Shown piece after piece: positions 1 to 64,000 of a stretch of 64,000 bases of DNA. Below the pieces are notes generated by a model. That model had not been told where the DNA came from. It searched no databases and saw nothing but the letters and a program-made list of their open reading frames with translations. A program made the translations under genes and the position numbers. Source of the DNA: Candidatus Gastranaerophilales bacterium (GTDB lineage Bacteria; Cyanobacteriota; Vampirovibrionia; Gastranaerophilales; Gastranaerophilaceae). How positions within the stretch are numbered: position 1 is the stretch's first letter; every line of letters begins with the position of its first letter. The stretch lies in the NCBI GenBank assembly GCA_944322755.1, contig CALUPY010000001.1:124001-188000 (forward strand), given 5' to 3'.

Positions 1-848
1 TAGCTAAACATGCCGGTTTTTGTTACGGCGTAAAAAGAGCCGTAGAAACCACAAAAAAATTAAAAACAGAAAATAAGGATACAAAAATTTGGGTTCTTGG
101 TGAACTCATTCATAATTCTCAGGTTATTCAGTCTCTTTCCCGTCTGGGAATTAATACAGTTGATGAATTGCCAGAGAATGAAGGCGGTATTTGTGTAATA
201 AGAAGTCATGGCGCCTCTCCTGAAATTTTTAAAGATATAAAAAGTAAAGGATATGATGTTGTTGATTTAACTTGTCCTGACGTAAAAAAAGTTCAGCAGA
301 AAGCAATTCAGCTTGTCCAGGAAGGTTTTCTGCTTGTGATTGTAGGCAAACCGGAGCATCCTGAGGTCTCAGCAATTAAAGCAAATGCAGAGATTTATGG
401 TCAGGATATAGTTGTGACACCGGATGTTGAAAGCCTAATGGCTTACGAAAAAATTCTTAAAGAACATAAAAAAATCGGAGTGGTTGTTCAGACGACTCAG
501 CGTATTGAAGTTTTAAAGAATGTGGTAAACTATCTTACCGGAATAACAAAAGAGCTTAGAGTATTTAATACAATATGTGCATCTACATCTCTCAGACAAA
601 ATGAAGCAAGACAGTTAGCCGGTGAATCTGATTTAATGATAGTGGTCGGAAGCAAAAAAAGTGCGAACACTACCCATCTGGCTGAAATTCTGCGGGATAT
701 TACAGAAACAATCCACATAGAAACAGATGCTGAACTTGATGATTTCAGTGAATTAATCAAAAAAGCAGTGAATATTGGTATTACTGCAGGTGCATCAACT
801 CCTGAAGATATTATCGATAAAGTAATAAACAAATTAAATGAATATTAA
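1..848 (+). CDS. ispH: 4-hydroxy-3-methylbut-2-enyl diphosphate reductase IspH (LytB), 5' end cut by window
   Basis: The last enzyme of the MEP isoprenoid pathway, an iron-sulfur protein that reduces HMBPP to IPP and DMAPP in the cytosol. The open frame runs from base 3 at the window edge, so only a few N-terminal residues are missing. The three cluster cysteines are visible in AGFCYGVKRAVE, DLTCPDVKKVQ and NTICASTSLRQ. The substrate-binding motifs SHGASPE, EHPEV, QTTQR and GASTPEDII are also present. The histidine usually found after KV in the second motif is Q here. It lies 18 bp before rpsA on the same strand, a neighbourhood known from Clostridia and related groups, where the two can even be fused. 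A later TTG at 168 is internal, not the start. Confidence 0.96.
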   Translation, partial: AKHAGFCYGVKRAVETTKKLKTENKDTKIWVLGELIHNSQVIQSLSRLGINTVDELPENEGGICVIRSHGASPEIFKDIKSKGYDVVDLTCPDVKKVQQKAIQLVQEGFLLVIVGKPEHPEVSAIKANAEIYGQDIVVTPDVESLMAYEKILKEHKKIGVVVQTTQRIEVLKNVVNYLTGITKELRVFNTICASTSLRQNEARQLAGESDLMIVVGSKKSANTTHLAEILRDITETIHIETDAELDDFSELIKKAVNIGITAGASTPEDIIDKVINKLNEY

Positions 849-866
849 TAACAGAAAGGTAAAAAA

Positions 867-1931
867 ATGACACAAACTAAAGTAGAAATGGACGAATTTG
901 AAAGATTACTGGACGAATCTTTCGCCACAAAATTAAACGTAGCAGATGTAGTTAAAGGTGTAATCGTTAAAAAAGAAAATGACGGATATCTTGTTGATGT
1001 TGGAGCAAAATCAGAAGGTTTTCTTCCTAATAGAGAAATTCCCGCATCACAAAATGCAGAAAATCCTCTTTCTATTGGGGATCAAAAAGAATTTTATGTT
1101 TTAAGAGAAGACGAAACCGATGAATCAGGAGTTCTTTTGTCTTTGAAAAAAGTTGCTTGTGCTCAAGCATGGCAGACTCTTCAAAATGCCAAAATTTCAG
1201 GTGAAACAGTTGTTGCAAAAGTTGTTTCTCTGGTAAAAGGCGGCGTTATTGTTGAAGTTCAGGATTTGAGAGGTTTTATTCCCGCTTCCCAGTTAAGAAC
1301 AGGTATGCCTTTTGATGGTCTTATTAACCAGGAAATTGAGGTTAAGGTTCTTGAAGCAGACGCAAAAAGAAACAAACTCATCCTCTCTCAAAGACAGGCG
1401 CTTGCTGAACAGAGAGAACAGCTTGTTGATGATGTTATTTCCAATCTTGAAATAGACCAGATTGTTGAAGGTGAAGTTGTAAGAATAGCTGATTTCGGTG
1501 CATTTATTGATATCAACGGCGTTGATGGTCTTCTTCCGATTTCAGAAATTTCATGGCAGAGAATTAAACATCCGTCAGATGTTCTCACTCTCGGTCAAAA
1601 AATTGAAGTTAAAATTTTAAAAATCGATGAACAGCTTAAAAGAATCAGCTTAAGCTTAAAAAGAATCGGAGATAATCCTTGGGAAGAAATCGAAGACAAA
1701 TTTAAAGAAGGTGAAATTATTACAGGTACAGTAAATAAGGTCACTTCTTTTGGTGCATTTATAAATATATTCCCTGGTGTAGAGGCTCTGCTTCCTGTCG
1801 CTGAAATGGAAGACTCTAACGCCAATCCGTTTGATATTTATAAAACAGGTGATGAAGTTAAAGTTCTTATCAAAAAATTCACACCTCAAGAACACAGAAT
1901 TGCATTGAGTGTTAAAGATATAAACGAATAG
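867..1931 (+). CDS. rpsA: 30S ribosomal protein S1, four S1 domains
   Basis: An RNA-binding protein of the small ribosomal subunit that helps load mRNA. The 354 residues hold four S1 (OB-fold) repeats, at about 24-90, 108-175, 195-265 and 280-350. The last two carry the typical DFGAFIDI and SFGAFINI strands and are the best conserved. This is shorter than the six-repeat proteobacterial S1 and closer to Firmicute and cyanobacterial forms. The ATG follows an AGAAAGG site 18 bp after ispH, so the two are probably co-transcribed. A strong hairpin follows the stop. It could also be a general S1-domain protein, but length, repeat count and the ispH neighbour favour S1. Confidence 0.93.
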   Translation: MTQTKVEMDEFERLLDESFATKLNVADVVKGVIVKKENDGYLVDVGAKSEGFLPNREIPASQNAENPLSIGDQKEFYVLREDETDESGVLLSLKKVACAQAWQTLQNAKISGETVVAKVVSLVKGGVIVEVQDLRGFIPASQLRTGMPFDGLINQEIEVKVLEADAKRNKLILSQRQALAEQREQLVDDVISNLEIDQIVEGEVVRIADFGAFIDINGVDGLLPISEISWQRIKHPSDVLTLGQKIEVKILKIDEQLKRISLSLKRIGDNPWEEIEDKFKEGEIITGTVNKVTSFGAFINIFPGVEALLPVAEMEDSNANPFDIYKTGDEVKVLIKKFTPQEHRIALSVKDINE

Positions 1932-1967
1932 TTTATAACGAGCAAAACAAAAATAGCACAAAAATAA

Positions 1968-2011
1968 ATAAAACCCTAAAACCAGTTACAAAAATAGTTT
2001 TAGGGTTTTAT
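1968..2011. terminator. Bidirectional hairpin between rpsA and the convergent small gene
   Basis: A perfect 15-bp inverted repeat (ATAAAACCCTAAAAC at 1968-1982 and its complement at 1997-2011) with a 14-nt loop. A and T runs lie on both sides, so it can stop transcripts from rpsA and from the minus-strand gene ending at 2015. Confidence 0.85.
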
Positions 2012-2014
2012 TCT

Positions 2015-2380
2015 TTATACAGCTCTTTTTTCTTGTTGTTCCATTATTTTCTTAGCCTTGTGTGTATAGTATAGATTCATTACAGAATCTATAGCAACAA
2101 AGGCAACCCCGAGAACTGCAGCATTCGCACCAACACTTTTCAATGACTCTTGAGGAGCTTTTCTTATAAAGTTCCAACCAGCGCTTACAGCAGAAAAGAT
2201 AACACTGACAAGAGCCCCCATAGTAAATCTTTCCCCCATTCTTTTTAATGTCTTTTTTGTCGAGCTTTCTGGTTTTTCATAATATGAAAGCGAAAGACCG
2301 AATGCTGGTTTTTTGCAGCCTGTGCAGTTACGGTTGCCATAGTTCGTTGAAATATTTGCTGATGAAACTGATTGTACCAT
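2015..2380 (-). CDS. Small membrane protein of unknown function
   Basis: I do not recognise this 121-residue protein. The N-terminal 35 residues are polar, with a C-x-x-C (CTGC) and a PAFG motif. Two hydrophobic stretches follow at about 52-70 and 83-103, the second ending in a basic tail (HKAKKIMEQQEKRAV). This suggests two membrane segments with a cytosolic C-terminus. A GGAG site precedes the ATG at good spacing, supporting a real gene. It converges on rpsA and is monocistronic. Confidence 0.7.
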   Translation of the reverse strand: MVQSVSSANISTNYGNRNCTGCKKPAFGLSLSYYEKPESSTKKTLKRMGERFTMGALVSVIFSAVSAGWNFIRKAPQESLKSVGANAAVLGVAFVAIDSVMNLYYTHKAKKIMEQQEKRAV

Positions 2381-2531
2381 TTTTTTACTCCACTTTTTTC
2401 AGTTATTATAAACCTTATAAACAGAATTTTTTGCTATTTAGATAAAATAATTTAACATAACTTTAATATTTATAATATAATATTTTTTGAAACAGCGTTA
2501 CTGACTAAAGTAAGAAAAAACGGGAGATAAA

Positions 2532-3002
2532 ATGGACGATAAATACATACTTCTTGAGCAGTACAGAATATACAACGAAGCCAAGGACAGATTTATAGAC
2601 AGGACATTTCTTGTTAACAGATTTTATATAGTATTTTCTGCAGTATTATTTCTCTCGATGATTGCAATAAAATCCATTTTTGTGGATGCATATGCACTGC
2701 TGCTCGGAATAGAACTTTTTGGACTTGCTGTATGCTTTTCCTGGGTTTCTAACCAGGATGCTTACTCCTCAATAATAAAACTGAAATACTCTACAGTAAT
2801 TGAAGGAATCGAAAACCGGCTACCGGCATCTCCCAATAAAGACGAATACGCAAAACTTCAGGAACTTCGTTCTCACAAAAAAATTATCCTGCTAAAAGAT
2901 GTACAAAAATGGTTTGCTATTATTTTAATGCTTTTATTTCTTGGCAATGGTCTTCTTGATATAACAGGTTTTTTGCTAACATCATTTCTGAGTGTCCAAT
3001 AG
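2532..3002 (+). CDS. RipA-like small membrane protein
   Basis: A 156-residue protein with a polar N-terminus containing YRIYNEAKDRFIDRT, then two adjacent membrane segments (about 27-47 and 52-70). A cytosolic stretch with ENRLPASP follows, then a C-terminal membrane segment (about 127-150). The YxxY-x(n)-DR start, the SW after the second helix and the E-x-LP motif resemble the RipA family of octameric membrane proteins known from Francisella. This assignment is from memory of the family pattern and no search was run. A GGGAG site stands 7 nt before the ATG. It appears monocistronic. Confidence 0.6.
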   Translation: MDDKYILLEQYRIYNEAKDRFIDRTFLVNRFYIVFSAVLFLSMIAIKSIFVDAYALLLGIELFGLAVCFSWVSNQDAYSSIIKLKYSTVIEGIENRLPASPNKDEYAKLQELRSHKKIILLKDVQKWFAIILMLLFLGNGLLDITGFLLTSFLSVQ

Positions 3003-3101
3003 AATAATACACGTTTTGCTGATTAAAAAATTTCGTTAATATAGAATAATTCTACTGTAAACTGCATAAATGAATAGCAGCCTGTTAGAATGGAGTTTTT
3101 T

Positions 3102-3371
3102 ATGAAAAATGATATAGAAATTTATACACTCTCAACCTGTCCTTTTTGCACTAAGGCAAAGGAACTTTTGAGAGATAACTATCTTGATTATACGGAACAT
3201 GAAATATCTGATAACGAAATGGCTATGCGAAAAAAACTCGGAGAGTTGTTTCACATATCAGGAAACGTTACAGTTCCGCAAATCGTGATAAACAACAAAC
3301 ACATCGGCGGATATTCAGACCTGAAAGAACTTTTTAAATCAGGAAAAATATCGCAATATCTCAGTTCTTAA
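3102..3371 (+). CDS. Glutaredoxin
   Basis: A small thiol-disulfide oxidoreductase of the cytosol using glutathione or an equivalent thiol. The 89 residues form one thioredoxin-like domain with the active site CPFC at 13-16, the cis-proline loop TVPQIVI and the GGYSDL motif that closes glutaredoxins. The start is the ATG at 3102, because GGAG at 3092-3095 lies 6 nt before it; the ATG at 3090 overlaps that site. It resembles GrxC-type dithiol glutaredoxins. Its 3' end overlaps the convergent PilZ gene by 11 bp. Confidence 0.93.
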   Translation: MKNDIEIYTLSTCPFCTKAKELLRDNYLDYTEHEISDNEMAMRKKLGELFHISGNVTVPQIVINNKHIGGYSDLKELFKSGKISQYLSS

Positions 3372-3963
3372 ACTTCATACATTGCAGGGTAATAAAATTC
3401 ATTTCTTCCTGAGAAATATCAAGGAATGTAACAGCAGTGAGAAATTTAAATGCATTATCTATTCGTACAGGATTGATATAAACAATTTCTCCTCTTGTGT
3501 TGATTTGCCGGCCTTCGAGAAAAAGGATAACATCAAGTGAGGAGTATGTTTTTATCTGTTTGCTTGCAACAAAACACAGTCCTTTGGCGCACAAATTTTT
3601 TGTCGTGGCTTCAATCCTGTCCACTTCCTCATTATCAAACTTTACTGACAGTATAAAATCAGTTTCAATATTTGCTCTGAGAAATTCACGCCTCTGGGAA
3701 TAGCGGATGTTAACGGGGAAAGATAGCCTGTAGAAATACTGCCCACCCAGTTCACTCACAGATACAATCCTGCTCACTGCATTATAAACACCATCTTCTG
3801 CATATATATTTATATCAACATTCTGCTCAGGCAGCTCAATATTTTCATCTGCAACAACTGTTAAAATGTCGTCTTCAACATAATAGATAGTACAGTAGTA
3901 ACTTTTTTCATCTATTATGATTTCTAATTTATTAGACGGTTTTAAAAAATTATAGTTTTTCAA
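3361..3963 (-). CDS. PilZ-domain protein, YcgR-like layout
   Basis: Probable c-di-GMP effector. The N-terminal ~85 residues look like the PilZN/YcgR_2 beta domain, followed by a PilZ domain at about 90-197. The arginine motif is QRREFLR at 90-96. The second motif, usually (D/N)xSxxG, is NLCAKG at 123-128, with Cys in place of Ser, so ligand binding is likely but not certain. The sister protein at 54.8-55.4 kb has both motifs intact. There is no signal peptide. Its 3' end overlaps the glutaredoxin gene by 11 bp. Confidence 0.82.
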   Translation of the reverse strand: MKNYNFLKPSNKLEIIIDEKSYYCTIYYVEDDILTVVADENIELPEQNVDINIYAEDGVYNAVSRIVSVSELGGQYFYRLSFPVNIRYSQRREFLRANIETDFILSVKFDNEEVDRIEATTKNLCAKGLCFVASKQIKTYSSLDVILFLEGRQINTRGEIVYINPVRIDNAFKFLTAVTFLDISQEEMNFITLQCMKFKN

Positions 3964-4027
3964 GGTTTACCTCTTATGTATTTGGATTATACCATATAAT
4001 GCAGAATGCATAAATAAAAAAGGAAAA

Positions 4028-4053
4028 GCTACGCAATGAACGGTCTGCGTAGC
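4028..4053 (-). terminator. Terminator of the prepilin-like operon
   Basis: An 8-bp perfect stem, GCTACGCA at 4028-4035 and TGCGTAGC at 4046-4053, with a 10-nt loop. On the minus strand it is followed by a T-rich run (CTTTTCCTTTTTT). It lies about 50 bp after the last gene of the operon. Confidence 0.7.
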
Positions 4054-4100
4054 ATAGATAGATAGAATCTCATAATTTAAGGTCAAATGTTTATTTAGTT

Positions 4101-5660
4101 TTACCAGGAAACAATAATACCGCCCGAGGCACCATTGCCGCCCTCGCCATAGGTCGTATTTTGTTTTATGTATTCCTGATTTGTTTCTTTGTTTTGTTCA
4201 ACTTGTTCTTTTGACAGATTGATTGCAGCCCCGCCGCCGCCGCCGCCGGAACCGAGTCCAACGCCTTCAGCACCGTTGCCGGCTTTTTTACCATAACCGC
4301 CGCGTCCGCCTGCGCCACCGACAGAGTCACCGATATAAGTAGTGGTCGCACTTTCACCCTGACCTCCTTCACCGGCATTATCGCCGACAGCAGGAGATGT
4401 TGTAGCAGAACAGCCGGTACCGCCCTTTGCTGTGACTTGGTTAAAGATAGTGACCTGACCGTCCTGTCCGGAAAGTCCGCCTTTGCCAACCTGGAAATTG
4501 TTAGCATATTCTTTCTGGCGAGCCATGAGAATAGAGTTTACGGATCCTGCTCCGCCGCCGCAACCGCCTCTGAGGTCAACTGTAGTTTCTACGGCTTTTA
4601 CATATGAAGTGGAACCTCCTGACAAAATTTCAGAACCGTTGGGATATTTTTTAACCAGCATTTTATAATCACCTACATCTCTGGTATAGATAGGTGTAAA
4701 ACGCTGACAGTGAACATACTCGCAATTACTGTCAGAGTAGTTGCTTACATACATACCGCCTGCAGAACCTTCAATTTCTACAAGATCATCTATTCTGTCT
4801 TTTAAATATTCTTTTTCTTTTAAATAAACTCTGTCCCCGTTTGCACCGGGTTTAGAGACCATTTCTTTAAATATAAACCAGTCGAGAATTTCAACCTGAC
4901 CGCCTGGTTTGTAAATTTTTGCACCACCGTCAACTCGACCGCCCGGGCAAGTTTTTAGAGTATTCTCTATTTCAGTATCAGGTTTTGTTTCCAACCAGAG
5001 TTTGTCACCAGCCCTGTACTGTTTTTTATATCTAACACTGGCAATTGTGTTATTTGGTGGAGCACCGGGGAATTCGCAATCTGCAAAGTATGTTTTATGA
5101 CCTGCAGAATCCTGGGTATAAGCTCTAAAGAAATTATCCATGAGCTCGCCTTCCTGGCCTTTATTGCCTACGACATTAACTTCATATTCTGCAGTAGTCG
5201 GAATTTCAAGGGCGTTGCTAGGAATACCCATTTCATATTCTTTGTCAGCTTCTGTTGAAATAGGAATATTAAATGTATCCTCAGGTTTTATAAATTCAAG
5301 ATAAGGTAGACCTTCATCAAAGTTTCCGCCAGCACCACCGCCTATAACCTGAATCAGCATATAAGGAACATTAGTAGGAAGCACAGGAAATGTACAACCC
5401 TTTTTCCACTTATCAGGATTTGAAGGAAGTGATGAATTCTGATCAGCTGCAGTTGCTGAACGAAGCTCGTTATTTATATACTTACAAGCCCACTTTCCAT
5501 GCGGACCTCTTGTCGGTAAGACAAGATGCTTTTTCGTAATAACAGGCATTGTCGCAGCAAGGATGAGAGCTGCAATCAAGAGCGCTATCATTGCCTCTGC
5601 AAGTGAAAAAGCATTTTCCAGTTTAGATTTTTTATGTATTATCTTTTTCATATTTACCAT
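4101..5660 (-). CDS. Prepilin-like protein with glycine-rich ectodomain (third of three paralogs)
   Basis: About 519 residues. After a short basic leader comes a type III-signal-like motif, NA-FSLAEAM, with the glutamate at position 5 of the mature chain and a hydrophobic helix, as in type IV pilins and pseudopilins. The cleavage position -1 is Ala rather than Gly. The block HGKWACKYIN and a GCTFP motif are shared with the 7258-9168 paralog. The rest is rich in glycine, with GGCGGGAG and GSGGGGGGAA, and ends GGNGASGGIIVSW, like glycine-rich tail-fibre-type domains. An AGGA site (5671-5674) allows GTG 5666, ATG 5660 or ATG 5651 as start. It lies 28 nt after the second paralog, in one operon. 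Confidence 0.8.
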   Translation of the reverse strand: MVNMKKIIHKKSKLENAFSLAEAMIALLIAALILAATMPVITKKHLVLPTRGPHGKWACKYINNELRSATAADQNSSLPSNPDKWKKGCTFPVLPTNVPYMLIQVIGGGAGGNFDEGLPYLEFIKPEDTFNIPISTEADKEYEMGIPSNALEIPTTAEYEVNVVGNKGQEGELMDNFFRAYTQDSAGHKTYFADCEFPGAPPNNTIASVRYKKQYRAGDKLWLETKPDTEIENTLKTCPGGRVDGGAKIYKPGGQVEILDWFIFKEMVSKPGANGDRVYLKEKEYLKDRIDDLVEIEGSAGGMYVSNYSDSNCEYVHCQRFTPIYTRDVGDYKMLVKKYPNGSEILSGGSTSYVKAVETTVDLRGGCGGGAGSVNSILMARQKEYANNFQVGKGGLSGQDGQVTIFNQVTAKGGTGCSATTSPAVGDNAGEGGQGESATTTYIGDSVGGAGGRGGYGKKAGNGAEGVGLGSGGGGGGAAINLSKEQVEQNKETNQEYIKQNTTYGEGGNGASGGIIVSW

Positions 5661-5688
5661 ATTCACTTTGTCCTTGTATGTTTTTTAC

Positions 5689-7233
5689 TTACCAGCTGAT
5701 TACAATCAGTCCGTTAGTGCCGTTTCCGCCGGTTCCCTGATACCATTTTCGAGAACCGTTTTGTATGGGCTGGCTGTTCTGTTCCTCAGTCATCGAACTA
5801 TTGTATGTAGGCGTTGTTGTATAGAATATAGCCCCACCGCCGCCACCGGCACCAAATCCTGTACCGTTTCCGCCGTCAACTTTTGAGGAACTTGCACCTG
5901 ACTGCCCAGTACCAAGAGCACCTTTACCACCAGTAGATACAAGTTTTTCAATACCGGTCGCAGCATCTCCGTCAGAACCGCTGGTCTGGCTTACAGACTT
6001 GCAGTTACCGCCTGTGGTTCCGCCGGCTGCCGGGAATGAACCAAAAGACGTAGAAGTCGCAGGTCTGTCAGGCGTACCTCCAATACCTATCTTGATATCA
6101 GGTATAGTATCCCTTAAAACCGGATACAAAGTAGCAGCCGTCTGCCCTGCTTCACCGCCGCAGCCGCCGCTTGGTGTAAATTCACGGTTTGACGGGTTTT
6201 TAGTGCTAGAATAACGAATAATAGCAACACCATCCTGTGACGGATATGTACGATAAGCAGAATTTGCGCTCGGATCCATTTTCAATACATCAGAAAGACC
6301 GGACAATGTTCCCAATGTACCATTTGCACCCTGAGTTACGGTATATCTGTTTGTACAATTAGGCGGTGTGGAAGAACTGCATACGGTCACACCTGCTTTA
6401 CTTCCGTTAATAGAAAGGAATTCAGCACCATTAAGAAGAAGCGCGGTTTTTCCTCCGTCTTTACCTTTGTAATACTCATCTTTTCCTGGTCTGTGTTTGT
6501 TATCAGCGCAGAAGAAATTCGTTCCGGTATTCGGAGTTTTTTCTTCTTTATATAACTGAATGATATCACCGCGTTTCAACTGAATTTCACCCTGTACGCG
6601 GTATGGATACCCGGGTTGAGCAGCAGCAACATTACATCCGCCGTTAGCCACATCCCATTCCGACCTCCAGCTGGATTCGCCGTACTGACCGTATAAATAA
6701 ACGGTATACCAACCATCGTATTCTACATAATATTTTGCGCCATGAATAGCCAAATCGCCATCCTGGACTTTAGATTCTTTATCCCATATAACGGAGGCAT
6801 CTTTACCAGCACCGCCCCCGCCTATCATAGTAACATTCAGGAGGTTAACATATTTGGGAACTTTAAAGTTTTTCTGGCAGCTGCCAAGTTTCCATCCGGC
6901 ACCGCCCGGAGCCGGTATCTCAGCATTTTTACTGGTTGAACTAAAATAGTATTCCTGATTGTTAAATACAGTGCAGGCATATAGACCATGCGGGGTCTGA
7001 GGGTCTGCTTTTTTCAGCTTTTTAGGAAGTATTATACCTGAACCCAATGCCAAAATAGCCACGAAAAGAAGAATCATAATCATTTCCGCAAGGCTGAACG
7101 CGTCTTTTGGAGTAAGACACCGGGTTTTGTTTCGTGCAGTATCTTTGATATGAGCCAGAAAATCAAAAAGCAGGCAGCCCTGAACAGAGTTCAGGGATGC
7201 TTGTCTTTTCGTTGTTTTATTACTTTTTTCCAT
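5689..7233 (-). CDS. Prepilin-like protein with glycine-rich ectodomain (second paralog), unusually long leader
   Basis: A 514-residue paralog of its two neighbours. The prepilin motif DAFSLAEMIMILL starts at about residue 44, so the leader is far longer than the usual 6-20 residues. Part of it (about 11 codons) is encoded by a palindromic element at 7171-7203. The mature part begins with the pilin-type helix, then HGLYACTVFN, a MIGGGGAG strand and a long glycine-rich region, ending GGNGTNGLIVISW. It is probably a minor pilin or pseudopilin carrying a sheet-like glycine-rich head outside the cell. It is the middle gene of the operon, 24 nt after the first paralog. Confidence 0.8.
   Translation of the reverse strand: MEKSNKTTKRQASLNSVQGCLLFDFLAHIKDTARNKTRCLTPKDAFSLAEMIMILLFVAILALGSGIILPKKLKKADPQTPHGLYACTVFNNQEYYFSSTSKNAEIPAPGGAGWKLGSCQKNFKVPKYVNLLNVTMIGGGGAGKDASVIWDKESKVQDGDLAIHGAKYYVEYDGWYTVYLYGQYGESSWRSEWDVANGGCNVAAAQPGYPYRVQGEIQLKRGDIIQLYKEEKTPNTGTNFFCADNKHRPGKDEYYKGKDGGKTALLLNGAEFLSINGSKAGVTVCSSSTPPNCTNRYTVTQGANGTLGTLSGLSDVLKMDPSANSAYRTYPSQDGVAIIRYSSTKNPSNREFTPSGGCGGEAGQTAATLYPVLRDTIPDIKIGIGGTPDRPATSTSFGSFPAAGGTTGGNCKSVSQTSGSDGDAATGIEKLVSTGGKGALGTGQSGASSSKVDGGNGTGFGAGGGGGAIFYTTTPTYNSSMTEEQNSQPIQNGSRKWYQGTGGNGTNGLIVISW
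7171..7203. repeat. Palindromic element inside the prepilin leader
   Basis: An inverted repeat centred on AGA at 7186-7188. CCCTGAAC (7178-7185) pairs with GTTCAGGG (7189-7196), and the arms extend outward to 7171 and 7203 with one mismatch and one G-T wobble. It is in frame (33 bp). Both strands encode nearly the same peptide: LNSVQGC on minus and LNRVQGC on plus. That is the hallmark of protein-coding palindromic elements such as the rickettsial RPEs. Confidence 0.6.
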
Positions 7234-7257
7234 TGTTTTCCTCTATGTTTTGAGTGC

Positions 7258-9168
<1,911 letters not shown>

Positions 9169-9254
9169 ATCCTATCTTATCTTTTCTTCTATCGATTGCT
9201 AATTTGACCAGTTATTATATATAATAATTTATATCTAAAAACTATATATATATA

Positions 9255-9300
9255 ATACCCAATTGTGATTATATTATCACACTTTTATCTTTTTGGGTAT
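9255..9300. promoter_or_regulatory. Nested inverted repeats, candidate operator in the prepilin/regulator divergent region
   Basis: An 18-bp imperfect palindrome TGTGATTATATTATCACA at 9264-9281 (two central mismatches) lies inside a second inverted repeat, ATACCCAA at 9255-9262 and TTGGGTAT at 9293-9300. It sits between the prepilin operon (start 9168, minus) and the XRE gene (start 9391, plus). The half-sites resemble CRP/FNR-type boxes but the spacing is 8 rather than 6. Confidence 0.45.
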
Positions 9301-9309
9301 GATTTATTA

Positions 9310-9324
9310 GGAGTATTTCACTCC
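9310..9324. promoter_or_regulatory. Second candidate operator near the XRE gene
   Basis: GGAGT-N5-ACTCC, a perfect 5-bp inverted repeat, 67 bp before the start of the XRE-type regulator. It could be an autoregulatory site, though short repeats can occur by chance. Confidence 0.3.
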
Positions 9325-9390
9325 ACACCTTATATATCAGGTTAATAAGTCTTCATATATGGGGTATTTTATAGTCAGAGATTAAATGAT

Positions 9391-9735
9391 ATGTCGTATG
9401 ATGATAAAAAGTTTATTGGTGAGAAAATAAGAAAAGCGAGGCTTAATGCCGGACTCACGCAGTATGAGCTTGCTGAAAAAATAGGTCTGACTGAAAAACA
9501 TATGAGCAATATTGAACGAGGGCTGAATTTTCTGGCGCTTAATAATTTCTTCAGGCTTATTGAAGAGCTGGGACTCTCTCTCGAATATTTTGGTGTAAAC
9601 ACGAAACCGGAAGAAAATCTGGAAAAAATTGAACTGATTGACCTGATTGAAGACTCATCAAGGAAAGAAATAAAAGCCTACAAGCTTCTTATAAATGCAT
9701 TTCATGTTGTTGTTAACGATGTCATAAAAAAATGA
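9391..9735 (+). CDS. XRE-family helix-turn-helix regulator
   Basis: A 114-residue protein with a Cro/C1-type HTH at about 9-68 (IRKARLNAGLTQYELAEKIG, then TEKHMSNIERG as recognition helix). A short acidic-amphipathic C-terminal part may dimerise. It is transcribed away from the prepilin-like operon across 222 bp of AT-rich DNA with inverted repeats, so control of that operon is the simplest guess. A SinR-like or solitary phage-type repressor role is also possible. No toxin or phage gene is adjacent. Confidence 0.85.
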   Translation: MSYDDKKFIGEKIRKARLNAGLTQYELAEKIGLTEKHMSNIERGLNFLALNNFFRLIEELGLSLEYFGVNTKPEENLEKIELIDLIEDSSRKEIKAYKLLINAFHVVVNDVIKK

Positions 9736-9792
9736 GTGATTTTTTTATAATAATTTCATATAATAAATTATTATTTAATATAGGACAAAACA

Positions 9793-11310
9793 ATGACAAG
9801 ACAGCCGTTTTTTTATGACATAACCCTGCGAGACGGGAATCAATCCCTAAAAAAGCCCTGGAACCTTCAAGAAAAAGAGTTTATTTTTAAAAAACTCGTG
9901 AATTTTGGTGTTCAGGCGGTAGAAGCAGGCTTTCCTGCAGCTTCTGATATGGATTTTGAAGCATGCCGGAGATTGGCGGAAATTGCTCCCAATGACCTTG
10001 TTATAAGCGGTCTGGCCAGATGTGTTGAAAGTGATATAAAAACAGCTGTCAATGCAATAAATATATGCAAAAAACCGAGGCTCCACACATTCATTGCAAT
10101 GAGTCCGTTTAATATGAAATATGTTCTCAACAAGTCACCTGAAGAAGTCAGAAAAACAGCAATCGACGCTGTTTATTATGCAAAATCTCTTATGGGCAGC
10201 TCGGGTGAGATTCAATTTTCAGTAGAACATTTCGGGGATTGTATGGAAAATCTCGGATTTGTGATTGATACACTGAAAGAAATTGTAAAAGCCGGTGCCG
10301 TTGTAATTAATCTGCCGAATACTGTTGAACGCACAAGGGTTAAAACCTTTGTAGATATGGTTGAACAGGTTTACAATGCACTACCGAAAGATATCATGAT
10401 TGCGGTACACTGCCACAATGACCTCGGAATGGCCACAGCTGCTACTGTCGAAAGCTACTTTGCGGGTGCAACCCAGCTTGAATGCTGTTTAAACGGAATA
10501 GGTGAACGAGCAGGGAATACTAACATGTATGAAGTTGCCGTAGCACTTCATAACAGCGGAGTCGATGTACCATTAAAACTCTCTGATATATACGAACTTG
10601 CTTTAACCATATCAGATATGGCAAAAATCCGTATTCCGGATCTTGCACCTCTTGTCGGGGCAGAAGCGCTTGCACACAGAAGCGGCATACATCAGGATGG
10701 CGCAATCAAAACAAAAGATATGGAAAAAGGCGCATACCGCCCGATTCATCCGACACTCATCGGAAGAAAAGACGATGAAAAACTCGGATTCACCAGTCAG
10801 TCAGGAAAGACCGCGATATTTGAAATCATCAAAGATGCAGGTTATCCTATTACAATTCAGGAGGCAGTACGTATTTCACCTATTGTTAAAGAAGCAGCGG
10901 AAAAAGTCGGAGAGCTGCCAACCAGAAATATTATCGATATTTATTTCAGTGAAATTTTCAATATAAAAGGAGATTTCAGGCTGATTAGTTTTGACAAACG
11001 CGCAGAAGGAGTGTTTAACCTAAAATTCAGCCACAAAGACAAGAATTATGACATTGACGGACACGGAAACGGCCCTGTAGATGCTTGTCTTGACGCATTG
11101 AAGCAGGCAGGATTCGAGCAAAAACTTTTGGACTACGAACAGTTTGCCCTGGATGGAGAACTTTTGGGTTCAGGGGCTGTTGCGATGACAGTTATGCATT
11201 TTGAGGATAAAAACGGCAAAACAATAATTTCCAGAGGTAAAGATGAAAGTACTGCAAAAGCAAACGTAAAAGCAATATTCAACGGATTAAACCTGGTGTC
11301 AAAAAGCTAG
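9793..11310 (+). CDS. leuA: 2-isopropylmalate synthase, LeuA2-like
   Basis: Condenses acetyl-CoA with 2-oxoisovalerate, the first step of leucine synthesis. The 505 residues comprise a TIM barrel (about 5-280) and a C-terminal regulatory dimer domain (about 365-500). Visible motifs are TLRDGNQS at 11-18 (general base Arg and metal Asp), HCHND at 206-210 (metal ligands) and NGIGERAGN at 234-242. LRDGNQ rather than LRDGEQ, and FTSQSGKTAI in the linker, point to the LeuA2 subgroup. Citramalate or homocitrate synthase cannot be excluded by eye. An AGGA site precedes the ATG. It converges with the phosphohexomutase, overlapping by 4 bp. No other leu gene is in the window. Confidence 0.88.
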   Translation: MTRQPFFYDITLRDGNQSLKKPWNLQEKEFIFKKLVNFGVQAVEAGFPAASDMDFEACRRLAEIAPNDLVISGLARCVESDIKTAVNAINICKKPRLHTFIAMSPFNMKYVLNKSPEEVRKTAIDAVYYAKSLMGSSGEIQFSVEHFGDCMENLGFVIDTLKEIVKAGAVVINLPNTVERTRVKTFVDMVEQVYNALPKDIMIAVHCHNDLGMATAATVESYFAGATQLECCLNGIGERAGNTNMYEVAVALHNSGVDVPLKLSDIYELALTISDMAKIRIPDLAPLVGAEALAHRSGIHQDGAIKTKDMEKGAYRPIHPTLIGRKDDEKLGFTSQSGKTAIFEIIKDAGYPITIQEAVRISPIVKEAAEKVGELPTRNIIDIYFSEIFNIKGDFRLISFDKRAEGVFNLKFSHKDKNYDIDGHGNGPVDACLDALKQAGFEQKLLDYEQFALDGELLGSGAVAMTVMHFEDKNGKTIISRGKDESTAKANVKAIFNGLNLVSKS

Positions 11311-12707
11311 AAAAAACTTTTGAGCTCTTCTTCTTTTTCCCTGGAGTCTGTCTCAAAATAAATACGCAAAAGCGGTTCTGTTCCGCTCGGACGAATCAGA
11401 ACCCAGGTTCTGCCATCATCAAGATAATACTTTACCCCGTCTTTCTGGTCTTTTGATTTTACTTTGAAGCCGGCTATATTTTTCAGACAGGAGTATTTAT
11501 CAAGAAGAAGCTGAAGCTGAGATTTGGTTTCCAGTTTTATATCCACCCTGTTGTTAATAAACTCGCAGCCTGCTTCTCGTTTCAGTTCCTCTTGCAGCTC
11601 CCAGAGCGGTTTTTGTTCATAGGCAAGCATTTCAAGCACAAGCAAATCAGCAAGTATACCGTCTTTTTCCGGTATATGTCCCTTTATACTCAGACCACCG
11701 GATTCTTCTCCGCCGATGATTACGTCATTATCCCGCATGGCCTGACCGACCCATTTGAACCCAACAGGAGTCTCAATCACTTCAACATCATATTTTTCAG
11801 CTATAATATCAAGCATTCTGCTGGCACCAACAGTTTTTACAAGCTTTCCGCCATAATGTTTATTTTTTTTCAAATGTTTTAAAAGAAGAGCTATAATTTC
11901 ATTCGGAGTTACAAATTCAGCCTTTTCATTAATTACCCCAAACCTGTCTCCGTCTCCGTCGTTGCTAAGTCCAATGGCGTTCGTACGTCTGGCAATAACA
12001 TCAATCAGTTCGCACAAATACTGCGCTTTAGGTTCAGGCATACCGCCTCCGAAATTCGAATCATGCTCCATATGAAGAGTCTCATAATTTATTTCATGAC
12101 GTTTCAGAAGCTCGTCGAAATATCCTATACTTGCACTATACAATCCGTCATACACTATCTGAATACCAGAATCTTTAATTTTTTCAAATTCAATTATTTT
12201 TTCAATATGTCTGAAATAATCTTCCTTAAAGGATTTAAGCTCTACCGGATAAATTATTTTAGGCGAAAAATCAATATTTTCATTTATATTGGAAACGATT
12301 TTGTTAGTTATCTCAGAGGTTGCAGGGCCAGCATAGTCCGGTATGAATTTTATACCGAGATATTCAGGAGGGTTGTGCGAAGCAGTAAACATAATGGCAT
12401 CAGCATTTAGATGTTTAGCACTGTATGCAAGAACAGGCGTCGGGATAACAGAGTCAGAAAGCCAGGTTTTAAATCCGGCTTTTGATAATATATCAGCAGC
12501 AAACTCCGCAAATTCTTTTGCTTTATTACGCGGGTCATAACCAATAATGAACTGTTTCTTTATTCCGTCTTTTTCCAATACGTATTTTGCAATCGCATTT
12601 ATAACTGTTTTGACATTCTTTTCGTTAAATTCCTTACCGACTATTGCTCTCCAGCCGTCTGTGCCGAATTTTATACTCTCGCTTTCTCCTGCCCCTGTAT
12701 TTGCCAT
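11307..12707 (-). CDS. Phosphoglucomutase/phosphomannomutase family protein
   Basis: An alpha-D-phosphohexomutase that moves a phosphate between C1 and C6 of a hexose, feeding glycogen or surface-sugar synthesis. The 466 residues show all four active-site loops: catalytic serine loop TASHNPPE, metal loop NDGDGDRFG, sugar loop GGEESGG and phosphate loop RPSGTEP. Substrate preference (glucose or mannose) cannot be read. GlmM is less likely because its typical active-site signature differs. An AAGG site precedes the ATG. It is monocistronic and overlaps the leuA end by 4 bp. Confidence 0.92.
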   Translation of the reverse strand: MANTGAGESESIKFGTDGWRAIVGKEFNEKNVKTVINAIAKYVLEKDGIKKQFIIGYDPRNKAKEFAEFAADILSKAGFKTWLSDSVIPTPVLAYSAKHLNADAIMFTASHNPPEYLGIKFIPDYAGPATSEITNKIVSNINENIDFSPKIIYPVELKSFKEDYFRHIEKIIEFEKIKDSGIQIVYDGLYSASIGYFDELLKRHEINYETLHMEHDSNFGGGMPEPKAQYLCELIDVIARRTNAIGLSNDGDGDRFGVINEKAEFVTPNEIIALLLKHLKKNKHYGGKLVKTVGASRMLDIIAEKYDVEVIETPVGFKWVGQAMRDNDVIIGGEESGGLSIKGHIPEKDGILADLLVLEMLAYEQKPLWELQEELKREAGCEFINNRVDIKLETKSQLQLLLDKYSCLKNIAGFKVKSKDQKDGVKYYLDDGRTWVLIRPSGTEPLLRIYFETDSREKEEELKSFF

Positions 12708-12772
12708 TTTCTTTGCCTTTTTGTAATATTAATGAATAAAATCATTTTACCAGATAATGAGAATATACACAA

Positions 12773-13627
12773 ATGACAGAAGCTTTGAAAAAAATAATAT
12801 ATTTAGGTCCAAATGGCTCTTACTGCGAAACCGCAAAAAATAAGTTCTGCAAAAAATTGGGACTTGACTCAATCGAACAGGAATATTTTCCAACAGTAAA
12901 GAAAATAATAGAATCTGCAGAACAAAACCCTGATATAGCAGGAGTAATACCTATTGAAAATTCAATTGAAGGTGTGGTAAGAGAAACTATGGACAATCTG
13001 CTGACCGTCGATGACAAAACCCTTCAAATTACTGCAGAAACAGTTATTCCGATTAATCATTGTCTTATTTCAAAAAATCATGACATAAAGAAAATAAAAA
13101 AAATTATCTCCCATCCACAGGCGCTGGCACAGTGTCAGAACTACATTCAAAAAACTTTCACTCAGGATATAGAACAAATTGAAAAATCTTCGACAAGCAA
13201 AGCCGCAGAAGAATTAATGAATTTAGGGGAGGATTATGCAGCCATTGCAAATGCTGCAAATGCAGGAATTTACGGACTAAATATTCTCGCAGAAAATATA
13301 AATGATGAACCGGATAACAAAACCAGATTCGTTTTTATTTCAAGAAATAAAACAATAGCGACGGGTTTTGATAAAACAAGCATTGCTTTTGCAACAAAAA
13401 ATACGGCAGGAGCTCTCGTTAAAGTTTTAAACGTGTTTGATTCAATGAGCATAAATCTTCTTTACATTGACTCGAGACCCTCTAAGAAAAACCTCGGCGA
13501 ATATATATTCTTTCTGGATTTTGAAGGACATATTTCAGATGAAAAAACAAAAAGAGTTCTGGACTTAATAAAATTAAATACAAGCTGCATTAAAATTCTC
13601 GGTTCCTACGAAAGAAAAGTCTTATAA
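12773..13627 (+). CDS. pheA: Prephenate dehydratase
   Basis: Converts prephenate to phenylpyruvate in phenylalanine synthesis. The 284 residues have the dehydratase domain (about 7-190), with YLGPNGSYCE, PIENSIEG, STSKAAEEL and the catalytic NKTRFVFI. An ACT domain follows (about 202-280), with a GALVKVLNVF start and DSRPSKKN, a variant of the phenylalanine-sensing ESRP motif. There is no chorismate mutase domain. No clear Shine-Dalgarno site precedes the ATG; TGA-GAATAT ends 6 nt before it, a weak version of the leaderless promoter layout seen elsewhere here. Confidence 0.94.
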   Translation: MTEALKKIIYLGPNGSYCETAKNKFCKKLGLDSIEQEYFPTVKKIIESAEQNPDIAGVIPIENSIEGVVRETMDNLLTVDDKTLQITAETVIPINHCLISKNHDIKKIKKIISHPQALAQCQNYIQKTFTQDIEQIEKSSTSKAAEELMNLGEDYAAIANAANAGIYGLNILAENINDEPDNKTRFVFISRNKTIATGFDKTSIAFATKNTAGALVKVLNVFDSMSINLLYIDSRPSKKNLGEYIFFLDFEGHISDEKTKRVLDLIKLNTSCIKILGSYERKVL

Positions 13628-13666
13628 AAAAAGCAAAAAATTTATTTACAGGTCTTGTATAAATGT

Positions 13667-14419
13667 ATGCAAGTAAAAAATTTAGCTGAAAAATTTATTA
13701 TAAAATATAAACAACCTGTTAAAATGCAATGGCAGGACGGCTTTGCAAAAACACTAAAGTCTTTTGATTTGTTTGATGAAAAACTCGGTGATTTACACAT
13801 TGATATAAAAAGCAAGTTAGATAATAGCAGTCTGAATGAAAAAATTTTTCTTAATATCAGAAATTCAAAAGAGACCGAACCGCTTGTACAGGAAATAATT
13901 GAAATCTTTAAAAACAAAAATATTATAGGTCATCAAATAGAAGTTCTCGAAAAATATAGACATAAAAATCTTAGACTCGGAGAACTGATGAGACTTTTAA
14001 GTATTTCTCTTATGAACGAAAACCGCTCTAATACATTCAGACTTTATTCAAAAAATACAGCAATAGGTTTCCACACAAAATATAAATTTCATACAGATAT
14101 TTCTGATTTAAATATAATTGATGCATTTTTAAAGAAAATAGCTTCTGAAAAAACAAAAGATTTTAAAAGTATAGCCCAAAAAGCTCAAGAATTTGAAGAC
14201 GAAAACTGGACCGGAATTGCTGACAGTTCCGAATGGTTAGACAGTGTGAACAATCTCATAACCGGATATTTAAAAAAAATCACAGAGCTAAAACGTTCAT
14301 TAGAAACCGGAAGTATTCCATTTTTTGTGGATATGGAATTGAATAGAAAGGAACTTTTGGAAAACAGAAGTTTTTATAATTCACTTTTTGAAAAACACGG
14401 TATTGATTACAAAATCTAA
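13667..14419 (+). CDS. Unknown protein
   Basis: I do not recognise this 250-residue, Lys/Glu-rich, apparently soluble protein. It has no signal peptide or clear membrane segment. The C-terminal half has long charged helices (ITELKRSLETGSI). The ATG at 13667 is chosen because the alternative TTG at 13655 has no spaced ribosome site, but neither start is well supported. It follows pheA by about 40 nt and may share its transcript. A short GC-rich hairpin ends the unit. Confidence 0.6.
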   Translation: MQVKNLAEKFIIKYKQPVKMQWQDGFAKTLKSFDLFDEKLGDLHIDIKSKLDNSSLNEKIFLNIRNSKETEPLVQEIIEIFKNKNIIGHQIEVLEKYRHKNLRLGELMRLLSISLMNENRSNTFRLYSKNTAIGFHTKYKFHTDISDLNIIDAFLKKIASEKTKDFKSIAQKAQEFEDENWTGIADSSEWLDSVNNLITGYLKKITELKRSLETGSIPFFVDMELNRKELLENRSFYNSLFEKHGIDYKI

Positions 14420-14424
14420 AAAAA

Positions 14425-14440
14425 CCCCGTAAAAACGGGG
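14425..14440. terminator. Hairpin between the unknown gene and lysS
   Basis: CCCCGT, loop AAAA, ACGGGG, flanked by A-rich DNA on the left and CTTTAATTTATTTTT on the right. It can serve the plus-strand unit and, with the A run read as T, the lysS transcript ending at 14448. Confidence 0.8.
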
Positions 14441-14447
14441 CTTTAAT

Positions 14448-15971
14448 TTATTTTTCTATTTTTCTCATTGTAGGAAAAGCAATAACATCTCTGATTGACG
14501 GTGAATCTGTTAAAAGCATTACCACACGGTCAATTCCGATACCCAAACCGCCAGCAGGAGGCATACCATGTTCAAGCGCACAGATAAAGTCTTCATCTAT
14601 TTCCATTGCCTCTTCATCACCATTTACCTTTGCAAGAGCCTGAGCTTCAAATCTTGCTCTCTGGTCAATAGGATCAGTCAATTCTGAAAATGCATTTGCA
14701 ATTTCCCATCCGTTCACTCTTGTCTCAAATCTTTCAGTCAATCTGTCATTGTCTCTATGAACTTTAGCAAGAGGAGATATGTCTCTGGGGTAGTCAATAA
14801 TATGCACCGGCTGGATAAGGTGAGGTTCTACTTTTTCTTCAAAAATTAAATCAAGAACCTGTCCCCAGTTATCACAGTCATCTGCATGAATACCTATTTC
14901 ATGTGCTTTTGACTTTGCATCTTCAACTGTATAAACTTCTCCAAAGTCTATTCCCGTATATTCCTGAATTGCACCTATCATTGTCTTTCTGTCCCAGGGC
15001 GGAGTCAGGTCAATTTCTTTTCCCTGATAGGTTATTTTCATTGTACCCAAAACTTCCTGTGCAATAGTGCTTATCAGATTTTCTGTCAGAGCCATCATTT
15101 CATTGTAGTCAACATATGCCTGATACAGCTCCATCATTGTGAATTCAGGATTGTGTCTTGTGTCAATTCCTTCATTTCTAAAACTTCTGTTGATTTCAAA
15201 AATCTTTTCAGACAAACCGCCGACCATCAGTCTTTTCAAATAAAGCTCCGGAGCAATTCTCATATACATATCCATATCAAGAGCATTGTGATGAGTAATG
15301 AATGGTCTTGCATTCGCTCCGCCTGCCTGAGGGTGAAGCATAGGCGTTTCAACTTCTAAAAAGCCCTGTGCAGTCAAGTATTCTCTGATTTTCTGAATAA
15401 TTTTGCTTCTCTTTTTAAATGTTTCTCTTACATCTTCATTAACAATAAGGTCAACATATCTTTGACGGTATTTGTTTTCAACATCAGAGAAAGAGTTAAA
15501 GTTTTCGAGCTGTTCTCTGACTTCCTTGCTGATTTGTTTATTCGGAAGAGGCAGAAGAGATTTTGACAAAAGTTTTAAAGATGTTGCTTTGATTGAAAGC
15601 TCACCTCTCGGAGTTCTTCTGATTGTACCGGTAAAACCGACAATATCCCCGATATCAAGTAGTTTCAACAGCTTCATCTGCTCTTCCGCGAGATTTTCCT
15701 TGTGGCAAAAAATTTGTATTTTGCCTGAATCGTCCATAAGATCAATGAACATGCCTGAATTTCTCATTGCCATAACGCGGCCTGCAACAGAATAAACATC
15801 CTGTGTTTCTTCTCCGGCTGCAAGATTTTCGTATTTATCCTGCAAAAATTTAGCCGATGCATTTTTGTCAAAAGAATAAGGATAAGGGTTTATTCCTTTA
15901 TCGGCAAGTTCAGTAAGTTTTTGTATTCTTGTGTTTCTTATTGCATTTTGTGTATGATTTTGATCCTGCAT
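14448..15971 (-). CDS. lysS: Lysyl-tRNA synthetase, class II
   Basis: Charges tRNA-Lys. The 507 residues contain an N-terminal OB-fold anticodon-binding domain (about 60-150) and a class II catalytic domain. Motif 1 is around FLEVETPMLHPQAGGANARP, motif 2 has FRNEGIDTRHNPEFTMMELY, and motif 3 is GGLGIGIDRVVML. ENKYRQRYVDLI is the signature bridge before the catalytic domain. A GAGGA site lies before the ATG. It is monocistronic and divergent from rsgA. Confidence 0.97.
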   Translation of the reverse strand: MQDQNHTQNAIRNTRIQKLTELADKGINPYPYSFDKNASAKFLQDKYENLAAGEETQDVYSVAGRVMAMRNSGMFIDLMDDSGKIQIFCHKENLAEEQMKLLKLLDIGDIVGFTGTIRRTPRGELSIKATSLKLLSKSLLPLPNKQISKEVREQLENFNSFSDVENKYRQRYVDLIVNEDVRETFKKRSKIIQKIREYLTAQGFLEVETPMLHPQAGGANARPFITHHNALDMDMYMRIAPELYLKRLMVGGLSEKIFEINRSFRNEGIDTRHNPEFTMMELYQAYVDYNEMMALTENLISTIAQEVLGTMKITYQGKEIDLTPPWDRKTMIGAIQEYTGIDFGEVYTVEDAKSKAHEIGIHADDCDNWGQVLDLIFEEKVEPHLIQPVHIIDYPRDISPLAKVHRDNDRLTERFETRVNGWEIANAFSELTDPIDQRARFEAQALAKVNGDEEAMEIDEDFICALEHGMPPAGGLGIGIDRVVMLLTDSPSIRDVIAFPTMRKIEK

Positions 15972-16029
15972 ACTCTTTCCTCGTATTGTTCTTTTCTTTT
16001 TAAAACTATTTTATCAAAAATATGAAAAA

Positions 16030-16058
16030 TTTACATTGCATGTCGAATAAGCTATAAT
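16030..16058 (+). promoter_or_regulatory. Promoter of rsgA, probably giving a leaderless mRNA
   Basis: TTTACA at 16030-16035, a 17-nt spacer and TATAAT at 16053-16058. The ATG begins at 16066, about where transcription should start, and there is no Shine-Dalgarno site. Confidence 0.75.
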
Positions 16059-16065
16059 TAATACG

Positions 16066-17088
16066 ATGAAAGGGCAGATTTTTAAAATACATTCGGATTT
16101 TTACTATGTAAATACGCATGAAGGCGTATTTGAATGCAAAGTAAGAGAAATCCTAAAAAAGCAGCGCGAACAGATATTCGTCGGAGATTTTGCAGAGCTG
16201 GAGCAGGGAAATAGTGAATCCAAACAGGCTTTTATCTCAAAAATTCATCCGCGGAAAAATTTTATTCTAAAACCCAAAGTTGCAAATATAGACAGAGTCA
16301 TAATTGTATCCGCAATCAAGGAGCCTGATTTAAACTTTGAACAGCTTAACAGGTATTTGTGTTTTTGTGAATACTACAAAATCAAACCTATCCTGTGTTT
16401 TAACAAAAATGATTTATGCCAAAATTCCGATACAGTAAAAAAAATACGAAATATTTACGAAACATTAGACTATGAAACCGTTTTTACATCTGCACTGAAC
16501 AAAAACGGAATAAATGAGCTGGAAAACATTCTTGCCGGAAACACCACTGTTTTATGCGGCGCATCCGGCGTCGGAAAATCATCTATTGCAAATGCACTGA
16601 ACTCAAATCTAAACCTAAAAACAAAGCCAATAAGTGAAAAAACCGGACGCGGCACTCACACGACCAGACACTGTGAAATAATCGAACTTGAATTTGAGGA
16701 CAAAAAAACAGCACGAATTGTTGACACGCCCGGATTCAGTCATTTGAAATTTGACTTTTTAATGCCGGCAGAAATCGGTACATTGTTTCCGGAGATACAT
16801 GAATTGGAAGGCAGCTGTAAATTTAAAGACTGCTTACATATATCAGAAACAGGATGTAACATAATTGAACACAAAGAAAATATTGAAGAGAGCAGGTACA
16901 ACAGCTATCTGAAATTTGTGGAAGAAGCAAAAGAGTATAAAAATAAAGTTACATACTCAGGCACAAAAACAGAAAGCAGTTCTAAAATTTTGCACAATAA
17001 GACATATACAAAAATAAGCAGTAAAAAAAGAGCTGCATCAAGAAGAAAAGAAAATCAGGATACACATAAAGGAAAATACGATGAATGA
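16066..17088 (+). CDS. rsgA: Ribosome small subunit-dependent GTPase A
   Basis: A circularly permuted GTPase that checks late 30S maturation. The 340 residues show an N-terminal OB fold (about 1-70), then the G motifs in permuted order: G4 NKND at 113-116, G1 GASGVGKS at 165-172, and G3 DTPG at 220-223. The zinc-binding C-x5-C-x-H-x5-C follows at 251-264. A lysine- and serine-rich tail of about 40 residues ends the chain. Its 3' end overlaps the isoprenyl synthase gene by 8 bp, giving a three-gene unit with the DUF212 gene. Confidence 0.95.
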   Translation: MKGQIFKIHSDFYYVNTHEGVFECKVREILKKQREQIFVGDFAELEQGNSESKQAFISKIHPRKNFILKPKVANIDRVIIVSAIKEPDLNFEQLNRYLCFCEYYKIKPILCFNKNDLCQNSDTVKKIRNIYETLDYETVFTSALNKNGINELENILAGNTTVLCGASGVGKSSIANALNSNLNLKTKPISEKTGRGTHTTRHCEIIELEFEDKKTARIVDTPGFSHLKFDFLMPAEIGTLFPEIHELEGSCKFKDCLHISETGCNIIEHKENIEESRYNSYLKFVEEAKEYKNKVTYSGTKTESSSKILHNKTYTKISSKKRAASRRKENQDTHKGKYDE

Positions 17089-17962
17089 CAATATAAAAAC
17101 CAAAATAAACGAATACAAAGAAGCTGTAAATAAAAAACTGGATGAATACTTAAAAATCCAATACCCTGAAGAAATATGGGAATCAATGAGATATTCAGTT
17201 CTCTCCGGAGGAAAAAGAATCCGTCCTGTTATGGCATTGGAAACCTGTAATGTATTGTCAGGAAACTATGAAAAAGCGCTGCCTGCAGCTTGCGCTATTG
17301 AAATGCTTCATTGTCAGAGCCTTATCCACGATGATTTGCCATGTATGGATAATGATGACTACAGACGCGGAAAACTCACAAATCACAAGGTCTTTGGCGA
17401 GTCTACAGCAGTACTTGCCGGGGATGCGCTTCTGTCTTTTGCGCCCCAAATGATAATTCAGCATACAAAATGCGAGGATTCAATAAAATTAAAAATTCTC
17501 GAAGAATTTCTAATCAGCGCAGGCGCTGAAAAACTTATAGCCGGTCAGGTAGTGGACATTGCATCAGAAGGAAAACAAATAAATAAAGAAACTCTTGATT
17601 TTATCCACGCCAACAAAACAGGAGCATTGTTTAAACTTTCTATCAGAACAGGTGCTATTCTGGGTGGAGCTGGTGAAAAAACGCTATCTGCATTAACAGA
17701 ATTTTCTGAAAAACTCGGACTTGCTTTTCAGATTTCAGATGACATTCTGGATGAAACAGCGACCCTTGACACATTAGGGAAAACACCCCATAAAGATAAA
17801 GCAGCCGGAAAAGTCACATATTTGAGTTTTTACGGAATGGATGAAGCAAAAAAACGCCTGGCATTTCTTTGTGAAAATGCTTGTGATATACTTAAATCGA
17901 ATAATATAGATTCGGAAGTATTACGACAGATTGCAATGAGCATCAATGAAAGGGTGAGGTAA
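17081..17962 (+). CDS. ispA: Polyprenyl (farnesyl/geranylgeranyl) diphosphate synthase
   Basis: Builds C15-C20 isoprenyl diphosphates from IPP and DMAPP. The 293 residues are one all-alpha domain with the first Asp-rich motif DDLPCMD at 84-90, the RRGKLTNHKVFGE loop and the second motif DDILD at 220-224. The two extra residues in the first motif are typical of bacterial FPP synthases. An AAAGGA site precedes the ATG. It overlaps rsgA upstream and shares a TAATG with the DUF212 gene downstream. It uses the product of the MEP pathway whose last enzyme, IspH, is at the window start. Confidence 0.93.
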   Translation: MNDNIKTKINEYKEAVNKKLDEYLKIQYPEEIWESMRYSVLSGGKRIRPVMALETCNVLSGNYEKALPAACAIEMLHCQSLIHDDLPCMDNDDYRRGKLTNHKVFGESTAVLAGDALLSFAPQMIIQHTKCEDSIKLKILEEFLISAGAEKLIAGQVVDIASEGKQINKETLDFIHANKTGALFKLSIRTGAILGGAGEKTLSALTEFSEKLGLAFQISDDILDETATLDTLGKTPHKDKAAGKVTYLSFYGMDEAKKRLAFLCENACDILKSNNIDSEVLRQIAMSINERVR

Positions 17963-18417
17963 TGTACGAGATCAATACGGGGTCAGAGGTTTTAATAAAT
18001 GGTATAATTGCAGCTTGCATTGCTCAGGCATTAAAAGTAATGTTTTTTTTCATAAAAAATAAAAAAATAAACTTTAAAATCTTTACAACAACAGGCGGCA
18101 TGCCAAGCTCCCACAGTGCAGGCGTTATTGGAATCGCAACCTCTGTCGGATTGATAGACGGATTTAACTCTGTTACATTTGCAATAGCTTTCGGCTATTC
18201 CCTTGTTGTAATGTATGATGCGGCAGGTGTCAGACGTTCAGCCGGAAAAATTGCCGCATCATTAAACAGAGTTATGGAAGATTTTTACGCACACCGTCCT
18301 TCTGCTGCAGGAGAAAAGTTAAAAGAACTACTCGGACACACACCTTTTGAAGTTTTCGTAGGTGCAATTCTCGGAGCAGTTATAGCCTTCCTGCTTCACT
18401 TTTACGTTCTATCATAA
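17962..18417 (+). CDS. Divergent PAP2 (DUF212) membrane protein, YuiD-like
   Basis: A 151-residue membrane protein of the DUF212 family, distantly related to PAP2 phosphatases. The motif GGMPSSHSAG (about 47-56) carries the conserved Ser-His. DAAGVRRSAGKIA and a C-terminal membrane helix (GAILGAVIAFLLHF) follow. Being coupled (TAATG) to a prenyl diphosphate synthase suggests a role with isoprenyl phosphates, such as lipid-carrier dephosphorylation. That is inference; the family activity is poorly defined. Confidence 0.9.
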   Translation: MYEINTGSEVLINGIIAACIAQALKVMFFFIKNKKINFKIFTTTGGMPSSHSAGVIGIATSVGLIDGFNSVTFAIAFGYSLVVMYDAAGVRRSAGKIAASLNRVMEDFYAHRPSAAGEKLKELLGHTPFEVFVGAILGAVIAFLLHFYVLS

Positions 18418-18428
18418 AATGATATTAT
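18401..18428 (+). promoter_or_regulatory. Promoter of the histidine kinase gene, leaderless layout
   Basis: TTTACG at 18401-18406, a 16-nt spacer and extended TGA-TATTAT with the -10 at 18423-18428. ATG starts 6 nt later, at 18435. Confidence 0.6.
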
Positions 18429-18434
18429 ATTGGT

Positions 18435-20111
18435 ATGGTGAATTTGACAAAATTTGAATTTATAAACAACTTTGCTGAGGCAGCAATAGTCCTTGATTCA
18501 ACCGGCAAAGTAGTATTTAAAAACTTCAGGTTTATTAAAATATTTGGAAATATAAAAAATCTTGAACGATTTGCCAATTATTTCAATTTTGACATCTGTC
18601 TGCTTGATACTGATAATATCCAGAAAGCAAATCCCATAAGCTTTGCTGTTTCCTCAAAAGAAATTTTTTATACATTAGCAGTTTATCAAAAATCAAAAGA
18701 ACTTTTTCAATATTTTGAGATTTCTTCATTTTTTTATGACGGGTATAAAATAATCCTGTTTAACGATGTTACTGCACTAAATAACTATGATGATCTTTCT
18801 ATACGCTTTGAAAATTTAAAAAAGGACTATAAAAAAATCCAGGAAGAAAATAAAGACTTTTTAAATTTCCAACAAAAAGCCCAGAATCAGGCAATAAAAA
18901 TGGCGCTTATGCACAGAGTGTCGAATGTCATAAGAGAGTCTATAAATATTTCAAAAATCATAGGTTCAGCACTGAAAGAATTATACAATTTGTTTGCTGC
19001 AGTAAAAGTCTACTACGCAAGAACAGAAGACAAAAATTACGTAATTGAACATGTTTACCCGCAAAAATACAAGACAAACCTCGGCTGCCTCGTTCAACTG
19101 GAAAAAGAAGCAACAAAAGAAATTCTTTCAAAAAATATCAGAATAAACCCATGTATAAAAGAATATTTAAACAGTGAATATACTTATCCTGCACCTGTTA
19201 CAAGAATTATAGTACCTGTATACAGAATGAACGAATCTCTTGGTATACTTATGATTTATACAGCACAAAAAAATGCGGCAGATTTGCAGAATGATGTTCT
19301 GCAATCAATAGCTACACAGCTGGCAACAGCTATCGTGCAGGCATCATTATTTGAACAAATCACTGCAAAAAATAACGAACTACAAAATACGCTAACTGAA
19401 CTAAAAGAAACCCAAATACAGCTCATAAACTCGGAAAAAATGGCTTCACTTGGTCAGCTTATTGCCGGTGTAGCGCATGAAATCAACACCCCCCTTGGTT
19501 CCATAAATTCTAACAATGATATTTTAAACAAGCTTATTAAACGTCTCGACTGCAACGAAACAGTTCAGGCAATGTTGAAAATCAATGAAATAGATAAAGA
19601 AGCAATTAAAAGAATCAGCCATATTGTACAGAGTCTGAAAAAATTCGTACGCCTGGATGAATCCGAACTACAACTGGCAGATATAAATAAAGAAATTGAT
19701 TTGACTCTTGAGATAATTAAGCATGAAACAAAAAACAAAATCAAAATTACTAAAAATTATTCGAATCTCCCGCAAATAAAATGCTATCCGAATATACTAA
19801 ATCAGGTTTTTATGAACCTGCTTGTAAATGCCTGCCAGAGCATAGAAACAGAAGGAGAAATAGTTATTACTACAGACTTTTCTGATGGCATATTGACAGT
19901 AAAAATAAAAGACAATGGCTCCGGCATAGATGAATCAATAAAAGACAAAATCTTTACTGCAGGTACAACAACAAAAAAAGTCGGAATCGGCACAGGTCTG
20001 GGGCTTGCAATTTCTCAAAAAATTATTCAAAAACATAACGGAACAATATCTTTCACTTCAAAGAAAAACAAAGGAACAGAATTTATTATAAAAATCCCTC
20101 AAATGCAGTAA
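18435..20111 (+). CDS. Cytosolic sensor histidine kinase with PAS-like and GAF-like domains
   Basis: A 558-residue kinase without membrane segments. An N-terminal PAS-like region (about 8-115) is followed by a coiled coil, a GAF-like region (about 160-310), a second coiled coil and the catalytic core. The phosphoacceptor is His348 in GVAHEINTP. The N box is LNQVFMNLLVNACQS, G1 is DNGSGID and G2 is GTGLGLAIS. No response regulator is adjacent, so it is an orphan kinase. The core resembles the 52.9-kb kinase. The intracellular signal is unknown. Confidence 0.9.
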   Translation: MVNLTKFEFINNFAEAAIVLDSTGKVVFKNFRFIKIFGNIKNLERFANYFNFDICLLDTDNIQKANPISFAVSSKEIFYTLAVYQKSKELFQYFEISSFFYDGYKIILFNDVTALNNYDDLSIRFENLKKDYKKIQEENKDFLNFQQKAQNQAIKMALMHRVSNVIRESINISKIIGSALKELYNLFAAVKVYYARTEDKNYVIEHVYPQKYKTNLGCLVQLEKEATKEILSKNIRINPCIKEYLNSEYTYPAPVTRIIVPVYRMNESLGILMIYTAQKNAADLQNDVLQSIATQLATAIVQASLFEQITAKNNELQNTLTELKETQIQLINSEKMASLGQLIAGVAHEINTPLGSINSNNDILNKLIKRLDCNETVQAMLKINEIDKEAIKRISHIVQSLKKFVRLDESELQLADINKEIDLTLEIIKHETKNKIKITKNYSNLPQIKCYPNILNQVFMNLLVNACQSIETEGEIVITTDFSDGILTVKIKDNGSGIDESIKDKIFTAGTTTKKVGIGTGLGLAISQKIIQKHNGTISFTSKKNKGTEFIIKIPQMQ

Positions 20112-20120
20112 CAAAAAATA

Positions 20121-20129
20121 TGATATATT
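20121..20129 (+). promoter_or_regulatory. Extended -10 of the GNAT-like gene, leaderless layout
   Basis: TGA-TATATT with the -10 at 20124-20129, 6 nt before the ATG at 20136. No Shine-Dalgarno site and no strong -35 are seen. Confidence 0.5.
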
Positions 20130-20135
20130 ATTATT

Positions 20136-21152
20136 ATGGCGAAGATTAGAACACTTGCATTCAGCGATTTACAAAAAGTCAAAAAAATGATTTCAATGCT
20201 TCCTACAGCAGAAAGCGAAAACTTCTATTTTGGACTGGGTGAAGCATATATTCCGTTTCCGTTAAATTTTCTGCACAACCTTCTGCCTCTTAAGTTTAAA
20301 TTTTGCAATGAATCATATGTAGCGACAGAAAAAGGTGAACTAAACGGAATGATTTCTTTAAAGGCAATCCCAGGAAATCATTGCTGCTGGAGAATTAACA
20401 AACTTATTCTGAAAGAAAATGCATACGATACCGGCAGACAGCTTGTTGACTATGTAGTGTCAAGATACGGTGCCGCCGGAGCAAATACATTTGTAGTACG
20501 AGTCGATGAACATCACGAAGAGATTATTGAACTATTTTCAAAAGGCTGCGGCTTCAGGGTGTGTTCATCAGAACAGCTCTGGAAAATGAAAGAAATCAAT
20601 CTCCAGCAGCCATTTTTCGACAAAGGATTCTTCCGCCCGTTCAAAAATTCAGATGCAATGCAGGTTGCTGCACTTTACAATGATTTGATTCTGCCTTATT
20701 TCAGATATTCTCTTGAAAAGAAAAAACAGGAATTTTATGATGTTATATTTTCAGGGTTGAGCAAAAACACTTATTTTAAATATGTGCTGGAAGACAATAG
20801 CAGAAATCCTATAAAAGGGTATTTTTCCATACAGACAGATGACAATGTGAACTTTATCCTGGATATAAACCTCATACAGCCATACATAGAGCATTATCCG
20901 GATATAATCAACTTTTGCATAGGACAAATACTGATACGAAAAAAGAATTTTAACCTGTATATTTTAAACAAAAAATATCAAAGCACATCGACAAAAACAG
21001 AAGAATATTTAAATTCAAACGGTTTTGAACGAATAAATCACAGAATCGTCATGGTAAAAGATTTCTATAAAAGGATTCAGGAACCGGAAAGAATTGCAAA
21101 ACCTGCGATTGTATTCAATGACATTGGAAGAAAACCGGCATTTAAAATTTAG
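20136..21152 (+). CDS. Probable tandem GNAT-fold acyltransferase-like protein
   Basis: A 338-residue soluble protein. The N-terminal half (about 3-150) follows a GNAT order: RTLAFSDLQKV, a strand VATEKGELNGMISL, then a long helix and FSKGCGFRVCSSE, like the GF-x-x motif late in the fold. The second half begins FFRPFKNSDAMQVAALYNDL, another GNAT-like start, suggesting two fused domains. The acetyl-CoA pyrophosphate loop (Q/RxxGxG/A) is not clear, so activity is uncertain. Confidence 0.55.
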   Translation: MAKIRTLAFSDLQKVKKMISMLPTAESENFYFGLGEAYIPFPLNFLHNLLPLKFKFCNESYVATEKGELNGMISLKAIPGNHCCWRINKLILKENAYDTGRQLVDYVVSRYGAAGANTFVVRVDEHHEEIIELFSKGCGFRVCSSEQLWKMKEINLQQPFFDKGFFRPFKNSDAMQVAALYNDLILPYFRYSLEKKKQEFYDVIFSGLSKNTYFKYVLEDNSRNPIKGYFSIQTDDNVNFILDINLIQPYIEHYPDIINFCIGQILIRKKNFNLYILNKKYQSTSTKTEEYLNSNGFERINHRIVMVKDFYKRIQEPERIAKPAIVFNDIGRKPAFKI

Positions 21153-21173
21153 TATTAATTTAAAAAATATTAT

Positions 21174-21728
21174 CTATTCATTACCGGTATTTTCATCAAT
21201 AGGAACACTATCATCCTCATGACCGTCATCTTTTGCCTGCCTTTCCAAATCCATAATTTTGGCAAGCGTTTTGGCATCACCTTTCAGTTTAAAATACTCA
21301 GCAAATTTCGGAGTCGTTTTTAAATTAAATGAGCGTCCGTTTTTGTCTTTATGTCGGGAAATAAGTCCTTTTTTCAATAGTTCCTGAACATGCTCATAGG
21401 CATTGGAACCTCTGAGCTCTTTAAGATAAGACTGTCTGATTGGTTCTTTCAGTGCTATTACAGTCAGTGTTTTGAGAACTGACGGCTTGAGTTCCACAGG
21501 ACACAGCTGTTCTACTATATCCATGAATTCTTCTTTCACCTGCAAAATATATCCGTTCTCATCATCAATCTCTAAAGCACCGTCTCTTGCCGAATAATCC
21601 ATAATAAGTTCAAGAAGGGCATTTTCAACTTCTTCTTCGTCTGCTTTCAAAATTTCTGCAATATCTTTAACTTCGAGTGCCTGAGCTGTGATGAATAACA
21701 CTGCTTCTATTCTTGTTTTTAATGACAT
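21174..21728 (-). CDS. scpB: Segregation and condensation protein B
   Basis: A subunit of the SMC-ScpAB condensin that compacts and segregates the chromosome. The 184 residues have two winged-helix domains: LKTRIEAVLFITAQALEVKDIAEIL as N-terminal start, and VLKTLTVIALKEPIRQSYL with RGSNAYEHVQELLKKGLI in the second. The start is the ATG at 21728; a longer frame to 21776 would begin inside the promoter -35 box. ScpA is not in the window. The C-terminal 30 residues are charged and disordered-looking. Confidence 0.92.
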   Translation of the reverse strand: MSLKTRIEAVLFITAQALEVKDIAEILKADEEEVENALLELIMDYSARDGALEIDDENGYILQVKEEFMDIVEQLCPVELKPSVLKTLTVIALKEPIRQSYLKELRGSNAYEHVQELLKKGLISRHKDKNGRSFNLKTTPKFAEYFKLKGDAKTLAKIMDLERQAKDDGHEDDSVPIDENTGNE

Positions 21729-21747
21729 ACCTTTAATTCCTGCCTGA

Positions 21748-21776
21748 ATTATACCAGAACACAGAGGCCTTCGCAA
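21748..21776 (-). promoter_or_regulatory. scpB promoter
   Basis: On the minus strand: TTGCGA (21771-21776), a 17-nt spacer ending TGG, and TATAAT (21748-21753), so both a -35 and an extended -10. The leader would be only about 13 nt and includes a purine-rich ribosome site. Confidence 0.75.
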
Positions 21777-21808
21777 TTAAAACACGAAAAAATCATTGAT
21801 TAAGCGTA

Positions 21809-21853
21809 TTGACAGATAACCTGTAGAAGGCTATTTTAAAATAGTATTATAAT
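21809..21853 (+). promoter_or_regulatory. Promoter candidates for the 21.9-kb secreted protein
   Basis: TTGACA at 21809-21814 is followed after 17 nt by TATTTT (21832-21837). A second, perfect TATAAT stands at 21848-21853 without a good -35. Either would give a short leader before ATG 21873, which lacks a Shine-Dalgarno site. Confidence 0.4.
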
Positions 21854-21872
21854 CAATTTCCCCAAAACAACT

Positions 21873-22769
21873 ATGAAAAAGAGACTATTTTCGTTAACCC
21901 ATATATTGACGACCGCTGTTATGTCTGTAATTATTCTATGTGTCTCCCAAGAAATTCTTGCAAACGGAATTACAGCGATAACAGACCCTTCTGACACAGC
22001 CTTTGGGGCAAACCTGAATTTATATACTACTAATGAGCAAAATGATATTGCAAAACTAAAAAAAGCTTATCTTATTATCAGCGATAATTTTCAAAATATA
22101 TTAAAGCAGGAAAATAAAACAGACCTTGGCGAAACATCTTTTTTTGAGAATATGCCCTCGGATAGAAGCTTAGATGCAGAAACACAGGTATATCTGGATG
22201 ACGCGTTTTCCGGTCTTAATATCAAAAAAACCTGCTATAACTACCTCAATGACTGCAAAAAGATTAAATACGGAGGTTTAAAGTACCCGTCGTGGATAAA
22301 AACCGGCTTCCCTGCCCACTACAGAATTTACACAAATGACGGAATGCTATATTATTTCGACCTGCATAAATACGGAATAACGCAGGAGGCTCCTATAGAA
22401 GACATTATTAAAGCAGGCGGTAAAATGACAAAAATCTATGGACTTGTACAAATTGATATTAACGGCAACGAAAAACCTAATGTATGGGGCAAAGACCTTT
22501 TCGGATATTATATTGCCCAGGACGGACATCTGTATCCTTATTACGGAAAAGACAGAGCAATCTACAATGCCGGTGAAAACTGGAAAGACAACGACCTCTA
22601 CTGGAGAAATAAAAAACTGCTCTGCGGCGGTCAGAATATAAATAAATCCTTATTTGTGTCAGGAGAAGGCTGTAGTGCAAGATTAATGGAAAATAACTGG
22701 AAATATGATTATAAAATAAAAAACCTGCCGGAATTTATATATAGTTTAAAAGGACAAGCCGGGCGCTAA
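21873..22769 (+). CDS. Secreted pilin-like protein with degenerate prepilin motif
   Basis: A 298-residue protein starting with a basic leader and RLFSLTHILTTAVMSVIIL. This looks like a prepilin motif in which the Glu at mature position 5 is replaced by His. It may therefore be cleaved as an ordinary signal peptide (after ILA). The C-terminal part has DINGNEKPNVWGKDLFGYY and GCSARLMENNWKYDYK, a pattern I know from pilin-like proteins of this kind of organism. Cysteines at about 109, 116, 251 and 268 may form disulfides. No partner gene is adjacent; promoter candidates lie upstream. Confidence 0.65.
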   Translation: MKKRLFSLTHILTTAVMSVIILCVSQEILANGITAITDPSDTAFGANLNLYTTNEQNDIAKLKKAYLIISDNFQNILKQENKTDLGETSFFENMPSDRSLDAETQVYLDDAFSGLNIKKTCYNYLNDCKKIKYGGLKYPSWIKTGFPAHYRIYTNDGMLYYFDLHKYGITQEAPIEDIIKAGGKMTKIYGLVQIDINGNEKPNVWGKDLFGYYIAQDGHLYPYYGKDRAIYNAGENWKDNDLYWRNKKLLCGGQNINKSLFVSGEGCSARLMENNWKYDYKIKNLPEFIYSLKGQAGR

Positions 22770-22958
22770 GCTTTAAACATGAGCCACATTAGTCATTATC
22801 TGCAAAACAAAAATAAGAAGTTAGCTATGCGTCATATAAATTAACGCATATTCAAATGTTTAAAAAAACTTAAAATTCCCGCATTTTCACGCAATTATAA
22901 AACAACTTTTGTTTTTATAGCCTCGAAGGTAAGTGTTTCATGTGAAAGTGAAAAATGA

Positions 22959-23513
22959 ATGCTTGTTACTAACAACAAAATCATTAATGCTGTAAACTGG
23001 GCAGGGAAAAAGCTTAATTCTGTAGAACAAAGAATCGTTCTCGGTGCTACTGCCCTGGCAACACAGCCATTTTTTGACTATTACAACAAAAATGTAGATG
23101 AAGACACAAGAAAAGTTTCTGCAGCACGAACCATTGCAAAAATTATTGCAGGTACAGCTGTAGGAATAGCTGTACGTCTCTTATTTATAAAAGGTTTCAG
23201 AAAATTCTCAAACTATGACCTTAAAATTGTCAGCGGGAATATTGAACAAATTCTGCCAAAATCTAAGAAAGACATATTTGTGCCGATTTTTGCCAAAGTA
23301 AAAAAAGGCATGACTATAGATGAATTTAAAAATGACTATGAAAATTATATAAAAACCGGCGGAGTAATCGGAGCTTCTATTGCAATGATAGCAACAAATT
23401 TCCTTTTGGATGCACCGTTAACGAATATATTAACAAACAAAATTACGTCACATATGAAACTCTCGGATAACAATAAACAAAAGGAAAAGGAGGCTTGTAA
23501 TGCAGAAGTCTAG
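22959..23513 (+). CDS. Unknown membrane protein, first of a coupled pair
   Basis: Not recognised. 184 residues: an amphipathic N-terminus (NAVNWAGKKLNSVEQRIVLGA), a hydrophobic stretch at about 63-82 (GTAVGIAVRLLFI), a central soluble part, another hydrophobic stretch at about 133-150 (GGVIGASIAMIATNFLL) and a charged tail. The ATG lacks a strong ribosome site. Its 3' end overlaps the next gene by 14 bp, so the two are translationally coupled and likely work together at the membrane. Confidence 0.6.
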   Translation: MLVTNNKIINAVNWAGKKLNSVEQRIVLGATALATQPFFDYYNKNVDEDTRKVSAARTIAKIIAGTAVGIAVRLLFIKGFRKFSNYDLKIVSGNIEQILPKSKKDIFVPIFAKVKKGMTIDEFKNDYENYIKTGGVIGASIAMIATNFLLDAPLTNILTNKITSHMKLSDNNKQKEKEACNAEV

Positions 23514-24192
23514 TCTTTTCCAAAAATCTCTGACAAAAATATGGGACACATATTCTAAAGATGTGGGGAAATCCCTTATCCACTTAGGCGCAGTAGGCTG
23601 GATTTTCGGAGCTCTTGCGCAGATTGGGGCATTAGCCTTTAACAAAAAAATAGATAAAGAAGAAAAAAACTTCCTCTTTCCCCAAGAGATAGCTGACGGT
23701 ATCATAAACGTAGGTTTATATTACACAATCTGTCAGGGCATAAAATCTTTTGCCGACAAATGCGTAGATAAAGGAAAATTTATTCCCGAATTCGTCCACT
23801 CAGCATATGAAAAACTCACAGCAAATAAAAATCTGTTTTCTCAAGCACAACAAACTCAAATCTTTGACAGTAAAAAAAATTTAACAAAAACGCTTAATGC
23901 TGTAACTGACTCAGCATTCGTAAAAAATCTGCCAATTAGTACACAGAACTTTATAACAAACGAAATAAAACCCGCAGCAGCAAAATTGTCCGGCTGGAAA
24001 AACGGAATAGGAACGCTCGCAACCTTTGGGGCATCTGTTTTGGCCTGCAATATCATAACACCATATGCAAGAAACATAATAGCAAGTAAAATACAGTCAA
24101 TGACCGGTAAAAAAACATATTATGACTATAAAGCATATGGAAAAATTTGTTCATTTTCACAGTCAAAAACATTTAGCAAGTTCAAAATATAA
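23500..24192 (+). CDS. Unknown membrane protein, second of a coupled pair
   Basis: Not recognised. 230 residues with hydrophobic segments at about 25-47 (LIHLGAVGWIFGALAQIGALAF), 65-82 and 175-192 (GTLATFGASVLACNIITPY), and a long amphipathic middle. An AAGGAGG ribosome site inside the upstream gene gives a strong start. No nucleotide-binding or catalytic motif is visible. The unit ends in a hairpin terminator. Confidence 0.65.
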   Translation: MQKSSLFQKSLTKIWDTYSKDVGKSLIHLGAVGWIFGALAQIGALAFNKKIDKEEKNFLFPQEIADGIINVGLYYTICQGIKSFADKCVDKGKFIPEFVHSAYEKLTANKNLFSQAQQTQIFDSKKNLTKTLNAVTDSAFVKNLPISTQNFITNEIKPAAAKLSGWKNGIGTLATFGASVLACNIITPYARNIIASKIQSMTGKKTYYDYKAYGKICSFSQSKTFSKFKI

Positions 24193-24198
24193 AAAAAA

Positions 24199-24210
24199 CC
24201 CGGACTCGGG
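24199..24210 (+). terminator. Terminator after the membrane-protein pair
   Basis: CCCG-GACT-CGGG preceded by eight A and followed by CTTTT, then further T runs. A short but GC-rich stem directly after the stop at 24192. Confidence 0.7.
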
Positions 24211-24319
24211 CTTTTAAGATAAAAAACTTTTTTTTGCCCTGCATCCAGGAATGTGTGTGTATATGTGTGTTTATTAATATTTCGGCTAGCTGTGCAATTT
24301 AGCACTACGTGTGTGTTTA

Positions 24320-24619
24320 TTAGATTTTATATAAAACATTATCTTCTGAATTATAAGTAAGATAGTTTTCTATAGCTTTGTCAAGAACTCTTGCTTTTTC
24401 TGTATTTTCTTTCGAAAACAGTTTATCAATAAATCTTGCAAAACCTGAGGCTTTGTGATTATTAGTTTTTACAGCCTGCACAAACTGGTCAGCTATAGCC
24501 TGCTGTGTAATATATGCAGAAGCCTGTGTCTGTTTGAAAGAAGGAACAGATGCATAGTGTTTGGTGCTGGCTTTATTTATATTAGAATAGTCTATAGTAT
24601 TTATTCTATTAACTTTCAT
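24320..24619 (-). CDS. Small soluble protein of unknown function
   Basis: A 99-residue basic protein without membrane segment or signal peptide, not recognised. The N-terminal half is Ser/Thr/Asn-rich (VPSFKQTQASAY) and the C-terminal half is helical with many Lys and Glu (FIDKLFSKENTEKARVL). A GGACGAG site stands before the ATG and a near-consensus promoter lies 65 bp upstream, so it is a real, probably well expressed single gene. Confidence 0.7.
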   Translation of the reverse strand: MKVNRINTIDYSNINKASTKHYASVPSFKQTQASAYITQQAIADQFVQAVKTNNHKASGFARFIDKLFSKENTEKARVLDKAIENYLTYNSEDNVLYKI

Positions 24620-24683
24620 TTTTCTCGTCCTTATGTTGTGAACATGAATTAAGTGTTTTTAATACACTATTTATTACATTTTT

Positions 24684-24712
24684 ATTATGAATCATATTGT
24701 ATTTTTTGTCAA
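24684..24712 (-). promoter_or_regulatory. Strong promoter of the 24.3-kb small gene
   Basis: On the minus strand TTGACA (24707-24712), a 17-nt spacer and CATAAT (24684-24689). The leader would be about 57 nt. Confidence 0.75.
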
Positions 24713-24980
24713 CCCTTTTTAGTAAAATCTTTATATTTCCTTTAGATGCTCTAAAATTGAGGGTTTTAGAAAAAGTGCATTTTGTACACTTATTATTCTA
24801 TAATCTTACGCTTAAATCCTTTTAAAATATATACCCAGTTGGCTAGAATTATTTGCACAAGAGGGGAATAGCAAAATTTGACTATATGTTATTTAATATA
24901 GTCAAATCTTTTTCATACTTCCAACTTATTCTTAATTCCAAACAATGCGGTCAGTTACCATGCCCTTTTTTTTATAATAA
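24713..24980. other. Gene-free stretch with a long AT-rich hairpin
   Basis: Together with the promoter and leader, 361 bp (24620-24980) are free of genes. The part here holds a 12-bp perfect stem, ATTTGACTATAT at 24876-24887 and its complement at 24896-24907, loop 8, followed by CTTTTTC on plus. It can end a minus-strand transcript from the murA unit or a plus-strand RNA begun near the TATAAT at 24799-24804. I see no coding region. Confidence 0.45.
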
Positions 24981-25328
24981 TTAACTATTTTCAGTATTAT
25001 CAGTATTTTCTTCCTGCTTGGTAATACCGGCCTCTTCGAGAGTTTTTATAAAATGCACTGCAGCAGCTTTTTGTATTTCAGGAGGAACAACCCTTAAAAG
25101 CTCGACCGTTTTTGAAATAATCGGGTCTTTATCATACCAGCGGTTCCCGTTTATTGGCTTAACCATTTCATAAAATTTGTCTATAGTTTCTTTAGAGACC
25201 TTTTCTTCTATTTTTTTCAAAAATACTTCTGCCTGTGCTTTGAGCTCGTCCTGATAATTTCTCAGTAAATCCAAAACTTCCATCAAAACCGGATCATGGT
25301 CATACCATCTTTTATATTGAGGCTTCAT
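24981..25328 (-). CDS. Small protein with two RWYDxDP repeats
   Basis: A 115-residue protein made of two copies of a ~38-residue unit. The first is RWYDHDPVLMEVLDLLRNY at about 7-25 with AEVFLKKIEE following; the second is RWYDKDPIISKTVELLRVV at about 63-81 with AAVHFIKTLEE following. Each is predicted helical and amphipathic. I do not know its function. It overlaps the end of murA by 17 bp, with an AGGAAGG site inside murA, so it is translated with MurA and may act in envelope synthesis. Confidence 0.7.
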   Translation of the reverse strand: MKPQYKRWYDHDPVLMEVLDLLRNYQDELKAQAEVFLKKIEEKVSKETIDKFYEMVKPINGNRWYDKDPIISKTVELLRVVPPEIQKAAAVHFIKTLEEAGITKQEENTDNTENS

Positions 25329-26637
25329 TATATTTACCTTCCTGCAATAATTTTTGTTCTATAGTTTCATCATTATATCTTATTATGTCAGCACCGATAT
25401 TTCTGAATTTTTCTTCAAAATTTTCATACCCTCTGTCAATATGATGCAAAGATTCAATTTCGCTTACCCCGTCAGCCATAAGAGCTGCAATTATTAAAGA
25501 AGCTCCGGCTCTCAGGTCACTGGCTTTAAGATTTGCTCCGGTAAGTTTTTTTACACCACGTACAAGCGCATGGTTTCTTTCCTGGTGAATATCTGCCCCC
25601 ATTCTTCTGAGTTCGGGAACTTGCATAAATCTGTTTTCGTAAAGGCTTTCAGTGATAATACTTACTCCGTCTGCTGTTGTCAGCATAGCCATAGCCAGTG
25701 ACTGCAAATCCGTCGGAAATCCAGGATAAGGCTGTGTAACAATATTTACTGCGGAGAGACGCTGTTTGCAGCTGACTTCGATAACTGAAGGCTCTAACAG
25801 CTTTATATTTGCACCCATCTTAATAAGTTTTGAATTAAAAAATGTCAGATGGGATGGCATGACATTTTTGATAATACCTTTGCCTCTTGTTGTAATAAAC
25901 GCGGCCATATAAGTTCCTGCTTCAATTCTGTCAGGTATAGTCGCATACTCTATAGGATGTAATTGTTCCTGTTTTACTCCGTTTATCACAATTTCAGATG
26001 TACCGGCTCCTGAGACATCTGCACCCATTGTATTCAAAAAGTTTGCTAAATCTACTATTTCCGGTTCCTGTGCTGCATTTTGTATACGTGTGGCGCCTTC
26101 TGCCATGACAGCCGCAAGCATCAGGTTTTCAGTAGCCCCGACAGAAGGAATATCAAGATATATATCTGCGCCGTGGAGTTTAGACGCTTTTGCATGAACA
26201 TAGCCGTTTTCTATTTTTATTTTTGCACCTAAAGCTTCAAGCCCCTTTATATGGAAATCTACCCGCCTTTCGCCTATTGCGCAGCCGCCCGGTAATGCCA
26301 CGATAGCTTCTTTGCACCTTGAAACAAGAGCCCCGAGGACAATAAAAGAAGCTCTCATTTTACTTACCAGTTCATATTTCGCGGTAATACTGGTAATATC
26401 AGATGCTTCTATAGCAACAGTTTTATTAACTTTATCGTATTTTGTTTTTACGCCGAGACCTTCTATCACTCTCAGCATAATCTGAACGTCCGTTAATTCA
26501 GGGACATTGTATATTTTACTTTCACCTTTTGCGAGGAGAGCAGCAGCCATAAGCTTAAGTACAGCGTTTTTTGCACCGCCGATAGAGACTTCGCCTTTTA
26601 ACGACACGCCGCCGCGTATTTTAAGTTTTTCGGTCAA
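25312..26637 (-). CDS. murA: UDP-N-acetylglucosamine 1-carboxyvinyltransferase
   Basis: The first committed step of peptidoglycan synthesis, transferring enolpyruvate from PEP to UDP-GlcNAc. The 441 residues fill the EPSP-synthase fold. Lys23-Asn24 in GAKNAVLK and the active-site Cys119 in PGGCAIGERRVD are present, so the fosfomycin target Cys is intact. The motif reads GERRVD where GxRPVD is usual. The start is TTG at 26637, preceded by GGAGGA; no in-frame ATG nearby fits the N-terminal strand. The downstream RWYD-repeat gene overlaps it. Confidence 0.95.
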   Translation of the reverse strand: MTEKLKIRGGVSLKGEVSIGGAKNAVLKLMAAALLAKGESKIYNVPELTDVQIMLRVIEGLGVKTKYDKVNKTVAIEASDITSITAKYELVSKMRASFIVLGALVSRCKEAIVALPGGCAIGERRVDFHIKGLEALGAKIKIENGYVHAKASKLHGADIYLDIPSVGATENLMLAAVMAEGATRIQNAAQEPEIVDLANFLNTMGADVSGAGTSEIVINGVKQEQLHPIEYATIPDRIEAGTYMAAFITTRGKGIIKNVMPSHLTFFNSKLIKMGANIKLLEPSVIEVSCKQRLSAVNIVTQPYPGFPTDLQSLAMAMLTTADGVSIITESLYENRFMQVPELRRMGADIHQERNHALVRGVKKLTGANLKASDLRAGASLIIAALMADGVSEIESLHHIDRGYENFEEKFRNIGADIIRYNDETIEQKLLQEGKYNEASI

Positions 26638-26727
26638 TTGTCCTCCAAAAAGTTTCTATTCCTTCTATTATTATCATAATATAACTAATAGAAATTGTCG
26701 CAAATAATTTAAATAATGTAAATTATA

Positions 26728-28044
26728 TTACAATTTTTCACTTGCCGCTGCCTGTTTTTCATAAAAAGTTTGTGACCCAATCTCTTTTAAGTATATATTT
26801 TTCAAATTCCAGTCATAAAGTGGAAGCTGTTCTTTGGTCGGAACTTCCTGTTGTTGAGACGACTGAGGGGTTCTTTTAGGTTCAGCAGCCGGTTTAATTT
26901 CAGACGGAGCCTTAAGCGGATATTCCAGCTCTATTTTTTCAACCGCAGGCTGCTTCTTTTCTGATTTATTTACTGCCGGTTTTACAGTTTTGCTACCAGT
27001 TTTTGCTGGAGTATGTTTTATAAAGTTCTGCTGAATAATTTTATCCTTTGGTTGTTTATAGATAACCGGCTGAACAATTTTCTGCTTCGAGGCCTGTGGT
27101 TGTATATTATTTATCTGTTGTATATTTAAATTTTCTGCATTATCAGCTGCAGGTTGTGACGGCAGACTGTTTTCACCAGTATTTTGTTTTTCAGGTTGTT
27201 TTTCAACCTTGTTTTTAACCCAATCTGAAAATTTATTGACTTTCTTTTTGACTTCTTCTTTATGGATAACAGGATAGTAAAGTCTTTTATCCTCATTAAT
27301 ATGCATTTTCTTAAGCTCAATTGTTTTTGGTTCTTCAGGCGGCTGAAGTTCCGGATTTACATTCTTGTCCACAATAGGTACAACATGCTCTGCTACGCGA
27401 TTTGAATATTTTTTGATTTTTGAAAGCTGTGCATACCCCGGAGAGAACTGAACAGCGCCTATATCAAAATTTCTTGCGGAAATATCTTTTATGTACAAAT
27501 CCTGCCAGAGAATCTCGCTCGTTTTGTTATCAATCAGTGTTAAGAGTGTTGTAAGTTTGTATGTCGGTCTGACAACATCCATGCCGGAGATATTGAGTTT
27601 ATTCCACCAGGTATCTTTTAAGAAATTGCTTTGTATATCAAGCCCGCTTGTGACCATAAGAATATAATCAGCATTGAGTCCCTTGGTAAGACGTTTCAGA
27701 TTAACAAAATCGATATTGTAGTTAGAGCGGTATTCCTGAAAAAAAGTATCTTTATATATAACAAGCTTGTTGTTGGTAATTTTAGACATGGTATCACCGA
27801 GCAGAGGCGCCTGGACACGCTTTGACCTGTTCAATGCATTAATAATATCAGTTGCAATAATATCTGCAGCCGAACCGCAAATCAAATATGTAGTTCCGTT
27901 TCGATGCCCTCTGTCGCTTATTACGGCAACAACTGGTGTTTTTTTCTTTTCATTTTTTGCAGATTCCGCAGTTATAGCATAGCATTGCACACAAAAAATC
28001 AGAAGAGTTAATCCTAAAATCCCCAGTCTTATTATACTTTTCAT
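26728..28044 (-). CDS. Secreted protein with low-complexity tail
   Basis: A 438-residue protein starting at the ATG at 28044, which has an AGGGAAG site; 15 codons upstream are probably untranslated. A signal peptide (SIIRLGILGLTLLIFCVQCYA) leads into a domain of about 230 residues with VVAVISDRGHRNG, ADIIATDIINAL and LNADYILMVTSG. That order resembles the CsgG/LpoB/TolB-N type fold of envelope proteins, a guess from secondary structure. The last ~200 residues are Pro, Gln and Lys-rich and probably disordered, like a linker through the cell wall. It follows the cdd region divergently. Confidence 0.65.
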   Translation of the reverse strand: MKSIIRLGILGLTLLIFCVQCYAITAESAKNEKKKTPVVAVISDRGHRNGTTYLICGSAADIIATDIINALNRSKRVQAPLLGDTMSKITNNKLVIYKDTFFQEYRSNYNIDFVNLKRLTKGLNADYILMVTSGLDIQSNFLKDTWWNKLNISGMDVVRPTYKLTTLLTLIDNKTSEILWQDLYIKDISARNFDIGAVQFSPGYAQLSKIKKYSNRVAEHVVPIVDKNVNPELQPPEEPKTIELKKMHINEDKRLYYPVIHKEEVKKKVNKFSDWVKNKVEKQPEKQNTGENSLPSQPAADNAENLNIQQINNIQPQASKQKIVQPVIYKQPKDKIIQQNFIKHTPAKTGSKTVKPAVNKSEKKQPAVEKIELEYPLKAPSEIKPAAEPKRTPQSSQQQEVPTKEQLPLYDWNLKNIYLKEIGSQTFYEKQAAASEKL

Positions 28045-28193
28045 TATCTTCCCTTTAAATTTCGCAAATCCCCACACAATATTATTCACTATTTTTTAAA
28101 TATTTGTATCCCTTACATAAGGGATTTTTCAAATAAAAAAAAATTTTATAATAATTAAACATTACACTAACTAATAGGGAATTTTAAGGTTTT

Positions 28194-28586
28194 ATGCGAA
28201 GCAATCAAGAACTTTTAGATATGGCAAAAGCTGCCTGTGATAATGCATATGCACCATATTCAAACTTTTTTGTCGGAGCATGTGCACTGTATGACACCGG
28301 AAATATATACGTTGGCTGCAATGTAGAAAATGCAAGCTACGGACTTTCTCTCTGCGCAGAACGAAATGCAATGTCAAATGCAATTGTATCAGGAGAAAAA
28401 GGGAAATTAATAAAAATAGCTATTTACAGCAAAAATCAGAAAAACTGTATGCCTTGCGGCGCCTGCCGCCAATGGATGGCCGAATTTAAAAAAGATAAAG
28501 ACATGGAAATAATTATGGAAAGCGAAGACAACAAATGCGCGGTCTTTACCATTGAACAACTGTTACCATATGGTTTTATGCTCTAA
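28194..28586 (+). CDS. cdd: Cytidine deaminase
   Basis: Deaminates cytidine and deoxycytidine to uridines in pyrimidine salvage. The 130-residue homotetrameric type has the zinc site Cys54-Ala-Glu56 (LCAERNA) and Pro87-Cys88-x-x-Cys91 (MPCGACRQ). VGCNVENASYG is the substrate loop. An AAGG site precedes the ATG. It is monocistronic and ends in a 13-bp terminator. Confidence 0.95.
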   Translation: MRSNQELLDMAKAACDNAYAPYSNFFVGACALYDTGNIYVGCNVENASYGLSLCAERNAMSNAIVSGEKGKLIKIAIYSKNQKNCMPCGACRQWMAEFKKDKDMEIIMESEDNKCAVFTIEQLLPYGFML

Positions 28587-28589
28587 TAA

Positions 28590-28621
28590 AAAATCCGGTT
28601 TGCTATTTCAAACCGGATTTT
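28590..28621. terminator. Terminator between cdd and the Hsp20 gene
   Basis: A 13-bp perfect stem (AAAATCCGGTTTG at 28590-28602 and its complement at 28609-28621), loop 6, between convergent genes and able to act both ways. Confidence 0.85.
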
Positions 28622-28650
28622 CAAGAAGTACTGGGATAGGATAGAAGATA

Positions 28651-29106
28651 TTATGATACAGTTAATTTTTTAGCTGTTTCTTTTTCGGCTGCGATTTTCG
28701 GTGCTTCAATTTTTAAAACACCGTGTTCCAGCTTAGCTGTTGTTTTTTCAACATCAATTTCCTGAGGAAAGTAGACAGTACGCGAAAATTCACCGTATTT
28801 AAATTCAGATTTTCTGAATGTCTTTGTATCTTCATGATGTTCTTGTTCTTTTTTAGCGTTTATTGTAATGTGGCTTCCGTCAATATCTATATCCAAATCT
28901 TCTTTTTTAACGCCCGGAAGTTCGGCTTTTACGCAATATTCTTTATCCTTTTCATGAATTTCTACTGGCATTGCATATTTGTCCATTTCTTCTGTGAAAA
29001 TGTATTCAGGAAACAGACTGTCAAAATTTCTGCTCAAGATCGAGCTGATTTCATCGTTGACTGATTTTATAAATCCATCCGGTGTTTTTTTAATTAAGAA
29101 TTTCAT
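28651..29106 (-). CDS. Small heat-shock protein, Hsp20 family
   Basis: An ATP-independent holdase chaperone that forms oligomers. From the ATG at 29106 (AAAGGAG site 8 nt before) it has 151 residues: a short N-terminal arm, the alpha-crystallin domain (about 48-140) with VEIHEKDKEYCVKAELPGV and the GVLKIEAPK motif (A-x-x-x-n-GVL), and a brief C-terminal tail. The longer frame to 29166 adds 20 residues without a ribosome site and is rejected. No heat-shock operator (CIRCE) is seen upstream. Confidence 0.93.
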   Translation of the reverse strand: MKFLIKKTPDGFIKSVNDEISSILSRNFDSLFPEYIFTEEMDKYAMPVEIHEKDKEYCVKAELPGVKKEDLDIDIDGSHITINAKKEQEHHEDTKTFRKSEFKYGEFSRTVYFPQEIDVEKTTAKLEHGVLKIEAPKIAAEKETAKKLTVS

Positions 29107-29229
29107 AATCTTAACTCCTTTCTGATTTCTTTCCTTCAACACTTGTATTATTACTCTGTTTTTCAAAAATCTTTCAAAAGTTAACTAAGATTTAACAATT
29201 GTGATAGCATGTTTGCAGGGAGGAGAGTA

Positions 29230-29412
29230 ATGAAGAAATACAGACATTTAAAAACAGGAAACACCTATGAAATGATACGTGACGATGTGATAAACTGCAC
29301 AAATGCAAATGACCATCAAACAATGGTGCTTTATAAACGACCGGATTATCCCGAGTTGATATTCGTCAGGGAAAAAGAAGAATTTTACGAAAAATTTAAA
29401 CCTATGGAATAA
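29230..29412 (+). CDS. DUF1653-like small protein
   Basis: A 60-residue protein starting at the ATG at 29230, directly after a GGGAGGAGA ribosome site. KKYRHLKTGNTYEMI, TMVLYKRPDYPELIFVR and EEFYEKF follow the order YRH-K-G-x-Y, V-Y, W/F-V-R, F-x-E-x known from DUF1653 proteins, a small family of unknown function found in bacteria and phages. It stands alone between terminators. Confidence 0.65.
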   Translation: MKKYRHLKTGNTYEMIRDDVINCTNANDHQTMVLYKRPDYPELIFVREKEEFYEKFKPME

Positions 29413-29418
29413 AAAGCA

Positions 29419-29440
29419 ATGGTGCAATAAAATACACCAT
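29419..29440 (+). terminator. Short terminator after the DUF1653-like gene
   Basis: ATGGTG (29419-29424) and CACCAT (29435-29440) with a 10-nt loop, then TTTTC. Confidence 0.55.
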
Positions 29441-29456
29441 TTTTCAGCAAAATAAT

Positions 29457-29488
29457 AAAATAGCCGTATCAAATGATACGGCTATTTT
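29457..29488. terminator. Bidirectional terminator before the M49-like gene end
   Basis: AAAATAGCCGTATCA (29457-29471) and its complement (29474-29488), a 14 to 15-bp stem with a tiny loop and flanking A/T runs, between convergent genes. Confidence 0.85.
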
Positions 29489-29498
29489 TTATACAACA

Positions 29499-31217
29499 CT
29501 ATTTTAATAGTTCATCTGCAAGCGGATATTCAACACGTCCGTTCAGCTCCAGGTCTGTTGTCCTTAAATTTTTGGCAACCCGCTCCATCTCATCTGTCCA
29601 GACAAAATTTTTATTAATATATGCTTCTGCTTTGTTAAAATCACGATCTATCTGAATTCTTATGATTTCTTCAAGCATTTTCGCTGCAGTCGGAACTACT
29701 TTTTCTATATCAACATGTATTCGTCCTTCATTGTCTACACTGACAGCACCATGGTCTAAGAAATATTTTGTCTGCATAACAGAGCGGACTCTGTGGGCTT
29801 GAGAGATTGGCGGTTCTGATTTCATAAAATTGCCTGCACAGAATGTAACAATAATCTGTTTCTTTTCTTCTTCCGTGTACATGCCTTCTTTTACCAGAAT
29901 ATCGAGAAAAGCCATAGAGCCCATATCAGCTTTATTTTCTTCTATTATATTTTTATATTTGCCGAGAGCTTCTGTCCCGTTCTTAGGTCCGAGTGAGTGT
30001 ACATTTTCATGACCTATTGTGAATTTGTGCGATGCTTCTGCATCGAAATATTTGTGCAAATCTTTATCCAGCGTGGCATCAAGTCTTTTTTGAAGTTTTT
30101 CTTTGTCTTTTATTTCTCTAATCTGGCGGTGATAAACATTTCTTCTGCCCCCGCCGATTGTGAGAGAAAGTTTGTCGTTGTTAGGCAGGTTCTGTGCAAC
30201 TGTAATACCGCCTCTGTAAGCGCCTTCATCACCATACAATGCTGCCAAATCAACATCCACCATAGTCTGTTTATCATCGCCTTCTGTAATGTTTTGTTCG
30301 TATTCATCCTTAAACGGCATATATCCAGCCAGTAAGGGGATATATTTTTTTATTTTTAAGAGATTTTCCGTACCTTCTTTATTTATAATACCTATTCTTA
30401 TGCCGATGGAATCTTTTGCGAGCGGCTCAATTTCGTTTTCATCAAGAAGTTGTTTCAGTTCTTCATTTTCAATTACGGTACCTGTAAGCATATCAGCGTA
30501 CTGTTCTCTTGAGATAGTGAATTCTAAAACAGCATCCTCCTGCAGTTCTGCCCATTTCTTGTCAGCATAGGCATCAAGCATCGGGTCATTATCTCTGAGT
30601 GCTTTTGCCTGTAAAATAAGATATTCATTAAAATCATTGTTAGTAGAAGTTTTTGCAGCAAGTTCAAGTTCATCAGCCGCTTTTGTAAATTCGTCTTTAA
30701 AAAACTCTGTATAATCAATGCCTTTTAAGTATTCTCCGTCTCTTACGACCATTGAACGCTGGGTCAGAATATTTTTAACATCGTCTATTTTGTCTGCTTT
30801 AAGCATTTTTATTAAAATTGAATGAAACTCTTCTTTAGTAAGGTCTGAGGGATAAAACCCTTTGCCGTCAGAAGAGGTTTCACCTTTTGCGAGATAGACC
30901 ATGTTTGATTCTCGGTCTATTGCACTCATTCCCTTCTGGGCATTGAACAGTATCAGTGAAAGTCTTGCGCGTTCATTACCTTTTGATGTTTCGTCCTCAA
31001 GAAATTTTTTGAAAGCCTTATTTTTTTCATTATCCTGTCTCAGATAAACATCTTCAAGGATTTTTCCGGCTTTTAAAAGGTGTAAAAGCGCTTCTTTATC
31101 GCCGTCAGCGAGATTTTTGTATGATTCATTGTCTGATGAAATCATAGTTTTTGTAAGCAGGTAAGTTTTGTCCGTTCTTTTTTTGAGTTCTTCTTCGGTT
31201 AAATTTAGTTCAAACAT
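29499..31217 (-). CDS. M49-like zinc metallopeptidase/hydrolase
   Basis: A 572-residue soluble protein. His403-Glu404-Asn-Val-His407 is an HExxH zinc motif, followed by SLGP and, 19 residues on, EENKAD (426-431), whose Glu would be the third ligand. H-E-x-x-H-(S/G)-LGP with EExKAD is the pattern of the bacterial Zn-hydrolases related to dipeptidyl-peptidase III (M49). RGGITVAQNLPNN and GGGRRNVYHRQ resemble the substrate-cleft segments of that group. There is no signal peptide, so it is cytosolic. An AAGGGAT site precedes the ATG. It is monocistronic. Confidence 0.75.
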   Translation of the reverse strand: MFELNLTEEELKKRTDKTYLLTKTMISSDNESYKNLADGDKEALLHLLKAGKILEDVYLRQDNEKNKAFKKFLEDETSKGNERARLSLILFNAQKGMSAIDRESNMVYLAKGETSSDGKGFYPSDLTKEEFHSILIKMLKADKIDDVKNILTQRSMVVRDGEYLKGIDYTEFFKDEFTKAADELELAAKTSTNNDFNEYLILQAKALRDNDPMLDAYADKKWAELQEDAVLEFTISREQYADMLTGTVIENEELKQLLDENEIEPLAKDSIGIRIGIINKEGTENLLKIKKYIPLLAGYMPFKDEYEQNITEGDDKQTMVDVDLAALYGDEGAYRGGITVAQNLPNNDKLSLTIGGGRRNVYHRQIREIKDKEKLQKRLDATLDKDLHKYFDAEASHKFTIGHENVHSLGPKNGTEALGKYKNIIEENKADMGSMAFLDILVKEGMYTEEEKKQIIVTFCAGNFMKSEPPISQAHRVRSVMQTKYFLDHGAVSVDNEGRIHVDIEKVVPTAAKMLEEIIRIQIDRDFNKAEAYINKNFVWTDEMERVAKNLRTTDLELNGRVEYPLADELLK

Positions 31218-31320
31218 AATTATCCCTTCTTGTTTGTAATATGCAAGACGATTATACTTATTTTAAAAGGTTTTAAATACCTGCTTATGGAGTATTTAGG
31301 GTATATGAGCTCTATATAAA

Positions 31321-33159
31321 TTAATTCTTAACCTTTTCCGGATTATTATTAAAGAAGTCAAAAACAGCTTTTGCCGCACGTTTGCTGATTGTTTGCGCAA
31401 GCTCTTCTTTCGTAGCCTGTGAGATTTTTCTAATATTTTTGTATTTTTTTAAAAGCAGCTCTCTTCCTTCTTCGCTTAATCCTTTTATTTCATCCAGCAC
31501 GGATTTTGTAGCACTTTTTTGACGCAATTGTCTGTGATAAGTGATTGCAAATCTGTGAGCTTCGTCTCTGATTCTCTGGAAAAAGTATAACGCAGGAGAG
31601 TTGATAGGGAATATAACCGGAGTCGAACGCCCGGGCAGGAAAACTTCTTCAAGACGTTTTGCCAGTGAAACTATGTCCTGTTGCTCTATACCTTCTTCTT
31701 TAAAAGTTTCCATAACAGAAGACAGCTGACCTTTTCCTCCGTCTATAATTATCAAATCCGGCTTTGACATCGTTTCTGAGAGCTTGCCTTTGTAACGGCG
31801 TTTTACTACCTCCTGCATTGACTTAAAGTCATCGGGTTTTGATTCTGTTGATTTGATTTTGAATTTTCTATATCCCGATTTTTTCGGCATGCCATTTTCA
31901 AAACGAACCATGGACGCAACAGTATTTGTCCCCTGAATATGAGAAATATCAAAGCATTCAACAACATATGGAAAGTTTTTGAGTTTCAGTTTTTCCTGTA
32001 TATATGACCCCACTTCATTGTAGTCTCTCTGGATTTCTGTGAGTGTCTGGAGTTTAACTTTTTCAAAGTAGAATTTTGCATTTTTTTCCGCAAGACATTC
32101 AAGCTCTATGTTTCGTTTGCTTTTGTTGGTAACAAATTTTACTTTTTTTCCGGCACGGGAAGAAAGCCATTCTGAGTAAAGCTGCATTTCTTCTTGTTCC
32201 AGATAATCCGGAACAAGTACAGTAGTAGGAATTTCAAAGTCAGAACACATTGTATAATACTCTTTCAGAAATGTATTCAGAACCTCGTGTTCTGAGGTAA
32301 GATTCAAATTTTTAAATTCAAAATCTTTTTTATCAGTAAGCCTTCCCTGTCTAATCTGAAGCAGAGATACAACGTATAAATTACCTTCAAAGTATACTGC
32401 AGCAATATCCTGATTTATATTTGTATTTTCAAAAACAACCTTCTGTTTCTCCATTGTCTTTTGTACATCAAAATAGCTATCGCGGTATCTTGCTGCTTTT
32501 TCATACTCCTGGCGCTGCGCAAATTTTTCCATCTCCAGCTTCAACTGTTCCACAAGTTCCTGCTGTTTACCGGTCAAAAACAGCTCTACATTTTTCAGTA
32601 TTTCTTTATATTCATCAGGAGTAATCATTCTCTGGCAAGGTGCACAACAGCGCCCTATCTGATAATACAGGCATGGTCTATCTTTAAATTTAGGAGTTTT
32701 GCACTGTTTTAACGGAAACAGTTTTTTTAAAAGGTCAAGAGTTGAATACATTGCCCGTGAATCTGTGTACGGTCCAAAGTATTTGCCTTTTATTTTATTC
32801 CTGTTTGCCTTTCTTGCAACAACTATTCTCGGGTATTCTTCGTCTGTAATTACAAAATACGGAAATTTTTTATCATCTTTTAAAAGAACGTTATATTTAG
32901 GCTTGTATTTTTTAATCAGGTGAGATTCAAGAATCAAAGCCTCTATCTCTGAATCTGTGATTATAAATTTTATCTGGGCAATCTGAGGCACCATGATACG
33001 AAGTTTCGGCGAATCATGTTTTTTATTAAAATAGCTGTGAACACGACGTTTCAGATTTTTAGCCTTGCCGACATAAATTACTTCGCCCGTTTTATCATAG
33101 AATTGATAAGAACCGCTGAGTTCTGGTATAATGGATAGTGTCTGCTTTACGTCATTCAT
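31321..33159 (-). CDS. uvrC: UvrABC excinuclease subunit C
   Basis: Makes both incisions in nucleotide excision repair. The 612 residues have a GIY-YIG domain (about 10-95; GSYQFYD-KTGEVIYVGKAKNL), a Cys cluster (about 148-172), a UVR motif (about 200-235), the RNase H-like 3'-endonuclease domain (ECFDISHIQGT, IIIDGGKGQL) and C-terminal helix-hairpin-helix motifs (IKGLSEEGRELLLKKYKN). The usual PGVY at the start of GIY reads SGSY. The start lacks a Shine-Dalgarno site and matches the leaderless layout. It is divergent from the 33.2-kb gene across 57 bp. Confidence 0.97.
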   Translation of the reverse strand: MNDVKQTLSIIPELSGSYQFYDKTGEVIYVGKAKNLKRRVHSYFNKKHDSPKLRIMVPQIAQIKFIITDSEIEALILESHLIKKYKPKYNVLLKDDKKFPYFVITDEEYPRIVVARKANRNKIKGKYFGPYTDSRAMYSTLDLLKKLFPLKQCKTPKFKDRPCLYYQIGRCCAPCQRMITPDEYKEILKNVELFLTGKQQELVEQLKLEMEKFAQRQEYEKAARYRDSYFDVQKTMEKQKVVFENTNINQDIAAVYFEGNLYVVSLLQIRQGRLTDKKDFEFKNLNLTSEHEVLNTFLKEYYTMCSDFEIPTTVLVPDYLEQEEMQLYSEWLSSRAGKKVKFVTNKSKRNIELECLAEKNAKFYFEKVKLQTLTEIQRDYNEVGSYIQEKLKLKNFPYVVECFDISHIQGTNTVASMVRFENGMPKKSGYRKFKIKSTESKPDDFKSMQEVVKRRYKGKLSETMSKPDLIIIDGGKGQLSSVMETFKEEGIEQQDIVSLAKRLEEVFLPGRSTPVIFPINSPALYFFQRIRDEAHRFAITYHRQLRQKSATKSVLDEIKGLSEEGRELLLKKYKNIRKISQATKEELAQTISKRAAKAVFDFFNNNPEKVKN

Positions 33160-33166
33160 AGTATAA

Positions 33167-33175
33167 AGTATAACA
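33167..33175 (-). promoter_or_regulatory. Extended -10 of uvrC, leaderless layout
   Basis: On the minus strand TGT-TATACT with the -10 at 33167-33172, 7 nt before the uvrC ATG (33159). A separate plus-strand TATAAT at 33185-33190 probably drives the divergent gene. Confidence 0.5.
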
Positions 33176-33216
33176 TTATTATTGTATAATGTATTAATAA
33201 ATAGATAGGGATAAGT

Positions 33217-34389
33217 ATGAAGATAGTCATTAAATTACTTCTGGCAGTATTTTTGGGACTTTTTTGCAATACAGAGGTATTTGCATCAGAAGGCTTTGCC
33301 CAGCTATATCTGCTCAAAAAAACCGATGCAGACACAGTTTCGGGTATTATGCATGACTTTTTAAAATCTCAGGGCTACAAAGTTCTGGGCGCAAGAAACA
33401 TGTATGTAGTACCGCAAAATGTTGACCCGATGGTGCCAAAATACTATGTTCTTCTGTTCAAACAGAACAAAAATGACTGTTATTACTATAACTTTACGAA
33501 CGTAAATTACATGCTCAATGACCTGTTGATTGAAGAACTCGAAAAAAAGAAAATCAAAATTAAAAAAAAGAACAACAAGGATTTAGAAGAATTATTTGAA
33601 GAAGCAGCTATTGATTTAAAAAGCAAGGCTGAAAATTTTAATTTAAATTACAAATATGATTTTAGTGAAGAAGCCCAGAAAAATTTTGACAAATTATATT
33701 TTGGCAATGTTTCCGTGGATGCACAAAAAACAGGTCTGTTTGACCGTATGAACAAAGCAGAGGACAAAGATTTTGCCTCAATAGAAACAAACGACAATAA
33801 AATTTCTCAAGTACAAATAAAAGAATCAACAACAAAAACAAAACCGCTAAATGGAAGGGTATTAACGGTCCCTGCTGGTACGGAAATAAATGTAAAACTT
33901 CAATCAGATATCAGCACAGCAAGTCTGTCTACCGATGACAGTCTTACCGCAACTCTGCTAAACGATTTCATATACGACGATGTCTTAATCGCACCGGCAG
34001 GAAGTATTTTGTACGGCAAAGCGCTTAGTGCCAAAAGAGCCGGCTATGCATACGGCAACGCAAGTGTCGAGATAGCTTTTAATGAATTACTAACACCAGA
34101 TGGAAAAAGTTTCCGTCTCAGCACTGAAACAATACAGCTCAAAACAGATACCAACCGAGCAGGGAAAATCACAAGAGATGTGGCTGTCGGTACGGTTGTC
34201 GGAGTAGTCGGCGGGCTTGTAGGAGCATTGCTGGGACTTGATTTAAAAAACTCTATTTTATGGGGGCTTAGTGCAGGAGCTGCATCAGGAACTATGCATG
34301 CTGTTTTGCAACGCGGGGATAATGTTGAAATTCAAAGCGATCAAAATTTGAACATAAAATTAATCGAGCCAATGACTGTTAGTGAATAA
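33217..34389 (+). CDS. Exported protein with TrbI/VirB10-like C-terminal domain
   Basis: A 390-residue protein with a signal peptide (IKLLLAVFLGLFCNTEVFA). A unique domain of about 150 residues comes next, then a beta domain (about 210-310) with VPAGTEINVKLQ, IAPAGSILYGKALSA and SVEIAFNELLTPDGKS. This is the VPAGT...IPAGS...G pattern of TrbI/VirB10-like domains found in non-conjugative envelope proteins too. A glycine-zipper helix (GTVVGVVGGLVGALLGLDL) follows at about 325-345. No conjugation genes are nearby. An AGGGAT site precedes the ATG. Confidence 0.7.
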   Translation: MKIVIKLLLAVFLGLFCNTEVFASEGFAQLYLLKKTDADTVSGIMHDFLKSQGYKVLGARNMYVVPQNVDPMVPKYYVLLFKQNKNDCYYYNFTNVNYMLNDLLIEELEKKKIKIKKKNNKDLEELFEEAAIDLKSKAENFNLNYKYDFSEEAQKNFDKLYFGNVSVDAQKTGLFDRMNKAEDKDFASIETNDNKISQVQIKESTTKTKPLNGRVLTVPAGTEINVKLQSDISTASLSTDDSLTATLLNDFIYDDVLIAPAGSILYGKALSAKRAGYAYGNASVEIAFNELLTPDGKSFRLSTETIQLKTDTNRAGKITRDVAVGTVVGVVGGLVGALLGLDLKNSILWGLSAGAASGTMHAVLQRGDNVEIQSDQNLNIKLIEPMTVSE

Positions 34390-34665
34390 AGAAATTTGAA
34401 AAATTTTGCTCACATTATCGAAACTGCAGAAAGATTTTGGTCAGTTCGAAGTCGAGTCAGAGAAACAGGCGAACGAGCAAGTTCTGCGGCAGCGTTCATT
34501 GTGCATGATTGTTTTACTATGTGATACAGAAGAACACTTAAATGCAGAGCTGCAAATAATCCAAAATTTCACAAAATTACATAAAGGATTTCACAAGAAA
34601 TAATTGAAAACAATAAATAAAATTTACAAAAAAAATACAAAATGCAGATATTGAGTTCTATATAT

Positions 34666-34938
34666 CTAAAATAAATCGCTGTGAGAACCTGTACTGACTA
34701 ATGTCAAAATAAGAATATCGCTTTCTATTTTGTAAATCAAAAGCCAGTCAGGTTCAATGTGACATTCTCGGTATTTGCAATAATTTCCCGTCAGATTATG
34801 ATCTTTATATTTTGGAGGTAAATCTTTACCTGCTGCCAGCAACTCAACTACTGTTTGCAGTTTTGACAAATCCTTCCCTCTTTTTTTCATAAGTTTTACA
34901 GAGCGTTTCATTTGTGTTGAATACACAATAGAGTACAT
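34666..34938 (-). CDS. yafQ: YafQ-family toxin (RelE superfamily mRNA interferase)
   Basis: A 90-residue ribosome-dependent mRNA endonuclease of the RelE/ParE fold. The catalytic set known from E. coli YafQ is all visible: the His of KDHNLTG, the His-x3-Asp-Trp of CHIEPDW, and the His and final Phe of GSHSDLF at the C-terminus. So it looks active. It follows its antitoxin by 3 nt in one transcript. Confidence 0.93.
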   Translation of the reverse strand: MYSIVYSTQMKRSVKLMKKRGKDLSKLQTVVELLAAGKDLPPKYKDHNLTGNYCKYRECHIEPDWLLIYKIESDILILTLVSTGSHSDLF

Positions 34939-34941
34939 TGT

Positions 34942-35211
34942 TTAGTCCTCTAACATAGATTTTATTGCATCTTCTGCATTATTAAATTTGGGAGATAAAC
35001 CGATACCTTTTTCTACATCTTCTATTGCCTTGATTGTTTCTGTGTTGGGTGTATGCATAGAAATTTCAAAAGGAATCCTTTGTTCTCTGACAACCGTTTT
35101 TACAAACATATTAATAGCTGTAGACATTGTCAGCCCAAATTCTTCACATAAACTATCAAATTTTTGTTTAAGTTTATCATCTATTCTAATACTTATATTC
35201 GATTGAGTCAT
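34942..35211 (-). CDS. dinJ: RelB/DinJ-family antitoxin
   Basis: An 89-residue antitoxin. The N-terminal ribbon-helix-helix (NISIRIDDKLKQKFDSLCEE, then GLTMSTAINMFVKTVV) binds DNA, and the C-terminal half wraps the YafQ toxin. An AAAGG site precedes the ATG. A perfect 23-bp palindrome overlaps the promoter just upstream, as expected for autoregulation by the antitoxin or the toxin-antitoxin complex. Confidence 0.93.
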   Translation of the reverse strand: MTQSNISIRIDDKLKQKFDSLCEEFGLTMSTAINMFVKTVVREQRIPFEISMHTPNTETIKAIEDVEKGIGLSPKFNNAEDAIKSMLED

Positions 35212-35225
35212 ACAATTACCTTTAT

Positions 35226-35248
35226 TTGTTAATACACTGTATTAACAA
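35226..35248. promoter_or_regulatory. dinJ-yafQ operator palindrome
   Basis: Arms TTGTTAATACA (35226-35236) and TGTATTAACAA (35238-35248) around a single C: an 11-bp perfect inverted repeat. It overlaps the -10 box and start site of the antitoxin promoter. Confidence 0.8.
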
Positions 35249-35274
35249 TATAACACATTTTTAGTGTTTTTCAA
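35247..35274 (-). promoter_or_regulatory. dinJ-yafQ promoter
   Basis: On the minus strand TTGAAA (35269-35274), a 16-nt spacer and TATATT (35247-35252), with the operator covering the -10 edge and start. Confidence 0.6.
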
Positions 35275-35308
35275 CAGTATATTTTTTATTTTTAGTTATA
35301 ATATTAAT

Positions 35309-35447
35309 TTGTAAAAAACAGAAGCGAAGCTTCTGCGTGCCAAGAACTCTGTCGAGAAAAAGCTGACTAAATGTCAGGTTTTTCGAGAGGTAGAACCGGG
35401 TACCGGTTCGACTCCGGCTACAAAAAAAGACCCCCGAAGGAGTCTTT
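35309..35447 (+). ncRNA. Possible structured small RNA
   Basis: After TATAAT at 35297-35302, the plus strand holds a chain of hairpins. The first is CAGAAGC-GAA-GCTTCTG (35319-35335). The second is a long imperfect stem around CTGAC-taaat-GTCAG (about 35348-35389). The third is CCGG-TTCGACT-CCGG (35403-35417), identical over 16 bp to the T-arm of the tRNA-Leu on the other strand. A terminator hairpin ends the series. No ORF or complete cloverleaf is present. It could instead be debris of rearrangement next to the tRNA. Confidence 0.35.
35424..35447. terminator. Terminator downstream of tRNA-Leu
   Basis: On the minus strand AAAGACTCC-TTCG-GGGGTCTTT followed by a run of T, starting a few bases after the tRNA 3' end. 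The same hairpin could end a plus-strand RNA. Confidence 0.75.
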
Positions 35448-35452
35448 AAAAT

Positions 35453-35538
35453 TGCCGATGGCCGGAGTCGAACCGGCACGTGGCGCAAACCACACAAGAT
35501 TTTGAGTCTAGCACGTCTACCAATTTCATCACATCGGC
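35453..35538 (-). tRNA. tRNA-Leu (anticodon CAA)
   Basis: An 86-nt class II cloverleaf. Acceptor strands GCCGATG (5', 35538-35532) and CATCGGC (35460-35454) pair over 7 bp. The D-loop has AATTGGTAGAC, the anticodon loop is ACTCAAAATCT with CAA, a long variable arm follows, and the T-arm is GCCGG-TTCGACT-CCGGC. Discriminator base is A; the CCA end is not encoded. TATAAT ends about 4 nt before the 5' end, so the transcript may begin at or near the mature end. Confidence 0.93.
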
Positions 35539-35837
35539 ATTTATTATATTCTATTTTCACTTTTTGCTTCTGTGATGAAATCGGTAGACTCTAATCTGTA
35601 TTTTCTCCGCTTCGCTACGGTCAGTCATCACATCGGCATTTATTATATTCTATTTTCACTTTTTGCTTCTGTGATGAAATCGGTAGACTCTAATCTGTAT
35701 TTTCTCCGCTTCGCTACGGTCAGTCATCACATCGGCATTTATTATATTCTATTTTCACTTTTTGCTTCTGTGATGAAATCGGTAGACTTTAATCTGTATT
35801 TTCTCCGCTTCGCTACGGTCAGTCATCACATCGGCAT
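35526..35837. repeat. 99-bp tandem repeat, three copies, built from tRNA-Leu 5' end and promoter
   Basis: The string TCATCACATCGGCA recurs at 35526, 35625, 35724 and 35823, exactly 99 bp apart, with almost identical DNA between. Each unit contains the tRNA promoter box (TATAAT, read on minus), the first ~13 nt of tRNA-Leu, a divergent GC-rich stretch (cgcttcgctacgg on plus) and an inverted copy of the tRNA D-arm start (GTGATGAAATCGGTAGAC on plus). The period is a multiple of 3, so a false 93-codon repeat ORF appears on the plus strand. Confidence 0.9.
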
Positions 35838-35886
35838 AAATTTGATTATATAAAAATTCTATCAAAACAAGAATAAATTGCAATTA

Positions 35887-37287
35887 TTAAAATCTGAAAT
35901 AAATAAACGGATTATATGTAGATGCTGCTATTGTTGCCGAAGAAAGGATGAACAGAAAAAGCAGCCATAAATTTACAAGTCCGTACAAAATTTTATTCTC
36001 GCGTTTCACATTCAATATATTTCTAAATACCGGTATTGAACAAATCAAAGCCGCAAAAATCATAATAACCTCATACGAATCAACATAATAAGGCAATGAA
36101 TAAGCAATATCATGGACTTTTGCCAATCCGAACATATTTTTAATATATTCAAACGCATAACCCATATCATCAGACCTGAAAACAACCCAGCCAAGCACAA
36201 AAACAAATATTGTATACAAATGTTTTATAAAGTTTACTGGTTTTGATACAGTTTCTTTTGCCCAACCGGTAACCTTTTCAAAGATAATGAATAAACCATT
36301 CCATACCCCCCAGATTACAAAAGTCCAGCTTGCACCGTGCCACAGACCGGTCAATAGGAACACAATCCCCAGATTTAAACATGTCCGTTTCAGACCGTTT
36401 CTATTGCCGCCAAGCGGAATGTACAAATATTCCTTAAACCATGTAGACAGTGATATGTGCCATCTGCGCCAAAATTCCGTGATTGACTTTGATATATAAG
36501 GATAATTGAAGTTCTCCATAAACTTAAACCCGAAGATAAATCCGAGTCCGATAGCCATATCCGAATATCCGGAAAAATCAAAATATAACTGGAATGAATA
36601 AGACACAGCACCAAGCCACGCAACTAACGGCGAAAACGTATCGGGTGACTGGATAAAAATCTTATCGGCGATTGCTCCTAGAGTATTTGCAATAAGCATC
36701 TTTTTAGACAACCCGATTATAAATCGTTTCACGCCATACTGAACCTTTTCAAAATTCACTTCTCTGTCATCGATTTGTTCGGCTATATCGTGATATTTCA
36801 CGATAGGACCCGCTATCAACTGAGGGAACAGGCAGATATATAGAGTAAGTTTATAAAAATTCTTTTGCGCTTTACAGTCTCCTCTGTAAACATCTATCAA
36901 ATACGACATTGCCTGAAATGTGTAAAAGGATATCCCCAAAGGCAATATTACCTCAATGAATTTTATGTCCATTGAGAAAATATGATTTATGTTCTCCAGC
37001 ACAAAATTGAAGTATTTGAAATATGCAAGAAATCCCAAATCGGTTAAAACCGTCAATATGAGTGCAAGCTTCTTGTGATTTTCAAATTTTTCAATCGCAA
37101 GTGCACCTGCATAATTTACTATTATGGTTAAAAGCATTATAGCAAGATACTTTGGCTCGCCCCAGGCATAAAATAGTATACTTGCCACAAGCAGTATCGG
37201 GTTGTGCAGCTCTTTTTTTGTACAAAGATATAACACGCACAATATCGGTAAAAATAGAAATACAAACGTCATCGAACTGAATAGCAT
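35887..37287 (-). CDS. MBOAT-family membrane O-acyltransferase (AlgI/DltB-like)
   Basis: A 466-residue polytopic inner-membrane enzyme that passes acyl groups across the membrane for O-acylation of an extracellular polymer. It has about ten hydrophobic helices, the DFSGYSDMAIGLG and FWRRWHISLSTWFKEYLYIPLGG segments and the catalytic His in LTGLWHGASWTFVIWG, all typical of AlgI/PatA-type MBOATs. Its ATG directly follows the stop of the DHHW gene, so translation is coupled. The acceptor (polysaccharide, pilin sugar or cell wall) is not known. Confidence 0.95.
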   Translation of the reverse strand: MLFSSMTFVFLFLPILCVLYLCTKKELHNPILLVASILFYAWGEPKYLAIMLLTIIVNYAGALAIEKFENHKKLALILTVLTDLGFLAYFKYFNFVLENINHIFSMDIKFIEVILPLGISFYTFQAMSYLIDVYRGDCKAQKNFYKLTLYICLFPQLIAGPIVKYHDIAEQIDDREVNFEKVQYGVKRFIIGLSKKMLIANTLGAIADKIFIQSPDTFSPLVAWLGAVSYSFQLYFDFSGYSDMAIGLGFIFGFKFMENFNYPYISKSITEFWRRWHISLSTWFKEYLYIPLGGNRNGLKRTCLNLGIVFLLTGLWHGASWTFVIWGVWNGLFIIFEKVTGWAKETVSKPVNFIKHLYTIFVFVLGWVVFRSDDMGYAFEYIKNMFGLAKVHDIAYSLPYYVDSYEVIMIFAALICSIPVFRNILNVKRENKILYGLVNLWLLFLFILSSATIAASTYNPFIYFRF

Positions 37288-39041
37288 TTAATTCTCGCTT
37301 TCGTACATATTTTTCAATGGAATAATATAAGCACTGGAAACAGTTAAAATTAGTATATCCGGTTTCATTTTCAGTATTTCATTTTCATATCCAGACATTT
37401 TTATTTCATCTACGAATTTTCTTTTTGAATTATTTGCCCTTAAATATCGAAGATGTTTAAAACTGTACGGCAAAAAACTATTGAAATTTTCTGACTGGCT
37501 ATTGCCTATTTCCAATGCTGTTAAATTATTTTTCGCCGGGAAATGAAAATCTTTTATCTTATTATCATAATCAATGTCTGTCTTCAAACTCTTATGTTTT
37601 TTATGTATGTAATACGGATATTCAACATCCAGAACTTTTTCTGCTATTTTTTTATCATCAAGATTTAAAAATGCATACAATGTCTGTCCTGTAGTATATT
37701 CTCTTGTAAAATCACTTAACACCAGCTTATTTTTTGAGATATCAAAATCCTTTTTCGTCTCAGGCAGAAACTGGGGAAAGTCTTTTTTTATTTCATTAGC
37801 TAATAACGTATATCCTGTGAATGCTCCATAATGTGTCCAATGATGGTCTGTTTTGAAAAAAACAAAATTAGTCTTTCCTAAAGATTTAAATTGTTCAGCC
37901 GGAAACACAATTTTTAAATCTGTATTCTTCTTTGCATATTCATATATTTTATTAAAATTTTCATTTTTCCCTGCTGGTTTATAAATATTTTGTTCCTTGT
38001 AAATGTCCTCTTTTGCCGGAACAACTACAAGATAAAATTTTATATTGTGGGAATTGCAAAAATCATTCAGTCTGGTCAAATTTGAAACAATACGTTTTAC
38101 AGTCTCATCAGATAAATCGTCATATACTGCTAATGAATACGGCTCAATTCTGAATCCCCAGTTTGTACTTTTATTCAAAATAGCATGTCCGGGTAAAACA
38201 TAATTTTTGTATGCTATAAAATATTTGAACCTGTCATAATATTTAATAATTTCATCCCTTAAATAAAAATGATCTGAAAAATAGTTATTATAATTATTAC
38301 CCCAGTCATAATTTATTTTATTATCCGTAATGAACGGCTGATATTTCGCCAATGTACGGAGTTCTTTTTCTGAAAACACTTTCGTATCAAGTTTTACCAT
38401 CGGCACAAATAGAAGAATAAAGAATATTAAAAGAAAAATTATATCTGTTCTTGATTGATTTTTAAGTGTCTTAAAATCTGCAAGGTAGTCTGTGAGTTTA
38501 TAAAACAGAAGAAACGAAAGAACCGTAATTATTACAAATAACTTAAAATCAAATTTTATAGAAGAACGAACCTTTAGCGGTTTGTTATAAACTATCGAAA
38601 AATTTTCTGACTTAGGTGTTATAACAAGAGAATCACCATTAATTTTTATATCTGCATTTTCAGCTGAAAAATTTTCAAGGTCATTGAGCTTATACTTTCC
38701 GTCTCTAAGCTCTAACCCTGTTATAGCAAGGCTTCCAGCCCCCCCCCCCCCGATAGGTCAAAAGGCTTACGCAGAGCGAGTTTCAGGCGTTTTGGAGAGG
38801 TCACATGAGAAAAAGTTACATAAAATTTTGATGATTTTGACAAATCAATATCATACCCACCTCTTTTGACTTTTTTAAACTCAGCATTATTTTTCTTATT
38901 CAAAAGAACTTCTATACTCGCAACACCATCACCTTTAATATAAAATTGGACGCTGAATGGCTTAAAAATGAGCCAGTACCTATTTGCTGCAGCTACACAC
39001 AGAATCGTCAAAACCAGTGCTATTATTGTTCTTTTTCTCAT
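37288..39041 (-). CDS. DHHW/AlgX-like acyl-transfer partner, split by a 13-G tract (phase-variable or frameshifted)
   Basis: Two frames make one gene. The upstream frame (from the ATG at 39041) gives a membrane anchor (IIALVLTILCVAAA) and a beta-rich ectodomain up to FDLS-GGGG, then runs out at a TAA (38721). In the next frame no stop occurs from the G tract (38739-38751) down to 37288, and no start exists before GTG 38406. It encodes the rest of the ectodomain, two membrane helices (KLFVIITVLSFLLFY; IIFLLIFFILLFV) and a periplasmic SGNH-like domain with KTDHHWTHYG, as in DHHW and AlgX/AlgJ proteins. With 11 or 14 G the product would be continuous (584 residues with 14). Here, with 13 G, it is off. 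Confidence 0.8.
38739..38751. repeat. Homopolymer of 13 C/G inside the DHHW gene
   Basis: Thirteen C on plus (13 G in the coding strand), extreme for DNA that is about two-thirds AT. It sits exactly where the two halves of the DHHW frame join, so slippage by +1 or -2 restores the full protein. Sequencing error in the run is the alternative. Confidence 0.9.
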
Positions 39042-39105
39042 CCGTATACTCTTATTCTTTTACCAATACAAAAAATTTTATCAAAAGAAAAAGAAATTGC
39101 AAACA

Positions 39106-41475
39106 TCATTCTTCAAAAATAGCTTTAAAGTAAATATCAGCACCCTGTGTATTATACATTGGCTGTCTTTTCCATAATTTAAAAGTAACACCTGCAGGCA
39201 GATCTGTTATACTAAATTCCAGTTTAGGCTGCATCGGAGAAGTATTATTACATCCGCCTTCCAATCTACAGCTGGAACCAACATGGATATAATCTAGCAA
39301 TTCATAAACATTTTCTGAGATATTATTTGATTTTGTAAAATACAAATTATATTTTTCATATACATAAGCATATTTATATCCGAAATCACGCGCATTTAAT
39401 CCAACAAATGCAAGCGGTACAATATATTCCGGCTGTTGTATATTTTTTAGCAGAGTGTTATCAGCTTTGTAAACAGCAATAATCATCTTGTGTTCTTTGT
39501 CATAATACATCGATTTTGGAATAAACTGCATAAGTTTATTTTTACAAAATGTAGTGTTTTTAGGATAGTGATATCCAAGGTGATTTATTACCCCGAGAAG
39601 CAAGGACGGATTGTTTATATAAATACTTCTTGCCGCAGGTCCGTCTGCTATGTCATGCCCAAAAGGACAAGCTGTATTGTTGAGACCATACCAAGGCTTT
39701 TTATCCTGTATTCCTCCGAATACTGCTTCACTCGGTTTATAAAATTTTGAAGCAAAGACAGATGAAGCGACATATTTTTTTCTTAAATCAAAAATCTCAT
39801 CTTTAGTCAGATTGTCATATTCAGAAGGCGGATTGATTTTTATTTTTTCAAGACTATCAAACAGTTTTTCACTACTTAGTGCTTTTTCTTTTTTTTGTTT
39901 TTCCGCTGCATTTTTGTCAATTGAAGCAATCAATTTTTCGACATTTGCAAGGTTTTTCGCATTATACTTAAACGTATTTTTTTTCAAACCTGCCGTTACA
40001 ATTTCTCTATATTTAAGAAAATCGTCAAGTGCTTCCTTTTTCTTTCCCAGCTTCAAATAGCACTTACCCCTGTTCAATCTTGCTGTGGCATAGCTGTCCG
40101 GAATAACGATTGTATCAAGTAGTTTTGTGTAATAAATAACAGCATTTTCGCAATCATCAAGTTTTCTGTATGCAATGGCTGCATTATATATTGCCTCTAT
40201 CTTTGCATCAAACTGGTCATCTGCATATTTTACATTTTTTGCGACAAGCGATTTTTTATTTGCCTCATTCAATTCAATCGATTTTAGCGCATATTTTAGA
40301 ACATTTGCATAATCACGTTTGTCCCTGTAAATATCTGAAATACTAAGAGAAATTAAATAATCCTCCTGATATACGGACTCTGCTTTTTTTAGAAAGTACA
40401 GCGTTTCGTCATTCATTTCGTTATATTTAAAATCCAAAGCTTGATTATAATACCCGATAAGAACCTTTTCCCTTGACTCATCCGGACTGAAATTCAAACT
40501 AAAATTTGTACAAATTGCATAGTAAACAAAAAAAGAAATTACTGCAGACATAAAAATAAATTTTTTATCTATAACTTTTTCCGGAAATATAAGGCAAATA
40601 AGACCCCAAAGCAATAGAAAAATAATAAGCCACAGTAACGGAATAATATAAGTATAAGAAAATACTGTATCATTACTTCCCTTAAAATTGTTTAATTTAT
40701 ATGCAAAATGTTTTGCCATAAACGGCATAAAAAAATACAGCCCTGGGTCAATTGTATAAACGTTTCCATTGTCATTTACATCGATTTTTAATTGATAATG
40801 ACCGTAACGTCCGGCATGTTCATATTCAACTCTTACATCCTGAACATTATTTATATTGAACACACTGACATTCGGAGTTAAAAAAGCATATGAACGCAAT
40901 GCGCATTGGCCATCGCTTTTATTACAGTCACAACTCATTACCGAAAACATAACAATACTTGCAGCAATCAGAAGAATTGTGCTAACACCGACTGTAAAAA
41001 TTTCATTTTTACTCATCTTTGATTTTATGCCTAGATTTTCCAGTATCTGCGGCTCAAGATGTAAGAACAAATCCATCGCACCTGCATTTTTAAATACAAG
41101 CCGCTCTTCTTCTCCGCTGCTATTTTTTAAACACAAAGTATTCCCTCGGTATATTGCCTTTGTAATACAGTTGTACGGAAAAACTTTTGATACCGCATTA
41201 TTTTTAACAAAACAAACTGTTTGTGCTTCATCAGAAACCATTACACTATCATATTTGTTATAATTCAGTGAAATATATGCAAGTATAGAAACAGGCAGAA
41301 TATTTAGAATAATAATGACCGGAATTGCAAACAAATCAAGCTTATCGATAAAATACCGCATATGCAAATAACTAAAAATACAGATAAATGCAAAAATTAT
41401 AAACAATAAAATCCATAAAGGCAGTTTGTTTATCTTTTTCAATTCATAAACAATATAATCTGATTCATTTTCCAT
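39106..41475 (-). CDS. Large membrane protein with TPR region, unknown function
   Basis: 789 residues. Two N-terminal membrane helices (about 17-65), a soluble PH-like stretch, a third helix (about 160-185), an ectodomain with cysteines (CDCNKSDGQC), and helices at about 275-300 and 310-328. Next come TPR-like repeats (about 345-480; IYNAAIAYRKLDDCENAVIYY, ARLNRGKCYLKLGKKKEAL), then a C-terminal domain of ~280 residues with several Cys. I do not recognise the whole. It is first in the unit with the DHHW and MBOAT genes, so it probably serves the same surface modification. The start matches the leaderless layout. Confidence 0.75.
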   Translation of the reverse strand: MENESDYIVYELKKINKLPLWILLFIIFAFICIFSYLHMRYFIDKLDLFAIPVIIILNILPVSILAYISLNYNKYDSVMVSDEAQTVCFVKNNAVSKVFPYNCITKAIYRGNTLCLKNSSGEEERLVFKNAGAMDLFLHLEPQILENLGIKSKMSKNEIFTVGVSTILLIAASIVMFSVMSCDCNKSDGQCALRSYAFLTPNVSVFNINNVQDVRVEYEHAGRYGHYQLKIDVNDNGNVYTIDPGLYFFMPFMAKHFAYKLNNFKGSNDTVFSYTYIIPLLWLIIFLLLWGLICLIFPEKVIDKKFIFMSAVISFFVYYAICTNFSLNFSPDESREKVLIGYYNQALDFKYNEMNDETLYFLKKAESVYQEDYLISLSISDIYRDKRDYANVLKYALKSIELNEANKKSLVAKNVKYADDQFDAKIEAIYNAAIAYRKLDDCENAVIYYTKLLDTIVIPDSYATARLNRGKCYLKLGKKKEALDDFLKYREIVTAGLKKNTFKYNAKNLANVEKLIASIDKNAAEKQKKEKALSSEKLFDSLEKIKINPPSEYDNLTKDEIFDLRKKYVASSVFASKFYKPSEAVFGGIQDKKPWYGLNNTACPFGHDIADGPAARSIYINNPSLLLGVINHLGYHYPKNTTFCKNKLMQFIPKSMYYDKEHKMIIAVYKADNTLLKNIQQPEYIVPLAFVGLNARDFGYKYAYVYEKYNLYFTKSNNISENVYELLDYIHVGSSCRLEGGCNNTSPMQPKLEFSITDLPAGVTFKLWKRQPMYNTQGADIYFKAIFEE

Positions 41476-41481
41476 TGTCAG

Positions 41482-41490
41482 ATTATATCA
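41482..41490 (-). promoter_or_regulatory. Extended -10 of the TPR-DHHW-MBOAT unit, leaderless layout
   Basis: On the minus strand TGA-TATAAT with the -10 at 41482-41487, exactly 6 nt before the ATG at 41475. There is no Shine-Dalgarno site and only a weak -35. Confidence 0.65.
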
Positions 41491-41558
41491 TTTATATATA
41501 ACAGGCAAACACTTCTTTTGATGTAAAATTTTAAAAAATAAACAATTAATTACACAAC

Positions 41559-41587
41559 AAAAAAGCTCCGAAAATCGGAGCTTTTTT
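41559..41587. terminator. rpsO terminator
   Basis: AAAAAAGCTCCGA, loop AAA, TCGGAGCTTTTTT: a 13-bp stem with T runs on both strands, 22 bp after the rpsO stop. Confidence 0.85.
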
Positions 41588-41608
41588 GCTAAACTATCAA
41601 ACTCTAAA

Positions 41609-41884
41609 TTAACCTCTAAGACCTAAAGCTTTTACCAGTTCTCTGTATTTTTCAAGATTTTTGGATTTAAGGTAAGCGAGAAGTCTTTTTCTGCGTCCAA
41701 CCATCATCAACAAACCACGACGACCCTGAAAATCTTTTTTGTTTATTTTCAGATGTTCAGTTAGTTCATTGATTTTTTCGCTGAGCATAGCAACCTGAAC
41801 TTCAGTTGCGCCGCTGTCTTTAGCGTCTTTACCGAATTTTTCGATTAATTCTTTTTTTTGTTCGTTTTTCAAATTTATAGCCAT
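41609..41884 (-). CDS. rpsO: 30S ribosomal protein S15
   Basis: Binds 16S rRNA early in 30S assembly. The product of 91 residues starts at the ATG at 41884, after an AAAGGAAAAAG site; an upstream extension to 41932 lacks support. It has the S15 signature in [19 protein letters not shown] and [13 protein letters not shown]. It stands alone; pnp, its usual neighbour, is absent here. Confidence 0.97.
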
Positions 41885-42066
41885 TACTTTTTCCTTTTCT
41901 GTCAGCTTATGTTGGTGGCGTAAGCACGACAAAATACAGTACTTTTTGATAATATCATCTAAACCCTTTAAGTCAATAGAAATAACATATTTTGTTAAAA
42001 AAAAGTAAAATTGTGGAGTCTTGGACTTGCTAATGATATGATAAAAAAGTTAGGAAGAGGAGAAGT

Positions 42067-42771
42067 ATGGAAAACAACAAACCTATAGTAAATCTTATCT
42101 CTAAGCCGGAAAATATGCTTAGAACGGTATATACGGCATGCCGGACTTGCTACAGTGGAGATTTGCCGATAAATATTTATGAAAATGCCACAGATGAAGA
42201 AAAAATGCTCAAGCTGGTAGAAAGAGTCATTTCATCAGGTCATTATTCAACAATAGAGCATATCCAGGTCAGTTTTGCTATATCAAATGTTTCAAGAGCA
42301 TGCACACATCAGCTTGTACGCCACAGACACATGTCTTTTTCCCAGAAGTCTCAAAGATATGTAAAAGAAAAAGGACTTTTTGACTATATAACACCGCCTA
42401 CTATTGCGAAAAATCCTGAATTGCAAAAAAAATATAACAAATTCATGGAAAATGTATCTGAATTTTACCTTGAACTTACCGATATGGGGATACCGGCGGA
42501 AGATGCAAGGTTTATACTACCTAATGCTGCGGCAAGCTCGCTTGTTGCATCTTTAAATCTCAGAGAAATGATTCACCTTGCAAACATCCGTCTATGCACC
42601 CGTGCGCAATATGAAATACGCACAATGGTAAAAATGATGTGCGATGAACTTATTAAAGAAGAGCCATGGCTTGAAAAATATCTTACTCCAAAATGCGAAA
42701 AGCTAGGATACTGTGATGAGGATAAATGCTGTGGCAGAAAAATTCCTAAATCAGAATTTTTTAAAAAATAA
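42067..42771 (+). CDS. thyX: Flavin-dependent thymidylate synthase
   Basis: Makes dTMP from dUMP using FAD and methylene-folate. The 234 residues carry the ThyX motif RHRHMSFSQKSQRY at 85-98 (RHRxxSxxxxSxRY) and the nucleotide-binding RxxLPNAAxxS region (ARFILPNAAASS). The C-terminal tail has cysteines (CEKLGYCDEDKCC), as in some ThyX. A strong AGGAGA site precedes the ATG. FolC and the thymidylate-kinase-like genes in this window belong to the same thymidine and folate pathways. Confidence 0.97.
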   Translation: MENNKPIVNLISKPENMLRTVYTACRTCYSGDLPINIYENATDEEKMLKLVERVISSGHYSTIEHIQVSFAISNVSRACTHQLVRHRHMSFSQKSQRYVKEKGLFDYITPPTIAKNPELQKKYNKFMENVSEFYLELTDMGIPAEDARFILPNAAASSLVASLNLREMIHLANIRLCTRAQYEIRTMVKMMCDELIKEEPWLEKYLTPKCEKLGYCDEDKCCGRKIPKSEFFKK

Positions 42772-42772
42772 T

Positions 42773-42802
42773 ATAAAGCCGGGAATATTATCCCGGCTTT
42801 AT
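42773..42802. terminator. Bidirectional terminator after thyX
   Basis: ATAAAGCCGGGA (42773-42784) and its complement (42791-42802), a 12-bp perfect stem with a 6-nt loop, between convergent genes. Confidence 0.85.
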
Positions 42803-42805
42803 TAA

Positions 42806-45373
42806 TTATTCTGTCTTTTTATTTTCCTCTGCTTCTTCATCTACCGTCTGTTTTACAAAACCTGCTTTATCTTCGACCTTAGAGAGGAATGTGTCGACCA
42901 GACCTGATGTTGTATAAGAATAAGAATCAATGTTAAACATGTTTCTGACGCTTTCAGGTACTCCGGCCGCTTTAGTGAGAGAGGTATTAACGGAATTTGC
43001 TAAATCATCATCACTCAAACCGTCTACATCAAGATTTGTCAGTTCGTTTATTGTTTCAGACATTGCATCATCAATGATTGTGTCAATATCATCAACACTT
43101 ATACCCTGTGAACTCAGATTCGTTCTCAAAGCGCTGCTGACAGAAGACAATGTGGACTTAGCCTGATTGATAAATGCAGTCAATTCGCCTTTATCAGTGC
43201 CGGAGCTGTAAGTTTTATTTGTATAATAGTCGTTGCCTACACTATTCGTGATTACATTTTCTTTGTCATAAGATTTTTGAGAAGGATCCGTTGAGGTTGT
43301 TGCATTAAGTTTCGAAGCTTCATTGAATTTTTCGATGAATGTATTAGTAAGAGACTGAACATTATATGTCCATCGACCTTTCTCATTTTTATGTTTTCTA
43401 ATGCTGCCCCTGTAGTTCCATACAAACGCCTGATTGTCAGATGCAAGATTGTAATCCCCGCTGCAATCATTTTCATAGTTATTTTCAGTAAACATTGCAA
43501 GTGTATCATTGGTTGCATTTAAAATCCACTGGGAAACCTTCGCTTCATCGTAATCAGAACCCAATTGTTCTTTTAGGTCTTCTTTTAGTGACGCAGCAAC
43601 TGCATCCAGATCAGCACGTGCCATCTCCTGCACTTCTTCAAGATGTGCCATTTTGTCTTTGGTTTTATATCTCTCTGTAGTACGGGAGATATTAGCAGTA
43701 TAATCAGTGCCTATCGTACTATTTTGGAAAATTCTGTTTTTCTGTTCATCTTTAATTTCCAGAGGTCCTGAATTCTGAATTGCCTTTGCAATGTCAGCAC
43801 CATTGTAATTATTCAGGAATTTGTCCATAGATTCTGTTGCTTTATCATACAGTTCCTGAATTTCATCCGGATCTGTAGAGGCCTTAAGCTGTTTAATAAG
43901 AGAGACTGCATCCTGATAGTCTTCGTTTGTCGAATATCTTGAACTGATATTATTAAGCAAATCAGAAGCATCTGCATCATTCAGTAGCTGATTAATCAGG
44001 AAATCAGAAGTTTTGCTCACAAGTTCGTCTTTTTCCAAGCCCGATACAAATTTGTCGTCCATTACCTCATCAGCAAGACTTTGTAACTCCTCAAATTTGC
44101 CTGTCGGATCTTCTTTAAGACCTTCCAGCATTTCAGCAACTGCCTTTTGCTGCTCAATTTTTTCGTTCAGGAATACATCCAACCTTGTTTTTAGTCTGCC
44201 TGATTTTTCTTCGCCGTCAAATTCACTTTCAATAAACTCATCAAGACTGTTTGTTAAATAGTCATAGATTTGATTTATTTCTTCTTCTGAAAGATCGGGG
44301 TTTTCTTTGATATAGTCTTCCATAAATACATCAACCATAGGCAGAACATCTTCTTTCATCTGTGCTTTTTCTTCTGTAGTTTGCTGTGTAGCACGTGTTT
44401 CTATTCCGCTAATCAATGTATTTTTCAGATTATCAGTGTTTGACCCTCTTTCCATAAAAGCATTCAAATACTCTTTGGCTTCATTGAGATATTGAAGCTG
44501 GGTTTGGGCATCGGTTGCATCCTGCATTTTATCTATGGCAATTTTTGCTTTTTGGTAATCAACACTCGTTGAATAATTTTTATTTATACCGCTCAACAAT
44601 GATGTATCCGCAGCACCGTTCAGCATCGTACTAATCAAATAGTCACTTGCCATATCTTTCAGTGTTTCTGTTTCCTGTGTGCCTATACGATTGTTACCGA
44701 GAAGAGCATTTTCGGTTTCATCTATCAGATTATTATACAGCTCAGTAGGATCTGCAGACAACAGACTCGTCATCCGTTCAGAAGCTATCTCATTATTTAC
44801 CTGCCAATTTGCAGCTTCATTAGCAATATATTCTTCAAATTGACTTGTGACATCCATCATATCGATTGTACCACCGTTACGCTGGCTCAGATAGCTCTCC
44901 GCGAACTCTTCTGTGAGTCCTTTTATATAAGAATCAAAGGCCGCAGCTTCTTCTATAGAAAGTCCTTCACTGGCTGATTCCATGTACTCATCAATATATT
45001 CAGCCAAATCCTGTTCCAGCTGTGCTTTTTCTTCTTCTGTATAAGCAGGTTCTGCCGGGACTGTATCAGTAGTATCAGTCGTTGTATCCGTAGTGGTGTC
45101 TGTAGTTGTATCATCTGTTGTTGTATTTGTAGTGGTATTGTTATTATTTACATCGGATGTGGTATCATCTGTCTTATTATCTTCTTCGACAGTTGATGTA
45201 TCATCATCCTCTAAAATAACTTCATCATCAACAGATGTATCTTTACCTATATCAGAATCTGTATCATCATTGTCCACGCCATAACCGTATAGAACTTTAT
45301 TAATAAGCTCCGGGGTAATTGCATCTATTGATTTTTGGGTAAACCAATTTAAACCTGAAATTTTGTCCGTCAT
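42806..45373 (-). CDS. Very acidic 855-residue repeat protein of unknown function
   Basis: Not recognised. No signal peptide or membrane helix. N-terminal ~30 residues (GLNWFTQKSIDAITPEL) lead into a low-complexity acidic stretch with TTTDTTTDTTTD (about 35-105). Two diverged copies of a ~230-residue helical unit follow. Each begins EEKAQ(L/M), carries a (S)LSxEE run and contains DYLISTMLNGAADTSLL in copy 1 or DFLINQLLNDADASDLL in copy 2, then NYST or RYST. A separate C-terminal domain is Ser/Asn-rich. An AAAGGAG site precedes the ATG. The next gene upstream (45407) shares the N-terminal I-x-G-x-N-(W/F)-F-T motif. Confidence 0.75.
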   Translation of the reverse strand: MTDKISGLNWFTQKSIDAITPELINKVLYGYGVDNDDTDSDIGKDTSVDDEVILEDDDTSTVEEDNKTDDTTSDVNNNNTTTNTTTDDTTTDTTTDTTTDTTDTVPAEPAYTEEEKAQLEQDLAEYIDEYMESASEGLSIEEAAAFDSYIKGLTEEFAESYLSQRNGGTIDMMDVTSQFEEYIANEAANWQVNNEIASERMTSLLSADPTELYNNLIDETENALLGNNRIGTQETETLKDMASDYLISTMLNGAADTSLLSGINKNYSTSVDYQKAKIAIDKMQDATDAQTQLQYLNEAKEYLNAFMERGSNTDNLKNTLISGIETRATQQTTEEKAQMKEDVLPMVDVFMEDYIKENPDLSEEEINQIYDYLTNSLDEFIESEFDGEEKSGRLKTRLDVFLNEKIEQQKAVAEMLEGLKEDPTGKFEELQSLADEVMDDKFVSGLEKDELVSKTSDFLINQLLNDADASDLLNNISSRYSTNEDYQDAVSLIKQLKASTDPDEIQELYDKATESMDKFLNNYNGADIAKAIQNSGPLEIKDEQKNRIFQNSTIGTDYTANISRTTERYKTKDKMAHLEEVQEMARADLDAVAASLKEDLKEQLGSDYDEAKVSQWILNATNDTLAMFTENNYENDCSGDYNLASDNQAFVWNYRGSIRKHKNEKGRWTYNVQSLTNTFIEKFNEASKLNATTSTDPSQKSYDKENVITNSVGNDYYTNKTYSSGTDKGELTAFINQAKSTLSSVSSALRTNLSSQGISVDDIDTIIDDAMSETINELTNLDVDGLSDDDLANSVNTSLTKAAGVPESVRNMFNIDSYSYTTSGLVDTFLSKVEDKAGFVKQTVDEEAEENKKTE

Positions 45374-45406
45374 AGCGACTCCTTTACTTTATAACTTCCT
45401 AAATTA

Positions 45407-45646
45407 TTACTCTTGTTGAAAACCTTTTTTTAAGTGTTCTAAATCTAACATAGGTTCTTCGTCTACTCCCATGTCCATACTAATGGCAGGTGCCTGATCT
45501 GATGGAGCTTGTGTCTGCGCAGCAGATGTATCAGAGGTCTCTTCTATACCTTCGACACCCTCAGTACCTTGTGCTCCTTGCAGACTTTGCATATCTTCAG
45601 GCGGCTTTATGCCGTGTGTAAAAAAGTTTATGCCCTGTATAGTCAT
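45407..45646 (-). CDS. Small acidic disordered protein
   Basis: A 79-residue protein with MTIQGINFFTHGIKPPEDMQ, then a Gln/Gly/Glu/Thr/Ser-rich acidic linker and LDLEHLKKGFQQE at the end. Its N-terminus resembles that of the 855-residue protein 33 bp downstream (I-x-G-x-N-F-F-T). Both have AAAGGAG sites, so they form one unit and may share a targeting or binding motif. The function is unknown. Confidence 0.65.
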   Translation of the reverse strand: MTIQGINFFTHGIKPPEDMQSLQGAQGTEGVEGIEETSDTSAAQTQAPSDQAPAISMDMGVDEEPMLDLEHLKKGFQQE

Positions 45647-45813
45647 AGTTAGACTCCTTTTCTGTTATTTTCCCTGTAATCGTCATGTCGGCATTTTTTT
45701 TTAAAACTTAATAGTTTTACCGCACAATATTAAGTTTTTGTTACAAAAAAGAGAAAAAATAGCATTAATTATTGAAATAATGTGTTTATTTATTTAGGAA
45801 AAATAGGTGAATT

Positions 45814-46548
45814 ATGCAGAATATTCCTGTTGGCTATCAACCATACCCGAATAATACAGTTGCAGTTCCGGCGACCGGCGGAAGTGTAAATATTATTATA
45901 AATAATCCATCTGCATCACTTAATCCCAACGGAGCAAATATAAATAACAGCTGTACAGGCTTACCAGGACAGGCTTATCCTCCAGGATATTATATAAACA
46001 ACAATAACACCAACAACCCTCCTGCTGCCGCAGCAGCCTCCGGTAGTTATCCTTCTGTTCCGCTTGCGCAGCAGCCTTTAAATACAGCAGCTCCTACGCA
46101 AAATGCACAAAAAGAAGAAAAAAAACCGACAAAAGAGATAGTTCAGTTGACTGATGAGTATATCCAAACACTGGAAAACTATCTGAGAAACCCAAATCCT
46201 GAAATAAAACTCATGGGTGCAAAAGAACTAATGAAACGTTTCAGAGAAGATGAATCAAGAAAAAATGATGCTGCATTAACCAATCTTTTGAATCTAACCC
46301 TCCAGAGCAAATACTCACCGGTGAAGATGGTTGGCTTAACTATTCTCAATAACGGATGGGCGCAGGGTGATGACTTCACAAGACAGCTGCTTACTCAAAT
46401 TCAGCAGTCTAACTCCGGTTACGGCTTAGATGCACTTGATGCGGCACAGGCAGCATTAAAATCAGCAGGCAATACAATAAAAGTACCTGATAACAATCCC
46501 GATTACTCAAAAGAAAAAAAGGAATCAAAAGAGGTAAAGAATGAATAA
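45814..46548 (+). CDS. Pro/Asn-rich protein with helical-repeat domain
   Basis: 244 residues. The first ~100 are Pro, Asn and Ala-rich and probably disordered. Residues ~110-215 look like HEAT-type helices (TLENYLRNPNPEIKLMGAKELMKRF, VKMVGLTILNNGWAQGD), a protein-binding surface. The tail is charged. There is no signal peptide. A TAGGTGA site precedes the ATG, and its 3' end overlaps the next gene by 8 bp. Not a family I can name. Confidence 0.65.
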   Translation: MQNIPVGYQPYPNNTVAVPATGGSVNIIINNPSASLNPNGANINNSCTGLPGQAYPPGYYINNNNTNNPPAAAAASGSYPSVPLAQQPLNTAAPTQNAQKEEKKPTKEIVQLTDEYIQTLENYLRNPNPEIKLMGAKELMKRFREDESRKNDAALTNLLNLTLQSKYSPVKMVGLTILNNGWAQGDDFTRQLLTQIQQSNSGYGLDALDAAQAALKSAGNTIKVPDNNPDYSKEKKESKEVKNE

Positions 46549-46981
46549 GTGGACTATAGTCTCAAAGGTCGCAGGCGCAATAGCTCTATGCGGAATCGGA
46601 TATGACGCGAACAAATCTGCTGTACGCAGAGCAAGAGAAAATGTCAAAATCGGCATTGCAGACAGGCTGCCTGATGCATTTTTAAAGTCCAGACGGCTTG
46701 ATGAAACCAGCTATATAACAAGCAAGCTCAAAGACAAAGTTTTTCAGGAAGACGTCGATGGTGCGCTGTCAGATAAATTTAATGCAATAACAGGATATCT
46801 TGGTGGATTGTTCGACCAGGTCATATCAAACATTATACCTCTCGGATGTGCAATCGGCACCCTTGTTACAAACAAAGCCAGCAAATTCTTTGGCATAGGT
46901 TTAGGCTTATGCGGAATAAAATATCTGCTGAGCGATGTTTTTGACTTCGGAAGGGTAAAACATTTTGATAATGATTCATAA
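46541..46981 (+). CDS. Small membrane-associated protein of unknown function
   Basis: 146 residues, coupled to the HEAT-like gene by an 8-bp overlap with an AGAGG site. An N-terminal hydrophobic stretch (VAGAIALCGIGYDANKS), a charged middle, then glycine-containing hydrophobic segments (YLGGLFDQVISNIIPLGCAIG; FFGIGLGLCGIKYLL). The layout recalls the 22959-24192 pair of membrane proteins, but the sequence differs. Function unknown. Confidence 0.6.
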   Translation: MNKWTIVSKVAGAIALCGIGYDANKSAVRRARENVKIGIADRLPDAFLKSRRLDETSYITSKLKDKVFQEDVDGALSDKFNAITGYLGGLFDQVISNIIPLGCAIGTLVTNKASKFFGIGLGLCGIKYLLSDVFDFGRVKHFDNDS

Positions 46982-46982
46982 T

Positions 46983-47015
46983 AAAAAAAGACTGTTTTAA
47001 TAACAGTCTTTTTTT
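46983..47015. terminator. Bidirectional terminator
   Basis: AAAAAAAGACTGTT (46983-46996) and its complement (47002-47015), a 14-bp perfect stem with 5-nt loop and T runs on both strands. Confidence 0.88.
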
Positions 47016-47056
47016 ATTCCCCTCTATTAGTCTAGTATTGCGTATTTCCGTAAAAA

Positions 47057-47245
47057 TTAGTCTAGTAATGCCTCTAAGATTGTTGCATTTTTTGCAGCCA
47101 GTGTATTTTCTCTGACTTTTTGTTTGTGAATGTAAGTTCTCAGTGCTTCACGAATAAGTTCACTTCTTGTGCGGTTTTCGTTTTCTGCTACTGTGTCAAT
47201 TTTGTTTAAAAAATCTTCGGGCATTGAAATCAAAACTCTTGCCAT
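47057..47245 (-). CDS. CopG-family ribbon-helix-helix regulator
   Basis: A 62-residue DNA-binding protein starting at the ATG at 47245 with a GGAGGA site. ARVLISMPEDFLNKIDTVAE forms the strand and first helix; RTRSELIREALRTYIH is the second helix with the RHH signature. Such proteins are often antitoxins, but no toxin gene lies beside it, so it may be a stand-alone or orphan regulator. The longer frame to 47329 is untranslated leader. Confidence 0.88.
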   Translation of the reverse strand: MARVLISMPEDFLNKIDTVAENENRTRSELIREALRTYIHKQKVRENTLAAKNATILEALLD

Positions 47246-47416
47246 TGCAATTCCTCCAATTATATATTTCTCTCTTTTTCTTTCTCTCTTTTGTTTTTTA
47301 TCTCTCGTACTTATATAAACAAAAATCAAATAGAAAAATTGCCTTTTTGATTCACAAAATATTTCAAAAATATATACTTTTATCTTAAATTGCTTATAAC
47401 AAGAGGCCTTACAGGT

Positions 47417-48802
47417 TTACAATTCGTTACAAAAATGTTTAAATTTATTTTTATTATTCAAAATCTGCTGCATTTCTAACAAAGCCGTATATGTAGGCAT
47501 TATAACCAGCTGACCTTCTGCATCGTGAGGAAAAGTTTTCAATGCATATTTTATTGCACTTTTTATATCATACACAGTCACTATCTGTTTAGGATTTATG
47601 CCTGCATATTTCAAACGAACAGCCATGTCATCAGCACGAATACCGCTTACTACAATCTCTGACGGATAGTCAGCAAGCATCTCAAAATCACTGTCCCAGA
47701 GCCATGAGACATCTCTGCCGTCTGCATAGTTGTCATTAATAATAATTAACAGTTTTGCCGTTGATTTTTTATTTATAGTCCTCAATACCTCAGACGCACC
47801 TGTCGGATTTTTAATAAGCTGAACAAGAACAGGTTTATCCTCAAGCATAAATTTTTCCGCACGTCCAAATACAGACTTATATGTATCAAGAGCAGATTGA
47901 ATTGATTTGGCATCAATTTTTTGTTCTAATGCTGCAGTTATAGCAGCAAGCACATTATATGCATTATAAACCCCGACAAGACCGGTAGTAAACTCATAAA
48001 CTTCACTATTATGAGAAACAAGAATTTTGGCACCTGAAGATGATATCAAAGCCCGTCCGGAATAATCAAGCTCAGGACGTTTATTTCCGCATTCTGGACA
48101 AAAATAATCACCGACATGGGCATAATACCTTTTTGTATAAGTAAGTCTTGTGCCACACTTACACAAAGCGGACTCAGGGGGACTTTGAGATTCTGCTGCA
48201 GAATCATTATATATTATCTCATCAAAACCAAAATAAATCTTCCGGCAAGAACCGCCCAAACCGGCAACAATAGGATCATCTGCGTTTAGGACAACCTTTA
48301 AGTTCTGATTTTTGGATATTGCATCCTGAATTTTCTTAGCAGTAGTGTCCAATTCACCATATCTGTCCAATTGATCCCGAAAAAGATTTGTTACAAGCAG
48401 ATAGTCTGCATTCATATAGTCATAAAGCTTAGTAAGGTATGCTTCGTCAGACTCCAGAACAGCATAATCAAATTTTGTAAAAGGTTTATAACTGACAGCG
48501 AGTGAACTTGCAATACCGGAGAGCATATTGGCACCTTTTTCATTATGTAAGACAGAACAGCCAGAACTTTTTATAATATGTGCAATCAAACCGGCTGTGG
48601 TTGTTTTTCCGTTCGTGCCTGTAATAGTTATTATATTTTCTTTACAATATTCAGATATTGAAGAAACAAAATTCTTCTGTATTTTTAATGCAACAAGTCC
48701 CGGCATAGACGTTCCTGAACTGTTAAGAAGATGAAGTCCGAAATTTGCTGATTTTGCAGAAGCAAGAGCAATATAAAAATTTATTTTGTTCAAAAAATTC
48801 AT
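47417..48802 (-). CDS. murT: MurT-like Mur ligase (lipid II amidation subunit)
   Basis: In Gram-positives MurT with GatD amidates the D-glutamate of lipid II. The 461 residues have the Mur ligase ATP motif TGTNGKTTTAG, the inserted zinc ribbon (CKCGTRL ... YFCPECGNK) special to MurT, and a DUF1727 C-terminal domain with INDNYADGRDVSWLWD, whose Asp is needed for activity in known MurT. No GatD amidotransferase is adjacent or elsewhere in the window. The promoter overlaps that of the divergent folC in only 40 bp. Confidence 0.88.
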   Translation of the reverse strand: MNFLNKINFYIALASAKSANFGLHLLNSSGTSMPGLVALKIQKNFVSSISEYCKENIITITGTNGKTTTAGLIAHIIKSSGCSVLHNEKGANMLSGIASSLAVSYKPFTKFDYAVLESDEAYLTKLYDYMNADYLLVTNLFRDQLDRYGELDTTAKKIQDAISKNQNLKVVLNADDPIVAGLGGSCRKIYFGFDEIIYNDSAAESQSPPESALCKCGTRLTYTKRYYAHVGDYFCPECGNKRPELDYSGRALISSSGAKILVSHNSEVYEFTTGLVGVYNAYNVLAAITAALEQKIDAKSIQSALDTYKSVFGRAEKFMLEDKPVLVQLIKNPTGASEVLRTINKKSTAKLLIIINDNYADGRDVSWLWDSDFEMLADYPSEIVVSGIRADDMAVRLKYAGINPKQIVTVYDIKSAIKYALKTFPHDAEGQLVIMPTYTALLEMQQILNNKNKFKHFCNEL

Positions 48803-48807
48803 ACTAT

Positions 48808-48836
48808 TTGATTATAACTCAAAAGAAACATATAAT
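48808..48836 (+). promoter_or_regulatory. folC promoter, leaderless layout
   Basis: TTGATT (48808-48813), a 17-nt spacer and TATAAT (48831-48836). ATG follows after 6 nt at 48843, with no Shine-Dalgarno site. Confidence 0.75.
48811..48816 (-). promoter_or_regulatory. murT -10 box, near-leaderless layout
   Basis: TATAAT on the minus strand, 8 nt before the murT ATG at 48802, lying within the folC -35 region, so the two divergent promoters overlap. Confidence 0.55.
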
Positions 48837-48842
48837 TGAAGC

Positions 48843-50120
48843 ATGAATACAAAAATCTGTTATAAAGAAGCTGTTAAAATATTAACGTCAAGAGAGAAAT
48901 TCCATATCTGTCTCGGATTGGACAGAGTGTCCAGTGTACTGAAACTTTTAGGAAATCCTCAGGAAAAACTTAACATAATACATATTGCCGGTACAAACGG
49001 CAAAGGTTCTGTATCAAAAATACTCTCTGAAATTTTTACATACTCCGGATACAAAACCGGTCTATATACAAGTCCGCATATAATAGACTACACGGAAAGA
49101 ATCCAAATTAACGGAAAACCTATAACGCAAAATGATTTTGCAGAATTGATTACAGATATATGCGAGATTGCGAAAAAGAATGATATTTACCTTACAGAGT
49201 TTGAGGTTTTGACTGTTTCAATGTTCAAATATTTTGAACAGCAACAAACGGATATATGTATAATAGAAACAGGGTTAGGCGGAAGATTAGACGCAACTAA
49301 TATCATCCGTTCAAATTTACTTTCTGTAATAACTTCAATATCCCTGGATCATACAGAAAGACTCGGTGAAACCATAGAAGCAATTGCCTCAGAAAAAGCA
49401 GGCATTATAAAGCCAGGATGCCCTGTTGTTATTTCAGCATCTAACAGAGGCTATGAAGTTATTAAGAATAAAGCCGAATTTTTAAATTCAAAGATATTGA
49501 TTGCGGATGATGTAACTATCGAATATACTGACAATAAGAACTACGCTGTAATTAACGGAGATGAATATCCGTTCAATTTAATGGGATTATGGCAAAGAGA
49601 AAATTTAGGACTCGTTTCCATGGTTATTGATTATCTGAGAGATATAGAAAACTATCCAATTAGTGAATACGCATTCTCACAAGCCTTAAAAAACGTTACC
49701 TGGAACTGCAGATTTCAATATATTCCTGAACAAAATATAATAATAGATGGCACTCATAACCCGGCCGGAGCATTATTGCTCAGAGAAAGCCTGGATTTTT
49801 ATTTTCCCGATTCAGAAAGAATCTGGATATATGGTTCTATGAAAAACAAAAACTATTCTCAAATAATGAAAACTTTATTCAGAAAAGAAGATAGTATTTA
49901 TCTTTGTGAATTTAATCATTCAGGTAGTGCAACAGTCCAAGATTTAGAAACAAAAATCACTCAAAAATATAAAAAAATTGAAATCAATGATATTGATAAT
50001 TTTATAAAAAACAAGAGCAAGAGGTCTTTAGCCTTGATATCAGGCTCTTTTTATATGATTGGTGAAATTTTGAATTTAAATTCAACGTTAAAAAAAATAG
50101 CCCAGTTGGATAATACATAA
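48843..50120 (+). CDS. folC: Folylpolyglutamate synthase/dihydrofolate synthase
   Basis: Adds glutamate to dihydropteroate and folates. The 425 residues show the Mur-like ATP site IAGTNGKGSVSKIL, the YTSPHIIDYTERI segment (folate loop), ETGLGGRLDATN and SLDHTERLGETIEAIASEKAGIIK, all FolC signatures, and the C-terminal DGTHNPAGA. It is monocistronic, and divergent from murT. It would keep folates in the cell for ThyX. Confidence 0.96.
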   Translation: MNTKICYKEAVKILTSREKFHICLGLDRVSSVLKLLGNPQEKLNIIHIAGTNGKGSVSKILSEIFTYSGYKTGLYTSPHIIDYTERIQINGKPITQNDFAELITDICEIAKKNDIYLTEFEVLTVSMFKYFEQQQTDICIIETGLGGRLDATNIIRSNLLSVITSISLDHTERLGETIEAIASEKAGIIKPGCPVVISASNRGYEVIKNKAEFLNSKILIADDVTIEYTDNKNYAVINGDEYPFNLMGLWQRENLGLVSMVIDYLRDIENYPISEYAFSQALKNVTWNCRFQYIPEQNIIIDGTHNPAGALLLRESLDFYFPDSERIWIYGSMKNKNYSQIMKTLFRKEDSIYLCEFNHSGSATVQDLETKITQKYKKIEINDIDNFIKNKSKRSLALISGSFYMIGEILNLNSTLKKIAQLDNT

Positions 50121-50173
50121 TAATTTTTTATAAAGTAATAATAACTTAACTTAATAATGAAAGGGAGTTTGAT

Positions 50174-50875
50174 ATGTTAACAAGTACAATGAAAGCAGAG
50201 GAAGAAAAAACAACAAAGTTAGTTAGTGTAGTTATTGTTGAAGACTACAAACTGACACGAGTAGGACTTCGCTCAACAATCAACGAATTTGAAAATATAC
50301 GAGTTGTTGGTGAAGCAGAAGATGCAAAAACAGGTCTTGAAGTAATAGCAAAAATCAAACCAAATGTTATACTGATGGACCTGGGATTGCCAGAAATGAA
50401 CGGAATAGACGCAACCCAAAAGGTAAAAGAAATTTCGCCAAACTCGAAAGTTATCATTCTTACCTCTCATGACAGAGACGAAGAAGTTCTTGCGGCATTA
50501 GGTTCTGGTGCATCTGCATATTGTCTTAAAGATATTGACCCGAAAACTCTTGCAGATGTTATCAGAAATGTCAGCAAAGGCGCCTGCTGGTTAGATCCAG
50601 CAATTGCCCAGGTAGCCCTGAATCTGTTCCCGAAACCTGAAAGTACCTCATTAAAATCACCGGGAGAAATTTCTGACGCACGTACACAATTAACAGAAAG
50701 GGAATTTGAAGTACTAAGATTACTTGTTCAGGGAAAAAGCAATACCGAGATTGCTAAAGAACTGATAGTAAGCGTACATACGGCAAAAGCGCATGTTTGC
50801 AGCATATTGCAAAAACTATGCGTAGATGACCGTGTACAGGCAGCAGTAAAGGCTATCAAAGAAAATATAATCTAA
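50174..50875 (+). CDS. NarL/FixJ-type response regulator
   Basis: A 233-residue transcription factor. The receiver domain (about 17-135) has acidic pocket Glu23-Asp24, phosphoacceptor Asp69 (ILMDLGLPEMNG), the Thr of ILTSHD and the Lys of CLKDI. The LuxR-type HTH (about 167-230) has LTEREFEVLRLLVQGKSN and VSVHTAKAHVCSIL. A GGGAG site precedes the ATG. It resembles cyanobacterial NarL-type regulators. No kinase is coupled to it; the kinase at 52.9 kb is nearby on the other strand. Confidence 0.95.
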   Translation: MLTSTMKAEEEKTTKLVSVVIVEDYKLTRVGLRSTINEFENIRVVGEAEDAKTGLEVIAKIKPNVILMDLGLPEMNGIDATQKVKEISPNSKVIILTSHDRDEEVLAALGSGASAYCLKDIDPKTLADVIRNVSKGACWLDPAIAQVALNLFPKPESTSLKSPGEISDARTQLTEREFEVLRLLVQGKSNTEIAKELIVSVHTAKAHVCSILQKLCVDDRVQAAVKAIKENII

Positions 50876-50894
50876 CTTGGTCTCTTTGTAAAAG

Positions 50895-50923
50895 ACAAAA
50901 GACTCGCAACGCGGGTCTTTTGT
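50895..50923. terminator. Terminator after the NarL-type gene
   Basis: A 13-bp stem, ACAAAAGACTCGC and its near-complement (one T-G pair), loop AAC, then TTTTTTTA on plus. Confidence 0.85.
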
Positions 50924-50950
50924 TTTTTTATATTGAAAATTAAAACAAAT

Positions 50951-51592
50951 TTACTGTTTATTACAATAATCCAATAATGTACTCTGCCAATCCTCAACCT
51001 TTTCTATATAGAAATCAGCACCTTTTTTCATACAAAGCTGTCTGTGCTCTTTTTTAGAGGAGGCTGTCATTACACCGATTTTCGAATGATATTTATTCAT
51101 TTTATACAATTTAACCAGTTCATCCAGAAGCATAAAGCCTTCACGGTCTGTGGGTATAAACAAATCCATTATGACCAGTTCATAATCCTGCTTTTTATAC
51201 TTGTCTATAGCATCATAAATTTCTTTTGCGACTGTGACTTCATATCCGATATTTTTAAATAGTACGGAAAGCTGGTAAGTAATTACCCCCAAATCATCAA
51301 TAATCAAAATTTGTTTTGCAGGGCTTTTATTTTCTTCTTCAGTTTCAAGAACAGCGCCATCATCTTTTGTTACTATTTTACCACTTCCACTGGTTTTATC
51401 CACAGCTGCAGAGCTATCAGCAGAGCCTGACTGTAATTTATCAAACTTTCTTTTTATATCAAGCAGCAAATCTTTCAATAAATCAACATTTATTCCCTTT
51501 TCACCCGGAGGGATTTTCCCGACAAGACCGTATAAATCTTCAAGAAATTCGTCATCTACTTCTATTGTTCGTCTTGCGTTTTCTTCACTCAT
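50951..51592 (-). CDS. Response regulator with N-terminal extension, no output domain
   Basis: 213 residues: an acidic N-terminal region (about 1-92) with a helical segment (VDLLKDLLLDIKRKFDKL) and a Ser/Lys/Glu linker, then a receiver domain (about 93-210). The receiver has Asp99-Asp100, Asp143 in VIMDLFIP, the Thr of GVMTASS and the Lys in YIEKVED. With no DNA-binding output it probably acts by protein contact. It follows the 80-residue gene by 10 nt and ends a run of minus-strand signalling genes. Confidence 0.9.
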   Translation of the reverse strand: MSEENARRTIEVDDEFLEDLYGLVGKIPPGEKGINVDLLKDLLLDIKRKFDKLQSGSADSSAAVDKTSGSGKIVTKDDGAVLETEEENKSPAKQILIIDDLGVITYQLSVLFKNIGYEVTVAKEIYDAIDKYKKQDYELVIMDLFIPTDREGFMLLDELVKLYKMNKYHSKIGVMTASSKKEHRQLCMKKGADFYIEKVEDWQSTLLDYCNKQ

Positions 51593-51602
51593 ACTTATTC
51601 CC

Positions 51603-51845
51603 TTACTCTTTGTTAATATACTTTATTGTAATATTTTTTTTTAATATTTGCCACCATTTTTTTCCTGAGATTTTATTCGCGATTTTATGTTTTATTTTAT
51701 ATTCCATAATACAGCTGTTCAATATATGTACAATCTGACTGTCTGACAGGCTCATATGAAGCTGTAAATCAGAAATATACTTATTTATATATTTTTCTGC
51801 AATTTTAGATGTTTCATTTTTTTTGTTCAGCAGACCGTCATTCAT
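51603..51845 (-). CDS. Small basic protein in the signalling cluster
   Basis: An 80-residue Lys/Ile-rich protein, not recognised. Its AGGAG site stands 5 nt before the ATG, and it is followed after 10 nt by the receiver-only regulator, so it is likely translated. Two predicted helices (AEKYINKYISDLQLHM; SQIVHILNSCIMEYKIK) and a basic tail with Trp-Trp. It may be a regulator partner. Confidence 0.6.
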   Translation of the reverse strand: MNDGLLNKKNETSKIAEKYINKYISDLQLHMSLSDSQIVHILNSCIMEYKIKHKIANKISGKKWWQILKKNITIKYINKE

Positions 51846-51906
51846 CAGAACTCCTTATACCTATGTAATATACAAAAGATTCTAATGAAAAACATTGTCA
51901 ATTAGT

Positions 51907-52917
51907 TTAATCATCGTATTTAATTAAATCTAACTGCTTAATCGTGGATATAATCTCATCAAAACAATCTTCAAAAGCAGAGACAACTGCAGGATCAAAT
52001 TGAGTTCCTGAATTGTTCTTAATTTCCTGCAATGCATCGCTATAATCAAGCCTGTTTCTGTATATTCTGTTAGACACTATACTGTCAAATGCATCAGCAA
52101 GAGCAATAATTCTTGAACCTATCGGGATTTCATCTCCTTTTATACCTGTAGGATATCCAGTGCCATCATATTTTTCGTGGTGATATTTTATGATTTCGAC
52201 CACATCTCTGAGCTGTTTTATATCCTCAAGAATTTTTACACTGTAATTAATATGTTTTTTTATCTGATCGTATTCTTCCTGATTTAATGCCCCTATTTTG
52301 TAGAGAATATCGTCAGATACTCCTATCATACCTATATCATGGAGCATACCAGCAAGTTCAATTTTTCCTATATCAACTGTCGGAAGATTCATTTTATGCG
52401 CAATTTTCACAGAATAATAAGTAATTCTGCGGCTTCTGCCTGACGTAAAAGAATCTCTAGCGTCCAATGCCCCCATAATAGCTTTTATCGTACCGGAAAA
52501 GAGCTCTTTTAAATCATCAATTAACTTATCATTATCATGTTTCAGCTGGTAATACTCTAGTGCAGATGAAACGATAAGCTGGAGTTCATCAGGATTGTAC
52601 GGTTTTTTTATGTATCTGTAAATTTTTGCATAATTTATTGCATCAATGAGTATATTTGCATCAGAATATGCCGTAAGCAGAATACGCATTGTGCTCGGAC
52701 TCTTCTCAAGGACTTTCTTCAAAAACTCAACCCCGTCCATCTCCGGCATTTTATGGTCTGAAATTACAAGCTCATACTGTTTCTCATCCAGCATATCCAA
52801 TGCCTTTAAAGGTGAAGTAGAACGATCAAGATTGTATGAACCTCTAAGCGTTCTGTATAACAGCGAAAGATTATCTTCTTCATCATCAACTAATAAAATG
52901 TTATATTTTTCTGTCAT
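51907..52917 (-). CDS. Response regulator with HD-GYP domain
   Basis: A predicted c-di-GMP phosphodiesterase controlled by phosphorylation. The receiver (about 1-125) has VDDEEDN and VISDHKMPEMDG. The HD-GYP domain (about 135-330) has HDIG (MLHDIGMIGVSD), YHHEKYDGTGYPTG with the GYP motif, and LADAFDS, so the metal ligands look intact. The start is the ATG at 52917 with an AGGA site; the ATG at 52944 lies inside the upstream kinase gene. It follows the HAMP kinase closely, making them a likely pair. Confidence 0.94.
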   Translation of the reverse strand: MTEKYNILLVDDEEDNLSLLYRTLRGSYNLDRSTSPLKALDMLDEKQYELVISDHKMPEMDGVEFLKKVLEKSPSTMRILLTAYSDANILIDAINYAKIYRYIKKPYNPDELQLIVSSALEYYQLKHDNDKLIDDLKELFSGTIKAIMGALDARDSFTSGRSRRITYYSVKIAHKMNLPTVDIGKIELAGMLHDIGMIGVSDDILYKIGALNQEEYDQIKKHINYSVKILEDIKQLRDVVEIIKYHHEKYDGTGYPTGIKGDEIPIGSRIIALADAFDSIVSNRIYRNRLDYSDALQEIKNNSGTQFDPAVVSAFEDCFDEIISTIKQLDLIKYDD

Positions 52918-52933
52918 GTTTTTGTATCCTATA

Positions 52934-54520
52934 TTATTCAGCATCTGTCATTTTAATTGGCAATGTAATTGTGAACTTCGTTCCTTTTCCTTCCTGGGAA
53001 GAAATTGTTATATTTCCTTTGTGGTTTTTTATAACTTTATAACTGATTGCCATACCAAGACCTGTGCCCTGACCTACAGGTTTTGTTGTAAAGAAAGGAT
53101 CAAAGACTTTGTGTTCGACTTTTTCGTCCATTCCACAGCCGTTATCTTCAAATTCAAGCTGTATATGATCACCTTCATTTTTTAATCTTATCCAAACATC
53201 ACCTTTCTCTTTTATTGCAAATGCAGCATTATCAAGTATGTTCATAAATACCTGATTCAACTGACCGCCGTATCCTTCTATATTCGGAAGATTTTCCGCA
53301 TATTCTTTATGAACGGTAATTTTGTTCTTAAACTTATTATGAAGTATATTCAGTGTTGTATCAATTTCTTTGGGTAAATCTACACTGTTTATAACGGCCT
53401 CTTCAAGTCTGGAGAAGTTTTTCAGATCAAGAATAATATTCTTTGTTCTTTCAGTACCTTCCTGACAGCTTCTGATTAAGTCAGGCAGGTCGCTTTTTAA
53501 AAATTCATAATCTATATTTTCCTTTAAAGCTTCAATTTTTTGTTTATGCTCTGGAGTTAAATCCCCTTCAAACTCTCCAAATTTGTCAATAATTTCTATC
53601 AAATCTTTAGAATAGTTATTCAGGTGTATAAGATTGCCATAAATAAAGTTAACAGGATTGTTGATTTCATGTGTAATTCCGGCAACAAGTTCACCCAGCG
53701 ACTTCATTTTTTCACTGTGAACCATCATTGCCTGAGTGCTCTTCAGTTCTGTATATGCAGCTTCCAATTCCGAAGTTCTCTCTTTGACCTGCTGCTCCAT
53801 TGACTGATACAATTTTTCAAGTGAAGCAGCCATATCGTTGTATGATTCAATGAGTCTATTTATTTCAAGATAATTTGTAGTTGCAAGACGGTGAGAGAAA
53901 TCTCCTTTTGCTTTTTTCAAACTCTGTATAAGTATATTTATCGGTTTTATAAGAATATTAGCAATAAGATTGGCAAGGAAGAATCCGATAAATATAAAGA
54001 TAACAACCATTGCACCCATATTTTCCATAAGTATGTCAAGATAAATTTTAACTACAGGCTCTGAATAAAAACCTATACGAATAAGTTTGTCACCGCTTAC
54101 CGTAGAAGCAGTGACGTAATATATTGTAGTAGAGTCTCTTTTAGTTGTTTTATCCACTATTTTCTGTTCTATAGGTTTCGCAATAACAGTCTGTTCATCA
54201 GATTCATAAAGAATTTTGTGGGTTGCTTTATCAGTTATCCTCAAATTTGCTATTAAATCAGTATTAATCATACTCTGAGTAACTTTTTTAATCTGATTGT
54301 AATCCCCGCGTTCAAGATAATCGCCCATAAGCTGCATCACTATTGCAGAAACAGCTGTATTTACATTCTTTGAATCACTTGTATAAACCTTAGAGAAATC
54401 ATTCATAAAGTGAATGGAGTAACTCGCAAGAAATAGTACTATTATTGCAATCAGTAAACTTGTCAAAATTGCGAACTGGGAACTCAAGCGGGTTTGAAAA
54501 TTTTTCAAAAAGTTAAACAT
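52934..54520 (-). CDS. Membrane sensor histidine kinase with HAMP domain
   Basis: 528 residues: a first membrane helix (about 15-38), an extracellular sensor (about 40-165), a second helix (about 170-192), HAMP (about 192-245), a coiled coil, then HisKA with His284 in GITHEINNP. The catalytic domain has N box LNQVFMNILDNAAFA, DNGCGMD, FFTTKPVGQGTGLGMA and GKGTKFTI. A GAGGATAACAG site precedes the ATG. It is followed by the HD-GYP regulator, its probable target. The sensor type is not recognised. Confidence 0.95.
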   Translation of the reverse strand: MFNFLKNFQTRLSSQFAILTSLLIAIIVLFLASYSIHFMNDFSKVYTSDSKNVNTAVSAIVMQLMGDYLERGDYNQIKKVTQSMINTDLIANLRITDKATHKILYESDEQTVIAKPIEQKIVDKTTKRDSTTIYYVTASTVSGDKLIRIGFYSEPVVKIYLDILMENMGAMVVIFIFIGFFLANLIANILIKPINILIQSLKKAKGDFSHRLATTNYLEINRLIESYNDMAASLEKLYQSMEQQVKERTSELEAAYTELKSTQAMMVHSEKMKSLGELVAGITHEINNPVNFIYGNLIHLNNYSKDLIEIIDKFGEFEGDLTPEHKQKIEALKENIDYEFLKSDLPDLIRSCQEGTERTKNIILDLKNFSRLEEAVINSVDLPKEIDTTLNILHNKFKNKITVHKEYAENLPNIEGYGGQLNQVFMNILDNAAFAIKEKGDVWIRLKNEGDHIQLEFEDNGCGMDEKVEHKVFDPFFTTKPVGQGTGLGMAISYKVIKNHKGNITISSQEGKGTKFTITLPIKMTDAE

Positions 54521-54533
54521 TCTGTTATCCTCA

Positions 54534-54782
54534 TTATTTTTTATTTTTTAACATACTATTTAGTGAACGCTTTTTTCTGGGCACGTCAAAAATTTTGCCT
54601 ATTTGAAATCCCAGATAACCGACTATTATAGCTGCAGGTATGATTATACTCAAACCATGTATAAGTAAATTCAAATCAAATGTAGAAGAACGCGCAAAAA
54701 TCAATCCGCCGCAAACAAATGCCGTCAAACTTGCCATCATACCGCTAAATTTTTTTGAATATGTTATACCTGATTTAACCAT
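54534..54782 (-). CDS. Small two-helix membrane protein
   Basis: An 82-residue protein with two hydrophobic segments (about 14-30, MMASLTAFVCGGLIFA; about 38-62, LLIHGLSIIIPAAIIVGYLGF) and a basic C-terminus. It begins 1 nt after the PilZ gene stop, so it is coupled to it, and ends 13 nt before the kinase. Not recognised. The position suggests an accessory role in the motility and signalling unit. Confidence 0.7.
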   Translation of the reverse strand: MVKSGITYSKKFSGMMASLTAFVCGGLIFARSSTFDLNLLIHGLSIIIPAAIIVGYLGFQIGKIFDVPRKKRSLNSMLKNKK

Positions 54783-54783
54783 A

Positions 54784-55377
54784 CTATTTATTTACATTCT
54801 CTGTTTCTTTTTTAAAGCAATACTGTACTATGGCAATTTTGTCTATATTCTTCAATGCCATAAATTTACCGGAAAGAACTGTCTTTCCTTTTTTTTCAAC
54901 TTTAACTCTTATAGGATGGAAAAATGCAGAGATTTCGATTTTTCCGTCAAGAGAAAATTTGATTTCATAATCACAATTTGTTTCAATATCCTCATAACAA
55001 GCAAGTTTCATGCCACCCGCGCTAAGATCGGAACAAACACAGGCATATTCCTTGCCTCCTGATTTTAATTTAACAGGAGCACTAAAGGGTACTCTTGTGT
55101 GTTCACGACGCTGGATTACTTCATGTTCTTCCGGCATTTTTATTGTTATTATATTATCTCCGACAGATTCTACCTTGGATTTAAAATACAACATACCGTC
55201 GTCTACTACAGTAAAAAGCTCGACATCGCCATTTTCTCTGTAATATTTCATATCTTTTGCATTGATTTCAACATCAAAAAACAATTTATCCGTATACAAA
55301 ACAACACAAGAGGCAGCGCCTTTTACATTTTCAGGAATAATATTAAACTTTTGATTTTTCTTAATCGTTTTTTTCAT
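54784..55377 (-). CDS. PilZ-domain protein, YcgR-like, intact c-di-GMP motifs
   Basis: A 197-residue probable c-di-GMP receptor. The N-terminal PilZN-like domain covers about 10-85. The PilZ domain has QRREHTR at 89-95 and DLSAGG at 117-122, the complete RxxxR and D/NxSxxG motifs. YcgR-type proteins slow the flagellum when c-di-GMP is high; the adjacent flhA supports such a role. It is paralogous in layout to the 3.4-kb PilZ protein. Confidence 0.9.
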   Translation of the reverse strand: MKKTIKKNQKFNIIPENVKGAASCVVLYTDKLFFDVEINAKDMKYYRENGDVELFTVVDDGMLYFKSKVESVGDNIITIKMPEEHEVIQRREHTRVPFSAPVKLKSGGKEYACVCSDLSAGGMKLACYEDIETNCDYEIKFSLDGKIEISAFFHPIRVKVEKKGKTVLSGKFMALKNIDKIAIVQYCFKKETENVNK

Positions 55378-55410
55378 TACTTCTTCTATCCTTGGTTATA
55401 CTAAGTTATC

Positions 55411-57519
55411 TTAAACTCTCATTGTCTCTACTCTGACAACGCCTATTGATTTTGCTTTTATATTATTGCTAATTTCATTATACGACATAACAGCAATTTG
55501 TGGATACGTTCTTTCGATGAGTCTTCGAAAAGGCATTCTAATAGGAGAAGAACAGAGAATTACCGGCTGGTTTCCGGAAGAAGAAATTGCTTTTTCAAGC
55601 TCGCTGTTTAAATTATCAAGCATTCTTCTTGTAAAATCAGGGTCAAGAGTAAGGCTGTTTCCATCAGGACTCAGTCCCTGCGCAATAACATTTTCTACAT
55701 CAGGAGCAAGAGTAACTGCAAGAAGTTCTCCTGTATCAGCCAGATTCTGTTTGCAAATGCTTCTTGCCAGTGCCTGACGAACCTGTTCTGTCAAATAATC
55801 GGGATTTTTACTTACACGGGATTGCAAACTTATTACCTCGAGTATAGTTTTCAAATCTCTGACAGACACCCTCTCTTTGAGAAGATTCTGAACTATCAAC
55901 TGAACTTCACCCACAGAAATATCTTTCATCAAATCATTAACATAATCTTCCGAAACTTCTTTTTTCAAATTATCAATAAGTTGTTGTATATCAGCACGGC
56001 TGACAATTTCCGCTGCATTTTTCTTTATAACTTCCGTTAAATGAGTAGAAATAACAGCCGACGGGCTGACTACCGTATATCCGTATGTCTCTACTATCTC
56101 TTTATCCTTTTCTTCAATCCAAATCGCAGGGAGCCCGAAAGCAGGCTCAATTGCACTTATGCCGTTAATATTCAAATCATTGTCCGAGCCGGAAGCATTC
56201 ATTGCAAGACTTCTGTCCGGATAAACTTCTCCGTTTTCTATCGGAACCCCTTTTAGTTTAATCTGATAAGAGTTTGGGGGAAGCTGCAGATTGTCACGTA
56301 CTCTGATAGAAGGCAAAACTATACCCAAGTCCAATGCAGTCTGGCGCCTTATCTGGGCAATTCTTTCCAGTAAATCTCCACCCTGTTCAGCATCAAGAAG
56401 CGGAACAAGTCTATAGCCTATTTCTATTTCAATAGTTTCAACATTCAACAGCTCCATAACACTTTCTCTTGTAGCTTTTTTCTTTTTCTTCTTGAGTTTG
56501 GCTTCGTTAATGGGCTCTTCTGCATTTTGCTGGGCTTCAACTGCAGCCGCTTCTTCTTTCTTTTTGGTACTCTTTTTGCTGTACGCAAACCATGCCAGCG
56601 TCAAAGCAATGATAATAAACGGCACAGTAGGCATACCCGGAACAATACCCAAACAGAACAATAGTACCGAAACGATACCAAGGACTGTCGGATTTGAGAA
56701 CATTTCTCTTTTTATATCATCGCTAAGAGAATCATCCTGACCGCTCGCACGGCTGACAATCAAACCTGTTGCAAATGATATAAGCAGGGCAGGAAGCTGG
56801 GAAACAAGACCATCACCGACTGTCAGGATAGTAAAGGTACTCAATGCTGTCATAATATCCATCTTGAGCTGCCACACACCAATAACAATTCCTGCAAAAA
56901 TATTAACAACAGTTATTATGATACCTGCCGTGGCATCACCTTTGACAAATTTCGAAGCACCATCCATCGTACCATAGAAATCTGCTTCCCTTTCCAGCTT
57001 ACGTCTACGGGCTTTTGCCTGTTCTTCATTAATTAACCCGGAATTCAAATCCGCGTCGATACTAAGCTGCTTACCGGGCATACTGTCCAACGTAAACCTT
57101 GCAGATACTTCCGCAACTCTAGTTGCACCGCCTGTAATAACCATAAAGTTAATCAGAACCAGGATAATAAAGATGATGAAACCGACTACATAATTACCAC
57201 CGACAACAAACTGTCCGAAAGAATGGATAACCTCGCCGGCAGAGCCGTACAGGAGAATAAGCCTTGTTGAACTAACGTTAAGACCGAGTCTGAATATTGT
57301 TGAAACCAGAAGAATTATCGGGAAGGAAGAGTATTCCAATGGTTCTTTAATAAACAGACACACCAGCAAAATAATAACAGCCAGTGAAATATTAAGGGTT
57401 AAGAGTATATCAAGAAGCATGGGAGGCAGAGGTATAATCATCATAGCAACAATGATGACAAGACCTATTGCCATTATAATATCGTTATTTTTTAGTATAG
57501 TTGATAAGCTTATCTGCAT
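55411..57519 (-). CDS. flhA: Flagellar biosynthesis protein FlhA
   Basis: The export-gate membrane protein of the flagellar type III secretion system. 702 residues: eight membrane helices in the N-terminal half, with the FHIPEP-region hallmarks SSFPIILLVSTIFRLGLNVSSTR, then VAEVSARFTLDSMPGKQL and DADLNSGLI. A Lys-rich linker (about 325-355) follows, then the cytosolic domain ending MSYNEI and VRVETMRV. InvA/SctV homologs have a similar fold, but length and sequence fit FlhA. Upstream TATAAAAT ends 8 nt before the ATG with no near ribosome site. FlhB, FlhF and rod genes are not in this window. Confidence 0.96.
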   Translation of the reverse strand: MQISLSTILKNNDIIMAIGLVIIVAMMIIPLPPMLLDILLTLNISLAVIILLVCLFIKEPLEYSSFPIILLVSTIFRLGLNVSSTRLILLYGSAGEVIHSFGQFVVGGNYVVGFIIFIILVLINFMVITGGATRVAEVSARFTLDSMPGKQLSIDADLNSGLINEEQAKARRRKLEREADFYGTMDGASKFVKGDATAGIIITVVNIFAGIVIGVWQLKMDIMTALSTFTILTVGDGLVSQLPALLISFATGLIVSRASGQDDSLSDDIKREMFSNPTVLGIVSVLLFCLGIVPGMPTVPFIIIALTLAWFAYSKKSTKKKEEAAAVEAQQNAEEPINEAKLKKKKKKATRESVMELLNVETIEIEIGYRLVPLLDAEQGGDLLERIAQIRRQTALDLGIVLPSIRVRDNLQLPPNSYQIKLKGVPIENGEVYPDRSLAMNASGSDNDLNINGISAIEPAFGLPAIWIEEKDKEIVETYGYTVVSPSAVISTHLTEVIKKNAAEIVSRADIQQLIDNLKKEVSEDYVNDLMKDISVGEVQLIVQNLLKERVSVRDLKTILEVISLQSRVSKNPDYLTEQVRQALARSICKQNLADTGELLAVTLAPDVENVIAQGLSPDGNSLTLDPDFTRRMLDNLNSELEKAISSSGNQPVILCSSPIRMPFRRLIERTYPQIAVMSYNEISNNIKAKSIGVVRVETMRV

Positions 57520-57620
57520 GTGGTGTTATTTTATACTCTTCCCCAATATAAATATTACCCTATAAACAGATATTTTTCGAATTCTTAAACAAACTTTAGA
57601 AACAAAAAATATTGGAAAAA

Positions 57621-58019
57621 TTAATCAGAAATAGCTTTGTTAATATTTTCAACAAGATTATTCAAAAAAGAGCCTTTTTTATTTACAATGTTTCTGCCCT
57701 TTTTAAGCAAGGTTATCTGATCACCGCTGAATTTATCCTCAAATATAAATTTACGTTCAATATTTTTGCCGTTTTCTAAGTGTGAACGAACGAAAACAGT
57801 TTTTATTTTAACTTTGATAATATCTTCACCAAGTTCAAGTATTTTAGCAAACGCCCTTGCAAGAGGTTTATCCGCAATTTCAAGAGATATTGAATGCTTT
57901 TCTTTAATCGGTGAAGATTTTATTCCAGTATCAATTTGTTTTACAAGTTCCTCATGAATTTTCTTGGTACCTGTAGTAATAATATTATTTTTATTGCGTA
58001 TCATATTCAATCTAATCAT
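57621..58019 (-). CDS. Unknown small protein upstream of flhA
   Basis: 132 residues from the ATG at 58019, which has AGGAAAGG before it. Basic, mixed alpha/beta, with no membrane helix or signal peptide. IKVKIKTVFVRSHLENGK and RKFIFEDKFSGDQITLL suggest a small beta domain. Not recognised; it is placed between the 58.0-kb gene and flhA and may belong to flagellar function. Confidence 0.6.
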   Translation of the reverse strand: MIRLNMIRNKNNIITTGTKKIHEELVKQIDTGIKSSPIKEKHSISLEIADKPLARAFAKILELGEDIIKVKIKTVFVRSHLENGKNIERKFIFEDKFSGDQITLLKKGRNIVNKKGSFLNNLVENINKAISD

Positions 58020-58043
58020 CGAAACAACCTTTCCTGACAACTA

Positions 58044-58436
58044 TTAACCATGTTTTATAAATAATCCTTTGGAACCTACCGGCAGAACCTCGGTAAATCC
58101 CAAAATATTTCTTTTTACTTCATATCCGAATGGTAATATACAAGTGCCTGTTCGTATATTAAACCAGTTGTTAACTATTTTATAACCGCCGGATATTTTT
58201 GTGACAAACTTTGCATTAGATGGCAGTTCACCGGTATCATTTATTAACTTTATCTGTTCCTCAGTCAGCCTGTTAAAAAATATCTGCCACCTTGATATTT
58301 TAAGATTTTTCTCTTCATCTTTAATTTTTGGAATCTCCTGCACAGATGTCTTCTCCTGTATTTTTTGAGACTCCATATCATTGAGCATACTGTCAAGAGT
58401 ATCCTCTACATCAAATTCTGATATACCTAAAACCAT
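58044..58436 (-). CDS. Unknown small protein
   Basis: 130 residues; acidic N-terminus (ISEFDVEDTLDSMLNDME) and a C-terminal part with SRWQIFFNRLTEEQIKLINDTGELP and GTCILPFGYEVKRNILGF. No membrane helix, not recognised. An AGG site stands 6 nt before the ATG. It lies between murE and the next small gene on the same strand with short gaps, so co-transcription is likely. Confidence 0.6.
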   Translation of the reverse strand: MVLGISEFDVEDTLDSMLNDMESQKIQEKTSVQEIPKIKDEEKNLKISRWQIFFNRLTEEQIKLINDTGELPSNAKFVTKISGGYKIVNNWFNIRTGTCILPFGYEVKRNILGFTEVLPVGSKGLFIKHG

Positions 58437-58484
58437 ATTTTACCTGCTATAATTATGTGATAACAACTTTATTCGTTTTTATTC

Positions 58485-59942
58485 TTAACTAAAGACTTTT
58501 CTTGCCTCTTCTCTGTCGTCAAAATGGATAGTCTTATCCTTTAATATCTGATAGTCTTCGTGACCTTTTCCGGCCAGAACAACAACATCTCCTTCTTTTG
58601 CAATATGTTTGAGCATAGAAATAGCTGTTCTCCTATCTGGTTCAACATAGATTCTCTGGGTATTAACAGACTTTATACCAGCAAGAATATCAGAGATAAT
58701 CAGCTGCGGATCTTCACTTCTCGGATTGTCAGAAGTTACAACAACAATATCCGACAACTCATCTGCAATTTTACCCATTTTGGGGCGTTTTGTTGCGTCT
58801 CTGTCACCGCCGCAGCCAAAGAGACAAATAAGATTATTGTCTTTAGGTGTAAGCTCCTTTGCTGCTTTAAGAACATTTTGGAGACCGTCCGGTGTATGTG
58901 CATAATCAACAATAACAAGAGGCTTTTTATTGACTATCTCAAAGCGTCCGTCAACGCTCTTTGTCTCCTCAAGAGCTTTTACACAGACTTCCTCATCTAT
59001 TCCAGCAGCAATTCCCGCTGTCAGAGCAGCAAGAGCGTTGTAAACACTGAACATGCCGTTCATTAAAAGATTTACGCATCGTCTTTTACCGTGGATGATA
59101 CAGTCAAATTTAGCTCCATGAATTGAAAAATCTATATTCTCTGCAGTTATATCTGCTTTTTGTTTAATACCGTATGTATAAACTTTAACACCCTCAGGTA
59201 TAACATCTATAAAACGCTGTGCATACTCATCATCACTATTTATGACAGCAAAACTTCCTGGTTTAAGATTTTTAAACAATATTGCCTTTGCTTCAAAATA
59301 ATTGTTCATAGTGATGTGATAGTCGAGATGGTCTTGCGTAAGGTTTGTAAAAACAGCACCATCAAAGAAACATCCGCCTACACGATTCTGCTCAAGCGCG
59401 TGTGAACTAACTTCCATAGCAACGCAGTCTATTTTTTCATCCAGCATTTTTTTCAGCGTTTTCTGAAGCTCTGGCGCCTGGGGTGTAGTGTGTTTTGCGT
59501 CGTGGTAAGAATCTTTAGCAGACATTTTATACCCTAGAGTACCTATAATAGCACATTTTTTGCCCGCATCCTCGATAATTCTCTGCACAAGATGCGTAAC
59601 TGTTGTTTTTCCGTTTGTGCCGGTAACCCCGATAAGTTTCAAATTTTTTGACGGATACTCAAAAAATGCTGACGCAACATCTGCAATCTGGTGTCTTGTA
59701 GATTCTACAACAATCTGCGGGGCATTAATATTCAGCTTTTTTTCTGTCAAAAATGCAGCAGCACCGTTATCAAAAGCCATTTGTGCATAATCATGACCGT
59801 CTGAATATTCACCTTTCAGGCAGACAAAAAGATTTCCCTTTTCTATTGTTTTCGAATTATATGAGATTCCGGTTATTTCAATATCATTAAAATTCAATAA
59901 CTCTTTATACTTTGTATTTTCAATAATTTTAGAAAGTTTCAT
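58485..59942 (-). CDS. murE: UDP-MurNAc-tripeptide synthetase, meso-diaminopimelate type
   Basis: Adds the third residue to the peptidoglycan stem peptide. 485 residues: the N-terminal UDP-binding domain, ATPase motif GVTGTNGKTTVTHL, HTTPQAPEL, and the selectivity motif DNPR (SDNPRSEDP), which marks meso-diaminopimelate rather than lysine. The start is the second ATG (59942), spaced 7 nt from GAGG; the ATG at 59948 abuts that site. It follows ftsI by 21 nt, the usual division/cell-wall order. Confidence 0.97.
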   Translation of the reverse strand: MKLSKIIENTKYKELLNFNDIEITGISYNSKTIEKGNLFVCLKGEYSDGHDYAQMAFDNGAAAFLTEKKLNINAPQIVVESTRHQIADVASAFFEYPSKNLKLIGVTGTNGKTTVTHLVQRIIEDAGKKCAIIGTLGYKMSAKDSYHDAKHTTPQAPELQKTLKKMLDEKIDCVAMEVSSHALEQNRVGGCFFDGAVFTNLTQDHLDYHITMNNYFEAKAILFKNLKPGSFAVINSDDEYAQRFIDVIPEGVKVYTYGIKQKADITAENIDFSIHGAKFDCIIHGKRRCVNLLMNGMFSVYNALAALTAGIAAGIDEEVCVKALEETKSVDGRFEIVNKKPLVIVDYAHTPDGLQNVLKAAKELTPKDNNLICLFGCGGDRDATKRPKMGKIADELSDIVVVTSDNPRSEDPQLIISDILAGIKSVNTQRIYVEPDRRTAISMLKHIAKEGDVVVLAGKGHEDYQILKDKTIHFDDREEARKVFS

Positions 59943-59963
59943 AATCATACCTCTACAATAATA

Positions 59964-61703
59964 TTAATCCATTTTTATCGGTTTTTTAACTTTTACTTTA
60001 TCCGGCAAAATATTCATTATTCTGGCAGTCTGCAATGCAACCTCTCTGAAAACAGGTGCAGCAACAGTACTTCCCCACAAAGCTCCTTTTGAAGGAGAGT
60101 CGATAACAACATAAATAAGTACTTCAGGATTTGTCGCAGGGAAAAAGCCGATAATCGATGTTACAAGCTTTGATGTATATCCTTTGCCGCCACTTACTGA
60201 CTTTCTTGCTGTACCTGTTTTTGCAGCAACAGTGTAGTCCTCGAGATTTACCGGCGATTTTGAACGGCCGATACTTCCAGCAAGAAGCTTTGTTACAGAA
60301 TGCGCTGTTTGAGGCGACAATACCTGCACCTGTTTCACTTTCTCCGGCAGCAATTCCGGAGGATACTGTATCACATGGGGAGTTACCTTAATCCCGTTAT
60401 TTGCAATAGAAGATATAGCTGATGCCAGTTGTATTGCAGTAACAGAAACCCCGTAACCGTAGCCAATTGACGCATGTGTAGATTTATACCAATCTTTGTA
60501 ATCAGTAATAATACCTCTTGACTCACCGGGCAAATCTATTCCGGTTTTTTCGCCTATACCAAAGCGTTTTAGCATATTATAGTGTTCTTGTTTTGTCATC
60601 ATTAAAGCTACTTTGGCACTGCCTACGTTGCTTGAATGTTCAAACAAATAATACAAGTCAATTGCCCCGGGGAAGGGATGAACATCATAGTCATAATTTT
60701 TTATTGTCCACTTATCTACTTCAAGCTTTCCTGAATCAAGAATCTTCGAATTTTCTTTGATACGTCCAGTTTCCAGAGCTGATGCAATAGTCAGAACTTT
60801 AAATGTAGAACCGGGTTCAAATACATCGCTCAAAGTCCAGTTCGTCAGCTGGGTAAGCGTGGCTTTTTTATAGTTATTAGGGTTGTAGGAAGGTTGTACG
60901 GCATATCCCAGAATCTCGCCATTTTTTGGATTCATAACAATAACCGTACCGCGGATTGCGCCTTTGTCTTTTATTACCTTGGCGAGTTCCACCTCACAAA
61001 CGTGCTGTATAGCTGAATCTATAGTGAGAGTAATTGATTTTCCTCTTAATGGCGCTGTTGTTGCTGCAGGATCCGTTGAAACCTCATAAATAATATCTCC
61101 GTCAGGAGTTTTTTCAAAATTTACATTCTGCTCAACTTCTTCGAGAATATCTTTGGCAGTGAGTTCAACACCGGCGGCTACATCAGCATCAGGATTATAA
61201 TACCCGAGAATATGCGCAGCCATATTGCCCTGCGGGTATACTCTCTCATTTTTCTTACCAAGACTAATTTCTCTTAACCCTAACTCCCTAATTTTTTTTG
61301 CAGTAACACGCGGCACATCTTTTTTTAGAACAATAATCTTCTCATCTTTGGCGAGTTCTTTTGCCAGCTTGCCCTTATTCAGTTCCAATACCGGTGCAAG
61401 TATAGCAGCGAGTTCATTAGGTGTATGATCATAATATTCTGTATGCGCATATACATCAAAAGAAGTCTTGTCAGAGGCAAGTTTTATTCCGTTTCTGTCC
61501 AAAATTGCCCCTCTCATAACAAAACTTTTGGCACTGCGCTGGCGTTTTGCTTGATTTCGATAGTTTTTTATATCCACTACCATTATCAAAAACAGATAAA
61601 CAATTATGACAAAGCATACAAAAATACACAGGCATTGCCACAAAATCAGTTTTTTATCAAATTCCTTGAATTTCTCTTTTTCGCTGTGATAACTTCTCCC
61701 CAT
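59964..61703 (-). CDS. ftsI: Penicillin-binding protein, FtsI/PBP3-type transpeptidase
   Basis: The septal peptidoglycan transpeptidase. 579 residues: cytosolic start, one membrane helix (about 20-43), a PBP dimer domain (about 60-220, MRGAILDRNG) and the transpeptidase domain. Catalytic Ser299-x-x-Lys302 (EPGSTFK), S-x-N in HSSNVGSAK and K-T-G in AAKTGTARK are all present. Co-directional with murE. AGGGA directly abuts the ATG, too close to act as a ribosome site. Together with an extended -10 6 nt upstream this suggests a leaderless mRNA. Confidence 0.95.
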   Translation of the reverse strand: MGRSYHSEKEKFKEFDKKLILWQCLCIFVCFVIIVYLFLIMVVDIKNYRNQAKRQRSAKSFVMRGAILDRNGIKLASDKTSFDVYAHTEYYDHTPNELAAILAPVLELNKGKLAKELAKDEKIIVLKKDVPRVTAKKIRELGLREISLGKKNERVYPQGNMAAHILGYYNPDADVAAGVELTAKDILEEVEQNVNFEKTPDGDIIYEVSTDPAATTAPLRGKSITLTIDSAIQHVCEVELAKVIKDKGAIRGTVIVMNPKNGEILGYAVQPSYNPNNYKKATLTQLTNWTLSDVFEPGSTFKVLTIASALETGRIKENSKILDSGKLEVDKWTIKNYDYDVHPFPGAIDLYYLFEHSSNVGSAKVALMMTKQEHYNMLKRFGIGEKTGIDLPGESRGIITDYKDWYKSTHASIGYGYGVSVTAIQLASAISSIANNGIKVTPHVIQYPPELLPEKVKQVQVLSPQTAHSVTKLLAGSIGRSKSPVNLEDYTVAAKTGTARKSVSGGKGYTSKLVTSIIGFFPATNPEVLIYVVIDSPSKGALWGSTVAAPVFREVALQTARIMNILPDKVKVKKPIKMD

Positions 61704-61709
61704 TCCCTA

Positions 61710-61718
61710 ATCATAGCA
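61710..61718 (-). promoter_or_regulatory. Extended -10 of ftsI-murE, leaderless layout
   Basis: On the minus strand TGC-TATGAT, -10 at 61710-61715, 6 nt before the ATG at 61703. Confidence 0.5.
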
Positions 61719-61770
61719 CAATAAAAAAGAGTTGAACGATTAATTTATGTAAAATTTTTAATTTAGCATA

Positions 61771-62436
61771 TTAATCGAGTTTGCCTTCATCAAGCAAACT
61801 TTGTACTTTTTCGACAATAATTTTATGTATTTCATAGACTCCTAAAGTACCGTCAATACTAACAAAATTGTAATCCTTTTTCATTTGCTCGTATTCGGTA
61901 AGACATTTGTCCTGATAAATTGTGAAACTCTTATAAAAATCAGAGCTAAGTCCTATATCCCTGCCGGATTCCCAATAGTCAAGCCCTGTAGTGCCAATAA
62001 CTCTTTTCAGCAAAACATCAACAGGCATATCTAGATAGAAAACTAAATCAGGCTCAGGTGCAAAATCATAAAGTTTTTCAACCCATTCCAAATCAAGGCC
62101 TCTCACAACATCTCTGGCAAATGCCGTGTATTTGTATCTATCCATTAACACAACAAAGCCGGCTTTTAGCGCAGGAATAATCGTATTTTCAAGTCGATCC
62201 GCAAAATCCGCCGCATATAACAAGCTAAAAGTAGTAGCATTCAAAAGGTTTCTGTCTTTCGCGTCATCAATTACATTTGCAATAAGTCTCGATGTTTTCC
62301 ATTCACTGACCATTGCACCGTAGCTTTTTTCCTCAATCCACTGCTTTAACAATTCTATCTGGGTGGATTTGCCGGAACCGTCTGTTCCTTCTATTACTAT
62401 TAAAAGGCCGTTATGTTCATTATTTTTACTTTTCAT
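61771..62436 (-). CDS. Thymidylate-kinase-like protein B
   Basis: 221 residues of the P-loop nucleoside monophosphate kinase type. Walker A is EGTDGSGKSTQ, DRYKYTAFARDVVRG stands where canonical Tmk has DRYxxSxxAYQ, and YLDMPVDVLLKR precedes the lid. It probably phosphorylates dTMP or a related nucleotide, but the changed DRY loop leaves the substrate open. It shares a TAATG junction with the paralog upstream, so the two are made together. Confidence 0.82.
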   Translation of the reverse strand: MKSKNNEHNGLLIVIEGTDGSGKSTQIELLKQWIEEKSYGAMVSEWKTSRLIANVIDDAKDRNLLNATTFSLLYAADFADRLENTIIPALKAGFVVLMDRYKYTAFARDVVRGLDLEWVEKLYDFAPEPDLVFYLDMPVDVLLKRVIGTTGLDYWESGRDIGLSSDFYKSFTIYQDKCLTEYEQMKKDYNFVSIDGTLGVYEIHKIIVEKVQSLLDEGKLD

Positions 62437-63107
62437 TACAGAATAATTCCTTTTTTTGCGAGAATTTCAACAACAAGTTTTCTCATCTCTACCTGTTTTG
62501 CGTGTATTGACTGCTGTGCATCTATAGAAACAAGTCCGTATTCTTCCACCATTTTTTCATACTCATTATTCACACGATTCTGAAAAATTACGTAGCTCTT
62601 ATACGGATTATTGCTCAATTTTAAATCCATACCGGCTTCATAAAAACTTGGCGTTCTGTTTGAACATATACGCTCAAGTGATATTTCAGCAGAAATTGAA
62701 TAATACAATGCCAAATCTGGTTTTATTGCAAAACCATACATATTTCTTACCCAGTCTCTATCTACACCTCTTGCGACATCTCTGGCAAAAGCGGTATACG
62801 CATATCTGTCAGCAAGCACAATAAAGCCCGCCTTCATTGCCGGGATAATTATTTGTTCGAGCCTATCAGCAAAATCAACCGCATGCAAAAGACTAAAGGT
62901 TCTCGGGCTCAGGAGATTTTTTTTCTTAGCCCGCTTTGTTGTCTGGGATATCAAATCTGAAGAATTCCATTCTGTATAAATAACATCAAGATTTTTTGAC
63001 TTCAACCAGTCCCTTAATATTCCGATTTGTGTAGACTTTCCGGAACCATCAATGCCTTCAACGCATATTAATGTACCCGGCAGCCCATGTTCTTTCAAAA
63101 ATCTCAC
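62436..63107 (-). CDS. Thymidylate-kinase-like protein A
   Basis: 223 residues, paralog of the next gene, with Walker A EGIDGSGKSTQ, EWNSSDLI, HAVDFADRLEQIIIPAMKAG and DRYAYTAFARDVARG. The lid region has RTPSFYEAGMD. The start is GTG at 63107 with GAGG 5 nt before it, and an extended -10 (TGG-TATTAT) further up. Tandem production suggests a heterodimer, or two kinases with different substrates. Confidence 0.82.
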   Translation of the reverse strand: MRFLKEHGLPGTLICVEGIDGSGKSTQIGILRDWLKSKNLDVIYTEWNSSDLISQTTKRAKKKNLLSPRTFSLLHAVDFADRLEQIIIPAMKAGFIVLADRYAYTAFARDVARGVDRDWVRNMYGFAIKPDLALYYSISAEISLERICSNRTPSFYEAGMDLKLSNNPYKSYVIFQNRVNNEYEKMVEEYGLVSIDAQQSIHAKQVEMRKLVVEILAKKGIIL

Positions 63108-63141
63108 ATCAGCCTCGCATAGTTTAGATAGTATTCAAATA

Positions 63142-63150
63142 TAATACCAT
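63142..63150 (-). promoter_or_regulatory. Extended -10 of the tandem kinase unit
   Basis: On the minus strand TGG-TATTAT with the -10 at 63142-63147, giving a leader of about 28 nt that includes the ribosome site before GTG 63107. Confidence 0.45.
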
Positions 63151-63168
63151 ATTTTTATGCAAACAAAA

Positions 63169-63197
63169 ACAGCCGGCTAAACACTAACCGGCTGTTA
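63169..63197 (-). terminator. Terminator of the small coiled-coil gene
   Basis: AACAGCCGG (63169-63177) and CCGGCTGTT (63189-63197), an 11-nt loop, followed on the minus strand by TTTGTTTG. Confidence 0.75.
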
Positions 63198-63218
63198 AGC
63201 TATATATGAAATGATCAA

Positions 63219-63521
63219 TTAAGCCGTCAGACTTAAAGAACCTGATGCATTTTCAGCGCTTTTTCCGCCGTCTATGCGTGCATTATTGCCAAAAAGATTT
63301 TCATTTTTACCTTTTTCTTTCTGGATTCTTTCATTATTCATTGCTGTCATTTCTGCTTCCAGACGGGTCATTTTAGTCTCAATCTGGGAAAGTTGATCTT
63401 TGTTGTTGTCTCCGCCTTTTGCCTCAATAGCTTTTTTCTGTTTTTCTAAATTCTGATATTCTGTTTTTTTAGACCAATCAGCAACTGAAACAAACTGAAT
63501 AGCATTAAGATTAAATGACAT
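63219..63521 (-). CDS. Small coiled-coil protein
   Basis: 100 residues with AAAGGAAAAG before the ATG. N-terminal ~15 residues hydrophobic and mixed (NLNAIQFVSVADW), then a coiled coil at about 22-70 (QNLEKQKKAIEAKGG, QLSQIETKMTRLEAEMTAM), then a Gly/Asn/Ser-rich tail ending SLSLTA. Not recognised; a small structural or secreted partner is possible. Confidence 0.7.
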   Translation of the reverse strand: MSFNLNAIQFVSVADWSKKTEYQNLEKQKKAIEAKGGDNNKDQLSQIETKMTRLEAEMTAMNNERIQKEKGKNENLFGNNARIDGGKSAENASGSLSLTA

Positions 63522-64000
63522 AGCTCTTTTCCTTTCTTACTTACACAATATTTATTATTTTGTAGCACCTCATACATATATAAAAAGTATTTCAAAATTA
63601 TAGAATTTCATTTTTTTTAAAACATGTTACATTACTTAATATTTTGATAAAAATATGGTATTTAGTTTTTTGCATACAAATATAATCTAGTGTCGCATTT
63701 GCCCCGGCTCAATTCAGCCGGCACCTGCTCACCTTTTCAATTCAATTGACATTCACCTTCACTGCGTTTCGGTGACAGGCTCACTACTCCTCGCTTCGGT
63801 GTGCGTGTTCGCTTTGTCAAAGAATTCTTTCATGTCATTTCTTTTCTTATAACGAATTTTTCTCGGACATATTTTCTATGCAATCCGCTAAATATCATTT
63901 TAGATGTATATCTATAAATTCGGGCTGCACTGTTGCTTAAAATCAAGCTTCAGATGTTGACCAACTTCCAATTTATAAATTGCTCAACCCTCATTTTTTG
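63522..64000. other. Gene-free right edge
   Basis: 479 bp with no supported gene. About 63700-63830 is richer in GC than its surroundings and contains CCGGCT-CAATTC-AGCCGG (63704-63721) and two cgtttcggtg/cgcttcggtg motifs, reminiscent of the gcttcgctacgg stretch in the 35.6-kb repeats. On the minus strand an open frame of about 16 codons enters from the right edge and stops near 63950; it may be the end of a gene outside the window. Confidence 0.4.

Follow-up and report, generated by a model that had tools for sequence, protein, structure and literature searches.

Introduction

Homopolymer phase variation is best known in mucosal pathogens, among them Campylobacter, Neisseria and Helicobacter, and poly-G runs are also present in the polymorphic membrane proteins of chlamydiae. 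PatA/PatB, AlgI/AlgJ/AlgX and DltB/DltD are two-component O-acylation systems in which an MBOAT protein is paired with an SGNH/DHHW partner. Genomes of Campylobacter jejuni carry 18-39 phase-variable genes each, with 81 in one isolate, and their tract lengths are spread, 52% being G9 and 30% G10 (PMC6321876). Enzymes that modify flagellin form the largest phase-variable groups in this species (PMC6321876), whose reviews describe runs in such enzymes and not in the flagellin genes (PMC8355987). Our open-access literature search found nothing linking Gastranaerophilales with phase variation, and the paper on Melainabacteria flagellin diversity found by it mentions flagella but not homopolymers.

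The locus described here combines both themes. We consider it very probable that a G13 tract is a phase-variation (contingency) switch, operated by slipped-strand mispairing, in a PatB/AlgJ-type DHHW O-acyltransferase paired with an MBOAT protein.

The tract and the split gene

The window, which is the whole stretch of 64,000 nucleotides analysed, sits on contig C1 of a 2.19-Mb host genome (G000). Its relevant features are:

35887..37287, minus strand: MBOAT O-acyltransferase, DltB/PatA/AlgI-like (PF03062, 1.4e-36)
37288..38406, minus strand: DHHW/AlgX SGNH-hydrolase-like region with DHHW and GNS motifs (Pfam and motif reading)
37288..38757, minus strand: downstream open frame of 489 codons through the tract, with the rest of the N-terminal domain, transmembrane (TM) segments and the DHHW/SGNH (AlgX/PatB-like) domain
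38721..39041, minus strand: upstream half of the split gene, with one TM helix and the first part of an extracytoplasmic domain (frame analysis)
38739..38751, minus strand: G13 homopolymer, the proposed slippage switch (read directly; out of frame as assembled)
39106..41475, minus strand: membrane TPR protein upstream of the split gene and on the same strand, syntenic in G003

The plus strand reads 13 C at positions 38739-38751, hence G13 on the coding strand. A first-pass annotation of this DNA had described a DHHW gene split at the tract, and frame analysis with direct reading of the ORFs establishes that the two frames meet there. The upstream ORF starts at 39041 and encodes 106 residues, terminating six codons past the tract with the C-terminal end LSGGGGLEALL; this half alone has no match in a Pfam search. 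Runs of 11 or 14 G join the frames into a continuous protein of 583 or 584 residues, respectively, exactly as had been claimed. The downstream frame was also correctly described as open without an early start, its earliest ATG, GTG or TTG codon being the GTG at 38406; this codon had been placed in the middle of a membrane helix, but is found at the end of the hydrophobic segment FLLIFFILLFVPM.

The surrounding DNA does avoid G runs: the 64-kb window has no second G/C run longer than 6, the other C runs reaching at most 6 and every G run at most 5. Geometric extrapolation from the way shorter runs fall off puts the expected number of runs of at least 13 at about 1e-6 per window, so that the criterion of an intragenic homopolymer long enough to slip and far beyond chance is met. 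Across 60 order-3 Markov replicas of the window, runs reach at most 8.

Other repeats of the window are CCG trinucleotide repeats at 4231-4248 and 8420-8493, where a length change would preserve the frame, and a 99-bp tandem repeat (35526-35837, 3.2 copies, 99% match) that abuts and overlaps a tRNA-Leu(CAA) gene (35452-35539). A RelB antitoxin/YafQ toxin pair (34666-35211) lies beside this tRNA gene and the 99-bp repeat. A promoter/terminator scan was uninformative, with 35 promoter-like sites versus 30.5 expected.

The DHHW protein and its MBOAT partner

The downstream half is matched by the Pfam families ALGX (PF16822, 2.2e-12) and DHHW (PF14286, 4e-8), and among PDB profiles by Bacillus cereus PatB1 (3.7e-17) as well as AlgJ and AlgX, which satisfies profile membership for a PatB/AlgJ/AlgX-like SGNH O-acyltransferase. 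TDHHW and IGNS, which we take to be catalytic from knowledge of the family, are intact and fulfil the D-x-H and GxS motif criterion. The gene also has the adjacent MBOAT partner required of such an enzyme: its stop directly abuts the MBOAT start (TAAATG), and the MBOAT-DHHW synteny is observed at every homologous locus examined. The MBOAT protein scores under the cut-off of the NCBIfam DltB model. The TPR protein encoded upstream possibly shares an operon with the split gene.

Within the genus, MBOAT proteins are 94-95% identical and their DHHW partners 77-84%, a gap that would fit an acyl-donor module that stays constant and an acceptor module that varies and can be switched. Two to four DHHW genes form a tandem array in G085 (contig C88), G395 (C3), G072 (C1) and G482 (C26), the array of G072 adjoining a single MBOAT gene; these arrays suggest a repertoire of partners.

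Homologous sites and selection

Two other Candidatus Gastranaerophilales MAGs of the same genus as the window also carry a run at the codon of the window's tract: G12 in G001 and C10 on the coding strand in G003, where Pro is encoded instead of Gly; in G002 the DHHW gene is absent. The frames join only at a run length of n = 2 mod 3, and the three runs (G13, G12 and C10) are all out of frame, so that no intact copy is known within the genus, a point against the switch. In G017, which belongs to another genus, a G13 run is in frame in a protein of 581 residues. The relatives thus do not carry the uniform 14 or 11 G that, according to the first-pass annotation, would have reduced the split to an assembly error in a constant gene. 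Such an error could be invoked since short reads are error-prone on long G runs, and one homologue (L108) does have a G17 near a contig end. It is contradicted by independent assemblies of different species, which differ at the same codon in the length and even the base of the run, and we give it hardly any credence.

Runs of 13, 12 and 10 that all need n = 2 mod 3 also imply that the missing shift is not common to the three congeners, and one fixed frameshift would therefore not rescue them. This bears on programmed recoding, which supposes a tract permanently out of frame and a full protein made through ribosomal frameshifting or RNA-polymerase slippage. At the same site, other genera are in frame, and C runs are used as well as G runs, neither of which fits recoding.

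By profile search, 110 of the 383 family genomes have a DHHW homologue. Fifty-one homologous loci were read in detail, with frames tallied by eye from the translations. In 30 of them the N-terminal domain contains a G/C run of 7 or more, which is in frame in 18, out of frame in 11 and, at a contig end, undetermined in 1; homologues without the run also lack the Gly/Pro insert. The runs, made of either G or C, lie in one favoured loop and several others; what is conserved is slipperiness rather than sequence. Frame analysis, together with the presence of both states among homologues, meets the criterion that a change in run length toggles between the full protein and an early stop. G140 and G409 share nearly the same loop, with an intact C10 in the first and C6-AT-CC in the second (ACCCCCCCCCCG versus ACCCCCCATCCG); going by the sequences alone, this pair represents a slippery and a locked allele.

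Values of dN/dS among the three congeners are 0.10-0.27 for the upstream half and 0.09-0.17 for the downstream half. On this estimate both halves are under purifying selection despite the out-of-frame state of all three genes of this genus (g1), and the criterion of a run kept as a run while the gene diverges under such selection is met. Recoding would accommodate purifying selection on both sides of a tract that is out of frame in all g1 copies. The same selection argues against a decaying pseudogene that suffered a chance frameshift at the homopolymer, for which one can cite the out-of-frame state of the gene in each of the three genomes of the genus that possess it and its absence from G002. 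Decay is further at odds with 489 downstream codons without another stop, with the intact DHHW and GNS motifs and with a run rebuilt across genera, in G or C, at different loops; we judge it very improbable.

Runs in flagellin genes of the host and its congeners

A pattern search of the host genome identifies five runs of at least 9, three of 13 bp and two of 9 bp. Those of 13 bp, the only ones of at least 10, all fall in surface genes: the DHHW gene, the flagellin gene L010 (C13, out of frame) and the flagellin gene L012 (G13, in frame), whose product has Flagellin_N, GLUG-repeat and Flagellin_C domains. No long open frame crosses the 9-bp runs (contigs C8 and C13) on either side, and they are probably non-coding. 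G001 has 14 runs of at least 10, every one of them in a surface gene: 12 in flagellin genes, one in the DHHW gene and one in a gene for an acyltransferase-like membrane protein. The three of G003 are in a flagellin gene, the same acyltransferase-like gene and the DHHW gene. The acyltransferase-like protein of both genomes was assigned by eye, without Pfam. This concentration of out-of-frame status in surface genes is a further point against assembly error.

The G001 flagellin paralogues are 90-94% identical over the 400 bp upstream and 93-97% over the 72 bp downstream of the run, and copies with such near-identical flanks differ in the run, which is G11 and in frame in some and G12 and out of frame in others; recoding does not explain this. 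These length differences are the closest available proxy for slippage, at the level of paralogues only. In the flagellin paralogues L046-L059 (G001) and L010/L012 (G000) the run lies just past the conserved N-terminal region and precedes GLUG-type insert domains; the segment right after it exists in at least two versions (identity over the downstream 72 bp of about 0.95 or 0.3).

The flagellin tracts of the same genomes and the mixed frames of the DHHW homologues in other genera support the proposal of the first-pass annotation that the tract is a candidate phase-variable switch; variation at the level of reads remains inferred.

Runs across the family

Runs of at least 10 G are present in 117 of 146 Gastranaerophilaceae genomes, mostly MAGs and one per species, with a maximum of 176 in one genome (G235). 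Genomes of the outgroup family f8, which belongs to the same class and has larger genomes, mostly have 0-2. Run-length modes per genome are narrow and species-specific, and the runs of genus g7 are unusually uniform, almost all being 10 long (169 of 176 in G235). The lengths in G025 are bimodal, with one run of 6, none of 7-8 and 26 of 9-11 in 391 kb, a distribution that assembly error does not account for.

Gene contexts, judged from open frames and Pfam, point in G025 to prepilins: 21 of 23 prepilin motifs have a run in the leader, 9-11 codons past the start. Nearly all of these runs need n = 2 mod 3, G11 being mostly in frame and G10 out, and prepilin-leader runs of G235 and G141 follow the same pattern. 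The prepilin-leader G10/G11 loci are L026-L045 (G025), L116-L120 (G235) and L126-L130 (G141). In these three genomes the leader runs are nearly all exactly 10 where n = 2 mod 3 is needed, a uniform one-base deficit that is what recoding would produce. Recoding, our main rival explanation, is thus partly compatible with the uniform G10 runs of the prepilins; it does not fit the data on DHHW genes or flagellins, and as an account of the tract it is unlikely.

LicD, glycosyltransferase 2, GGDEF and PMP-repeat genes are also found at runs. About half of the sampled runs of genera g57 and g25 have no clear coding context, being intergenic or unclear, which limits generalisation to the family; the idea that every family run is a gene switch was rejected for these two genera. 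MutS1 is present in 146 of 146 family genomes, so that the long runs are not a by-product of MutS loss, which is ruled out as their cause (MutL was not included). Where the best MutS1 match of a genome falls under the curated cut-off, runs are usually few or absent (g22, g52), g27 and g3 being exceptions.

Proposed mechanism and significance

Phase variation at the G13 tract would operate as follows. Replication slippage on the DNA would alter the run length in the N-terminal domain of the DHHW gene. With 11 or 14 G the frames would join and the full protein be made (ON), while the 13 G of the assembly would lead to the stop six codons past the run and to a 106-residue fragment (OFF). The OFF state would probably also lower expression of the abutting MBOAT gene. 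The ON protein would pair with the adjacent MBOAT protein and O-acylate a surface polymer. Variation of the run length among cells of a population is inferred, as is the polar effect on the MBOAT gene. Surface-polymer acylation as the switched trait is inferred from homology to PatB/AlgJ and from the neighbouring MBOAT gene, the acceptor being unknown.

The tract may be part of a lineage-wide contingency system of up to more than 100 runs of species-typical length in prepilin leaders, flagellins and surface-modifying enzymes, with each cell displaying a random subset of a very large pilin and flagellin repertoire; we see the chances of this broader hypothesis as evenly balanced. If true, no larger simple-repeat phasome would be known, and this one would lie outside the classical pathogens. 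It would show a commensal gut lineage using the strategy of mucosal pathogens, with many independent origins in one gene and a very high density in the genome. These uncultured gut relatives of Cyanobacteria would probably direct it against phages or host immunity. Many 'split' flagellins, pilins and acyltransferases would then be miscalled in published Gastranaerophilales annotations. The use of G and C at the same sites and the locked versus slippery alleles would provide a natural experiment on the origin of contingency loci, and existing long-read gut metagenomes can reveal the tract states.

Comparison with known systems

The mechanism is already known; within the open-access literature searched, the lineage, the targets and the scale appear new. 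As in the poly-G/C phasome of C. jejuni (cj1295, maf genes), intragenic runs of about 9-13 set the frame (PMC6321876, PMC8355987, PMC3068675). Both are A+T-rich gut bacteria with runs concentrated in surface-structure genes, the largest groups acting on flagella. Gastranaerophilaceae differ from C. jejuni in belonging to an unrelated phylum, that of non-photosynthetic relatives of Cyanobacteria, and in having runs in flagellin structural genes and prepilin leaders rather than in flagellin-modifying enzymes. Their genomes carry as many as 176 runs of at least 10 each, some of them not shown to be genic, versus the 18-39 genes of C. jejuni. The almost uniform runs of 10 in genus g7 are tighter in length than Campylobacter tracts (PMC6321876), which tells against the switch. 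A single observation, the G15 near the start of the PMP-repeat protein L152, recalls the chlamydial polymorphic membrane proteins.

Like PatA/PatB, AlgI/AlgJ/AlgX and DltB/DltD, the window has adjacent MBOAT and SGNH/DHHW genes, with profile matches to PatB1, AlgJ and AlgX. Unlike in these systems, whose acceptor has no identified counterpart here, the DHHW protein has an extra N-terminal TM segment and an extracytoplasmic domain that bears the run, and within the genus of the window it diverges far faster than its MBOAT partner (77-84% versus 94-95% identity).
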